A stretch of DNA of 64,000 nt, from contig SSBO01000003.1 in the NCBI GenBank assembly GCA_005281725.1, positions 953,396 through 1,017,395 on the forward strand. Reading direction: 5' to 3'. A program made the translations under genes and the position numbers. Within the stretch, counting starts at the first letter, position 1; every line of letters begins with the position of its first letter. Shown here piece by piece: positions 1 through 64,000 of this stretch. The notes under the pieces were generated by a model. It worked only from the letters and a program-made list of their open reading frames with translations, searched no databases and had not been told where the DNA came from. Origin of the DNA: Wuchereria bancrofti (Eukaryota > Nematoda > Chromadorea > Rhabditida > Onchocercidae).

Positions 1-194
1 TTTCCGAAAATACGCGATAAATGTTCGAAACTTAGAAATAAGGATCAAATTATTTCTTTACTAATCATTGCGAATAAACTCAGAAACTGTAACAGTGCCT
101 ATTCTATTCAACTATTTATTATCAATATTAACTAGTTACAGCAGTATTTATATCTTAATGAAGTCTATTTCAAGACAAATTGTAAAAACCATAC

Positions 195-1480
195 CTTTCC
201 TTCAACATGCTCTAATTCCAATCCTAGCTCTCTTAAATTTGCCTCGTACTGCAGGCGCTTATTTACTTTCTCCTCTCTTGATCTTGCACAAGCGCTCTAT
301 AATAATACCATATAAGATGGTTTTTGAAACTGGTTTTTCCAGAAATTATTCTGACAGCTTTTCGAGAAAATATGCTCATTATCTTGGCCCACATAGTACC
401 GTATTGTCGGTCCAATATGATATAACTACAACTTATGCTTGCAGAACTGTGCTGCAAATTGTAAGCTCAAAAATATCAGTAAATTAAACATTGAAAGAAT
501 CCCGCCTAAGAAAATGAAATCGAGAGTGAGTACCAAACCATTAACAAATATATTTAATTTCAAAGCACTGCTTACATCTTCTAGATCGTTTATACTGTTC
601 GATTCTTCTTCTTCTTCATCCATCTCACTACATTCGTAAGTCAGAACATAATCAATTTTCCTTTTACCATCTTTAAAATATGTACTGTGGAAGTCATTTC
701 GATGAGGCTTCGAAATTCCACACTCTTTCTAGAAGATTCATAAATGGTTGCAGCAGTTACTGGATTATGAATAGAGCATATTTTACCTGACAGAAGCCAA
801 ACAATGTCTGTAACAATCTCTATCATCCTCCACTTGCTTCTCCATAACTTATACAGATACTGTTTTTACTATTTAGTATTTTCCATCCTCATCTGCTGAT
901 CCGATTACAAATCCCCTAATTTCCTATTCATTGAAGAAACATCTCACGTCCCATGAAAATGACACCCTTACCTGCTTTTCTGCTAGCTCAGTGATATTCA
1001 TTATCAGTGACTCACACTCAAAACTATCGCTACGCTTCAAGCAATGTCTCCGATTATTGCCAAGCGACGTCCCTATAAAAAGAATCTTAATTTACACAGC
1101 GAATGATCTGAATAAACAGTCTGTTGCAGTATTTATTTTATGCATTCAGTATGATGGAAGAAACATGATCAGTAATACTTATTAAAAAAACTGTACGAGA
1201 AAATATGATAATAATATAAAACAGCATAAAAAATTAAGCAAAGAGAAAAAGTAATACGCTATTAATAAACCGAAATGTGCAAAATCAAAAATGCATGTTA
1301 ACAAAGCAAAAAGAAAAGAACAAAAATAAATGTACCAGAAAAACGAAATTATTCCCATTGATATCAAACACATTCACTGCCATTTCAAAGCCTTATTCAT
1401 AGCAATAGAAATGCACAACGGTGCTGTAAGCGTTATGTTTTTGGGGTGAAAAAATTCTTTAAATACTTACCACAATTCAT
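195..1480 (-). CDS. Anoctamin (TMEM16 family), N-terminal part, runs off left edge
   Basis: Four exons on the minus strand read in one frame: 1471-1480 (ATG, MNCG), 972-1072, 576-728 and 195-296, all with GT-AG ends and matching phases (1, 0, 0, 0). The third exon contains YFKDGKRKIDYVLTYE, the hallmark of the anoctamin dimerisation region. The fourth gives YEANLRELGLELE, also typical of that region. An acidic stretch (DEEEEESNSINDLED) ends exon 3. About 122 residues are present. The ten-helix membrane domain must lie beyond position 1. Anoctamins are calcium-activated chloride channels or phospholipid scramblases, and C. elegans has two (anoh-1, anoh-2). I cannot say which one this is. The first 10-nt coding exon is the weakest call. 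Confidence 0.8.
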
Positions 1481-3412
1481 TGCAGCAATTATATACAAAA
1501 ATTCTAGAACTGTCATAACATCATCATCTTTTTACCGATGCGCCACCACTTATGCTTTACCCATATTTAATAAGTAAACAACTAGTAGAGCATAAAATAA
1601 TGATGATGGAATAATAATTTCAGATTAATTCAAGATGTTTGCATTTTTTTACTACCTTGAATATGAGAACAGTGCAATTTTTATGCAAGTGGAAGAAATT
1701 ATTGTAGTGAATATTTAATGTGATGCAGAGGGTTATAGTGACAACAAAAACATAAATGGAAATTTAACATACATTGAAAAATAGCAAAAAATGTTGGAAC
1801 AAAGAGAACTAAATGAAACAAAATTAAAACATAATAAAATTTAAAAAAACTAAAAGAGATTAAAAACTATCTTGTGCTTGTAAATTAATCACTGCTTTGT
1901 TCTATAAAATGCTTGTTCAGCTTGCTCTAAGATACATACACCATTATAAAAAACTAACAATCACAAAAAGTCAATAATGAAATCATTAAAGTTATCATTA
2001 CTGCAATAAATTCGCTATCTCAGTAGTTAAAGTAGCAGTTAAACGAATATTTCCCTCCTATAAAATGAAAATTCAGCTTGCTTTTAATATATGCAATCAG
2101 AAATATAAGAGATAATTTCTTATCAAATACCTAATTCCATGATGGCTTGCGTTGGTGATGTTATGTCGTCATAAATTCATCCATCATGGTTCATGCCTGT
2201 AACACAATTAATATAAGCAAACGATAATCAAAAGATTAAAAAGGTGCAAAGTACTCGCCAAAGATTACGTAAAAAATTGACTGATAGAGCCAAACTCTAT
2301 AAACAAGGTATTATAATATTAAAAAGTAGTTCAGAATGATCGAAGCTGAGCAAAAGTCAATAATCTTGTGCAGTAAAGTACCTGAAATAAGTCACTTACA
2401 AATGTATAATCAAATAAAAATTTGAACAATAGCAACATGAACAGCAGAGATAAAGTATAGAAATTATGTGAATAAATAAGTATAAATTACATCGATCTCA
2501 TTTCCAAACAATATTCTATTCTATTTCATTCTACTTCATTCGATTCTAATTGTATTCTGTTCGTCTTAGCTTCCTTACTAGCATTCTAATTGAATTTATT
2601 TAATAATAAATTAGCAGACTGAAGCACACAAGAAAATCACAAATTCCAGTAAATGAGTACAAAAGATAAGAATTTATATTCATTATTATTCTGTACAACA
2701 AAAATTACCATCCATTCATATCTCTTTACTTCTTTTTAATATTTCACTCCTTATTCTCGTATTTTGCCATATAAATTTAAAGCAAATTATACAAATGTTA
2801 TTAATAAAACGTTAACTTAATCTAACATTTTCTCATCCTCTATACCTCAACATACTTCGACACAATATCAGAAGCTAACGTTACACTTTCACCCCCACAC
2901 CTATAACACGTACGCTTCACGTAATGCTAGGACTCGTAGTCCACGCAATCGAAGCCACAAGTTGAAGAATGATCGGTTGGTGAGGAGCCATTGTGCAAAC
3001 TGAACGATTCAACAGCATACGAATGTTGTAAATAGAAGTATAATACGTAAAACGTGAAGTAAGTTTGAATTTTCCCGTAATATGGTAGAAGTGCTACGTT
3101 GACATAGTACGTTTAGTAGTATCTTAAACAGACGTAAGTTTTATTCAAATCATTTAATGACAAGTAAATGCGAAGAGAGAGAGAGAGATAGCGAGATTCC
3201 AAACTTTCAGATTGATTCGAAAGAGACTGAAAATAATAATCATTAAATTAGGTATTTCATAAAGGTCATTCTAGTACGATAATATTCTGTAATGGGGTCA
3301 TCTGAAAAATTTTGAAATGTTGAAATGTCAAACTGTTATGAATCAATGTTGTTTCTTTTTCCTATAATATTTTTTGTGATTTGAAAATAAAAGTAAATAT
3401 GACAGATGACAG
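1481..3412. other. Intergenic, upstream of the anoctamin gene
   Basis: No convincing coding exon. A patch at about 2870-3060 has visibly higher GC than its surroundings and may be promoter or 5' leader of the anoctamin gene. A short GA tract lies at 3175-3189. Confidence 0.5.
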
Positions 3413-6400
3413 TCAACCGGAATTTGAGGAATCATCATGATTCATTGAAAATGAATTCCCCAATGTTGTCACATTGTCACATTTTGTCGAAATTACTGAT
3501 AACATCGATGAATCACTTTTTGCTATAACAATCATCATTTCATTTTTTTTTTTTTCGTTTAATCACAATAGACTGTTTTGAAGTGTTAATAAAATATAAA
3601 TTTGCATCTGTCAACACGTGTATTCTTCAAATTTCATAATGTTAGTATTTCATAAAATTTTAAATCTTGAATTTTTAAATTGGAAATTGTTGACTGCATT
3701 AATTCTAAGCGTAAAGAATACTTTTGTCTATTCTCAAGAATTTTCGAGAAAAAAAAAATAGATCAGAGTAGTCAGATTACCTGTATTCAGTTCCTGACCT
3801 TCAAGATATTCAAAAATAGAATTCTCATTGACACCTGAAATATGCAAGAAGTAAACAAATAATTTAAACAGTTGGTAACTCTCACAAACAATATTATTTC
3901 ATCACTTTACTTTTCATCTTCAAGAAAAATGATTGATTAGAGTAGAATAAAAAAAAGATTGTTGCATACTGCCGGAATCAAATTTGCTATTATCCGCAAA
4001 TGCAAGTAATTCTTCCATGTTATCAAGATATTGAACCGGCATTACGGTCTTCTCTGTAGAAATCAAATCTTGAATAATTTATTAAATATATATAAATTTA
4101 AAAAATGATACACCGAAAAAGTGAATTTAGAGAGATTTCATTAATCTTTAATCTAAATATTATGTAATCAAACGAACGTTGAAAACTATAATCTACCATT
4201 ATCAGTTGATGAAAATAACTCAAATTCATCGTTGATCGCTTCATTTTCTCCAACTTAATTATTTATTATTGAATTAAACCAGTAATATAGGTATTTGTAA
4301 AAAAAAAAAAAAAGAAAATGAAGTTATCTGATCAATTAATTGTAGAAAATCTGGACGAATTTAGCAGATAAAATGAAATAGATTGAACATTGAAAAAAAA
4401 AAGCTTACTTTGTTCAATAAATTCTAGCGAATCTCTAGCATATAAGCTATGAAATTTTGGTGGACGTCCTAAATTTGAAATTATCTTAAATTCATTTATG
4501 ATTTTCACATAATCAATATCTAATAATACTAAACTTACGTGTATAAATATCACTGGAAATAGTGTTACGTGTATCAACGCTTAAGATATCATCGATGCTC
4601 CATGATGTTTCCTCTGCTGCAGAATATATTATCTGTTTTATTTCTTTTTTTAGTTTTATTTTCTTGAAAAAATCCTAGTTCATTTTATATTTCATTTTCC
4701 AAAATAATCTCTTCAATATAATGTTAATATGATAATTGCTATGATTGTGTTACAAAAAGTTCCTAAATGCGCAAAAGCGCAAAAAAACACATTACCAAAA
4801 TAAAAAAGATAATCTTAAATATGAATTAATATTAAACACTTTAAGTGGTTATTAACTTTTTTTTAAACACTTTAAGTGGTTATTAACTTTTTTTTTAAAG
4901 TAATTATTAATAAATTATCAATATTGCTTACTGACTGCACAAATTTAAACGTATGAAAATTTATTGCTAATTTAAATTGTAATTGTATTTGTGATTTTAT
5001 GATAGAATTATGAGGCGTTAAATTCACATTTGAAATTGTTTGAAAACTATTTCAAAGCTGATAAACGGATCAAACTTGCTTCACTCTTGACGTTACTTAA
5101 TATTTGGCACTTTTTAAAAGCTGCTGTTAATGATAATGATTTTTGCACTAACTTTTTTCATGTTTCCAATTTGGTTTGCCGAATTTTCAGAAAAAAACAT
5201 TTATGGCATTGTTGTAAATTTAGGATTTCTTTCTTCCCTTTTCTTACTTTTATAAAAATGAATTTCAAACCATATTTCAATATCAGTGTGATTATCAAGA
5301 TAAACTCACCTGTGTTTAATTCTTTATCGGAAGTCTCTAAATCACCTGCAAATATTGTGATAAAAGATATGCAACAGCAAATAAAAAAAAATCAAAAAAT
5401 AAGATTCCAAATATTTTTAGACTACAACTAAATATTTAAATTAAACTAAGATGGTCATAATTTTAAATATTATAATGCTAATTTTTTTTTAAGATTGCCA
5501 AATCGATCATAATTTTAAATAAATTACTGATTTTGAAAATTTCAGACTGATTGTCATTTTCAATTTCAACAACTGTTTCAGATTTCGGTTCTGTATAATC
5601 AGAATAGATTAAATGCATCTCGCGACCTAAAATTATGTCTTTGCAGTATTCATATATTATTTTTAAATTATTTTCAATGCTTTATTCATTTTGGACCAAC
5701 GTAATCTTCAATAAGAGTTTTGTCTTATCTATTGCTTTCTTTATCTTTTTTATATTCATTATTGATAAACAAATCAATTATTAAAAAAAGTATTTTATAT
5801 AATTGAAATTATAGGTCGTAATATTTTCAATATTGTAAAATCAATAAGCATAAGATTGCAGTGATACAAGTGATAACATTCGATTAACATTTGATAAAAA
5901 TTTTGTATGAAGAAAAAAAAAACAATTCATACCTTCTTCTCGAATTTTCCAAAGTGCTGGATTACCTGAAAATAGTTAAAGTTGTATTTTCGAAATAAAT
6001 TTAGTTTAAATACTGAGTGGATGAAAAAAATGATTAAACTTTTTGCAGTAAAGAGAAGAAAAAAATATTTACCAAAAATAGAGCACCACGGACGTCCATC
6101 ATATTCAACATCTGTCTCTGATGGTGGCTCATCATAATCCGAATAAATTAAGTGAACTTCACGGCCTAAAACATAGTTCAACTCTTTTTAAAAAAAAAAA
6201 TTAATGCAATTTTTAATGATTTCTATACTTTGAACTTATTGTTTTAAAATAAATTTTTTAATAAAACATTTTATTAACACAGAACGAAATATTATTATTA
6301 TGAATTAAAGAAATTACATATAGTAAATTACGTATAGAACACAATTTCTTTCAAGAAAAGATTATTCAATTCCGGTTTATGCCGGACTTGTTAAAACGCA

Positions 6401-7719
6401 GTATAATATACATTAGACAAACCGTCAGTTTTTCTATTATTAAATATTTGATTTAGTTCAACACTTGTTTCAGAAGGAGGCTCATCATATTCAGAGTAAA
6501 CAAGTGATACTTCCTTGCCATCTTAAATTTTTTATTCATTAAGAAATAAATGTTTCTTATGCAAATCAATATTTTCCTATAGCCTATCTGGCTGTTTCTG
6601 ATCGAATATTGGATTTATGGAAAACAGTGGTCATCGAATTGTCACCTAAATCTAATTTCTGGTTCACATATTGGTGACAACAGCTTTTCTTTTTTTTTTT
6701 TGGTATCTCAGTGTGATGGCTTATTAATCAATGTTACTACTAATATTAGAAGTTTATGAATTTTGATCAATTTTTTAGTGTAGCTTTCTTTTTCTTTTCC
6801 ATAAATCTCAAAGAGAATAATATATCTGAAATTTTTTAAATTGATTCCACTTTAAATATTCGATTAGTTTTTCTTCTTGTTCCAAATCAGAAATTAGAAC
6901 TTTGAATTTGAGACAAAATTTTTTTGGAAGAAACTGTTACTAAATTAAAATATTAATGAAAAGCTTATTGATTACATGGAGGTGAGCAGTAATTATTGGT
7001 TCCATGTGGTGCATGATTGTAATAAAAATTAATTTCATCGCCTGCTGAAAATTATTGTTTATATTATGATGAAATATCAAAAATATATTTTAACGATGAA
7101 ATTATCATACTTACTCGATTTTGAACTTTGCCACCAATATTGTTTGGCTCCTTCGATTACCTCAACATCGGTTTCCGATGGAGTACAATCATATTCTGAA
7201 TATATTAGATGAACGCCTCGAGCTGAAAACATATTTTTTTCAAAATTTAATTTATTTCATAACCTCTCTCTCTCTCCCTCTCTCTCTCTCTCTCTCGTAA
7301 GGTAAAAGTATTACTGGTATTTCTATCATCATTATCATGACCATCCAAACATTCTTGACTTTCATCATTGACCGACGATGAGGAATGCATATTATTGAAA
7401 TTGTAAAACAACCGTCTATGATACATACAAAAGAGAGCAATGACAGAAATGAAGATAATTCATTCATTTTATAATTTTTTTTTTTTTTTTTTGAAGTTTC
7501 CGGAAGTTCGAATTAGTGATCTGAATAGTAATTTATATTAGAAAGATTTAATGGAAATAGTTGCATTCTTGAAATTCCAGAAGCGAAACAGTTTGTCATA
7601 GGATGGGTGTTGCCACAATTATTATAATTATTGCTGTTGTTGTTATTTTTTACTTCTTTTGCTGTCACGGAAAACAGGTTCTCTCTTCCAATTAGAAGAA
7701 TGAGAACCACTCCTTTTTC
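3413..7719 (-). CDS. Modular gene of symmetric phase-1 mini-exons with repeated YDEPPSETD peptide
   Basis: Exons read 5' to 3': 7654-7719, 7115-7222, 6976-7044, 6423-6521, 6073-6165, 5933-5965, 5528-5626, 5310-5345, 4539-4616, 4409-4468, 4197-4253, 3970-4053, 3781-3834, then terminal 3413-3495 with TGA. Lengths are 66, 108, 69, 99, 93, 33, 99, 36, 78, 60, 57, 84 and 54 nt. Each internal exon begins with two bases of a split codon and ends with one, so any subset joins in frame. Four exons (7115-7222, 6423-6521, 6073-6165, 5528-5626) share the pattern HLIYS(D/E)YDEPPSETDVE and look like exon duplicates. The remaining exons are acidic and almost free of cysteine. A further exon ending at 7315 holds a hydrophobic stretch, but its 5' end is unclear. 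I know no family with this peptide. It is either the cytoplasmic tail of the receptor at 8507-17003 or a separate secreted micro-exon-type gene starting at the ATG at 7467. The exon reading is fairly sure; the function is unknown. Confidence 0.7.
4833..4894. repeat. 31-bp direct duplication
   Basis: Two adjacent copies of a 31-bp unit containing TTTAAGTGGTTATTAAC, inside the intron between mini-exons 4539-4616 and 5310-5345. Confidence 0.9.
7264..7297. repeat. TC/GA simple repeat
   Basis: An almost pure CT tract in the intron between the exon ending at 7315 and the one starting at 7222. Confidence 0.9.
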
Positions 7720-8096
7720 CTGAAATTATCTTTCATTCAGGAAGGATAAGAATCACTTCTTTTACCTCAAATTATCTTTGATTCAGGAAGGATAAGAATC
7801 ACTTCTTTTACCTGAAATTATCTTTCATTCAGGAAGGGTGAGAATCACTCCTTTTTCCTGAAATTATCTTTCATTCAGGAAGGATAAGAATCACTTCCTT
7901 TACCTGAAATTATCTTTGATTCAGGAAGGGTGAGAATCACTCCTTTTTCCTGAAATTATCTTTCATTCAGGAAGGATAAGAATCACTTCTTTTACCTGAA
8001 ATTATCTTTGATTCAGGAAGGATAAGAATCACTTCTTTTACCTGAAATTATCCTTCATTCAGGAAGGATAAGAATCACTTCTTTTTCCTGAAATTG
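7719..8096. repeat. 46-bp tandem array that copies a 3' splice site
   Basis: Eight full copies start at 7719, 7765, 7811, 7857, 7903, 7949, 7995 and 8041, with a partial ninth at 8087. On the minus strand each unit carries ATAATTTCAG followed by GAAAAAGGAGTG or GTAAAAGAAGTG. The acceptor used by mini-exon 7654-7719 is the last of the series. The first bases of that exon are the first bases of the repeat unit, so the array looks like tandem duplication of an intron/exon boundary. Each unit also holds the short inverted repeat CCTGAA...TTCAGG. In the exon frame the extra copies read K-R-S-D-S-(Y/H)-P-S and then stop. Confidence 0.9.
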
Positions 8097-8506
8097 ATTT
8101 TATATGATTCTATAAAGGATTTGTTGGGATGGAACAAGGATAAAAATGACATAACTCAAAAATGATGTAGAATAATTTGAAGTTTGAATGATAGAAAATG
8201 GAAGACTATCATTACCAAAGGTTGTTTTCAGAAAAGCGCATCTGTTCAAGAGAGTGCGGCATCATCAAATTCCGGTTTCCAAGGCAATACTACAACTGTA
8301 GGGGTGCTGTTTTACCAATTTTGGCATTTAAGAATTTACTTCTTCATCTTGTTTTGACTTTCATTTTAAAATGGAAAAGAAACAACAACAAAAAAAAAAA
8401 GGGTGAAAACACATTAACCAACTTTCTAGCTATTTCAATTTGATTTTATTTGAAATAAAACTTTTTGCATTTTCATTATTGTATTATGTTTTAGAATTCA
8501 AAATAC

Positions 8507-11500
8507 TTAACTCCAACGATGACACGAGGACGTTCCGTTCACATTGGACCAACTTAAAGTTTATCAAATACTTTAACACTAAGGTATGCAGCAAAAAAAA
8601 ATTAACACTATGCAAAAATATTGATCAATAAATGATATTATGTAGAGGATGACGTTTTCAAAAATTTTCAAAAAACTGATTCAAAAGTATTGAAGCCCAT
8701 ATTTTCATTTGTCGGTGATTGAGCCTGATTGCTGAAAATTCATTTTTCAAATAGTATGAAAATATTTTTGTTTATTAATAAATTTGAGAAGAATTAGTTT
8801 AAGTGATAAAATTTTTATATGTATTGAGATTAAGTATAACTGAATTTAATTACTCAATGTTTGTCTAAATTTGCGCAAGTAATTGTGTTAATATTAATAT
8901 CAATAACTGTAGAAATTTGTCAAAATACTTACTTAACCTCTAACTTTCATTTTTCCAAATAATTAAGGTTAAGGTTAAAGTTATTTGAGTTACTTACCTT
9001 AATGGACAAATTTTTTTACAGCAACAAAGTACTCCATCGAGTGTTTTTACATGAGAATCTGTAATATTATGTACACCGCTACAAACATAGGATCGAAACA
9101 TCCATAATTTGACGTGTTTACAATAATTTAGTACCAATAATCTCGGTTTTTCTTTTATTAATCTTGGTATATCATCGATACACCCACGCTTAAAAATTTT
9201 GTTAGTGCAAAGCAACAAATGAAAGAATGAAATTTTCAACATGAAAGATTTAAAATATTGTTTGGGAAATATCAAAATAGCTTGATTTAATTATTTAATT
9301 TAAGGATATTTAAAAATTTAATTATTTAATTTAAGAAAGTAAATGAAATGGAAATAAAGTGTTAATAGCTTCTTCTGTCTTAAAAAGAATTATCTTGGAT
9401 CATTAATTTAGCTTTACATCAATTTTTGATCAAATGTAACTGTTCGAATTGTTAATATAATTTGTGAAATTACTCCGTAGTAGTTGACTTATGTAAACAG
9501 AATTTACCAATGATTATAAAATTTCAGAATTAAATTTTTAATTATTGCTTGTTTCTTATAAACATCATCTTAATTGTCTTTTTTTTTTTCATAAATAGGC
9601 TTGGTTTTTATTTGTAAAATTTAAGCTTACTTGCCTTTCACCATCGAAAGAATGAAAATCAAAGCATCCTAAATTCGTTTTACAATTTATTCTCTGTAAA
9701 TCATCTGTAATGTAACATTTCGAATAACCAGACGGTTCTCTGTCGCCTGCATAACGATGTAATGTCAATGGTAACAAATGTTCGACTAAATTTGGGAAAC
9801 CTGAAAACGAAAATTTTTGATTTTAAAATTATCGGGACTTCCTTTAATTTTAAATTAATATCTTTAATTCATTCAGCTTTGATAATAAGCCATAAAATGA
9901 CTTATATTTATCTAACTTTTTAGTTTTTTTTTTTTTAAAAAAAAAGTAAAAAACAGTTTTGAAAGAAATGGAATTCAATTTAAAAAAAAGAAAAATAACG
10001 TTTAGTTGACCGTTGCATGATTTAGTTGAATTCGATTGACATCGTTGTACAAATATATTAGTTTGATGTCGTTTAAATGTTGTAAAACGTCTTGAATTTT
10101 TAGCTTGCGCATCCGTTTTTGGTGGACGTAATGTGTGTATACCAAAGGAAATACTTTCTCTGCTAATTTTAACAAAAGTAACACAAATTGGAGTACTATT
10201 TGTCATCTAAAATTAAAACATTTATGTTGCATTTTGCTAGAACAAAAAAAAAAAAAAGCAATAATGTAAGATTATTAGAAAAATTCGAACGTTGAATTAG
10301 ATTAGTAATAGTTAATAATTAATAGTAATTAATGACAATGAGTATGTAGTGAAGGTAACCTATCTCATCAAAAAGTTCAAAAAATTTAAAAATTTCACCA
10401 TAATAATATGATACTTGAAAAATTCATTATGTTAAAAATATAAATCTCAAACGTTTCCACTAAAATTTAATCAAGATTTTTTTTTGAAATTCCGCATTTT
10501 TCCGCTCAAGAAATTCCGCATTCCGCAATTCCGCAATTATGACTTATCACTTTTTTTATTAAAAATATCAGTTCAAGTAAGTGAATATATTACCACTCTT
10601 TTGATTAAAATACCAGCGAAACTAATATTTCGAGTAACTGAATATAAATCAATAAGTAATGGTCCATTTTCATGATATGCTTCATAACAAGTTGGCCTTT
10701 TAAGAGTGTTTTTGTATTGTTTGAAATAATCGTGCATATTTTCATCACAAGTTCCCTGTAGTACCTGTCTCATTAACCTTAATAATTTAATGCTTGTGAA
10801 ATTTGTTATATTGAAGATATAAATTTCAACCATTCCCATTAAATTAACAAATGAATGAAAAATAGGAAAGAATAAAATCAAATTTCCTTGAAGTCAATAG
10901 AAATGGATTTGATTCTTTTCTTTCAAAATAGATAAAATCCCTTGCTCTAATAATTTAATTAATATTGAGGAAGTGATTTTTTTTTTTTTAGATTTTGTTT
11001 AGACATATCCTAGTTTTAATAGTTATCATTCTAAAATTTCTATAAATGATTTTATTAAAATTTTTATATATAATTTTGAGTTTCGTACAATTTGCCTTTC
11101 TTTCCGCAAATAACTGAAAAATAAATCCATTAAAAGACTGAGATATGTTAATTGTTGTTTGCATTCACACTTAAAAAATTGATAAGTGACAGGTTCATGT
11201 ATATAGTCTTTTCGATGACAATTTTGAGATCTTAGTGGAAATGTATTTAATATTTCACAAACCAAATTTCTGTAACAAAGAAGCTTTAAATGGTGAAAAA
11301 ATTTTTGTTTGTCGAAAAAACTGAAATAATTTTATAATGTATGAAAATAAGTTAGTATTGAAGAAAGAAATTTATAGATCAAAGATTGTCTTATTTCAGT
11401 ATTCCTTAAACAAATGTAAAGCCATTTCAAATTTCCATATGAAATGAAAAGTCATTTATCCAACATTCATCTTTCAACTATAGCTAAGCTTATCTGAGCT

Positions 11501-14500
11501 GTTTAAAATGTTAAAAAAGTTTGTAATTAACCTGCAAATACATAAGAAGCAGTTAATTAATGTTGGTAATTTCAAATTTCAAAAGTTCTTTTTTCAATTA
11601 TATCTTCTGAAGAATAGTAACTCTCACGCGTAATTTTTTTTTTTTTTCAAAAATTAAACTTACTGATCTGAGAATTCTTTACTTACTACTCGATAAACCA
11701 TCTGTCGCTGATAAGAAACTCCAGGAATCATAAGAATTTCTTGCTCAAAATGAAAATCAAATGATCGCCAACATACTGTAAAAATGATAAAATGCATTCA
11801 TATCGAAAGCTTTAATTTTTTTTTCCGGAATCTTGATAAGATCTCATCTTCTGTTTGTTCTATCCTTTTAAAAAATTAGTGAACTTACTTTCTGATAAAT
11901 CACCATTTGCACGCTTCATAAAAATTTGTGTCAAATATGCTATGGCTTTGATATGACATTGAAATATAACGCTAAAATGGATTCGTCATATAAGTTTTTA
12001 AAACTTTTATTTCAGTGAATTATTGCAAACATTTTTGAATTTCCCATTATTATAACTATCAAAATTGAAAAATAAAGCAAAATTCCATTTGAAGGTTTAA
12101 ATCTGTTTAAACTTTCAATATCATTTGAAATTTAAGATACGAAGCAATTATAATTTAAATCTTATCAATGGTTGATCAATTACGTATGTAAAAAGAAAAC
12201 TGCTATAAATTCATGATTTACTTTTACAAACTAAAGCAGATCTAGAACCTTATGTTCAATTATATTGTAAATAATTCAAATTTAAAATTTCAAATAGTTT
12301 TCAAAAAGATACAAAATTAAAATCAAAACAATCAAACTTGTGAAAATCCTTTGGTTTTAGACTAATTTGATATTTGCTTTTAGAAGGATTGTTATTGCCC
12401 CAATGATTGCATAAATTTCCGCGATTACAACAGCACTGATATTGTGCTCGAATATTTGTTACGTATAACAAATTATTGAAACATTCGGGTCCAATTAATT
12501 GACAAAAAACACTTTCAATTGAATTACATTCACGTTTCGTATCTGCTTTTGCATCAAAAAATATACTAAAATGTTTGAAAAACTTTTGTCGAAATGAACA
12601 ATTTTGAGCTGTCATTTGTTTACTTATACTTTTGACTGATAATAATAATACAAAAGTTTTGATTAAACTTCTTGGATAAGATGCACGGATTCTTCAAAAT
12701 AATTTTGAGACATAAAGATGAATTTGTTTGAGCTTTATTCTGACCTGCATTACAACTCAAAGCAGGAAGATGCATTATTTTAATTTATCAAAAATTAATG
12801 CTACAATTATTTGTGGTACATTCCTCAATGAAATTTCAATTTCCTAAATGTTGTGTCTTTTCCCATAAAATTTGATATTAGTTTTTGGAAGCTTCTGATA
12901 TCCGTTAAAACATATTACAAAATATTTAAGCAGTTTAGATTACTTTCCTAAAATGAGCTAAATCAACTAACTCCGTCAACCTAAGGCTTATAAAGAAACG
13001 ATTTGATCAATGACGTGAAAAACTTTTCCATACGATCATTTCACAGATATTTCCGCCAACATTTTATTATTGTTATAAAGGAGTTAGTTGCCGTATCGAC
13101 CGCAACACCGCATGATGGCAAGATTAGTCGGTCACCGTACCGATCGCAACACCGGCCGCAAGACTAGACGGAGAGAAATAAATAAGCATAAGCTGTAACC
13201 TATAACCTTTCTGTTCGGCCTTCCTTGAATTCGATCCAAAAGTCAGCGATACAGTACTGAGTACGCAATGGTAAGTCTTTCCGTTTCAGCCTATCCAGTT
13301 CCGCAGAAGTATTAATACCTCGAATGTTGTACACCATAAACCGTCCAACAGCGCAATGCCAAAGCGGAACATTACGAATGGACGAAATTTCTTTCTGTTC
13401 ACCTCGAAAAGTGAATGAATGACTTTAATGATTTTTTACTAATAATAACCTATTTTCTAGCTAATATTTGCACTCAAATTGAAATTGAAATCAAATTATA
13501 ATTTTTGTTTTTAGCTTTTTTGATCTTTTGCAAAATGTTATTTTCTACAGCGACATTCAAAACATCTATTGATCATTTTGAAAATACTGAAGAAAATATT
13601 TCAAAAATTAATATAAAAACATATTCATCAGTTAAACGTTTGTTCAGTAAATAATGAATTCAGTTGACATTGGTGACATAATTATTGTGAATGAATAATT
13701 TTATCTCAGTCTTTAGCTATTATGAAGGAAAGCAAGAACGATGCTAATGAATTTTTCGTTTCAAAATTTTCGAATTAATGTTTTTTTACTGTGACAGCTG
13801 ATTGTGACACCATCAACACTACCTATAAAACTTACCAAATGTCGTAGGTGCACTGTAAATGAAATCTCGATATGTCCAAGAGCTTGTTGGCGTATCGTAC
13901 GTATTTTTACCCAATTCATTAGCTAAAAGAGAATTGCGAACTTCGATATTTGTTTCCCATATTTCACGATTTGCTTTCACATTGTTCAGCGATTTATTTG
14001 ATATTGTATATGCACAAAGTTCGGGTGTTTTATAACAACAACAAAGTACAAAATATTCTCGTATCGATGCGTACCGGACGCATTCACCGTCCGGAATTTG
14101 TGAAACACTGTATGATGCACAAAAATGACCGCTCAATGCTAACGCTACCAGTGAATTCTGAAAGGAAAAAAAAAAAGAGTTCGCGTCGATTTTCATAAAA
14201 TATTTCGAAAAATGAGGTCGTATTTGAAGAACATTTAAAATCAAAAAAAAAAAAAAAGTAATATAAAAAAAAAACCAAAATGTATTTTTTTAATTTTTTA
14301 AAATAATTTTCTATAATAGAATAAAACTTGTTAAGGCAATTTTTCTATCTTTTTACTTAAACCATAAAACAAAAGAAAGATTTTCTCCTCTATCATACGT
14401 TATTTGATTACACTATTTTTACGTTACGTCAATGCATCAACGGACGTACATTTTCACGTTCCGACGACTGTTTCATCAAATCGATCATATTCCAATGCAT

Positions 14501-17003
14501 TGCACCAAAATGTACCTTCGCTGGAGTATTTACATCAAGCATAAACATACATGACACATCGCTCATCTAAGCTTTAAATCTCTCTTAGATACGAATTCAA
14601 AATTTTAATATCCAACTCAAAATAATTTCAAATTACTTTTGCCATGCAATGATTACCAGTGCATTTTGATGTTTTAATTTCAATTTAAAATTATTTAAAA
14701 ATGTGAGTCCGAAAATCACTTTACTTCTTTTTCACCATCAACATTAATGCAGTAACCGGAATCACCCTGATAACCGGAATCATCCTCATATGTTGATACT
14801 ATAGTATCATCTGAATCTTTAAGACGACGCCTATAGAATTCCGTCACAAGATCTTCAATTATTTCTTCATCGTTTTTATTCTGCAGCATTTAAAACTGTT
14901 ACAGAAAAAATTGCGCATGTTATGAACAAAAAAAAAAAAAAAAAACGCTCTGAAAAAAGCGTAATTAGTATCACAAAAATTACATCCACGTAAAAATATA
15001 TAAATAAAAAAAATATATAAATATACAAAAATAAAAAAACATATAAATATAAAAAGGAAAAAAATATAAACGTAAAAATATATAAATATAAATAATTATA
15101 TCATAAAAGTTATATCTACGTAACATATCCACGTAATTATATTCACGGTAAAGGTCTTTTTTTACGTTCCACGTTCACAAATTTGTAAGGATATGAAAAA
15201 TAATAAAACTTGCTGTGATTTACCTCATAATATTCACATGATTTGCAACAATAATATATAGCTTCGATAAGAATTTTTTGCCTTTCTTCAATTTTAGTTT
15301 CATTTTCATTCACTTCCAAATCACTAAAATAGCAATTTTTGAATTTATTTTATGAAAAAGAAAAAATGAAAAGTCGATTGACAGTCGTTTGCAAGGAAAC
15401 GTAAATAATCATTTTTAATAGCACCTTAATTAGCACCTAATGTTTTTCTCACTTTTTTAAGGTATTGTATTTTAAATTTTAATGTAACCAAAGATTTAAA
15501 ATACCCTTTTTGATTGTTGAAGGGTCATTTCTTTTTTATTCTCAAGTATTCTCATATTCTCAATTAACTAAATTTACATTGAGTTTTAGCTTCTTTCAAG
15601 AGAAATCAGTATGAGAGAAGAAAAAAAAAAACTTTACTTTTTGTAAAATCCAAATTAGAGAGATAAAGTTTCGAAAGATACTAACACGTAAGCAATATTG
15701 GTAGTAACATTCATAAATGAGAAACCATAAATACCGGAATCAGCTTTAGTACATCTGACATATATGTTATGTTCCAATAAAGGTGACATGCCATCTCGAT
15801 AAAGGTGAAATTTTGTTGCTGTCACCAAATCAATTGCCCACCAACAAAATGGTTTCATAATCTTCAAAAATTTAATATAAGATTTTACACATTAATACAA
15901 TAATTAAGAAAGAATAGAAAATTTAAAAAAAAAAAAACGAATACAGTTTCAAAAATAGTCTTATAGCTTAAATAATAAGTTAAAATTTGACCTTTGAAGT
16001 TGGTAGCAAAATTGTTGAATGGTTCATCAGGAAAATATTTTTGGATTTAAGATTTAAATGTTACAATAGGAGCGAACTAGGCGAGGAAATTTGAATTTAA
16101 GACGTATTTATATGACAAGTTTATACCTCTGAGGGAATGAATTTTGAATTAGATCTTCGGTAGGTAAGGTCAAACTTTTTACTTATATGAAAGCATTTGA
16201 AGTTATTTTTAAATCTGTTACAAGGAAAGTAAGTATTCGATTTAATGAAAAGTGAATGAAACCTACAGTTGGAGTACATCGTGCAGCACCAAAAATGTTT
16301 TCTTTCTTAAATGATGAAAAACCTGAAAACAATTTAAATCTGACTTTTTTAATAGCATCGATTTTTTAAAATTTATTTTTCGACTTCAGTCAGCAAAATA
16401 TTTTCAAAATCAAATTGAAAAAAAAAAAAGAGATCTATTTACTAAACTTGAGAAGTGCTCATACTGAAAAAAAAAAGCAAAATAGAAATGTTAACTGATT
16501 ATCGAAGATTTTTGCTTGCTTTTGTATAGTGATTGAATTTTTTTTTTTAATTTTTCACTTCATTTTTTAGCTGTCTTAGCAATTTTGTACCAAATTCAAT
16601 ACCTAAAATTATCAATATCGAAAATTTAGAAATCGATGAAGCAGCAACCATTCCGGAATAAGATTAGATTACGCAATAAAGTTTTTCATAAAAGAAATCA
16701 TTTAAAATTTTTTTTTCTCGAAACATCCATAGCATTTCATTTCAAACGTATTTCGTTCATTTTTATATATTTGATTTCTAAAATTCAAATTAAAAAAAAA
16801 ATATACTTGGTCTTTACTATAATTAATAAGCTTATCGTTCAAAAATATTGAAAATTAAAAATTTTTCTAATTTTTTTTCCATTTCAAGTACAAATGTCCA
16901 ATTACAGTAATGCATCGTTTTCGTATTGGTATAACTGAAAAATATGCGTAAATTATATTACGTATCATCGTCACACGTTTGAATTATTCTAATAAAACTT
17001 ACA
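8507..17003 (-). CDS. Large cysteine-rich ectodomain with repeated LU (Ly6/uPAR/activin-receptor-like) modules
   Basis: About 15 exons read continuously on the minus strand: to 17003 (5' end unresolved), 16906-16934, 16267-16322, 15686-15861, 15224-15323, 14725-14880, 13836-14157, 12338-12635, 11889-11971, 11664-11775, about 11089-11269, 10594-10755, 10011-10206, 9631-9800, 8998-9188, 8677-8731 and 8507-8552. Splice phases match at nearly every junction; 11089-11269 and 10594-10755 are the least certain. The Cys signatures YYCCKSCEYY, YFVLCCCYKTPELC, YQCCCNRGNLCN and GVLCCCKKIC recur, each preceded by spaced single cysteines. This is the end-of-domain pattern of three-finger LU domains. I count five or six modules. 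An acidic spacer (DDSGYQGDSGY) separates the first two. The protein should be extracellular. I did not find the signal-peptide exon, which should lie between 17004 and 17370. The last exon ends in phase 1, which fits joining to the phase-1 mini-exons downstream. Confidence 0.7.
10484..10540. repeat. Short ATTCCGCA-type repeat
   Basis: Several near copies of AAATTCCGCA and ATTCCGCA in an intron of the LU-domain gene. Confidence 0.6.
13090..13171. repeat. Imperfect GC-richer tandem pair in a large intron
   Basis: Two diverged copies of a unit of about 40 bp (CCGTA(T/C)CGA(C/T)CGCAACACCG...GCAAGA(T/C)TAG) lie side by side in the 1.2-kb intron between exons 13836-14157 and 12338-12635. GC is clearly above background. 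Confidence 0.7.
13200..13424 (-). other. Coding-like open segment nested in an intron
   Basis: An open frame of 74 codons ends at TAG (13200-13202). It reads through SSIRNVPLWHCAVGRFMVYN and later QYCIADFWIEFKEG. Its GC content and amino-acid mix are unlike the surrounding intron. It cannot join the host gene: no phase-1 acceptor and donor pair frames it. I do not recognise the protein. It could be a nested small gene (internal Met at about 13340), a retro-copy or mobile-element remnant, or chance in a GC-rich patch. Confidence 0.35.
14890..15160. other. AT-rich, A-rich intron with degenerate TATAAATA repeats
   Basis: An intron of the LU-domain gene made largely of short degenerate units such as AAAATATATAAATA, with interspersed CCACGTAA motifs. 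No coding signal. Confidence 0.5.
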
Positions 17004-17373
17004 TCACAGTAATTTGTAAGCAATCAAATTTGAATTCACTGCTAGCTAAGCGACATTACCGCCCGCCTATCTTTATTAGAAGAAATAGCCTATGAACAGA
17101 GAGAAAATCCCTTTTCACTATTGAGTAAAAAAGAGAAATTGATGTAAAATAGTAACTATTTCAAATGATATCAATCTTAAAATATGATATTTTGCTGTCC
17201 GGTGAGTAATAGCTCTTTCTCTTCCTTCTTCCCCTTTATGTTATGCTTTATAAATCGGTTTTGTCCATTGGAATTTATTTTCACTACTGCTAACAGAACG
17301 ACAAAAATTATTCTTTATTTTTCCGTGGCGCAAACATATATTGTTTTGAAGAGAAGGCATACACATTTTAGCA
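17004..17373. promoter_or_regulatory. Divergent promoter region between LU-domain gene and Gln-rich gene
   Basis: The minus-strand LU gene and the plus-strand Gln-rich gene start back to back across this 370-bp stretch. It should hold both promoters and probably the missing first exon of the LU gene. The sequence is somewhat richer in GC at 17041-17080. I see no clear TATA box or known motif. Confidence 0.4.
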
Positions 17374-19105
17374 ATGTTCAATTACCGCCTTGCATCTCTT
17401 ACTATTACTATTGTAATTACTATTGTTTGTAATCAAGCATTTATCCTACAGGTATTTACTCTCTTTCTATTATCACTTATCACAATCATTACTTTATCTG
17501 AAGTGATAAATTCAATCAATTTGTAAAGAAAATTTCTTCTAGCTGTGATGAAATAATTGAGACAAAATTTTCATTTTACTATTTAAATATTTATCATAAT
17601 CATTTTAATCGTTATCAATTGAATGATATGACTTGTTAGATTTCAAAAAAAAAATATGAACATTAATTTGTCACACAGTGTATTGTTCCAACTATAAAGA
17701 TTAAATTTATATTTGTGTTAATTAATTATTAACAATAAGTATTATGCAAATTTTGATTGTTACAATGAAACATAAATTTAATCCTTCAAACCATATCGTA
17801 ATTAATTCATTTTTCACTAATTGCAGAACTTTTATAGTTAGTTGCATTTTTTATACTTTAGTGTTTCAGTGCCAGAATTGTCAATGTATACCGGATTATT
17901 GCCCGCAAACCTCTGTACCTCGGTCATTATGCCCATGCGATGGGATGCAAACCCCGTGTAGTCGGGCAACTACTGCACTGCAAACTGTGTTCAGTGGTGC
18001 AGTAAATGTCCACCAACAACAACAACAACAACCGTTTGTATTATCACAGGCACCGTTTATGAAATATTTCCTGATCCAACAACCAGTACAACCAGTATTG
18101 ACCCAAATACCTGGTCAATTAATAGTAGAAAATCAACAACAACAGCAACAGCAAATGTTTATGCAAACGTTAAGTTCATTGCAACAACAAATTTTACCTC
18201 AACAAGTACGAATAGGAGGAGGAATGCAACGACCCAGTTTATTATCACCTGTTTACATTATTCGAACTATTGAACAACCAGGTCAAATGCTGCGACAAGT
18301 ACAGCAAATACCAGAATCAATGATATCATCACAGTATATGTCTACGGTACAGCAGGTACCAATACAACAAACACAAATGATGGTTGTACCTTCGGTACAA
18401 CAAACGATACCGCAAACACAACAGTTCATTTTGCCTCTTCAAGTTCCAATGCAAACGATTACTTTGCAAGTTCCAGGTGAATTTGGTACAAATTAAATAC
18501 AACTAAGTTCTTATTTTTTTGTACAGGTAACACATCTGATTAAAAAAAAATCAGTCTAAATTTAATTGTAATTTTGAAGTAATGATTAATTAATTAATTA
18601 ATTAATTAAGTGATTTATTCAAAATTCAATTTATAGTAACGATGGCAGAACATTGCACTCCTCGAATAAATGTTTGTCCAGTGGGATTACCATCGGTTCA
18701 TGCTGTCACAGAATGTGATAATGTCACCGACACTACAGGTTAATTCTTCTAGTGAAAATTTGCTAGCTATCAAAATATTTCTGTTTATGAAAAGCAACAA
18801 AACAGATGGGACTAGAAATAGTATGAAACATTCAAATTTTTGGCTTAATTCATTAATGAGAATCAAATACATCCTTTTATTGTAGTTAAATTTGATGATT
18901 TCACTAAATTAAATCTTTTTTTTAAGAAATTGTTGATAAACCATTTTTGTATTTTAAGATTAATTTGAAGCACTTTCACTTTCAGCATTATTTGACCATA
19001 TAATTGAAATAATTTTTAGCTACGCGTTGTATCACAATTGAAGAAGCACGACGATTATATACTTGCCTTCCACATTTTAATTTCGATAAATTATGGGATA
19101 ATTAA
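17374..19105 (+). CDS. Secreted Cys- and Gln-rich nematode protein
   Basis: Four exons: 17374-17451, 17870-18476, 18637-18738 and 19020-19105, phases 0, 1, 1, giving about 290 residues. Exon 1 is exactly a signal peptide (MFNYRLASLTITIVITIVCN). Exon 2 starts with a cysteine cluster (CQNCQCIPDYCPQT...LCPCDGMQTPC) and then becomes Gln-rich, with runs of six and seven Gln and many PVQ/QVP repeats. Exons 3 and 4 add a second cysteine block (CTPRINVCPVG, RCITIEEARRLYTCLPHF) and the TAA stop. An in-frame Met at 17744 lies in intron 1 and was not used. The layout, Cys blocks at both ends and a low-complexity Gln core, suggests a cuticle, eggshell or matrix component. I do not recognise a named family. 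Confidence 0.75.
18587..18612. repeat. ATTA simple repeat
   Basis: A short run of TTAA/ATTA units in intron 2 of the Gln-rich gene. Confidence 0.7.
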
Positions 19106-19998
19106 TTTCATTTTCACAGTTATCTATTAAGTTCTGTAGTAGTGAACGGTAAGATTCAAACGATCATTCACGACAAACTTCCATTTTGAATTATTTGAAA
19201 TTAGAATGAAAATTTTTTGAAACAATTAATGTTTATTTATTAAATAAGTGAGCCAGAAATGATATATTGATTGACAGATTTTTTGATATACTGTAATAAC
19301 TTATCGTATTATTAATTTTTTATAAGTTTTCGTAATTTTTAAAAAAAGGTTTTATTATTGTTATTGAATGCAGTAAAAATTGTTGCTGTTAAAAATGTAT
19401 AGTTAAAATCAAACTTCAATGGAAAAAAAAAGCCAATGTATGCAGTTGATTGGTGATGACTAAGTTCAATATTTGAAATGGAAGAGAAAAGAAGAAAAGT
19501 GATGATTCTCTTCTTCATTTCTATAAATCTCACAATCTGTTTTCTTTATTTCAAATTTAAAATCTGCATGATAGAAATTTGCAAAATTTTACAAAAGAAA
19601 AATACTCGACAATAGAAGAAATAATTCTGAATGTTTTTGATTTTGAAATTCCAAGGAGAATAAACAGAATTTTATTGTAATATGAAATAAAATTTTAAAA
19701 AAGAAGAGTGAAAATTTTAAAAATGGCATAAAGACAATTTGACAATAAAGCAGAATAGGCTATAGTAAAACAGAATTGTAAAGCAAAAATTGAATAGTAA
19801 AAAAGCAAAACAAAACATTCTTCTTTGATAACAATAATAATAATGTTATATTTAAAATTTAAATGATAATATTGCAATCATTAGAGATTATTATTGTCCT
19901 TTACTACTAGTTGATAAAATTTGCTAATGTCAAATAATTATTATAAAATAAAAGACAGTGATAAAAACTAAGTTTAGGAATAGAATTTCTAATGGAAT
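19106..19998. other. Convergent intergenic region
   Basis: It lies between the 3' ends of the Gln-rich gene (+) and the coiled-coil gene (-). It is AT-rich and I see no gene in it. Confidence 0.5.
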
Positions 19999-22065
19999 TC
20001 AAGTATACGAATAATTATTACTATGAAGAAGTAATTTTAATCGTTCAAAACTGACCAATTGACATCGTTCTTCTAAATCGCTAATAGCAGAATTCCATTC
20101 TTCTAACAATCGTTTCTCACGTTGTGCTTGTCTTTTGATTAGTTCTACATGTGTTTGTATAACTGTGGAAATAGCTTTTCTTTTACTCATTCCTTTCATA
20201 TTTCCTAGAAAATTACAAAATAAAATTCAAATGAGAAGTAAAATTTCAAAAAGAGCAGAAAAAATTTAAAAAAAAAAAATTGATTCTGAGTAAAATTGAA
20301 AATTAACTATGTGAGAACTATATTCGAGTATATTAATTGCTGCTCATTACAAAATTGTAAGAGTAAAATTATTTGTTTGAATTTAATTAATATTAATTCG
20401 TTGATTTAAAAAAAAAATCTTACTTTCAATATCTTTTAATAGAAGAGGAGTAAACATAGGCAAAATGTCATTGTTTGATTCTAAATTAATTGTTTGTACT
20501 GCAACATTTTTAACACTTTTCTTTCCGTCAAATTCGGTTTTCCTTGAGCAATTATCAAAATTTGCCAGCAGGTTTGTGTATTTCAGTTTGGAATGCCATG
20601 AAACATCAGATTGCTCGAGATTTTCAAGATCATCAAGATTATATTTCATATTTGCAAAATTGTTCGTATCGGCAATTGATGGTTTCCTTTTAATCTTGTA
20701 TGACCTTTTATCAAGAATAGCCAATTCTCGAGAACTTCGACTATTTGCACTAGAATTGCTTATCGATTCATATTTCAGGATGTTTCCGGAATTCAATTTA
20801 TTACATTTCATACTACAAATATTATCATCCTTCCTATGCTTCCTATTTTCTTCTGAATAATTCAATTTTTCCTTCCTTTCATGTTTTTTTGTCTCGTAGC
20901 TGCCGGATTTATAACTTTCTGTTGTTCTCGTCGTAGAATACAATGTTTCACTATCACTAATACTTTCAAATTCATTTTCCTCGTTCGATACGAATTGTTT
21001 TGTTTGTTTAACAGATAATCTATTAGTACTTGAAGAGTTACTACTACTACTACTACTACTGCTATTATTACTTTTATAATTTTCCATTTCAAAGTCCATT
21101 GATTTTCTTGCTGTCGAATTATTCTGTGTAAGTTTTCTGGAAGAATTCGAACTTGTTGAAGATGAAGAAGAGTAATTTTCAGTTGAAGTTATTTCTTCAA
21201 AACCATTCAAATCGTAATTAGACATCTTTTCTTCGTTTATTTCAGACATTTCATCAGTAACTGAATAAGCTGAGCTTATAGTGCTTGGAGATGATGATTC
21301 AGTGATAATAGTACTTTTGAATAGTAATCGTTTCGTGGTATTTGTCTCTTTGTCAATGCCATTATCATCAAACTAGAAAATTAAATTTACATTATTATGA
21401 AGTATTTATGAAGCAATGAATAGTGAAAATTAGTTTTGTCAAAAAAATAACTTTCTTTAAGGAAGAAACATAAGTAATGACGTATATTTAGAAAAAAAAA
21501 CAAACAAACAAACAAACATATTTGAGTTTAATTCAAAATTAATTTACACTGTAAGAATCTTAGATTTTAATAATTCTGTGAAATGTAGATAATTAATTAC
21601 TTGAAACTGCCCAGAATCTGTTATGGCTGAGTGCGGGTAAGTCATCTGTTGTGAATTACTTTGCTCTGAAATCTTTTCTCTTTTATAATATAATGCACAA
21701 AATGAGATAAAAATTTCTAACATAAGGCTTTATAGAAAGTTTATTTCAATTATTAATCAAAACAAAATTAAATGATAATCAAAAGAAATGTGCGCATGCA
21801 TATTTCTTTGTTCAGCAGAAAAAAAAAACATACCAAGGATGTATTTCTCATTGGATTTTTGATTTGTGAAAATATTTAAATCGTCTAATGATTTCCATTC
21901 AAAATTACCTGAAGTTGAATATCCAGAGCGAAGTTTATTGGCGGTAATTGCAGCATCAATTATAGGTTTCTCTTTTTTATTAGATATTTGCTTATCTTCT
22001 GTAGGCGTTATAAGTGAGAGTTTGTGAAATTGTTCGATTGAAATTTGCTCTTGACGTGATCCCAT
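19999..22065 (-). CDS. Ser/Asn-rich protein with C-terminal coiled coil, function unknown
   Basis: Four exons with matching phases: 21834-22065 (ATG at 22065), 21601-21665, 20424-21372 and 19999-20204, giving about 483 residues. The N-terminal half is hydrophilic with long Ser and Asn runs (ENYSSSSSTSSNSSRK and a run of nine serines followed by NSSS). Near residue 400 comes a more ordered patch: SWHSKLKYTNLLANFDNC, then KNVAVQT. The last exon is a charged helix (HVELIKRQAQREKRLLEEW, SDLEERC) that should form a coiled coil. KNVAVQT-like strings occur in centrosomal coiled-coil proteins, but that is not enough to assign a role. No signal peptide or membrane segment is present, so it is probably cytosolic or cytoskeletal. 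Confidence 0.75.
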
Positions 22066-22717
22066 GGCAGTAATTTGATTTTAAAATTAAGCTGAATTGA
22101 TCAGTTGAATATAAGTGAATGAAAAAAACAGAAATTATTATTACTTTAAAGGCATGGATGAAATCATTTAAAGATAGACTTTTTGTCCTCCATCACCTTG
22201 TGCCCTTTCTGTAAGAAATTCAGGACTTCTTCAAAATCTAATAAAATTTAAACTAACAAACTTTATGAGAAATAAATTTCTTCAATGTGTAAAAAAAAAG
22301 TGAATGCGTTTTTGTGTCTGCCATCAGAGGACAATTAAACAAAATATTTCAAAAACATCAAAAAAGATTATAATTTCTGAAAACTGTAAAAGTCACTTTT
22401 TGAAAACTGAAAAATAAGTATAGGAAATGATACGAGAAATTTTCTGATCCAACACTTATTACATTCAGCATTGCATCTAAAATAATTTGAAATAAGAAGG
22501 AGTAAATTTCAAAATGAATTTCTTCTAATGAAAAATTTTTATGTTTCAAATATCTGAAATATCAGAAGATATTAATGTTGGAACTAAAATTTCTGACTCA
22601 TTTGCAAGGATTTACATCCAGCCTAACAATGAAATTTAACAAAATGCAATATATTATAGAATGATATCGAATAAAAAAAACATATCGAATAAAGAATTCC
22701 TCTAACTGCCCAGTAAA

Positions 22718-22918
22718 ATGAATGATAAACAACACCGTTACCATGGTCACCTCACTTTTCTTATACTTCAGAACGGATCATTTTCAGATAAATCATTTCC
22801 CACTTTCGCTGTTCAAGTGGAAGTTGAATGCCAATCGAAATGTGATTCATGGTCGAACATATTACGAAAACTACGTCGAAAATCTCAGCATCAAATATTT
22901 GAAAATCTTAATAAATGA
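22718..22918 (+). CDS. Possible small single-exon gene, 66 residues
   Basis: An ATG-to-TGA frame with balanced composition (FPTFAVQVEVECQSKCDSW) and a basic tail (NILRKLRRKSQHQIFENLNK). GC is a little higher than in the flanks. A second overlapping frame on the same strand is also open, so chance is possible. It sits between the 5' end of the coiled-coil gene and the 3' end of BCCIP. No family recognised. Confidence 0.3.
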   Translation: MNDKQHRYHGHLTFLILQNGSFSDKSFPTFAVQVEVECQSKCDSWSNILRKLRRKSQHQIFENLNK

Positions 22919-23280
22919 TATTACAAATCTTCATCATTAAGAAGTAATTAAAATGTTTCACCATTAACAGAAATTTCCGTCTTCGCAATGAGCCAGAAAC
23001 ACTAGTAAAAGATTTCTTTTTTTTTATTGACAAACTATGACACTTTTGATATGGCTTCTTCTTGACATGCTGTATGTCTTGTATTAACATAATGAAATAT
23101 TTATTCCATCCAAAGTTCAAACAGACAACATATTTTAAAATTAAAAAAGATAATTCTAGCAGAACACTATATATACAGAAAATATGATCATCTATTCCAA
23201 TCTAGAAAGAGATTGTATAAATGAAATGATCAATGGGAAATAGAAATATCGTTAAATGAAAACATTTAATTAGTCTTTAA
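22919..23280. other. Intergenic, downstream of BCCIP
   Basis: AT-rich sequence with a T tract at 23018-23026. I see nothing functional. Confidence 0.4.
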
Positions 23281-25652
23281 TCAAAGCTTTTCTGCTGAAC
23301 TAACAAGCTCAATATACCGATGAAATGTGCTACTATCAAGAAAACAAACACGCCTATAAGGTCGATAAGTGACACCTTCTCGTACAACTGAACTAAATTT
23401 AGAATCTTTTTCTACATCTGATTGAACCGGATACTGGAAATAGTCGAACTGCAAACCATCCTGAAATCATTGATGAAAAAAGAAATATAAATACAAACTC
23501 TTTCGTTTATAAATCCTATAATTTTCTGAATAATGACTAAATAGTTAGCTGAAAACGCTTCAAAACGATTAGAAAAGTAAATTTAATTCACAGGCACCAG
23601 GAACTCACAGTTATGGTGTTTGGACTTCGAAAAATATAAATTATAATTATAGTTCGTACTTGAAACAAAAGCTCCTCTTCACGGTTGTCATAAATAACTT
23701 TGGCGTTGGCAATCGCATTCGCCGCGATGCGCTTTTTTTGTGCCTTAGTTAACTTTTTCCTATTTTTCGGTATATCGGAAGCACTTGCTCCATTTCGTTC
23801 TTTATTACCGTCGTTATCAGCTATTCGAATTTTCAAAATCAAAACAACATGAGAAAAGCGATATTGTGCACCAAACTTTTCCAAATCATTCCTAAATGAA
23901 GAATTTTGAAAAACATACGAATGCTGAAACCATCTAATATTTTTCCATTTGCTAAAAATTTAATTTGACTAAAAATCTATGGAATTTCAGCAACGCGAAA
24001 CATGGAAAATCTTCAAGTTCTTTACACTAGCAATGTCAGAATAAACAGAAAAATGAAAGTTCAGAAGAGAAATCAAACTCATAAGTCAAATAAACCTCAG
24101 CCTTTAATTAAGTTTTTGTGACAATACACCCATATTATACACAAGGAATATATTTTGGGCCAACTTATATTTTCTGATGTTCCAGTTCCGTTTTAAAGGT
24201 TTTGGGAATTAGAAGTTCTTCAAGAAGAACGAAACATCATGAATTTAGAGGGCAAAATTCAGAAATGAAACGTATATGGTTTTCAATTCTGTAATATAGT
24301 AACATAATTCAGCAACGGAGGAGAAAGTACTCGGGAAACTTTCTAGAAATGGAAATAAAATAACATACGCCAATGACTTGAAGGCAGGGGAAGCAATAGT
24401 TGCAGGAAAGTGGAGCAACCTCTCGTTGATTAGCAAGCCAACACGAATATCCGATGTTGGAGTCGACAAATTATCCAAAATAGACAATATTTTTTTATCA
24501 ATGGAATATTTTTGTGCTCTTGCTTTCAGTAGAGTCCAAATATCTGTTTGGAATTTCTGCAATAACGTATCCCAGTAATTTCGCAAACTGGATGCACATC
24601 AGAGGAAAACGAAAGAAATAATTCCTTTAAATTAGTCAGAATATTTCAGTATGCTTAAAGCAGGGGAAGCAACAGGTGCAGAAAATGAGAGAAATCTCTT
24701 GATGAATAAAGAATCAACATAAACACCTAATTCTGAAATCGACAAGGGTAAAAAAAAGCAAAAACCTGATCTGTACCCAGTTTTAACATCGACAATACAC
24801 CATACACAACACCCTCATCATCTTCATCCATAAATTCTTCAGCGGGCTGAAAAATTTCAACAATTTGAATTTAGAAAGTTTAACTCTTTGAGACTCTCTA
24901 CTCGAAACAAGCAGTACCAGAGGACCGAATGAACTTGATTTATGAAATACAGCTTGTTTGCAAAGTAAGAATGAAAAAACGATTTGGAATTTTTCCCAAA
25001 AAAAAAAGCGTACGCGATAAACGCAGCCAAATGGTGATTGTTCCACTAAGATATCGGCCATCTGTTTCACATCAATATCGACACGAAGGAAGACCTACAA
25101 AAAAAGAAAAAAAAACGGTATCTGCGATATTCACACCACCATCATTCTTTAAACGATGCTTTCTCTGATGTAAAGTTAAAAAGAAGTAAAGATTTTCATT
25201 ACGCTTTAAGGAAAACTAATTGATTGCTGATATGAAAAAATTTAATATGAATTAAAATTTAAATGACATAAGTATCTCGGTTTAATTTGATTCACTGTCA
25301 ATAAATTTTGTTATATCTCATTTCTGCAGTGAAAAAAAAAATTGAAAAGTACCTGTGTTAACATATTGACAAGACCCTCTTTATCACCATCACATATGGG
25401 ATAAGCTTCAAAATCGAAAACCAATTCCTCAGCATCCTCTAAATCATCCTTCATCAATCCTTCCTCATCTTGCGATTCATCCTGCAACAAATCGTACTTA
25501 TTGAAAATTTCATCCACACTTTATCCTTTCGTTGCGAAAAAATGTTACATAAATAAATTTCCCCAAGCATATAGCAATAAATCTTTAAAAGAACTAACCG
25601 AATCACTAAGCTTTTCAGCATCAGCGACATCGCCGCGCGTCTGTTTCACCAT
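23281..25652 (-). CDS. BCCIP: BCCIP homologue (BRCA2- and CDKN1A-interacting protein)
   Basis: Seven exons, all phases consistent: 25599-25652 (ATG), 25353-25481, 25014-25094, 24766-24846, 24369-24556, 23660-23891 and 23281-23460 (TGA). They give 314 residues, the same length as a human BCCIP isoform. Family landmarks appear in order: acidic N-terminus; FDFEAYPICDGDKEGLVNML; DILVEQSPFGCVYR; FMDEDDEGVVYGVLSMLKL; VGLLINERLLHFPATIASP; YRFSHVVLILKIR; a Lys-rich loop (KNRKKLTKAQKKRIAANA); REEELLFQ; and the C-terminal YRRVCFLDS. BCCIP is a nuclear protein linked to homologous recombination, p21 regulation and 60S ribosome maturation (yeast Bcp1). Nothing in the sequence is missing compared with the family. 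Confidence 0.93.
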
Positions 25653-25916
25653 TTTCCAACTTCGCAAACTGAAAACGAAATTACGAAAGGTGAAAAGGAC
25701 CACTCTTGTCAAACAGTGGCCGTATGACAGGTGCGAAATCTTGCAGCTGCGTTGAGATTTTCATTGAGTAGTAATTACACCCAGTGGAAGGAATGTCATC
25801 TGATATAGTTTGCTGCATCTCTAATAGTCGGTAGTTCACCTTCCTCGTAATGTCTCGGGAAGAGTGTCACACGTGACGATCGGAAGATGAACAGAGTGCA
25901 GCAGTGAAATAAAATG
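25653..25916. promoter_or_regulatory. BCCIP upstream region
   Basis: A 264-bp stretch between the BCCIP start and the minisatellite, GC-richer than neighbouring intergenic DNA. It contains a CACGTGAC E-box-like site near 25870. A promoter role is inferred from position only. Confidence 0.35.
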
Positions 25917-26300
25917 TCAACTGCTTCTGGTAATAATCACCGCATCAACCGCTTCTGGTAATAATCACCGCATCAACTGGTTCTGATAGTAATCACCGCA
26001 TCAACCGCTTCTGATAGTAATCACCGCATCAACCACTTCTGATGGTAATCACCGCATCAACCGCTTCTGATAGTAATCACCGCATCAACCGTTTCTGGTA
26101 ATAATCACCGCATCAACCGCTTCTGATAGTAATCACCGCATCAACCGCTTCTGATAGTAATCACCGCATCAACCGCTTCTGGTAGTAATCACCGCATCAA
26201 CCGCTTCTGATAGTAATCACCGCATCAACCGCTTCTGGTAGTAATCACCGCATCAACCGCTTCTGGTAGTAATCACCGCATCAACCGCTTTTGGTAATAA
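25917..26300. repeat. 28-bp minisatellite, 13 copies plus a partial
   Basis: Unit TCAACCGCTTCTG(A/G)TA, then (G/A)TAATCACCGCA, repeated every 28 bp from 25917 to 26280. A diverged partial copy follows to about 26300. Copies differ mainly at two or three positions (GATAGTAA versus GGTAATAA). It lies about 265 bp upstream of the BCCIP start. Confidence 0.95.
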
Positions 26301-28345
26301 TTTAGCAGTTTACGCATTTAGCACAGTTAGTTGCATTTTGCTTACACGTCAAGTCTCGTACAAATTTAAAACAAATAAAATGTACAAATATTTAAAATAT
26401 ATGATAGTATGAATTCGGCGATGTTTCAAGCATTCTGTTGCTACTCACAAAACGATTCAGCAGATCGAAAGAAAGAGATTCAGATAAAAACTCAGATGAT
26501 TAAATTGTACTATTATTTGGGACTTTCATATTCAATAATTATATATCATTTTATGATGTAAGACAGATAAGTGAATATATTATACTGTTTCGAGATATTT
26601 CAATATGTTACGACACTGTGATGAGACTATTTCTATTTAGTTTTATTAATTAATAGTTTTAAGATTAATATTTTGAGATGATTAGGGTTTTCTTGTGATC
26701 AATGAGAATTTAGTGAAATGAAATTATTGAAGAAACTTTTGAATCAAAATTTGTTAAAGATGAACATTTTGGCTATTATAAAATATATAAGAATAGATGG
26801 GATGAAATTTATAAAGAAACTATAAATTTGATTAGCATTGTCATTGTTTTGGGACACATTTTAAAAGATGAATTAAAAATATTAAAAGAAAAAAAGAAAT
26901 GTAATCTTCTAATTTAATACGAGAAATTACGAGAAACTTCGATCGTAACGAAACGAAAAACGGATACTTTTGCTATTTTTAAATTGTGGTTTGTGAAACG
27001 AATATTTATTTATGAACAGAAGGAAGATGTGCATGTAATAAAATGCTGGAAATAATAAACAAAAAGCTGAGTAAGCAATGATAACTAATAAAGGTAACTA
27101 ATACTTAATAAATATGAAGTATGACCTTTTGTTTTTAGACTTTTCTTTTTTTTGACCTTAGTGGAATAGATAGAATCTTAGAAGAATTTGGGTTTCAATT
27201 GCATGAAGAATCCGTACTGAAAATATTATCTGCATAAGAGGTTGATGACTAAAGCTGATTGAACTTATACTTTTAATTTGAATTTTAGAAATCTAAATTA
27301 CAGATTAGATGTATTTGTTTTGAACAGTGTTTAATATTAGTGAAATGTCCGTTCGTAAATTCGTAATTTGCTGTACATTACCCATGGTAGACAGAATTAG
27401 GCGTGATATGAGGACATTATTTGAAATGAATTAGCTACTTTTATTACCTCTATTTTATTTGAAATGAAATAGCAGTAAATACAAAAATCATTTCTCCATA
27501 ATTATTGAAATTAAAACTTAGACAAATCAAAGCAAATCTTCAAAATGATGAACAAATAAGTTGTTTCTTACTTTTGAAAAGTTGAATTATATTTGCTTCC
27601 ATTGTTTAATACTACTATTTTTCTGTTATTATTTTCTTTGTATTTTTTGAAATGTATGTGTAAAAAGTAAACGTATTGTAAAACAGTGAAGCTATTATAG
27701 ACTTCTATTACATGCAATTGAATAATTAACAAATTTTGATTGTAATTGTTGAATCGAACTAATGAATTAAGTTTTATAATTATATAGAAGAAGGAGAAGG
27801 TAGATGAAGCCCTGAAGGAGATTAAATATTTAAATCATCGGTGAATCATAGCAATACCTCAACGATTGATTATTGTCATTAAAATATTACTACTTTTAAA
27901 AAGCTTCCTAACAAAACTATACCATTAGAACTATAAATAGGACAATACAATTTTCTTAATGAGGTAGATAGATCTATTAGAAAAGATAGATCTATTATGA
28001 TTTTATTGAATCAAAGTTAAGAATAAATGATATATAGGGATAAGTTAGAGCGCTATTTATTTCTCCAATTCCTTCCTTTAACCAATAATTGATTTTTATG
28101 TTACTACCAATAAAGATTTAATGATGAAAAAAAAAAAAAATTTTTTTTTTAAATTGTAGTTTCAATTCAACGTTGAATCTTATTTGATCAATTTGCAGGT
28201 TTTTTTCTAGATTAAAAAAAGTGCTTTGCGCAAAAATCTATTTCTTTACTCTTTCATTTGCATATCCTTTTGTTTTTTCATTTTCGAAATTTTTGTATGT
28301 TTTAAAAAAGATTTTTTAAAGAAGCTTCTATAAGCTATTTAATTT
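26301..28345. other. Intergenic, two weak open frames only
   Basis: AT-rich. Two plus-strand frames look mildly coding: 26421-26561 (begins MFQAFCCYSQNDSADRKK) and 26717-26917 (no Met; contains DEHFGYYKIYKNRWDEIYKE). I found no splice sites that join them. A poly-A/poly-T inverted pair lies at 28126-28151. Confidence 0.4.
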
Positions 28346-28801
28346 CTATCCATTATATTCCGATTTCATCATTTCCATAAGAATATCAATGCTTTCAGGT
28401 TTTGTCTTTCCGTAAGTGGTAGGTCGTGCTTCAGTGCTTATTTTTGCTACTTCAAAAAGCAAAAAAAAAAAAAAATTGTAATTAAAACTTGAACTTTTCT
28501 CATTCCAAAATTTTTTATTAAAATAAGTGAACAGAAAAAAGTTTTAAAATTTCCAGAAATGCTAACAGTATAAACAACTCAATTAACCAAAAGTATAAAT
28601 AGCTAATTTAAACTAAACGTTAATCTCCTTTCTAGAAGTTTTTTTTTCTTCTTTTTTTTTTTAAATTTGTGTACACATCAATTAACTTCAATAATTGCGA
28701 AGCTCACTGAATTGAACTCTGTCCTATTTTTGTGTAGTAGCAATTATTGGCTCTCTAAAGTTGTTACAACGGAAATTTCCAAATACCCTCGAGCGTCCCA
28801 T
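28346..28801 (-). CDS. Possible three-exon small protein, 50 residues
   Basis: Exons 28787-28801 (ATG; MGRSR), 28708-28754 (RANNCYYTKIGQSSI) and 28346-28436 (TEARPTTYGKTKPESIDIL ... MKSEYNG, TAG). The phases agree (0, 2). The last exon reads like real protein. The first two rest on short segments and ordinary splice signals. An alternative acceptor at 28449 would extend the last exon with a different phase. No family recognised. Confidence 0.3.
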
Positions 28802-29205
28802 AATTTTCTGCTAGCATTTTCAAAGAACATATGTTTTAGTCAGTTCAAGACTATTCATCCCATTAATTTGTTACCTTCAATATTCATTATTTAATTTAAA
28901 ATTTTCATTACGAAATTTTGAAATTCAACAATTGTTAATCTGTATTATAAATTTTGATGTGAAAAGAAATGTAAAAATGCTTCAGTCTTTGAATGATTCA
29001 AGCTATTGGCTATTGGTTTTGTTTATTGTAATAATGATGAAAGTTTATATCTAAATATTATATCTCAATAAGTTTTTGAATTTCTAATTAATAATCCAAA
29101 CGATCAATGATAACTAAATATTGTCAACTTGGGATTTAAACTATTTGTTCGACTTGTTTTAGCTTACTTTAATTTTTGTCAATATGATTTATTTGGAATG
29201 TGATC

Positions 29206-29451
29206 CGTTTCTACTTATTCTTATCATCTCATTTCTCAATATTTATATAGTCAGAGAAATTTCTAGAGTATGATCATATTCATTCCTAATTTTGTTAAAA
29301 TTATTTTCTCTAACCGTTTATACCTTAAATTACATCAAAGTTTCTTCATTTTCGATGACTAATTTTTATCAAATTGTAAATATTAATTAAAATTCATTAA
29401 AACATAATTGTAGATTCGTTTCTACTTATTCTTATCATCTCATTTCTCAAT
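29206..29451. repeat. 35-bp direct repeat upstream of the aquaporin start
   Basis: The same 35-bp pyrimidine-rich sequence (CGTTTCTACTTATTCTTATC...) occurs at 29206-29240 and 29417-29451, the second copy ending 19 bp before the ATG. Confidence 0.9.
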
Positions 29452-29470
29452 AATTTACGACAAACAATTG

Positions 29471-32400
29471 ATGGATTCTATGTTTTACGATGATTTGGAA
29501 TATGGCTCTTCATTACTTCAAACACCAATCGCTAAAAAAAATCTTTGTGTGACATTGAATGAGAAATTACATGGAACAATGAGAAATGATAAAGAACGAA
29601 ATTTGAATGGAAATGGAAGAAGAAACGATAATTTGGAAATGAGAAATAATTTAAAAAATAATAATTGTATTAAATACGGTGATTATTACACACCAACTAT
29701 TGTACAATATCAATGTAATCATATGGAAGATCAAAAGGTTTGTTTATGTTTTTCTTCAAGGTAGGATGGTTTGTTTATGTTTTTCTTCAAGGTAGGATGG
29801 TTTGTTTATGTTTTTCTTCAAGGTAGGATGGTTTGTTTAATTGTCACAAAGAATACAACAGAAAAGAAAAATTATTCAGGGATTAAATCAATCATTTCAA
29901 TGATTTCATCATAATATTTGAGAGTGTAAATAAACAGAATTGAAAAAAGAATCTTCAATAATTGTTTTAGTTTTTTTGAAATAAAAAAATTTTAGAACTA
30001 TCATATTATCAACAATGATTTACAGTTATAATCTGTTATCAATAAAAATTCTCATTTTTATTGATCAAAATTAATTAATTATTAAAATTTGCAGCCAAGT
30101 TGTTTCAATCGTATAATTCGTCCATGTTTAGCAGAATTTATTGCTGTTTTCTTATGTATTTTTACTGGAAAAATAATGGAAAATGAGTTAACAACACATC
30201 TTCTATCGTTCAATACTGAAAGAATTATACTACAAGCTTTTACTGATTCAGTGGTTGTACTTGCTATGATTACAGCTTTTCAAACGTATACTTTTTTTTT
30301 TCAAATTAAAATTTTTAGAGTTTGAAAAAGAAAAAAAAAATTGAAAGAAATTTCCTTTTCTTTTTCATTTCGTTCTTCATTATGTTTAGGAAATCTTTTT
30401 TTATAACATTAAATATAAAATCAAATAATTAACAGTAAAATATAAAACATAGAGTTGTCAAACTTGTTCGTCTATTTGTTTCTGTCTTTTTTAAATGTCA
30501 ACTAATGGAATAAATTGGTTTCCTGAACCAGAAAAACTGTATAAGAGACCTGAAACCCGTGGGTTAAAGATATAAGAAAAAATTGATCTGTGGTAGTAAT
30601 TACATTAAAATGCATCAAAAGTTAACTTACATTTCAACTTCATCTTTTTTTTTTAACAATTCTGTTACACAAATTCATCATAACATAATGTATTATAATG
30701 AAATTGAAACGATGCCAATTTTGAAAAAGTTTGAATTAAAAACTTAATATTAATTAGAGGATAAATGTAGATAGAAAAAGAAAAAAACAAAGGATAAATG
30801 TTGATAAAAAAAAAATTAAAAGGTAAATTCAGTATCATTTTTGTAATTTGTTGGTAAATAAGCTTACACAAAAAATTTTTTCTTTTAAGCTATGTTTCAT
30901 TTGCAGTGTACATTTGAATCCAGTGATTACCTTGGCTGAATTTTTTGCACTTACTACTGCTTGGCCAATGTGTTGTGCCATGGTTATTATGCAAATTCTT
31001 GCCTCTATAACTGCTATTGCTACTTTTGTGGTAATTAATAATTAATCTATATTATCTTATTAATAATAATCATTTCATTAAAATGTTTAAGATACTATGT
31101 TTAAGGTATTGATTAGTTTTTAAGATATTGATTGTTTAAGATATTGATTAGTTTATTTTCTTATAGTTGTTTCGATCTGATGGCTCAAAATTGCAAATGC
31201 CCACAATTATACCTGATATTACCATTGGTCACATCGGTACTGCGTACCATTTAGTATGTTTGTTAATTAATTTTTTTTTTATAGTTCTTTTTTTTTTTTT
31301 ATAGATTTGGTGGTTCAAAATTGCAGATTATGGTCGGTACAAAAATTATATTTATCCTATATAATTGTATTATATTTGAATATATATTCCTGCAGTGAAT
31401 CATAATTTTGATATTTTATACATAAGACATAAATATATATTATTCAAATTTTATTCAGATTGATATATATTATTCAAATTTCATAATTATTAGGTAGAAG
31501 AGTAATTAACTCTTTTATTTTCCAGAAAGTTGAAAAGAGTAGGAGTAGAATTATTGTTTAGAACAGGTATTCAAATGCAAATGCTTATAAAATCATTATA
31601 AAAAGTCTAATTTTTTAATATCTGAAATAGATATAATAATTTGCAGATCATTTGTCAATTTATCGGTACTTTGCTAGTTATCATTACTCATCTTCTTATA
31701 ACTAAACGAACAGGTTCCGGATTGACAGCTTTAGCAAGGCCTGGTGACACTCCTCTCTCTGTTGTTGCCGCTGTATTTGTTTCATCACTACTGTGGTTAG
31801 TTAGTTAGTTAGTTCGTTGTCTTTCACAAAAATTTTAAGAATATCTAAAAAAAAAAAAAACTATGTCAGTTCTATAGCTCTTTAACAGTTCCTACTTCAT
31901 CTTTTTTGAAAATGAATAAAAAATGAGAGTAAGGAAGATGAAAAGATGGCACATTATTAGTGGTCGGTACAAGATTAGTATGCGTTTCTAATTCAATGAA
32001 GAAATGATGAATTTTAGTCGTATCATACAAATTTTAATTAAATTAATAAATTTACTTAAATTTTACCAATCAAATATGATCTTTATTCCATTATTGCTAA
32101 TTCATTTACAGCTTACTGAATTCAACCATTGGATGGAATCCTTTACTTGCATTTGCATTAGCTAGCTATGGTAGCATTGAATTCAATTTTGGACTTTTAC
32201 AAATGCAAGGAATATTTTGGATTGGACCTTGTTTAGCTTCACTTTTTGCATGTTTCCTATATAGGTTAACACTTTTTTTATTATTAGCAAAAATTAAAAA
32301 TATAAATGTTTAGAAATTTAAAAATGTTAAATATGCATATTTATCTTTCTGACTATCCGTGTCATTTGATTTCATTGGTATAAAAAAATTATTTTTTTTT

Positions 32401-32618
32401 TCGCGAAGAGATATGCTTTAAAAAAAGTTTAAGAATGCTACTTCAACTAGTTATTGATTAACTAGAAGTTAATTGCTCTATGAGAAATAATGTCAAATGA
32501 AAATGAAGTGACATGCTCATTTCACTTCATTTCTTCAATTAATTTCAGGTTACTATTCGCTACTAAAGAGTCTCGTTTGATAAAGTGTACCACATGGTGT
32601 GACAGTGATCACTTATAG
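29471..32618 (+). CDS. Unorthodox aquaporin (MIP superfamily) with NPV and NPL motifs
   Basis: Seven exons with consistent phases: 29471-29737, 30095-30285, 30907-31030, 31167-31253, 31647-31795, 32112-32264 and 32549-32618 (TAG). They give 346 residues. The first 89 residues are hydrophilic and Asn-rich. The membrane part follows: IRPCLAEFIAVFLCIFTGK (helix 1), then the first pore loop HLNPVITLAEFF, further helices (MVIMQILASITAIATF, LLVIITHLLITKRTG), and the second pore loop GWNPLLAFALASYG before the last helix. Both canonical NPA boxes are altered, to NPV and NPL, as in the divergent AQP11/12-type or nematode aqp-9/10/11 group. It is probably a water or small-solute channel, possibly of an internal membrane. 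The start follows an in-frame TTG; the first ATG is at 29471. Confidence 0.88.
29738..29840. repeat. 31-bp tandem triplication at the exon 1 splice donor
   Basis: Three copies, plus the start of a fourth, of a 31-bp unit (GTTTGTTTATGTTTTTCTTC AAGGTAGGATG) begin at the first intron base of aquaporin exon 1. Each unit carries its own AAG/GTAGG donor-like sequence. Confidence 0.95.
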
Positions 32619-34249
32619 CCATTGTTTTAAAAATAGTTAATTCATTCAGTTATCTGTTTTTTTTTTCTTGTTGTCTATCTGTTGCTATCTGTTGCTTTAA
32701 TTTTGCTAGTTTCGGAAACATTTCTATTCATTTCGAATATGGGTGAAAAATAAAAGAGCCAAAGTAAATTTTGTTTCGCAATGATTTGTTTCAGTTCAAT
32801 TTAATAAAATTCAACCAGAATTGTATATTTCACTTCAATTAAATTCAATCCAATTTAATTCAATGCCACTACAACTGCTAATGCTTATTTAAACAACTCT
32901 GGTAACAGTAATTATGTATCTTTCTTGGTTTCCAAAAAATTTTCTCATCAATAGCTTAATTAAGTCATCCATCTCAGTCCAATTTAATAAAATTCAACCA
33001 GAATTGTATATTTCACTTCAATTAAATTCAATCAGTTGAACTTTTTTTTTTTTTGAAGGGTGACAATGAGCTTTTTAATTTCAAACAAAATATAATGGAA
33101 TTGAATTTTTTAATTGAATAATTGAAGAAGTTGAAGAAATGACCGCCCAGCCGAATAACAATCAAGCGAATGTCACCAAATTCCTTACCACCCACCGACT
33201 GCTTGTCACTCTATCTCTACAATTTCGATTCATCTCTACTTCTCTCACTCACAATGTCTCTTTCGCTTTCGATCATTGATCCATTTAAAAAATGAATCTA
33301 TTCGAGAATCCTTCCAATCCCTAATAGCATACTATCTCGTAAGCCTCAAAATCTCTAGCCTCTGCCTAATCACCACATTATATCTTGCTGTTATGCGAAG
33401 CTGCAATTGATATGATGGGTCTCGTCAGGGTACTTTTCAATTATTAGTTTTACTGTTGGGTGTGTCAGCCTTTGATGTATGTGTGCAATTGTTCTAGGAC
33501 TTTTCTTTGGGATATTTGGTGTATTTCCTGGGATTTTTGTTACTTAAACGACCGAAACAACTTTCTAAGTTTACTTTTTTTCCAGCGTATTATTTTCTAA
33601 TTAAGATTTGTTAAGGTCAATCCTCATTGTTCACTAATTTTTGTTTGTTATCCAAAGTTCAAATGTACTATATATTAAATGAAATGTACTATATATACGA
33701 ATATTAAATCGTTGTATAAGTTATCGTCATTCATTGATTAAAATGAAAATCGAGTAATAAATTATGCGGAGGCTACATTCAGCAAAATAATTGTGATGGT
33801 ATAGCCTTTCGAACCGGCTAAGCAATCAATGCACTTTAACCAGAATACGATTGAAATAATGGTCTCATAAAGTTAAAAAACCGGCACAACATTTTTTATA
33901 TGATGTGTGCGCGATGTTTGCGTGCAATATAGTTTGAAACTCGGACCTTGTTTTGTTTAATCATTGATTTACTCATAAGTCGATAAATATCCAGTGTAAT
34001 GTTACATTAACAATTGGAGAGTTTTATGAAGTTTATGCTAACAGATGATATTTATGCTAACAGAAATTGTATATCTAGGAAATATTATCATGGTTATTTT
34101 CATACAACGGTAGCAGCAACAGATCCTGTACGTATTTAGGTCATTAAGGTTTTGTTCCTTAAATAATTTATGTTATGATTTTCAGCCCGTTGTTTTCCTC
34201 GTCAACGTAAGCATTGCTTTCACATTACTGAACTGCTCAGCGAAATATA
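32619..34249. other. Intergenic between aquaporin and ALYREF
   Basis: No gene seen. It holds a 59-bp direct repeat, a T tract at 33042-33054, and a pyrimidine-rich, GC-richer stretch at about 33140-33290. Just before ALYREF is a short duplication of TTTATGCTAACAGA at 34033-34066. Confidence 0.5.
32792..33033. repeat. 59-bp direct repeat, copies 183 bp apart
   Basis: Copies at 32792-32850 and 32975-33033 are nearly identical and contain TTTAATAAAATTCAACCAGA. They lie in the 3' flank of the aquaporin gene. Confidence 0.9.
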
Positions 34250-35780
34250 ATGTCTGTGAATGACTTGATCGGTCTTTCACTTGACGAAATTATTGCACGA
34301 GGTGGGCCAAAGTTTCGCACAAACCGACGTCCGGGCATTGTTAGGCGTGAAGGTGTACGTGGTTTTCGTGGTGGCGTACGTCGAATCCCTGTAGTCACCA
34401 GTCGGGTAATCGTTTTATGGTTTTATTTATTTACAAGTTTGATTTTTCATTTGTGTTTAAGTAGGAATCGTGGTAGTAAGTTCTGCACTTTATTATCTTT
34501 CATATCGAGAACTTTGGTGTTTTCAGCGTCCAAAAGGAAATTTTCGTTTGAATAATCTCAAACGTGATGCCAACATGTGTATTGTTAACATTTCAAATCT
34601 CGGACCGATGGTCACTACAACCGACTTACAGGTAGTTTGGAAACATTTTGACTAAATTTCCTTTTAATGAGGTCAACAAGTAATCACTTTCTCATTGCTT
34701 CAGATAAATAGCATATTCCACTGTTGATCTGATCAACTCCCATCTGTTTTTAAAAAATTGAGGGTCCTATTTATTTTATTTCAGGAATTGTTTGCACAGC
34801 ATCCATACGAGGATGTCGCTGTGCAATATGAACCAGATGGTAGCCCCTCTGGTACCGCTGTTGTGATATTCAAAAGATTCGAAGATGGTATGAAATTGAA
34901 GAGGCAGTTTACCGGAGTAAGATTAGATGGTGAGAGATAAATTTAACTTTTTCCGAGATCAAGATTGCTTTAGTAAATGCTGTAATTGTAATCTGTCTGT
35001 TATCGTTGCAAGTTACTATGTTTTGAAATGGTACTGGGTTTCGTTTCTGTATGACTTTTAATTTTGCGTAATATTTGTTACTTGTTTTCACATAATTTTT
35101 GAAATGCTGTGCTGATATAATTGTGATAATTCTAGAACTCTTTACTAGCGTATATTTGCATGTTAGTCCATTAAGGATTTTGAGTGTCGTATAATCAATG
35201 GTGCTACATCTGAGTTAACATTGCTATATCTTGATTGACGTCTTAGGTGATGTACTATCTGCTGCTGAGTATTTTGGTTCTTTTTAACTTACAGTATCAG
35301 TTGGGAAAAGATGGGATTCATTTAAAACTATCAGTTTGTTGTGTTTTATTTGTTTAATAATTCGGGATGTTTAGGAAAAGTGATGGATTTGTTCGTATTG
35401 ACGAAAAATGATTTTATGAGAGGTGTTTCACAGGTCAGTTCTTTCTTTTCTTTTGAAATTCGGGATATATTGGAGTTGTCACTCTATCTGACAAAGAAGT
35501 TGTCATAGATTCTGCATTAAATATTTTCCATGTTGTATATATTATAACTGGGAGGAGAATATAAATTTACAAAGGATAATTTCAGGGTCGAGTAACAAAA
35601 AGAGGAGCAAGAGGCAGTATTCGGTTTGGTAGTAACAATTTACTGATGAAAAGAAGGACTGGTGGTTTTGGTCGACTGAAGAAGGTATCTCGGAAACCAC
35701 AAGTGACGAGTGAAGAACTGGATCGAGAATTAGATGCTTACATGCGCGGTTCCAAACATCCGAAAGTTTCGGCTCCGTAA
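34250..35780 (+). CDS. ALYREF: ALYREF / Aly-REF mRNA export adaptor (THO complex subunit 4)
   Basis: Five exons: 34250-34405, 34527-34631, 34785-34929, 35375-35433 and 35586-35780 (TAA), giving 219 residues. The N-terminus has the UAP56-binding motif (DLIGLSLDEIIARG) and an Arg/Gly-rich stretch (REGVRGFRGGVRR). A central RRM has RNP2-like MCIVNISNLG and helix/strand elements TTTDLQELFAQH and SGTAVVIFKRFEDGM. A second Arg/Gly region follows (KRGARGSIRFG). The C-terminus has the second UAP56-binding motif (TSEELDRELDAYM). The protein is nuclear, couples splicing to export and hands mRNA to NXF1. The domain order and both end motifs are complete. Confidence 0.93.
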
Positions 35781-36408
35781 ACGGGCAAATATGTGTATGC
35801 AGTGCAATCTAATTTTTTTATTTCCTTTGGATGATTGTTTCTGTTTACTATTATTGGGCTTATTTTGATTATAATTTTAATATTATTAAAGCATCACACG
35901 AGAGCGCCCATAAATCATTCATTTTAAATATTAAGATCTCTTTTGTTTAATTTGGTTGTTGTTTCATCCGATTTCAATTGCAAATTTTTGAAAGTACACC
36001 CACATTAGTAATAATTATTTTTGGATTTTTGAATGATGCTGCATTTCCGTGTTTTTTGTTTAATTGTTTATGCAACTATGAATGCTAGTGGGAGAGGAAA
36101 TTCTTGAAATTGTCTGGAAAATATGAATGAGTTTGGGTGGGTTATCTTGTACTGTTACTACAACGATGATGATAATTCATTGAAATAAAATTCCGAGTCT
36201 ACATACTGCATCCAGTTTTATTCGCCTCGAGGGTTCTTGCTTTTTGCGGTTGTTCCAGTTTTCAAGAATTACCTCGAGACTTTGAAAATTATATCAGAAT
36301 AAGATCAAAGAATCCTTCTATGATCATTATTTTCACGTTACAGCCAGCTTCCTTTAAAAAAGTAATATAGCTTGGTGTGCAATTATAAAGCCGTTTTACG
36401 ATAGTTAG

Positions 36409-36783
36409 ATGTTGCAGAGAATATTTGGCGTAACACTTGCAGGCTGTTTTCAACAAGCTTTGCTATTTAAAGAAGTTCTTTGTGGAAGGAATCGTTTTTT
36501 GGTACCAGGACGCATTCTTTTTCATGCTTTCTCACCTGTACTGCGTCTTTTTGGCCGGTACCTGCTTTTTTTTTCCAGTCTTCGTTTTATACATTTACAT
36601 CTTCTAGTTCTCCTTGGATCTTAAAAAGCAGAAAAGATGGAAAACTGCGGAAGAATTTAGCTGATTTTAATGTTGTTGATGGTAACAACAAATTGCTCTT
36701 TTGATTTCGTTGTTGATTTCTTCTGTGCTAACATATCTGCACCAGTAGTAACGCAACTTTTAGTGACGTCTTATGATAAATAG
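36409..36783 (+). CDS. Possible small three-exon protein, 77 residues
   Basis: Exons 36409-36501 (ATG), 36579-36681 and 36746-36783 (TAG). Introns are 77 and 64 nt with good acceptors after T-rich tracts, and phases agree (0, 1). The N-terminus MLQRIFGVTLAGCFQQALLF could be a mitochondrial presequence. The second exon reads SSSSPWILKSRKDGKLRKNL. If the second intron is kept, the frame instead ends at TGA 36702-36704. It lies 630 bp downstream of ALYREF on the same strand. No family recognised; it could be an untranslated or spurious frame. Confidence 0.4.
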
Positions 36784-37030
36784 AGCTTAAAGATTCGTAG
36801 CTAAATGTTAGAAGAAAATGTTCTCTTTTATAACTATGACTTTATCATATTTAATATGCATAATTAATGCTTTAGCTAACATCAATAATATGTTTTATAG
36901 CAATAGAGGTCAATAATTATATGTGCCTTACACAACCTTCAAGCAGGATTTTTTCAACTTTTCCAAAAATTATCAAACATTGAAGTCTTCACGTTTGATT
37001 TGAAAGCACAATTTGTTTCATCCTATCTCC

Positions 37031-37060
37031 TTCTCTCTTTCTCTCTCTCTCTCTCTCTTT
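37031..37060. repeat. CT simple repeat
   Basis: A pyrimidine tract, mostly (CT)n, in the convergent intergenic region at 36784-37469. I see no gene in the rest of that region. Confidence 0.9.
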
Positions 37061-37469
37061 CTTACTTTTTGTGACAAACAATTTCAATTCAAATTTTTAT
37101 TAATCTTCATTTTTTTCCCATCGAGTTAGGTACTCTGATGTAGTGCTACAGTTTTCACTGATAAGTACGAACATGAAAGAATAATCTGAAAATAATGAAA
37201 ATTTATCGAATTAGATTGCAATGGAATCGTAAATAATTTAAACTGTCAATATAGAGCAATGATTTGTCTTAATAAGCGAGATCAATAAAGGCATACTATT
37301 GCTAATTAAGATAATTGATAAAAGATTAAAAAGAGAAAAAGGAAGCAACAAAGGATTTTTGATGGTGCAATTTGCTATTACTCAATTGTTGTTATGAAAT
37401 TAAGAAGTCAAATTTTTGTTATGTTTGTAATAGTTTTGGTAAAAAAAAGAAATTGTTAAATCTGACCTG

Positions 37470-38222
37470 TTAATCTGATTTCCATAATTTACCGAATCCA
37501 GCTCCAGCAGCAAAAAAGGATAAGATCATTAAAGGCATGAATATGCACATTAGAGTAATTGCTGGAACTGACCAGCCACATTTACCTGTTCATTTTAAAA
37601 GATAAAAAGTGATTTAAAAAAAAACTAAATGAAATGATTTATTCGTCTATCAGTGGTTGAAGTAGCAATTGTTGCTAATTTATGGACAAACTAAATCATT
37701 CAAAGAATCAAATACAAATCTTTGAGTGACCACAGTAATATCTCTAATTAATCTGACCTGTGGTCAGCAGTATTCTCTACTCATAAATCAATGTATTCAC
37801 CTGAATGAGTCTCTTTTCTATCGGCTACTTTTTCCGCTTTTTGTTCAACTGCAAATGAATTATCACCGGAAATACAAGATATAAGCAAAAATTTTTTTAA
37901 CAATTTATGTAGCATTAAAATATTTCAATCATTGAGAAATTTAACTTTTAATTTAAAATATGAATTAAGTCCTATCTTAGCTATTATCATTAGAAAATAT
38001 TTCATAAAATACGAAAGATACACATTATCATTTGAGGTATTTTGTGGCACAATGTTGATATAATAAGACTTTACGGCACAGTTTGTTGTATTCAGGCTTG
38101 AATTCATTTTTGAGAGAAATATATTAACCTATCAAATTTCTACCATTATTTTCCACTTTTTTTTCTTCAGGAGGCAATGCAATATTTTCTGCTGGACCGA
38201 TTGCTTCATATGAACTACCCAT
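37470..38222 (-). CDS. Small tail-anchored or single-pass protein; first exon shows a one-base homopolymer shift
   Basis: Exons 38145-38222 (ATG), 37801-37848 and 37470-37585 (TAA). The last exon gives a cysteine and one strong hydrophobic helix (SVPAITLMCIFMPLMILSFF) with a short tail (GKLWKSD). The middle exon is a charged phase 1-1 exon (EQKAEKVADRKETHS). The first exon starts MGSSYEAIGPAENIALPPEE, a possible N-myristoylation start. It ends in phase 0 as written, but the next exon needs phase 1. The exon contains a run of seven A on the minus strand (38158-38164), and an eighth would give the right phase. It is therefore either a sequencing error, a frameshift allele, or a wrong exon. Predicted length is about 80 residues. 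No family recognised. Confidence 0.55.
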
Positions 38223-41200
38223 TTTTTTTTTTTCTTCTTTTTATTACTTCTAAAAAACTTGAAAATTTTCGTTTCTTTCTTTTTTTTTCGAAAAACTCAA
38301 AAGTATGTTTTCTACTTTTCATAGCTTTAAAAAATTTGAAAAGCAAAGAATTAGATGAATTCATTCTGTTTCAAATTATCAAACTAGTTTTATCGATTCT
38401 TTTTTTTTTTTTGTTTCTTTTAAACTTTTAAAGATATGAATGAGCTTGTTATTATTATTATTTGAATAATAACTTTTGAAAAAGTTTTGTTTTTTTGATT
38501 GAAACTAGTGAAAACTACATCAAATTTATTTTTTTACATTCAAATTTTTTTTTTCAAAGAAAATTTAAAAAAAGAAAAAATTATATCAAATTTATTATTA
38601 ATTTCTAAATGTACACTTAAAATGAAAAAGGAAATAATGAATTTTGGTTTCAGTGAAACCGAACTGGAAATAATATAAAAACGAAAATGTGTTATCTACA
38701 ATAATTTATCCATTTTATACTTTTATTAGCAATAAAAATTTGCTTTTTTTTTATCATAAATATCTCGTGGATATGACTATTATTCATAAATATTATACAG
38801 ATTTGATGAGAAACTTTTGAGAATTTATTCAGTTTTCAATTTAATTTATTCTGATTTAATTTTATGCAGAAAAAAATAATTGTCTAACAATTTAAAAAAT
38901 TAAAATCTTTTTTTAAAAAAATTTTTTTTTTTTTTAAATCTTTAGATATTGCATTCAAAGAGGGAAAAACAAAAGTGGAAATGAGCTGCCATTTGTCATC
39001 TGATAAAAGTATCTAATGTGACTTTGACAATTTTTAATGAGTGCAAAAGTTTGAAGAAATTAATATCACTAATAAATTGTGCTACATTCTAATGAATTCT
39101 CATTTGTAAACATTTTTAAAATTAGATAGTTTTAATAGATTTAACTAAATTGATATTATACTTCCTCTTCAATTTATGTTTTTTGTTGATTTTTTCTTGT
39201 CAAATTTAATTTCATTATTAGCATTATATCCAAAAATCATTTGAAGATGTCAGTTAAATTAAACTTGACAAAACTAAGCAATTTAAATGTTCCCAAATAT
39301 GTTTGTCACACCATGAGATGTCAAATTAATGAAATGTGTCACATGTCATACAAGTTTTTCAAAATTAGTAGCTGCATAACATGATCAAGACTTTCGAACA
39401 GTACCTAATGAACAGTATAAAATTCAATTTTGAAGAGAAATAGAAATTGAAGAAAATTTGAAATATTGAAAATTGTGAAAGTTTACTAATCAATAGCCAC
39501 ATAGCTGCAACTTTTGTAGTAATTTTTAATTTTGTTTTGCATAAAATGAAAATACATTTGCAACTGTATTAAGGGAAGTACACAAAAAAACCATATAATC
39601 AATTCATTTATCAGTTTAGATTCAAAGTCTAAGAGAATTCATTGAAAATTTCATGCTTCAATCAATTTGAACATTTTACACGGTAATGAGAAAACAAATA
39701 GATTCCAGAAAAGGAAGAGGGAGAAAGGAAGAGAGAGAGAGAAATTGAATCATAGATGTCGAAAGAAAGATCATCTCATTTCACGGATAAAATGTGTAAT
39801 TCCTGAAGAAGGAAGTATGGAAAGACATATTAATTATTTGATTGATGATAAGGAATCGGAAAAATACAAGAATGAATTTAGTTATCTGAATAATATAAAT
39901 TCTCGTCCTGGATATTTCAGAAATTCAAAATATCGCTGATAAGAAATTTAATTTTGTAATGAAATTGCACGGCAATCGTCTGTTTTAGTAGGGTTCAATT
40001 TAACTTCATCAGGTTTATTACTTTTGCAATAATTTCATTGTAGTAATCGGAAATAAATTTGGATTATTTCATTTTCAATTATATTCCATAATTTAGATTA
40101 ATATATTAATCATCTTTTATTGATAAAATATCTAATAATAATATGTTTCCATTTTAGCATAGATACTTCAAAAAGAAAAGTAATTGTAAATAGTGATGCT
40201 AATTTTATTTTAATGTTTGGTAATTTTTTTTCGCTTCAATCTCTTTTAGATGAAAATTCTTCTAAATATATTTACTAGTAATTGTCATTAAAGTAAAGGC
40301 TTAATTAAAGGTTTAATTTATTGTCACAGAGATGATATTTTGTTATCACTCTTTTTGTACAGAGTTATCAGTTCACAATTCTATCATAACTGAAAACATT
40401 TGCGCTTAATTACGGACAAAATATATAGAAAAGAAAATAGATGAAATTGAATTCATTTTAATCAATTTTTAAGTGAGATTAAGTAATTCTGAAAATGAAA
40501 TGAATTTTAAAATTAAAAAACAGAAATGAGAAGAAATGACTAGTTGGAATAAATAAACTGCTATGGACTGATGACAATCTAATGAGAAGCTCTTATATCA
40601 ACTAAAGGTACTGATATTATCAGTTACAGTAGTAAGCTAGAAATTGGTCATTTTTTTTTTTTGTCACCAAAGGATCAATCACCAAAGACCGTTTAATAAT
40701 GGAAATGTTCGTAGCGAAAAAAGTTTGAAAAACTTTGAACTCACTTATGAAATACAGAATTCTTATTGAGGTATCATCCATTGTGAATTTTTTCATTAAT
40801 TCATTGAGTTTTTTTGTTTGCTAACTGAAGCAGCAAAAATGAAATTTCGAAAAAAATAGAATTTCAAATGAAGAAATCAACCAAACGATGGTTTTTATCA
40901 TTTTTTGAAAATTTATTTGAAAATGCAATTTCAAAATTAGAAGAATTTTTTGTGAAATAAAAGTATGTAGCTATATATGTTGTTGTATTATATAACAACA
41001 GCTAAAGAATTTTTATCTGCAAAATTTCCACTAAAATTTTCAAAATTTTTTGATGGAAAACTTTAGAGGGAGAAAGAGAAAAAGGGAGAGGTAGAGAGAG
41101 AGAGAGAGAGAGAGAAGAAAGAGAGTGATAGAAATGTATCCGATAGGTGAAAATAGTACCGATGCGATGAAATTGAGGAAATAATCACAGAGGAAGTGAA

Positions 41201-41518
41201 ACTTGTATAGTTTTGGTATAATATCATTATTCTTTCTTAAAAAGAAACATTTTTCAAATTATAAACACAAATAGGCCGAGGTAAGGCGAGGGGAAAAGGA
41301 AAAGGCAGGTCAACTACCCTGCGGGCAACCTTACTCCTCTTCATCCTCTATCCAACCTCGCCGAAATAGTTCCACGGTCAGTTTCAGATTGACACTAAAC
41401 TTTTCATATAAAGGGAGCTATCGATAAAGAGATATTGTGAAGCAGCTGCAATATCACCGCCTACCTACCTACCTACCTACCTACCTATCTACCTACCTAC
41501 CTACCTATCCGTTCCTTT
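38223..41518. other. Intergenic region upstream of the cuticlin gene
   Basis: AT-rich with long A and T tracts. A plus-strand frame without ATG at 39667-39939 is charged (KRKREKGREREKL, YLIDDKESEKYKNEF) but spans a GA-rich tract and has no clear splice sites, so I do not call it. A GA tract lies at 41077-41125. A GC-richer patch at 41275-41400 and (CTAC)n at 41461-41509 directly precede the cuticlin ATG and probably belong to its promoter or 5' leader. Confidence 0.5.
41461..41509. repeat. (CTAC)n microsatellite just upstream of the cuticlin start
   Basis: About twelve CTAC units, two of them CTAT, ending ten bases before the ATG at 41519. Confidence 0.95.
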
Positions 41519-44500
41519 ATGGCAAAATTCCCACTCTCGAATTGCTTACTTTTAATTTTACTAATATTGGTACTTGCTGATCGAATTAATGCTATTCCAA
41601 TCGATAATGCTGTTGAAGGTGAACCTGAAATTGAATGTGGTCCAGCATCAGTTACTGTTAATTTCAATACAAGGAATTTATTTGAAGGTATTTCTTTTTA
41701 AATCAAAAAATTTGCTGTAATTCAAAATTTATTGTAAAAAAATTTATTGCAATTGTAACATAGACTAGTTGTTTCGATGCTTTCATTTTCCTGTTTTTAA
41801 AATAACTTTATATTTTTTATAGTTCCCATTTTCCACTTATCTCTTTTCCTGATGTCTGCAATAAGCCTAAGAATTTAAATATGAATAAATGAGCTATCTA
41901 AATCTGATCAAATTGATACAAAAAGTTCATCAAGAGTTATTTATTTGTTGACTTAAAAGTCATAAAATAATTTTAAAAACTGCTTGGAATTATCAAAAAT
42001 GAAATAAAAATAACAAAATAATCAATTGATTCGGTTTCTATTCAATAAAGTTGAAACCCAATCGGATGAGATTTGCTAATTTCTTTGGTTCTTCTTGAAT
42101 TTAAATTAGCAGATTTCATCAAAATTCAAGTCCGTGAATATACAAAGAAATTGAATAATTAATAACAGTGATATTTTCATACCTTTGAAGAATTTGATAT
42201 TTCATTTCATTTCATTTCATTTCACTTTTCACTTTTCACTTTTATATGCACTTGAAAATGTTCCTCGCTGTAATGTAATTTGAAGAGCACGGCATTATCC
42301 AAGATTTTCTTTTCAAAGTTATGAAAATTCATTATTTCATTCTTATTAAAAAAATTTTTTTTTTTTCTGTTCATAAAGATAATTTGAAATTGTTTTTAAT
42401 AACGATACACATTAACAATGATTCAATCATATTATTCAGGACATGTTTATGTGAAAGGCTTATACAATGAGCAAGATTGTCGATCAGATGCAGGTGGTCG
42501 TCAGGTAGTAGGAATTGAAATTCTCTTTGATACATGTAATATGGCACGGACAAGATCGTTAAATCCACGTGGTGTCTTTGTGACAGCCACTGTAGTCATC
42601 TCATTTCATCCATTATTCATTACTAAAATTGATCGTGCTTATCGTATTCAATGCTTTTATGTGGAAACTGATCAAACAGTGAGTACTCAAATTGAAGTTT
42701 CTAAAATGACTACTATTTTCCAGACTCAAATGATTCAAATGCCAATTTGCCGATATGAGGTCATTTATTGATTTGTTCATTCATATAACCATAATTATAA
42801 TCATAAAGAGGTCAAATCAGAAAGAAGAAAGAAGAATTGATACATTGTTATCATTGTTTCATTCTTAACTGTAGTATATATATGAGTATTTGAAGTGAAG
42901 AAGGACACAAACAACTGTTTTTAGTTTTAAAAAAAATTGTTTAACAACATATTTGAAATTTTATGAGTTTTCACTTTTAGCATCTTGATCAAATAATTAA
43001 TGCTTATCAAATTATATTTGTTTGTTATTATATTCCATTGATTTCTCAATTTTAGCTACTTGATAATAGTCCAACAGGTGAACCGGTTCAATTCGCTGTC
43101 ATTGGTCAACCAATTTATCATAGATGGACATGTGATTCAGAAGCTGTTGATACATTTTGCGCATTGGTACATTCATGTTTTGTTGATGATGGTAATGGTG
43201 ATACGGTGCAAATTTTAAATGAAGAAGGCTGTGCTTTAGATAAATATTTACTAAATAACTTAGAATATCCAACTGATTTAATGGCTGGACAAGAAGCACA
43301 CGTATATATGTATGCCGATCGATCGCAACTTTCTTATCAATGTCAAATAACAATTACAATCAAAGAGCCAAATACTGATTGTGAGCGACCGGTATGTTCA
43401 GAACCGGAAGGATTCGGTGCAATTCAGCAAAATAACAGGATAAATCGTGAAACAGTAATTCCATTAGTGACACCTGCATCACATATTAGATTATTGAAAA
43501 AAAGAGCTGCTGATTACGATACTACAGTAGATGTCAGGACTGATATTAATACATTGGACATTATCGATGAGGTTAGTTAAGTTTTTTTTTTTGAAATTTA
43601 ATTTGAGTAAAATGTGAATATATCTTTGATAATTAGCAATTAGCAAATTCTTCATTATGTTCTTAGTTTTAATTAGCAATTAGCAAATTCTTCATTATGT
43701 TCTTAGTTTTTTTTCTTTTTATTATAAAATCTTCTTTTTTTTTTTATTAGAAAATGCATTTACACTTTCATACAGTATTTATAGTTTCTAATTTAAGCTT
43801 CTGAATTAAAATCATTTGCTCCGACTATCGATCATTTCCACAAAATGCATTTTAAATACTTCTCCCTACATTTAAATGACAAAAAAAAAATTTCTTTTCT
43901 TTGATTTAATTAGTTTGATTCAATAACATTAAAATTTTCCATTGAAATTTCGAAACTAATTTGGAAAAAAAAAAGTACAGTATGAAACTATTCTGTAATG
44001 TTTATACCATCAACAAACCATTGTTAAGTATTCTAGTAGCGTCAAATGAAATGATACCTTGAGTCAATTGCGCCTACTCAATAGTGCATTTGCAACGCAG
44101 CATTATGTGCTATGCAGAATTTTAAGACAATTGGTATTCTCTACAAATATAAAAATGTACTATATTTTAACTTAAACATTATATCGAAATGAATCAAAAT
44201 TCTTTCACTTTTACTTAATAATTGAGATTACAAGAAAAAACTGAAATTTTTTTCTTTTCTTTTCAAGGCATAGAATTTTTGCAAAATATGAATTACTCAA
44301 GAACAAAACTGTAAATTTACTTTTAACTTCTTATACTATAATGCTAACATGTAAAGAAATATCATTCACTCATTGTGAAATTCATTTTTATCTAAGATCT
44401 GTCCGTGACTCTTAACTTTAAAAGACTTTGATAAATTTTTACTTAGATCTGTCCGTGACTCTTAACTTTAAAAGACTTTGATAAATTTTTATTTAGATCA

Positions 44501-44901
44501 GTCCGTGACACTTAACTTTAAAAGACCTTGATAAATTTTTACTTAGATCTGTCCGTGACTCTTAAATTTAAAAGACCTTAATGAATTTTTACTTCCTTTC
44601 TCTCAGTTTATAGTTTGAAAATATTTCATGCATAAATTGAATATGCTAATATGCAAGTTTATTTCTAATATTATGAATTTGCAAACTTCATTTTTAAGCA
44701 AAGTTACAGAAAACAATACTACCAGAAGATTTGCGGTATCGGAAACGATTAGACATATATGGAAATGTTGTGATCGATAACGATGTTCGTATTGCTGTGT
44801 GTATCTCACCTGTAGCATTTTGTTTACTTATTTCAATTAGTGCACTAATAATGGCTGCATTCATCGTATATGTTTTCTACTTTCGTAAACAAAAATTATG
44901 A
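41519..44901 (+). CDS. cut-1: CUT-1-like cuticlin (ZP-domain cuticle protein)
   Basis: Four exons, phases 1, 0, 0: 41519-41687, 42440-42759, 43056-43571 and 44704-44901 (TGA), giving 400 residues. It has a signal peptide (LLLILLILVLADRINA), then the ZP domain opening EGEPEIECGPASVTVNF, followed by HVYVKGLYNEQDCRSDAGGR, ARTRSLNPRGVFV, FHPLFITKIDRAYRIQCFY, HSCFVDDGNGDTVQIL and NNLEYPTDLMAGQEAHVYMY. All are near-identical to nematode CUT-1. Two basic cleavage candidates follow: LLKKRAAD, and RYRKR in the last exon. The C-terminus is a transmembrane helix (LLISISALIMAAFIVYVFYF) with a short basic tail. Cuticlins are exported by seam or hypodermal cells, cleaved, and cross-linked into the insoluble cuticle layer. 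Assignment to the CUT-1 group is firm; the exact paralogue is not. Confidence 0.92.
43631..43710. repeat. 40-bp tandem duplication in cuticlin intron 3
   Basis: Two perfect adjacent copies of a 40-bp unit containing AATTAGCAATTAGCAAATTC. Confidence 0.95.
44395..44594. repeat. 50-bp tandem array, 4 copies, in cuticlin intron 3
   Basis: Units begin AGATCTGTCCGTGACTCTTA at 44395, 44445, 44495 and 44545. The third and fourth copies carry a few substitutions. The array ends about 110 bp before exon 4. Confidence 0.95.
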
Positions 44902-47751
44902 ACATTTTTGTTTACGAAATGTTGCATTGATAGGTACCGGTAATTTCAGGTGTATCCATGGCAGGTTAACATGAGAGTTGTTTTGTTTTTTTAATTGGAA
45001 TTACTCGAACATAATTATGCGGTCCTTTTGATTACTATTTTACCAGGATACTGATAATGGCGTTACTATCTTATCATTGTGCAATATATTCATTTTAGTC
45101 TTTTACTTTCATCTTTAACTTTTATCTTCTTTCTCAGTGAATAATCAATAAATTGAAATTAGCATATATTTTGAAAAGTATTAGCAGTATTTTCAATGCT
45201 ACGATTTAATAAATTAATGTTAGTCATAAATGTATTTCCTTTGTCTTATCTTATCTTATCTTATTAGTGTCAGATTAGTTTCATCTCATTTTGTTGCAAA
45301 TAGATTTGGAATGAAGATTTTTTTTTTATTCCAAAAATTTCAAATTTTCATTCAGAAAAAATTTAATTAATTATGATTGCTACATGTATATACATAAAAA
45401 GTAATAAAAGATTAGTGAATTTGGAAGAATTCATTTCGACGATAACTTTACGGTGTTCCAAGCGGAAACAAAATTACGGGATGGATTAGAGGTGATAGAT
45501 GATAAGAATTGAAAAAAGAGGAGTGAAAATGAAATTGTGCTAATCATCGATCATCTCCTGGACATCTAATTAATTTTGACACAATAATTAGACAAACCGA
45601 AATAGATAGACTGGCTTTTGCTACTACTACTACTACTTTTAATTGTAGATCGGTGGTTTCATTGTTTTAAAATGAAATCTGAATTGGGATGAATCGCTTA
45701 GATATCATTGAATATCTTTGCGTATGAAAGTATTCATTCATCTTTGAACTTTCCTTTAATCTTTTCATCCATTCCACTTTCTAATCAAATTTTTCCTATC
45801 GAAAATATTACTATTATTATTATCGTTAACAGAGAAAATATATGTCAATGAAAATAACATTTTGAAATTTTCGTTTTCAATTGCTTAGCTTCCGAAAATA
45901 AACCGGTTTTTAAAGTTCTTATTGGAAAAAATATGAACTGGTGAAAGTTTATGAAGTGATTAACCTTCTAATTATTTGACACTAAACAGTCATTATTGTC
46001 GTTGTCCTTGAAATGAATTAATTCATAACAATGTAAATGTAAATTTTTGACTGACAGAACGATCTCAAATACTTCATTGTAGTCATTTGCTAGTAATAAA
46101 ATGATTTAATTTTAGTTTAAATGATTAAGAAATAAAAAAGAGCGTGATAAATGAAAACAATAGCATAAAAAAATGAAATGAAATGTAAGAGAATCAGTGT
46201 AATTTAACTACAATTGTTTAATTGTTAAAAAAAAAAAAAAATTTCAAGCCTGAATTTCTATCGATAAGTTAAAATTTTGTTCTCTTTATAGAGAGCAGCA
46301 GTGTGGATAAAAATCGTATTCACTGCCTGAAAATAATATCTTTAATTTTATTTTTATCGGTTACTCATATATTCAATTTCAAATTTAGGTGTTCAATTTG
46401 AAAAGTGATAAAAAAGTTGCAAATTCCATTGTTTGGATTTTAAACAACATTTTTTTTTTTTGATTTATTGATAAAAGATAAAAGACTTTTGATAATCGCA
46501 ACAATGAACAAAATTTAAATCTCTGTAAACTGTAAATTGTTTAATTAAATATTTATTGCCTTACATTTAGTGTCTCAAATATTTATTTGCGGTTAATATG
46601 AATATTAATTTTATTACCTTATAACATTTTTGTTTGCGCTGTTGCGCAAAAGATTATAATTATAAATATTTTTTTTTAAACTTACAGCACTTCTCTAAAT
46701 CACAATACAAAATAATGTGCTCAAGAATTGCATGAAAATTTACCTAGATCTTTGTAAATTGTTTAATCAAGAATTTACATCCAAAAATATGCAAACTTTG
46801 AAATTGAAAATTTACTTAGATCTCTGTAAATTGTTTAATCAACAATTTACATCCAGAATTTAAGAATTTACATCCAAAAATATGCAAACTTTGAAATTGA
46901 AAATTTACTTAGATCTCTGTAAATTGTTTAATCAAGAATTTACATCCAAAAATATGCAAACTTCGAAATTATTTTAAATGGCTAATATTTTTTGTTAAAA
47001 TTATATCAAACTCTTTGTCTTTTAAATTTAAAATTTATTGGCCGAAAAATGCTTAAAGCCTCGAATATATCTCTCTTTTCAATTGTGTTTTTTTTTTAAC
47101 ATTCCGGGAATTTTCTCAAAGTTTTACGTAAGCGCATGATGAATTAGAATAATAATTTATTTTAAATTAATAGACTTAAAATATGATTCAAAATAAGAGG
47201 AAAATATTTTAAATGCATAATATTTTTTGTTAATTGTTGAAGCTTGAATTAGAGTTTTGATATGAGATTTCAGCAAAGCATTTATAAATGCATTATGTAC
47301 TCCTCAAATTAATAATCTCTCACATTCAGGTTAATTTTCATCAAAATCTCCATCCATTATTTAAATTTATAAGTTGACAAGTCTTTCTTCAAAAGTAAAA
47401 TTTATTATTCACAATGAAATATTGAGCAGTTTAAAACAGTGGAATTTTGTTACAACAAATAGAAATAATAATAATAATAATGAATGAATGAATGAAAACA
47501 ACTTTGAGAGAAAATCAGGAAAATTTCTGGAGGGAAACAATCTTTTCTTCCTGCAATGGAAAATAAAATATTCAAATTTGTTTATATACAAAATGAGAAA
47601 ATGTCATTTTAATATTCCGAAAATGGCGGAGGAAGAAGGAATTGATAAGGTAAAATTAAAGCCTAAATTAGAATTCTGATATGAGATTTCAATAAAGAAT
47701 GTACAAATAGATTGTGTATTCTATAGTTCAAGATTTCTTTTTTTTTTTTTT
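44902..47751. other. Convergent intergenic region with a diverged tandem repeat
   Basis: No gene seen between the cuticlin 3' end and the EF-hand gene 3' end. About three copies of a 70-87-bp unit (TTTACTTAGATCTCTGTAAA ... ATGCAAACTTTGAAATT) lie at about 46737-46972. Confidence 0.5.
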
Positions 47752-50556
47752 TTAAATTTTGACCGGTGATTTTGATTTTTGAATCAATAGCTTTTCCCTG
47801 GCAAGTTTCCCTGTTGATAACGGAGTATCATCTAGTGGATCCATTTCTTCGAATGGTACATTACTATCAAATTTGACATATTCTGAAATTTTGAATAATT
47901 CAATTGCTTCAAAGTAGTAAAAAAAAAAAAATCATAAAACAATGGTAGAAATTTTTGTGAATTTAATATATATATGTAAATTTGCATACATATACAAATA
48001 GAAAAATAGCAATTTAGGTTGTCTTTAATTTTTATCACCAAACTTTTAGCAAAAATTTCTTAAGAAAGTTAAAAGAGATACCGCTGCATTTGTGAAAAAA
48101 AGAAAAAGAAAAAAAGATTGGGGTGGGGTAAAGGGAAAAATAAAAATTAATAAATCAAAAATATGTTGCTGGAAACTACTCATTTAAAATATTTTAAAAA
48201 CAGTAATTTTTAATGACAAATTTTTTGCATTCTTTAACAACCAGTTTTTCAATAATTTAGAAAAAAAAAGTGTAAGGTAATGAAGGCAACGAAAAAGAAA
48301 CCTGTACCATCAATTAATTTAAATTACTTAAAAATACTTTGATTTGTTGAAGATACAACTTAGAAAAAGTCAAGGCTTAAGAAAATATATTTTTATGATC
48401 CGAAAGATCCATTTTTTTTTTTTTTTTTGTTTACTATTGATAGAGTCAGTATTTTTTCAAAATTTTTTTTCTTGACAATTTTATGTGAATTGCTCAACAT
48501 GGATAAATTTTTATTGCTGGCGTTTTTCTTGAAAGCATAATTTTTATAAAAAAAAAATCTATTAGTAACTATTGATATCATTTGAAAGAATTTATTGAAA
48601 AGACCTATGTCAATATACATTTCGAAGAATTTCAAAACATTTATTCCTCTTATATGATTGATTCTACTTTTAATCTTTTATTTTTGTTCTCGAAAAAAAA
48701 ACTAACACTTTTGGATGTATTTATCAATATTGCTACAAAAGGAGGAAAAATAAACTAACCGGACAATTCCAAACCACCATCATTATTTGTATCAAATGAG
48801 TGAAATATAGAATGAAAATTGAGACGAGGTTTTAGGCCATATCGTTCAGCCAAGATTTTTTCCACCTCTTTGATGTCCAATTTTGAGTCCAAGTTTTCAT
48901 CAAATATCTGTAATTCTTTTTGCACTTTAATTTAACAAATCAAAACATTGAACTCCTAAAATTATAGCTATTGTTAAACAATTTCCTCTTCCACTATTTA
49001 ACAAATATATAGCTTTTTTTTTTACAAAATGCGGCATCCTTTTTCTTTGTATGCGATTAAATGTGTCGCATAGTGTTTACAGTATTCTTGAAATACAGTA
49101 TTCTCGAAATACAGTATCCTCGAATTCTCATTAGTATACTCCAAGGTATTCTTGAAATATTGATATCTTTTCAAGTTTTTATTAAATTCATCACTTTTCG
49201 CTTCGATAAATGACCTACGTTTCTCATCTAAGGTTTCAAATCAAAATACAGTTTTCAGTGAAATAACAAACTTATTTTTAATAATTCCATTCTAAAATTA
49301 CTTATAGCTTACTTTTACATGGAGAAAAAGTTTGTTGATTTTTCTTAAAACAAATCTTTTATAATTTAAATTGAAAAAAAAAATTTTTCTTTTGCATAAA
49401 TTTTCAAAAGTTTTGAAATGAATAAATATTGTTTAAATTAAAGTTTTGATGATAAATAAAGTGATATTTTAGTACTTCATAAATTTGGCTAAAATATTGC
49501 GCTTGTCGCTTATCAACTTCTTGTTGTTTCACATTCTCGTCAGCATCATATTCACTACGTGAAACGAATCCATCTTCTATAATATATTGAAATCAAATAT
49601 GTTTACGTACAATTGCGCCTCACTTTATTCTTTCTTGTAAAAGTTTATTACTGCTAAATTATTTAAGTGAGGTTTTTCAGAGAGTAACGTTGTAAAATTG
49701 TTGTCAAGATAAGGTCAAAGTCTCATTAATCTTAAATCATTCTACTCAGCACTATTAGCTTCTTCCTTACATTTGTAACTTTTTCGTAGACAAAATATTT
49801 TTATAAATTTTAATATTTTAAAAGATTTTCCAAACTTCCAAAGAATTGGCCTTAAAAGTATTGCAGATGATTGTAAAAAAGTGGAAAAAAACTGTGCTTT
49901 TTGATCTCATCGGTATTAAATTATATTTACATTAATAATATCAAAGAATACACTCTACTAGTTTAATAAAATATTTAAATACTTTTAAAAAGTGAACTAA
50001 CGATTTTTGTCAGCTTGTTCGAATTCATACTTCTTCATCATCTCATACAGTAAATCCAAATGAAGATATTCTTCAAATGATAATTTACTGTCACGATTTT
50101 GATCTGATCGCTCAAACTGTTCCACTAAATTCAAAAATAATTAAATGAAAAATAGAAGTAGTTTAAAGTATCGAAAAAGAATGCAGAAAATGATACATAT
50201 ATCGAAGAATACAAAAACATCATTTTTAGGAGAATTTTGTTTCTTTTTTTTTCAATTTTAAGTGAAAATTTCAAAATATGGAAAATGATTTTTCAAGTTA
50301 AGAAATATTCAGTGAAAAAAAAAATATCTAAAACTTATATTACTAAACATTTTCAATTCTGAAGAAAAATCTCAAATATGCTGCTATATTGTAAAATATG
50401 AATTATTGATTGAATAGTGTAAATAATATGCTAAAACAAACCGGCAGTTTCATATGGAAAATCCGGATTGGCATTTTCAGAAATTCTAATTGTAATTGTT
50501 CGCGAATTGATCAAATAAATATTACAAAATAATAAGTAAAATGATAAGACAAACAT
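47752..50556 (-). CDS. Secreted four-EF-hand calcium-binding protein (calumenin/reticulocalbin-like)
   Basis: Five exons, phases consistent: 50442-50556 (ATG), 50002-50124, 49476-49576, 48760-48907 and 47752-47882 (TAA), giving 205 residues. It has a signal peptide ([18 protein letters not shown]). Four 12-residue calcium loops each start with Asp and end with Glu: [36 protein letters not shown] and [12 protein letters not shown]. All have the acidic or Asn ligands at 1, 3 and 5, although loops 1 and 3 have Ser in place of Gly at position 6. The C-terminus is a basic tail ending SPVKI with no HDEL-type retention signal, so secretion is more likely than ER residence. Closest in layout to the CREC family but shorter. 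A nematode-specific secreted EF-hand protein is the alternative. Confidence 0.85.
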
Positions 50557-53500
50557 TTCGTCTTTCTTCCTAAGATACAACTGAAAGTGAATTGGAATTG
50601 TTCTTCTGATATGAATGTCACTGATTCTGAAGGTAGTTTACAGGTATTTATTTATTTATACAATGAACTCACATCTACTAAACATTCAGGTTCTCTTACC
50701 CATCAACCACCCCCCCGCTACTATTGTTGCAATGACATCTTCCAATGGGCGGGTATTTTCCAAACAAAAATTAGAAGGCAAGGGTATCTGAAGAAATTGA
50801 TTGTTTTATTTGTTTGACCTTCATTTTGTACTAACTAAGTCAGCTATATTAGGTACTATTTCAAATTTTTATTCGATCGGTCAAACATTTTATTTGACTG
50901 ATAACAGCAATCACTGATAACATATCGCATCTGATTATTTATGCATCATTTTGTAATTCATAACAACTTCTAACTTTTATAGTAAAAATTCTCTGTGTCA
51001 AGTCAATCATGGCAAATGACCTTCATATTGAAATGTAAATTGAGCTATATAATATCACAAATTTTACTTATCCGTCGTTCATAACAGTAATAGAGAAGTG
51101 GCAAAATTTTGTTCACTTGAAATTTTCTAAAAATTTTAAAATTAAAACAAAAAAGTGATCATTGATTTGATTGCTATTTGTAAATAACTATTTCATTTGA
51201 TACAATTATTTGCCAATTTATTTATATTTACTTGGCTTACACTCGACAACCGTAAAGTTTTTATTGATTTAGTACTATTCAGATACTTTCATTTTTGGGC
51301 CATAAAGCAATGTTTATTTCATTTTCAGTCAATTTTCGATAAATTCGAAGTTTGAAATTTTGTGAATTTATTTAAATGTTACATCAAAAACAAAAATTTT
51401 ACAATTATTCATATCAATTTTTTAAACGTTCGTGCAAAAATTCTTGTCGAATAAATTTAGATCAGTTTGTTTTCTAGACTTCATCTAATGGAGAAGAATT
51501 TATTGTAATCGATTTGTAAATTTTATGACAAAAAATATCGTTAAAATGTAACTATGAACACTTTCACAAAATTTAAAACTTTGTTGGTGAAAAATATCTG
51601 GTCATAAAATTTTAAAATGATAAATACCAAAATTTAGTTGGAATTTTTTCGGAAATGTTTCAGTCTATAAAACAGTTGATTTGAATTTAAAAAAATTGGG
51701 GGCTGAATAATTTAAATAACATTTCAAGTATTTACTACCAGCTAATTAAGCCTATAACAATTAAAAATTCTCATATTTCTAAAATTTCAAATCATAAGTC
51801 CTTTCTATTTTCAAAGACTGCTTATCAAATATTTTAATCAACAGCGCTTACATATCAGTTCAAGAAGAAAAAAAAAAAGTCTCACTGTGAGTCAATTTGT
51901 CACCTATAAACTTAGAATCGTTCCATCATCATTTAAAACTATTACAACTCAGATTATCAGACATTTTGAAAAATGTTCAATGAATCAAATATTTAAAATG
52001 AATGCATTCTCGATTATTGAAATCATCAAGTTTTATTTTTTTCGAGAAATTCTTTTTTTGAAAATTAATTCTTGAAATACTTTGTTTTTTGTTAACCACT
52101 GCTGCTTACGACAAAAAAGAAACAATTATTTTTGTCAAAAAAAATTTTCTTTTTTTCAGCCCAAAAATTTTCCATCTTTTTTTTTTTTTTTCAGAAATAA
52201 TGATTAATCAAAGAGATGAGAAAAACAATGAAAGAGCTATTATTTTCTTTTATCTGATTGCACTTTTTTTTTTCTTTCGTGATTTTTTTCAAGAATTAAC
52301 CGTATAAAATTTATTTATCATAATTAAAATTTTATTATTGAAATGAAACTCTGAAATGTTTTATTGAAAGTTTTGTTTCTATGATTTTTTTTTTTTTAAA
52401 TGACCTGAAATTTAACATCGGATTAGTTTTTATTTTGTTGAAGAAGAAATTGATGTGCACGTATGAATGTCATTATAAGGTTGACGCACTCTCTTTAACA
52501 TTTTATTGTGATCAAAAAAAGTACACCACAAAATTATTATAGATGAATTGCAAAGAACATTAATTATTGTTCTTAATGAATTTTATTAATTAAAGCATAT
52601 CTAAAGTTAATTGATAATTAGATAATAAAATAGTAGTAAGTTCTGATAGAAATTTTGATAAAATAATGTATTATCAATAGAAATTTTGCTTGATCTGTAT
52701 GTAAACTTTTTTTTTTTTTTTTCTATTTTAAAGGAATGTATCAATGATTTAAATTTAAAACGAAGTACTAAGACGAATTCATTATTCATTAATAATTGTT
52801 CTCGCAAAGATTTTTATAGACCTGTTTTATCATTTAAACTCTTTTCTTTCTTTCTTTTCTTTTTTCTTTTTTGTCTACTTTCGGTATTTGTTGTAAACAA
52901 AATAATTTATCAGTTACATCATTTAACTCATTATTTTCAAGCAAATTCATACGTTACTACTTTCAGTTTAATAATAAATGTCAAAAAATGATGGACGTTT
53001 GTGTATGCAAAAAATTTTGATTTTTTTTTCTTTTTTTTTTTAACGATTAAATATTTTTTCTTTAATTTTCTACGTTACAATTTTGTTTGATACTTTCTTT
53101 AGTGAAAAACTATACTTTAACTAATGGTAAAATTGCGCCAAAATAGAATATGAAGGTGATATGCCGTGGGATAATTGAAGAAAATGTTTCAAAGTGATTA
53201 AGAAAAATTAAAATATTGTCAACAAATTGTTCAGTTCATTTAAACTAATCATTTGCAATTTTGAGAAGACAATTTCATAAGTATTCTATATCTGTAGATA
53301 ATATATTACTGTATTACTTATTAATGACTTTTCTAATCAAAATTTTAAAAGTCAAGAAAATCGAACGTTATCTTAATTAAGATATAAATCAATAGAAATT
53401 TTTGAAGCTGAAAGCATTTTGAAAATTTCATGGAATTATTTATAAATTAATTAAAAGGAACAATGGACTACTTCGATGCATATTCCATTTTTACATGTAT

Positions 53501-56500
53501 TTCAGGTAATATTTCAAATTAAATGGATGATATTATAATCCAAAGATAATATTTCATTTTACGCAAAGAGAAGATTTAATTGAAATTTGTTCACGCTAAG
53601 AATTAATCGTTTAATTACTCATTTCCAATTTGCTGTATCATTTGAAATTTCTTCCATATCAACTTATCAAATTAACTGTAAATGATTTATTTACCAAAAG
53701 TGACACTTACATTTTTAATTAATTAAAAAAGAAAAAAACACAATTTCTGCTACACAATGTTAGATATTACCTTGTGATTTTTATATTCCAGTTAATTATT
53801 AATGATTTGTGACCATTTATTACGATATTGATAATCATTTATCGATTTGTGAAGATAAAAAATTATGTAGCAATTAGGAAATTAACATTCAGCAAATAAT
53901 TATCCAGAACTAAACTAAAAGTTTAAATTAGAACTTTTGGAATTTTTGAAGAAATCCTTTCCACTTAATTGAAAAAGAATTGAGAATTTCAAATTTGCGA
54001 ATAGCAAATGTTGGGAAATTTAAATTCAAACTTGACATGAATCAAATTGCAAAATATTTTGTTTTTGATGACATTAATTTGACATATTTATCTTAATTAA
54101 AGTCAATAATTAAATTAAAATGGACTTAATTACAGTCAATAATTAAAGTTCAGCGTTTGCATGAAATGTAAACAGTGTCATTCAGGATTGCTGTTGACCT
54201 GTCATCAACCGAAAATGGCACATACATACTATTTTCACGTTAAATTAGTTCCGTAATTTTATAATTCACATTTTTCGAAAATTTCTGAAAAAAATTTCCT
54301 ATTATTTGTAAGAAAAAAAAATCTTTTTTTTTTCAGAAAATGAACTTTTTTTTTTTGTTCTCAAATCATTCAAAATGTGTGCAATATCGAAATAAAATTA
54401 CAACAAATTGAGATAAAACTGTATTAATTCAAATTTTAAAATGAAATATACCCAGAAAATTTTTTGTTTTTTTTTTTTAAATTACAAAACTTTTATGAAG
54501 TAGTTCAACGATGAAAATATCTATGCGTCATCTTTCTGTTTGACGATAGTTTAGTGATTGTCAACAACTAATGTTGTTTACATCGTATGTGTAAATAAGA
54601 CAATTATAATTAATGAGATTACATGAAAAAAATGTATTACATTGTTATGAAACAAGAAAAGATATTTTTGTATTGTATGAAATAAATGAAAGTTTCCCGC
54701 AAATAATTTTATCTGTTGCTATTTAAAAAAAAAAAAAAAGAAAAAAAAATTGCATATGTCATTTTATAGCTTCACAATGAACTCCAAATTACAATTAGAA
54801 GAAATCATTTTTCGATTAAAAAAAAAAGAAAAATAAATTGAAATTTATTTTGTTATGTTTTTTTTTCAGATTGCATTCATTGATTATATTTCAAATAAAT
54901 CAAAATTTTCATTTGATATAAACTGAAATAATTACTGTTTATGACGTGGAAATACATTTCAATAAACTGAAATTGCTAATGTCTCTCTCTTCCTTCTACC
55001 AATATGTCCATCATGAATTTTGCAAAAAAAAAAAAACTTTTTATATATTGCATGACCAAAACAGATTTCAATTAAAAGCATTCAATTTCAATTAATAGCA
55101 AAAAAAAAAAAAGTGAATTAAAAAATGTGTCCTTAAATAAAATGTTTCGCTTATAAGTGATAAAAATATTTAGCATTTACACTCATAAATTTAGTGAAAA
55201 AGTGAACAAATATTACACAAATATTTCTGCTGATTTTTCTACATTCATTTCTTAAAAATTACACTGCACATTGCAGATGAATTTAAAAAAAAAGAAAAAA
55301 AAAACAAAATGTGAAAAATTTTGAAACTAAATTATTAGCTACACAAATGCAAACATTTTCACCAATTTGATTATATATATATATATATATAAATATAATA
55401 TAATTTTAAATGTTTGTATTAAAATAATAATAATAATAGAAACATCTCATTTGTTTGTTCAATTAGCTCCACTGAAGAAATTGAGATCAATGTAAAATTG
55501 AACTGAGATTTCTCGTGCAAAAGCAGGTATTGATTTTGTAAAATTTTTAAAAGATAAAATAATGCCATACAATTTTTGTAGTCAATTGGATACCTTTTTT
55601 TATACATGAAGCAAAGAAAAGAAAATGACCAATAAGTGGACTCCACTGACCATTGTTCCTCACTAATAGCTTATTTTTCAGCGGATTTGTAATATAATAT
55701 CATAATTTCCATCATAATTTCTCGATGTTTGAAAATCGAAGGGAAAACTTTAGTTCGTTTCGTTTTTTTTTTTTGGAAATTAAATAAAAAAACATAGTGC
55801 ACAAATTAAGATAAAATAATAATAATAACGTTAATTTATAGTCATATCTGTGTGACAAAAATTTCAACTGAAAGCATTGAGACATTTTGAATTATTCCTA
55901 GCTAAAGCAGAAATAATGAATGTGTTCTTTAACGTTCCATCAACTTATATTGTCGCAAATGGATTTTTCGTTCATCGAAAAATAAATAAAGGGAACTCCG
56001 TTCTTTTTCTTCTTTTTTTTTTGTCAAATGATGTCCCACTTTTAATTTTTCATGAAATGTTTTTTTTTTTTCTAAAATGAAGAACTTTCAATTTTGGTTT
56101 TTTTCAAGTTAAAACAGTTAGGATCGACAAAAAAAAAATGTCATTTTTCTTTATCCTTTAAGTTTTCCAGCTCTAAAGAATGTAAACTCCATGCTTATCA
56201 TGAAGGTCTATCAAGTTGAGGGCAATGAAAAAATTTTTGGAATCAATCAAAGACTCCAATCAGATTTGATTCTAATTATCCTTCTACTAGTACATATTCC
56301 GAGGATGTGTTGTTTACATGATATTAATCGTTTAAAAATTTGCAATATGTCGAGTAATGCTAATTCTTCCAAACTTTAAAATTAGTCGATACCAGGGATA
56401 CTGTTTGATGAGTGTTATGACGATCCGAAGAAGGAAAAATCCTTTCATGTGACAATAATGTAGTGTCAAATAAATTGTAAATAAAAATTTGAAAGAGAAA

Positions 56501-57320
56501 ATTCTTTCCCAACTTTTTTCATAATATTCTAGGAACTTCTGTCATCGAAGTAATCCTTCGTTCTTTCCCCGTTCTGTTAAGGAATGCAACGAATGTTGTT
56601 TTATACAGGGAAAAGAATGGGTCCCTTTCATCGATGACTAAATTTCGTAGTTGCCACTGTTCTTTACAGTAATTCGATGATTGCGCATATGTATATCTTC
56701 ATAAAGAGCAACAAAAAAAAAAAAAAAAAAAAAAGCACTCACCAGTGATTTATTTACATAAATATAGAGAGAAAAGTGATAAAATAACAGAACAATTTTT
56801 GAAAGATTTTTTCCCACCAGCAATTGATGAAAAAGTGTTGGTAAGATGCGTTTTTTCAATCAATTTCTGAAATAAATTATTAATTATCGAAACTAAAAGG
56901 GCCAGTCAATTCGAATAATAAAATAACAAAATAAGAGCTGAATTGTGGAGCTAAAGATAGCTATTTTTAAAATTATAGCTTTTTTTTCTAGCGAATTTGA
57001 TAAGAATTTGGTATTTATTTACGAAACCACTAACAAAAAGAAATGATAAATAAATAATAAAACTTTTATTCCACTAAAAGCTAAATTCATCTTTTTCGTT
57101 ACCAAAAAGAATATTAGCATGTAAGTGTGCTTATCAATAACAATACTAAAAAGGAAACAAGAAAGCATTGCCTAAGCTTGTGACAGTGAGAACTGATATG
57201 CAATGTGAAAATGATTAAAATTAGGAAGATAAAGCAATCTTTCATACTGTACCAACGATATGTTGCTAGGAATAAAAATCACAAAAGGTTTAGTTAGAAT
57301 AATAAGTAATTACCTTAACT
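50557..57320. other. 6.7-kb AT-rich gene desert
   Basis: I found no coding exon on either strand. The open frames present sit on poly-T or poly-A tracts or lack splice signals. It contains an (AT)n tract at 55374-55392, a poly-A run at 56711-56734 and the hairpin at 56541-56638. Confidence 0.5.
56541..56638. other. Long stem-loop with four nested helices, candidate structured RNA or foldback element
   Basis: GTCATCGA (56541-56548) pairs with TCGATGAC (56631-56638). ATCC (56553-56556) pairs with GGGT (56619-56622). TTCTTTCCC (56561-56569) pairs with GGGAAAAGAA (56608-56617) with one bulge. CAAC (56587-56590) pairs with GTTG (56595-56598) around a GAAT loop. All four helices nest in one fold. 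GC is higher than the surrounding desert. The function is inferred only from structure. Confidence 0.45.
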
Positions 57321-57937
57321 TTAACTATCATCAATGCCTTCTTCGGCAAAAGCTTGCGGTAGTTGTCGTCGTTCATTGGAGTATGGTATAATTATTGCTA
57401 TGTAACCTTGATTTTCAGGAGAAGATCGCATTAGATTAGGATCTTCTAGAAGTCGTTCATTGATTTCAATTAAAAGAGCTTTAATACCGGCACGTAGGAT
57501 GTATTCGGTACCATCTTCACAATGCACAATACATAGCTTTGTATCTGGTAATAGCGCTAATCCACCCTGTATAGAATTAAAAAATTTTTATATCTTTCAA
57601 CAATTTTGCACTGATCTGATAAAACTATAATGTGTGGGAAAATATGATTAAATTAGCCGATGTGAATTATATAAAAAAATTTCACCTTTTTTGCTTTTCC
57701 GCTAACTTTCTGCTTACTTCGATCAATTCCTCTATTTTTTTTCATACGCCAATCAATTTTCGTGATTTGCTTTTGTATCAATTCATGACTTTTACACAAT
57801 GTCACAACTATTACTCCACTTGGATGTCGCAAATAACATAAACCATTCCCACCATTTTTCAAAACATAACGCTTGTAAATTCGATCGACCACAGATCGAT
57901 AATTCGGCATCTCACTTGTACATTCCTTGGAAACCAT
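57321..57937 (-). CDS. ABITRAM: ABITRAM (FAM206A / Simiate) homologue
   Basis: Two exons: 57686-57937 (ATG) and 57321-57566 (TAA), joined in phase 0, giving 165 residues. Family landmarks: [20 protein letters not shown] near the N-terminus, [24 protein letters not shown] across the junction, [12 protein letters not shown], and [12 protein letters not shown] near the end. These line up with human ABITRAM in order and spacing. The mammalian protein is a small nuclear protein with a biotinyl/H-protein-like fold, reported to bind actin and affect transcription and dendrite growth. Nothing in the sequence points to a particular role in nematodes. Confidence 0.88.
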
Positions 57938-59480
57938 TCAGTCGATGCTCAACAAGTCTTTTGTTATCTGGAAAATGTTACAATTTCTGGATCAAATTGT
58001 TTGAATCTTGATTCCTCTCAATTTTGAAATACTAGTTGAGAAAACATTTTTGAATAAAAGATTTATAAATCCTCGTAACCATTACAATAATCATTAGTAG
58101 TATAGTCTTCATACATTCTAAACACCTGATTATAACATACGAACTGGGTTAGTTGGCAATTCTCAGAGAGTAAAAAATACGCTACAAGCTACGCTGATTG
58201 AAATGACCAAGTAGTTAAGAGATTATGTGATGGATGAAACTGATAACCTCCTTCTCCAAAAACTTAAATGTGTTACAATCACTTTATCAGTTGGGAGGAA
58301 TCTTTATTCAAAGACTGTTGAAATCCACTTATTGTCATACACTTCTATAATATCCATATATTTAACTTCATAACTGCTCTTTCAAACAGTTCCGAGATTA
58401 TAGAAAACTCTATCAAATGTTACTAAATGACATAAGAATCAATAAATTAACCAGGATGTAACACCCATCTATCATCAATATCAAGAAATCGCAATTCAGT
58501 AGTAAAAAATTAGTTCAGGGGATAAAAGACAAAGTTGAAACAACAAAAGACCCAACACCAACAATATCAAACACTGCTGCACTTCAATGCTACAGATTGA
58601 AACTGATCATTGAATCATTAAAATTCTCGATGATACTTTCATGCGCACTGAACCAATCATATGGGACAACGAAAACTTTCAACTATTTATAAAAATCATC
58701 AAATATTTTTATTATTATGAAGACAACTGACATGATTTTCCTATTCATAAATTTCTAAAGCATCGTTTAAAAAAATGTACCAGCAAATAGTTCTTGCAAA
58801 TAGTAACACGAAATTGTCACCCTCTCTTTAAAACAACGCAAGGCAAAAATATATAAAGAGTGCTAATAAATTTAAAAATGAAACATCACTTTGAGGAAAT
58901 CAAAGTTAATTCTTTTGCATTATTGAAATGATACCAAGTTTAGTTATCCTAGCAACATGTATATCGTATTCAACAATATGAGGCCACCAAATCCTGAGCA
59001 AACGCAAAGATTGTAAAAAATATACGCAAGCACAGATTTTAAAAAGCAGTAGGATACAGCTTCAAAAACAAACAAAGATTACAAAGTACGCTGACTTCAA
59101 TAATCGTAATCTAAAATAACATTAGTTTACACAATCAAAAAGACGTGTTCAACTAATTACAAAAAACCTTTAACCCCGTTTTAAAAATATTGAAGACGAT
59201 AACACTATAATAAATAATATTATCTAACAGTCGGCATACATATTTACCACATATGGAATTGAATTATTTACGTATAAATAATTCAATTATTAAAACAAAA
59301 AACGGAGCAATAAAAGAGAAAGTGCATGGAGCAGAAAAGAGCATGAAAACGGAAGTCTTTATGCATGAAAAAGTTATGCATGGAATTTGAGGAAGCTCTT
59401 TTGAATTGTGTGGAGATCAAAAAAAGAAACAATCTAGCGAATTCCTAAAGTATTGTGGCTCGCACTTTCAAATGCCACTA
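57938..59480. other. Intergenic between ABITRAM and ANKRD13C
   Basis: Less AT-rich than the desert but no open frame with splice support on either strand. It probably contains the ABITRAM promoter and the ANKRD13C 3' UTR. Confidence 0.4.
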
Positions 59481-62400
59481 TTAAAGATCCGGAAAACGAT
59501 TAGCATCTTCCCGATACGACTTTGGTATTTTGAATATTTTTGACGTTAGATCATTGCGGAACATGAATTTCTGGAATGTGACCTTCGCTGATATTGTTGG
59601 TAGTATGGGAATTTCTGAAATGAAACAATGGGATATAAAAACAATTTATAGAAAAGATGGAAGCAATTAATTCTAAAATATACTTTTTGAACTTTAGAAG
59701 TATTTACCAATTCGGACTGGAAAACCAGGTGGCATCCTCACTTTACAAAAACACCGCAATTTATCGAAGTGCTTGAAAGGTGCGACAATTTCGAGAATAT
59801 CCAATAAAACGTCAATCGAAAGAGGAAAATCTTCGGCCTAGAAAAGGTGAATGTTTTAGAAAAAAAAACAGCTCGAAAAGAAACTCAACAACTAGCATTT
59901 GTTTGATAAATCCATTACTTTAATCATTAATGATATAAAGGTAAATACTGATACATTATGCTGCAATTATTGTCCGATGTTTTGAATCTTTGTCAGCTAA
60001 TAAAGTTGCTGAACAAGTTTTTTTTTTCTGCATCGTTTCTCTTAGTACGATAAGTGAAAGTTTTTGAAAAATTTCTACAAAATATCCGAAATAATACTTC
60101 AAATATTTCATACAATTTTGCCATTAGTAAATAAAAATTTTACCATTGCAACAAGAGCTTTGAATTTCTTTGTATTTTGCTTAAGAACCTGAGCACGTCC
60201 TAGAGAAGGAGCAAGACCAGCAGCAGCATTAATATATTCTTCCCAAGTGACCGTTGTTCTTCGAGGTGGAGGCAAACTTTTTCGGTGCTGAAGGCTCTGA
60301 AACTGATATCTCTACAGACAACATACACGAATGGCGTAAATAAATTTCAATTATTTTTAATGTTACCAGTGCGTTACTGAGAACTCAATAAGCCAATAAA
60401 ACTCTGATAGAAATCAAAATAACTGCGAAACGAAAAATTTTTTTAACTTACTATGAATTCATCTTCTGCCATCAGTGATCCGATTGCTAAACTTTGCATG
60501 AATGCTTTATTTTTCTTGATATCTTCTGCTGTCAAGTGCTCTCTGCTACAAAATGATACTTCTTAGAAAAACAAAAATAATGAAATAAACGAAACGAAAA
60601 CTTCTCACACCATTCTCACATCTTAGATCATAAGGTCAAGTCTCAAAATAATTAAGTAATTCGAATCGGACGACTTTAATATTAATTCGTTATTTTTGTT
60701 TCCCTGATGATTGCTCTCTTAAATGGATGTTCTATTCATCGCAAGATAATGGAAAGAGAAATGAAACCTTCCAGAGAAATAAAAACTATAAACTTATTCT
60801 TCCTAATCAAATAGTAATTCACAGCTTCCAAAAAATTTTCAGAACAAAAACTAACCGTTTACGTGTAATTAGTGACATACCCTCCACAGTATAATAAACG
60901 GCATTATAATCACCCACTTGTTCCTACAAAATCAACATCTACATTATAAAAGAACGCCAAAAGCTGTCAAAATGACAGTTTAACCTCTGCTTTTGAAGAC
61001 GAAAGCCCGAAAAGAATTAGAGCAAATTAAACAATTGAAAACAAAAAGAAAAGTACCAATTTCTCGTGTTTGAAAATCCAACCACTTATCGTTCTTTCAA
61101 ACGTTATTGGTTTTGTAGATATCTGAGCGCTTACAATATCAGAAGACATTAGAACATCAATTTCTTCATCCAATTCAGCCTCTGATTCTTCGTGCCTTAT
61201 ACGTTGGAATACCTCAAATACCACAGTTATATTGTAAGCCGAAAGAAACGAATAAATTAATATGCAAATAAGATCAATAAATTTCTTCGCAAAAAAAACA
61301 CTGAAAAAAACCTTAGCCTCATGATCTAAAATCAGAAGCTGGTCCTTCGAGCGATCCGAATCTGATGAAAAGATGAAGGATATATTGCCTCGTTCCCAGG
61401 TTCGATCAGTAAAATCAACTAGTGTTGTGTCCAACCTTAGGTTTGTCCCATATTTGTATATCTTGCATACATCTGATGGAAGTATCTTAGTGAGCAGAGG
61501 AACTGAAATTTAAAAGATTTATGAATTTTTGTAACCACATAAATCTAAACTTGCATTGCGAGATTTGTATGCTAATTTAATAAGCATCACTTTAATTACG
61601 AGTCTCGTCGCTTATCTTGAATATTCTTTAAGACCTCATCTGTCTAAAGTTTGTGATATAAGCGAATCCACCACAAAACAGGAAAAAAGACTAATAACGG
61701 TAAGTACAACTTACGCCAGCTTTGAAAGTCCCATCTTAATTCCATATAGAAATCACCAAACTCAGACAACATCTCAAGTAAGTGAGGTTTTCGAGCTGCC
61801 ATATTTTCCCGTGATTGTGCCTTCAATTTACGTAACATAGCTGTAACTGAAATTGAACAAAAATTAACTTTTAATGGTACGGCATGTGAGCAGTTTCAGT
61901 AACCTGTTTAACCTGATATATATGACTCTGGAAAGAAGCATTAAGGTTTTCCACTATTTCTGAATTTTCTCATGGAAATATAACTCACATTTAATGCTGA
62001 TTCAAATTAACCAGTATATAATCATACTAACATTCACATAAGAATCAGTCATAACTTACCAGTATTCAAACAAAAATCTTGAACTGAAAAGATATTATAG
62101 TCTAAAATGTAGTCTAAAACAAGCCCACGCATAGCTACTGTGGGAAATTTTAGCAGAAGCAGAAAGTCGTACTGTTCATTAAAAAACATGGCTGGAAGAT
62201 AGATAATATGAAGTGAGAAAATTTTCCACAACGACAGTAATTAAAGAGAAATGAATTTACTTATTTGTCGGTCGCCATAGCTTACTGCTTCCATTAAGCT
62301 ATTCCATCCATCCTTGTTTTTTGATTTTACTGGAGCATTATGAGCAAGAAGAAGTGTTGTTGCCTCTGAAAATGAATTATCATGCACAAAATAATGAGAA

Positions 62401-62758
62401 ATCCGAAAATCAAGTTTCATCCTAAAAACAAACCCTTGTGTCCCAGCATCGTGGAAATGTGTAAAGCTGTATTGCCTTGGCGATCTTGAAAATGAAGATC
62501 TGCACCTGAAGAACTGAACTCATTTCAAATTATGTCCAGAATTTATGTATTAAACAAAAAAATATTTGCTTCCACCAAAGAACGCATTCTTTTGAGCTAC
62601 TAAAACATCGCGCTTAGCAATCAGCAATTATAACATTTTATTTTAGAACAGAAAATAAATGAATTAAAAGTGCAACCATTATTAATAAGTCGTGCAATTG
62701 ATTGTGTATCGTTGAAGAATGCAGCACGATGTAACGGATACCTTTCCACTTCCGTCAT
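59481..62758 (-). CDS. ANKRD13C: ANKRD13C homologue (ankyrin repeats plus GPCR-chaperone domain)
   Basis: Eleven core exons, all phases consistent: 62677-62758 (ATG), 62434-62505, 62261-62365, 61715-61846, 61312-61502, 61057-61212, 60856-60923, 60452-60542, 60144-60311, 59708-59837 and 59481-59614 (TAA). They give 442 residues. Ankyrin repeats open the protein (YPLHRAAFFNDTQSIARLI, DRQGNTALHISTMLGHK, ATTLLLAHNAPVK, GWNSLMEAVSYGDRQI). The ANKRD13 domain follows: MLRKLKAQSREN, LRWDFQSWLPLLTKILPSD, LDTTLVDFTDRTWERG, RIRHEESEAELDEEIDVLMS, FERTISGWIFKHEKL, REHLTAEDIKKNKAFMQSL, TVTWEEYINAAAG, EIVAPFKHFDKL, MPPGFPVRIEIPILPTISAK and the terminal NRFPDL. This matches human ANKRD13C, an ER-associated protein reported to act as a chaperone and retention factor for GPCRs. 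It lacks the long ANKRD13A/B/D tail. Confidence 0.93.
62060..62191 (-). CDS. Possible in-frame cassette exon of ANKRD13C
   Basis: A 132-nt open segment with AG acceptor and GTAAGT donor, phase 1-1, so it could be included without a frame change. It encodes FFNEQYDFLLLLKFPTVAM followed by LDYILDYNIFSVQDF. Skipping it gives DRQIITAMLRKLKAQ, which aligns without a gap to human ANKRD13C; including it inserts 44 residues between ankyrin repeats and the ANKRD13 domain. Confidence 0.45.
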
Positions 62759-64000
62759 TGCTCACAGCAACGCTGAGTAAATTTTGTCAGTGAATGAATT
62801 TTTTGTTAGATTATGAATAAAGATGCATTCTGCCTATAAATAGTGTTTTTTGGTTGCTTCGGTTAACATCAAAAGATGATAAAACATACAAAGAGATAGC
62901 TTCATACTATCTTACATTGCATACACATATTATTACATCTTTTAGCACCTGCTTTCGTAGAAAAATTTCTTTTCAGTGATACATTATGGTTTGGAATGGA
63001 AAACAAACATATGAAATTTATGAATAATTTGACATTAGCAAGAAATGAGAGATGATCTGTAATGAATTACAACATCATAATTTGAAAAATCATAAAACTA
63101 TAAAAGACAACTCACAAACAAGTTTTCAAATTGAAGGAATGAATGCATTAATGAACTGCGCTTCTCTGCAATGCACGCAGACAGTCATGCATATGCATGT
63201 GGCAGGACAATAAGTTCTATCTGCAATTTGCAGATTATCCTCAAAATCTTGAAATATAAGCATTGACACACCCGCCACCATCTAATTCAAAAGTCGTCAG
63301 CAATCATCACTCTGACTTCTAATAAAGATTGTGGTATTGTTTCATACAATTATTATTGTTCTCTGTCATCTCTTCACTATTCACTCTTCTTTTTGCCATT
63401 TAGAAATCTGCACACCACCAGCTACACACTATTTCGTGTATGCTATATAACCTGTACCCTCTCTCGTGACTAATGTACTCTTATCAACGTCATAACCGTT
63501 CCATCACACTCTCTGAAATCCCTGTATCTCTAACTACCCGTAGACAATGCCAACTCGCATATGTTCGTTGCATGCTGCGAGAACTGATGATATGACATGC
63601 TCGTGGGTGGGGATAGGACGGAGTGTCCCTGCTGAGTGGAAGTGACGTAAAGTGATTATGACGTACGTCAGCTTGAATGTTTATTATTTTCCATCACTAA
63701 TGGCAACTCTCCATTTTTCGAAATTCAAGTTGCCAAGATTTTAAAAATCTTTTCACCTGAAATATTTATTGAAATGCCAGGACTAAGTAATCCAAAAAAA
63801 GGGACAAATTTGAAAAAAAGGGACAAATTTGACATCTCAGAGTGAAAAAAAAAAACCTATCTAAACCTATATAAAAAACCTATATAAAAAAAAAAAAAAA
63901 CAGAAAGAAAAATTCAACGAATAGTTGTTTGTTTAGTTTAATTACTATTTTTCTAACTTATTGTTGCATTTGTAAACGTTGTTTCACATTTTTTTGTATC
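62759..64000. promoter_or_regulatory. ANKRD13C upstream region with CRE-like sites
   Basis: No gene seen. A GC-richer stretch at 63400-63700 contains TGACGTAA (63643-63650) and the perfect palindrome TGACGTACGTCA (63659-63670), both bZIP/CRE-like. A 14-bp palindrome CATGCATATGCATG lies at 63186-63199. Short A-rich duplications (AAAAAGGGACAAATTTGA) lie at 63796-63831. Confidence 0.4.

What the first reader, a model, noticed from the sequence alone, without database searches (positions are those of the whole stretch)
3413..7719. A nematode micro-exon-type gene: 13 consecutive symmetric phase-1 exons
Seen: 13 internal exons of 33-108 nt, every one a multiple of 3 and phase 1-1, then a terminal exon with a stop. 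Known: micro-exon genes of schistosomes use symmetric short exons to make many secreted variants. I know of no comparable gene in nematodes. Inference: any subset of exons can be joined in frame, so the locus is built for combinatorial splicing (up to 2^13 products in principle). If real, this is a variation-generating locus in a parasitic worm.
Basis: partly seen in the sequence, partly recalled or inferred. Interest (0 to 1): 0.92.

Follow-up and report, generated by a model that had tools for sequence, protein, structure and literature searches.

The report
Filarial gene of thirteen skippable exons
A gene found at one place in a filarial worm genome (likely Wuchereria bancrofti) reads as thirteen short internal exons that all break codons at the same point, so any of them could be skipped without shifting the reading frame; it likely makes an intracellular docking protein rather than a secreted variable antigen.

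Summary
The gene is real and lies on the minus strand. Fifteen coding exons (7390 down to 3207) join into one frame of 356 residues plus stop. All 14 introns are phase 1 and 13 internal exons (33-108 nt) are symmetric. A Brugia malayi protein (BM_BM10331) aligns with all 15 exons; two published W. bancrofti fragments trace to 13 of them. The "micro-exon gene" label fails: 6 of 15 exons are under 70 nt and divisible by three, the longest such run is 2, the window's reading has no signal-like start, and the exons hit one locus. Four exons are tandem duplicates of one motif (YSxYxxPPSETxVE), kept one-to-one across filarial models (one model lacks one copy), so old and stable, not hypervariable. 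Most likely it is an acidic, probably disordered docking scaffold whose symmetric exons permit cassette splicing. Annotated models differ by whole exons (notably E2, E7, E10), but predictors can drop symmetric exons silently, so splicing variation is unproven.

The parts
7315..7390 (-). First coding exon (N), ATG at 7390, MHSSSSVNDESQ..., ends phase 1
   Evidence: 24 of 25 residues in P0013 (W. bancrofti)
7115..7222 (-). Internal exon E1, 108 nt, phase 1-1, motif copy 1 (VHLIYSEYDCTPSETDVE)
6976..7044 (-). Internal exon E2, 69 nt, phase 1-1; present in 4 of the 11 models that reach it (candidate cassette); read-through of its donor would give CNQ-stop
6423..6521 (-). Internal exon E3, 99 nt, phase 1-1, motif copy 2; donor gtttgt; missing only from P0015
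6073..6165 (-). Internal exon E4, 93 nt, phase 1-1, motif copy 3, strongly conserved
5933..5965 (-). Internal exon E5, 33 nt, phase 1-1 (NPALWKIREE)
5528..5626 (-). Internal exon E6, 99 nt, phase 1-1, motif copy 4 (MHLIYSDYTEPKSETVVE)
5310..5345 (-). Internal exon E7, 36 nt, phase 1-1; absent from P0002, P0004, P0015
4539..4616 (-). Internal exon E8, 78 nt, phase 1-1
4409..4468 (-). Internal exon E9, 60 nt, phase 1-1
4197..4253 (-). Internal exon E10, 57 nt, phase 1-1; absent from the published W. bancrofti fragment P0021; present in P0001 and P0003
3970..4053 (-). Internal exon E11, 84 nt, phase 1-1; an in-frame upstream acceptor 15 nt away would match the longer start in B. malayi
3781..3834 (-). 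Internal exon E12, 54 nt, phase 1-1
3418..3522 (-). Internal exon E13, 105 nt, phase 1-1; if its donor (gttgac) is not used it ends at TGA 3415-3413
   Evidence: endings in P0001/P0003/P0015 versus P0002/P0004/P0016/P0021
3207..3226 (-). Terminal exon E14, encodes (V)SFESI-stop
   Evidence: identical in B. malayi P0001

Best explanation
It reads as a gene with fifteen coding exons, found at one place in this genome and with an annotated ortholog in Brugia malayi, whose thirteen internal exons are all symmetric phase 1-1, and it likely makes an acidic, predicted-disordered intracellular protein that would act as a docking scaffold with four copies of one short motif. Shown here: exon borders consistent with published models, phases, one continuous frame of 356 residues, one locus in the genome, orthologs in filariae, four exons that are tandem duplicates, no hydrophobic start or membrane span in the W. 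bancrofti reading. Inferred: each motif copy (hydrophobic strand VxLI, then YSxYxxPPSETxVE) is a docking site, possibly switched by phosphorylation of its S, T and Y residues. Exon copying at phase 1 would have raised the number of sites from two or three in other nematodes to four in filariae. Because every intron is phase 1, linker exons such as E2, E7 and E10 would be included or skipped without a frameshift, tuning the spacing between sites rather than producing antigenic variants. Untested: any splice junction in RNA, cell location, and the partner protein.
For: Structure. Orthologs: (B. malayi, W. bancrofti, L. sigmodontis, O. ochengi, O. volvulus, D. immitis, C. johnstoni, Loa loa, plus G. 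pulchrum, T. callipaeda and, at E 3.7e-8, Toxocara canis). One locus. Exon duplication: E1, E3, E4 and E6 all align with one another with 0 of 300 shuffles reaching the score in each of the six pairs; the other 72 of 78 exon pairs are at 0.03 or above. Motif in weakly matched proteins: P0022 (Panagrellus), P0024 (Parelaphostrongylus) and P0023 (origin not stated) score with a motif matrix trained without them; 0 of 2000 shuffles of each reach their best score. Composition: 74 acidic and 24 basic of 356, best 19-residue hydropathy 0.44. AlphaFold2 mean pLDDT 31.8, 353 of 354 residues below 50. Annotated models differ by whole exons: P0001 versus P0002 in B. malayi at E2, E7, E10 and the ending.
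Against: No transcript was examined. Gene predictors lose nothing by missing a symmetric exon, so exon differences between models may be annotation noise. The low pLDDT came from only 12 sequences and cannot tell disorder from a poorly sampled fold. One filarial model, L. sigmodontis P0003, starts upstream with a hydrophobic, signal-like stretch (best 11-residue hydropathy 2.09). A related stretch (47.6% over 21 residues) lies upstream in this window, in another frame. No domain family matched at its cut-off, so docking is inference from repetition and conservation. The matches to P0022, P0023 and P0024 have E-values of 0.17, 0.17 and 7.8, and they were picked for shared words, which flatters the shuffle test. 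The published W. bancrofti fragment P0013 does not continue to E8 but ends after E7 in a different segment (about 5095-5070, ending in TGA), on a contig of only 2,897 bases.
Confidence: 0.5

Rival explanations
1. A schistosome-style micro-exon gene: secreted, hypervariable by exon skipping, used at the host interface.
For: Symmetric exon run that allows any subset; hydrophobic N-terminus in L. sigmodontis P0003; whole-exon differences between models.
Against: Size and run criteria not met (6 of 15 exons under 70 nt and divisible by 3, longest run 2; against PMC7653826). MEG products are described as all having a signal peptide and MEGs as apparently restricted to platyhelminths (PMC4350168 passages). 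One locus. The repeated exons are strongly conserved.
Confidence: 0.08
2. An ordinary constitutive gene: all exons are always joined, the phase uniformity is a relic of old exon duplication and shuffling, and model differences are annotation errors.
For: Four of the 13 internal exons are duplicates. No RNA evidence of skipping was available. Old and new B. malayi models of the same gene could simply be a revision. The four motif exons stay in the filarial models that reach them: E1, E4 and E6 in 9 of 9, E3 in 8 of 9. Donors of E3 (gtttgt) and E6 (gtaatt) look as poor as those near the variable exons, yet these exons are kept.
Against: E2 is well conserved (22 of 23 residues with B. malayi, 18 of 23 with O. 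volvulus) yet missing in 7 of 11 models, including O. ochengi, described as the sister species of O. volvulus (title), which has it. E10 is missing in 5 of the 7 models that span it.
Confidence: 0.35
3. The exons are the cytoplasmic tail of the upstream neighbour (minus strand, about 16650-8674), one long receptor-like protein.
For: Same strand; the neighbour is cysteine-rich; its last coding exon lies only about 1.3 kb upstream of the ATG. I tried this join first.
Against: Database proteins keep the two apart. Five orthologs of the neighbour end after SNQ/SQ..SPTN..GF (P0006, P0008, P0010, P0011, P0012; P0005 runs on for a different 22-residue end, P0007 and P0009 stop earlier), and the tail proteins start with their own methionine. 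Reading the gap by eye I saw no transmembrane exon on this strand.
Confidence: 0.03

Closest known systems
Brugia malayi BM_BM10331 / Bm10331 and filarial orthologs (uncharacterised)
   Same: Same gene: P0001 aligns with all 15 exons of the window model
   Different: Only annotated; not named in the papers searched (older gene names were not searched); models differ in exons E2, E7, E10, the end of the first exon and the C-terminus
Platyhelminth micro-exon genes (MEGs)
   Same: Consecutive symmetric exons that allow exon skipping in frame
   Different: Internal exons mostly 54-108 nt, not micro; no signal-like start in the window's reading; found at one locus; conserved motifs; nematode
C. elegans tissue-regulated short exons and microexons (PMC7706725, passages read)
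   Same: Short, often frame-preserving exons; alternative exons there overlap disordered regions more often than constitutive ones
   Different: That work tallies single exons across many genes; here a whole coding sequence is built that way
Tandem exon duplication in repeat proteins (general, recalled)
   Same: Phase-matched copies of one exon give protein repeats
   Different: Only 4 of 13 internal exons are recognisable copies; the remaining nine are not recognisably related yet share the same phase

Membership tests
Micro-exon gene (operational test of PMC7653826) | At least seven exons | tested here: met
   15 coding exons (criterion read)
[quoted passage not shown]
   6 of 15 (criterion read)
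[quoted passage not shown]
   Longest run 2, exons E9-E10
Micro-exon gene (PMC4350168) | Signal peptide, secreted or membrane-anchored product | tested here: not met
   W. bancrofti N-terminus MHSSSSVNDESQ is hydrophilic; best 11-residue hydropathy near the start is 0.1. One ortholog, P0003, has a hydrophobic extension. Tested by hydropathy only; no dedicated signal-peptide predictor was available
Micro-exon gene (PMC4350168) | Alternative splicing yields a pool of similar proteins | tested here: inconclusive
   Annotated models differ by whole exons; no reads
Micro-exon gene (PMC4350168) | Fast evolution of the mature protein (high dN/dS) | not testable with these tools
   No DNA of relatives held; protein identity per exon shows motif exons strongly conserved
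BM_BM10331 ortholog group | Full-length alignment with shared exon-sized blocks and single locus | tested here: met

The most novel reading that the evidence does not exclude
A splice-programmable scaffold: every coding intron sits in phase 1, so the worm can set the number and spacing of docking motifs by exon choice, tissue by tissue, and the motif YSxYxxPPSETxVE is an undescribed docking site used by small disordered proteins across nematodes.
Probability: 0.25. Interest if true: 0.68.

Novelty: new variant of a known kind. Interest (0 to 1): 0.42.

Why it matters
If cassette use is real, this is a non-secreted nematode gene in which nearly the whole coding sequence is a string of frame-neutral exons. 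That would separate the architecture from the idea that it serves antigenic variation in parasitic worms. The repeated motif also gives a concrete handle on a protein family without any annotated domain that is shared by filarial parasites of people and animals.

Tried and rejected
Joining the tail to the cysteine-rich neighbour as one receptor (query) was rejected because orthologs keep the two proteins apart. A spliced signal-peptide first exon (MNELSSFLSLLSFVCIID, upstream ATG at 7467) was considered: it is out of frame with the conserved start, and needs a poor gttgtt donor to join E1 in frame; not adopted, not excluded. Exon 7719-7654 rejected (overlaps the minisatellite, no ortholog). 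Solved-structure search gave nothing for the neighbour's exons and only two weak, unrelated chains (E 0.28 and 0.66) for the profile. Pfam found no domain at its cut-off. Motif words in papers: none found in the held library. Gene names in papers: none. A search of the genome with the Panagrellus protein found nothing, which shows little. Two known short-motif types were considered from memory only, a SUMO-binding type (VxLI followed by acidic residues) and an SH2-type (YDEP in two of four copies); neither was tested.

Full report
What is there. The feature lies on the minus strand. I listed splice-compatible segments, then joined exons by their borders. With the start at ATG 7390 and the last exon at 3226-3207 the model has 15 coding exons and 1071 nt: 356 residues and one stop, at the end. 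The 13 internal exons are 108, 69, 99, 93, 33, 99, 36, 78, 60, 57, 84, 54 and 105 nt; all are phase 1-1 and all 14 introns are phase 1. Introns are 70-693 nt.

Is it real? Three lines say yes. First, B. malayi protein P0001 (BM_BM10331) aligns at all 15 exons. Second, two published W. bancrofti protein fragments trace to the same borders with a few residue differences: P0013 covers the first exon and E1-E7, P0021 covers part of E7, then E8, E9, E11, E12 and E13. Together they cover 13 of 15 exons; E10 and the last exon are in neither. Against a single chain, P0013 leaves the model after E7: its last eight residues fit a segment at about 5095-5070 that ends in TGA, an alternative ending proposed on a 2,897-base contig. 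Third, nine further database models are orthologs (P0002, P0003, P0004, P0014, P0015, P0016, P0018, P0019, P0020), and Toxocara canis P0017 is a more distant relative (E 3.7e-8). The exons match only this place in the genome (the tool calls its counts lower bounds). The neighbour on the same strand, traced with P0005, has intron phases 2,1,2,0,0,1,0,2,0, so 2 of 9 are phase 1 (the trace begins inside an exon and its last exon is doubtful). Uniform phase is thus a trait of this gene and not of its neighbour.

Organism. The window's neighbour matches W. bancrofti P0005 at 100% over the part aligned and B. pahangi P0006 at 92%; P0013 differs from the window by 1 residue over its first exon and E1-E7. 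I take the window to be W. bancrofti.

Corrections to the finding. No ortholog contains it. The exon at 3522 can end either at TGA 3413 (ending ..SNSG) or at a donor at 3418 and splice to 3226-3207 (ending ..SNSVSFESI). Among the seven models with this C-terminus, three have the second type (P0001, P0003, P0015) and four the first (P0002, P0004, P0016, P0021).

Repeats. E1, E3, E4 and E6 are copies of one exon (0 of 300 shuffles in each of six pairs); no other of the 78 pairs went below 0.03. The copies are orthologous one-to-one across filarial models, except that D. immitis P0015 lacks copy 2 (E3); Toxocara has two copies. Three weak database matches, P0022 (Panagrellus), P0024 (Parelaphostrongylus) and P0023 (origin not stated), carry two or three copies of the core; a matrix trained on other proteins finds them, with 0 of 2000 shuffles reaching the best score for each, though their search E-values are only 0.17, 7.8 and 0.17. 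They were picked because they share words with the query, so the shuffle test flatters them. That two of the three are nematodes is the better argument.

Exon use in annotated models (12 models, several truncated). E2: present in 4 of 11 models that reach it, absent in 7. E10: present in 2 of 7 that span it. E7: absent in P0002, P0004 and P0015, present in P0001, P0003, P0013, P0016 and P0018, begun inside by P0021, unclear or not reached in the other three (P0014, P0019, P0020). Among models that span them, E3 is missing only from P0015, E8 and E12 only from P0016, E9 only from P0004. The two B. malayi models differ at E2, E7, E10, the end of the first exon and the C-terminus. This is what cassette splicing would look like, but it is also what predictors do with symmetric exons, whose loss costs no frame. 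I therefore call it suggestive only. No held paper names Bm10331; two papers on B. malayi RNA were looked at in passages. Older gene names were not searched.

Location and fold. The reading has 74 acidic and 24 basic residues of 356 and no hydrophobic span. AlphaFold2 gave mean pLDDT 31.8 from 12 sequences, so disorder is likely but not shown. L. sigmodontis P0003 has a hydrophobic start, and a related stretch in this window is out of frame with the conserved ATG.

Comparison. Micro-exon genes were tested by features read in PMC7653826 and PMC4350168 (passages): exon count met; share of exons, run length and signal peptide not met; splicing inconclusive; evolution rate not testable. It works like a symmetric-exon gene but is not a member of that class. 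PMC4838654 (passages) treats runs of three or more symmetric exons in human genes as a class and finds their link to disorder largely due to collagens. PMC7706725 (passages) reports that alternative exons in C. [quoted passage not shown]

Novelty. A search for micro-exon genes with nematodes returned 30 papers, 25 listed (listing seen); I read passages of two of these and of PMC4413821, found in another search, which concludes that antigenic variation in the sense of unicellular parasites appears absent in parasitic worms. None of what I read describes this gene. The gene itself is already in databases without a function.

Noticed in passing
window 16651-8674, minus strand: Neighbouring gene of about 830 residues (orthologs P0006, P0008, P0010, P0012) with several cysteine-rich blocks ending in CCC..C; no Pfam family at its cut-off for P0006. 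It may share an operon with the gene studied: the gap from its last coding exon to the next ATG is about 1.3 kb.
   Followed up: partly
window 7695-8095: 46-bp tandem repeat of 8.7 copies, found at one place in the genome; on the minus strand most units hold TTTCAG (some TTTCAGGTAAA), so it repeats acceptor-like and sometimes donor-like letters just upstream of the gene.
   Followed up: partly
window 7467-7405, minus strand: Upstream ATG opening a hydrophobic, signal-like stretch (MNELSSFLSLLSF..), out of frame with the gene here but similar to the in-frame start of the L. sigmodontis model. A further ATG at 7426 is in frame with 7390 and would add twelve residues, MYHRRLFYNFNN.
   Followed up: partly
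window 7603-7695, plus strand: Short open frame MGVATIIIIIAVVVIFYFFCC.. on the opposite strand, membrane-span-like, made of ATT/GTT-rich sequence; probably chance.
   Followed up: no
window 5095-5070, minus strand: Segment used as the end of the published W. bancrofti fragment P0013 (VTSRVKQV-stop) after E7: possible alternative last exon or a prediction artefact of a short contig.
   Followed up: partly
window 42403-43577, plus strand: Two open pieces match the cuticlin N-terminal and C-terminal domains (PF25057, PF25301): likely a cuticlin gene.
   Followed up: no
window 61030-61509, minus strand: Open piece matching ANKRD13 C-terminal domain (PF11904).
   Followed up: no
window 20383-21372, minus strand: Open piece of 329 residues, rich in serine, no Pfam family at E 0.01.
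   Followed up: no
P0004, P0012, P0015, P0019, P0020 database names: Names such as SET domain, 3-keto-steroid reductase, imidazoleglycerol-phosphate dehydratase, Agenet and Tudor are attached to these nematode proteins; Pfam scans of P0019 and P0020 found no family, so at least those two names look mistaken.
   Followed up: partly
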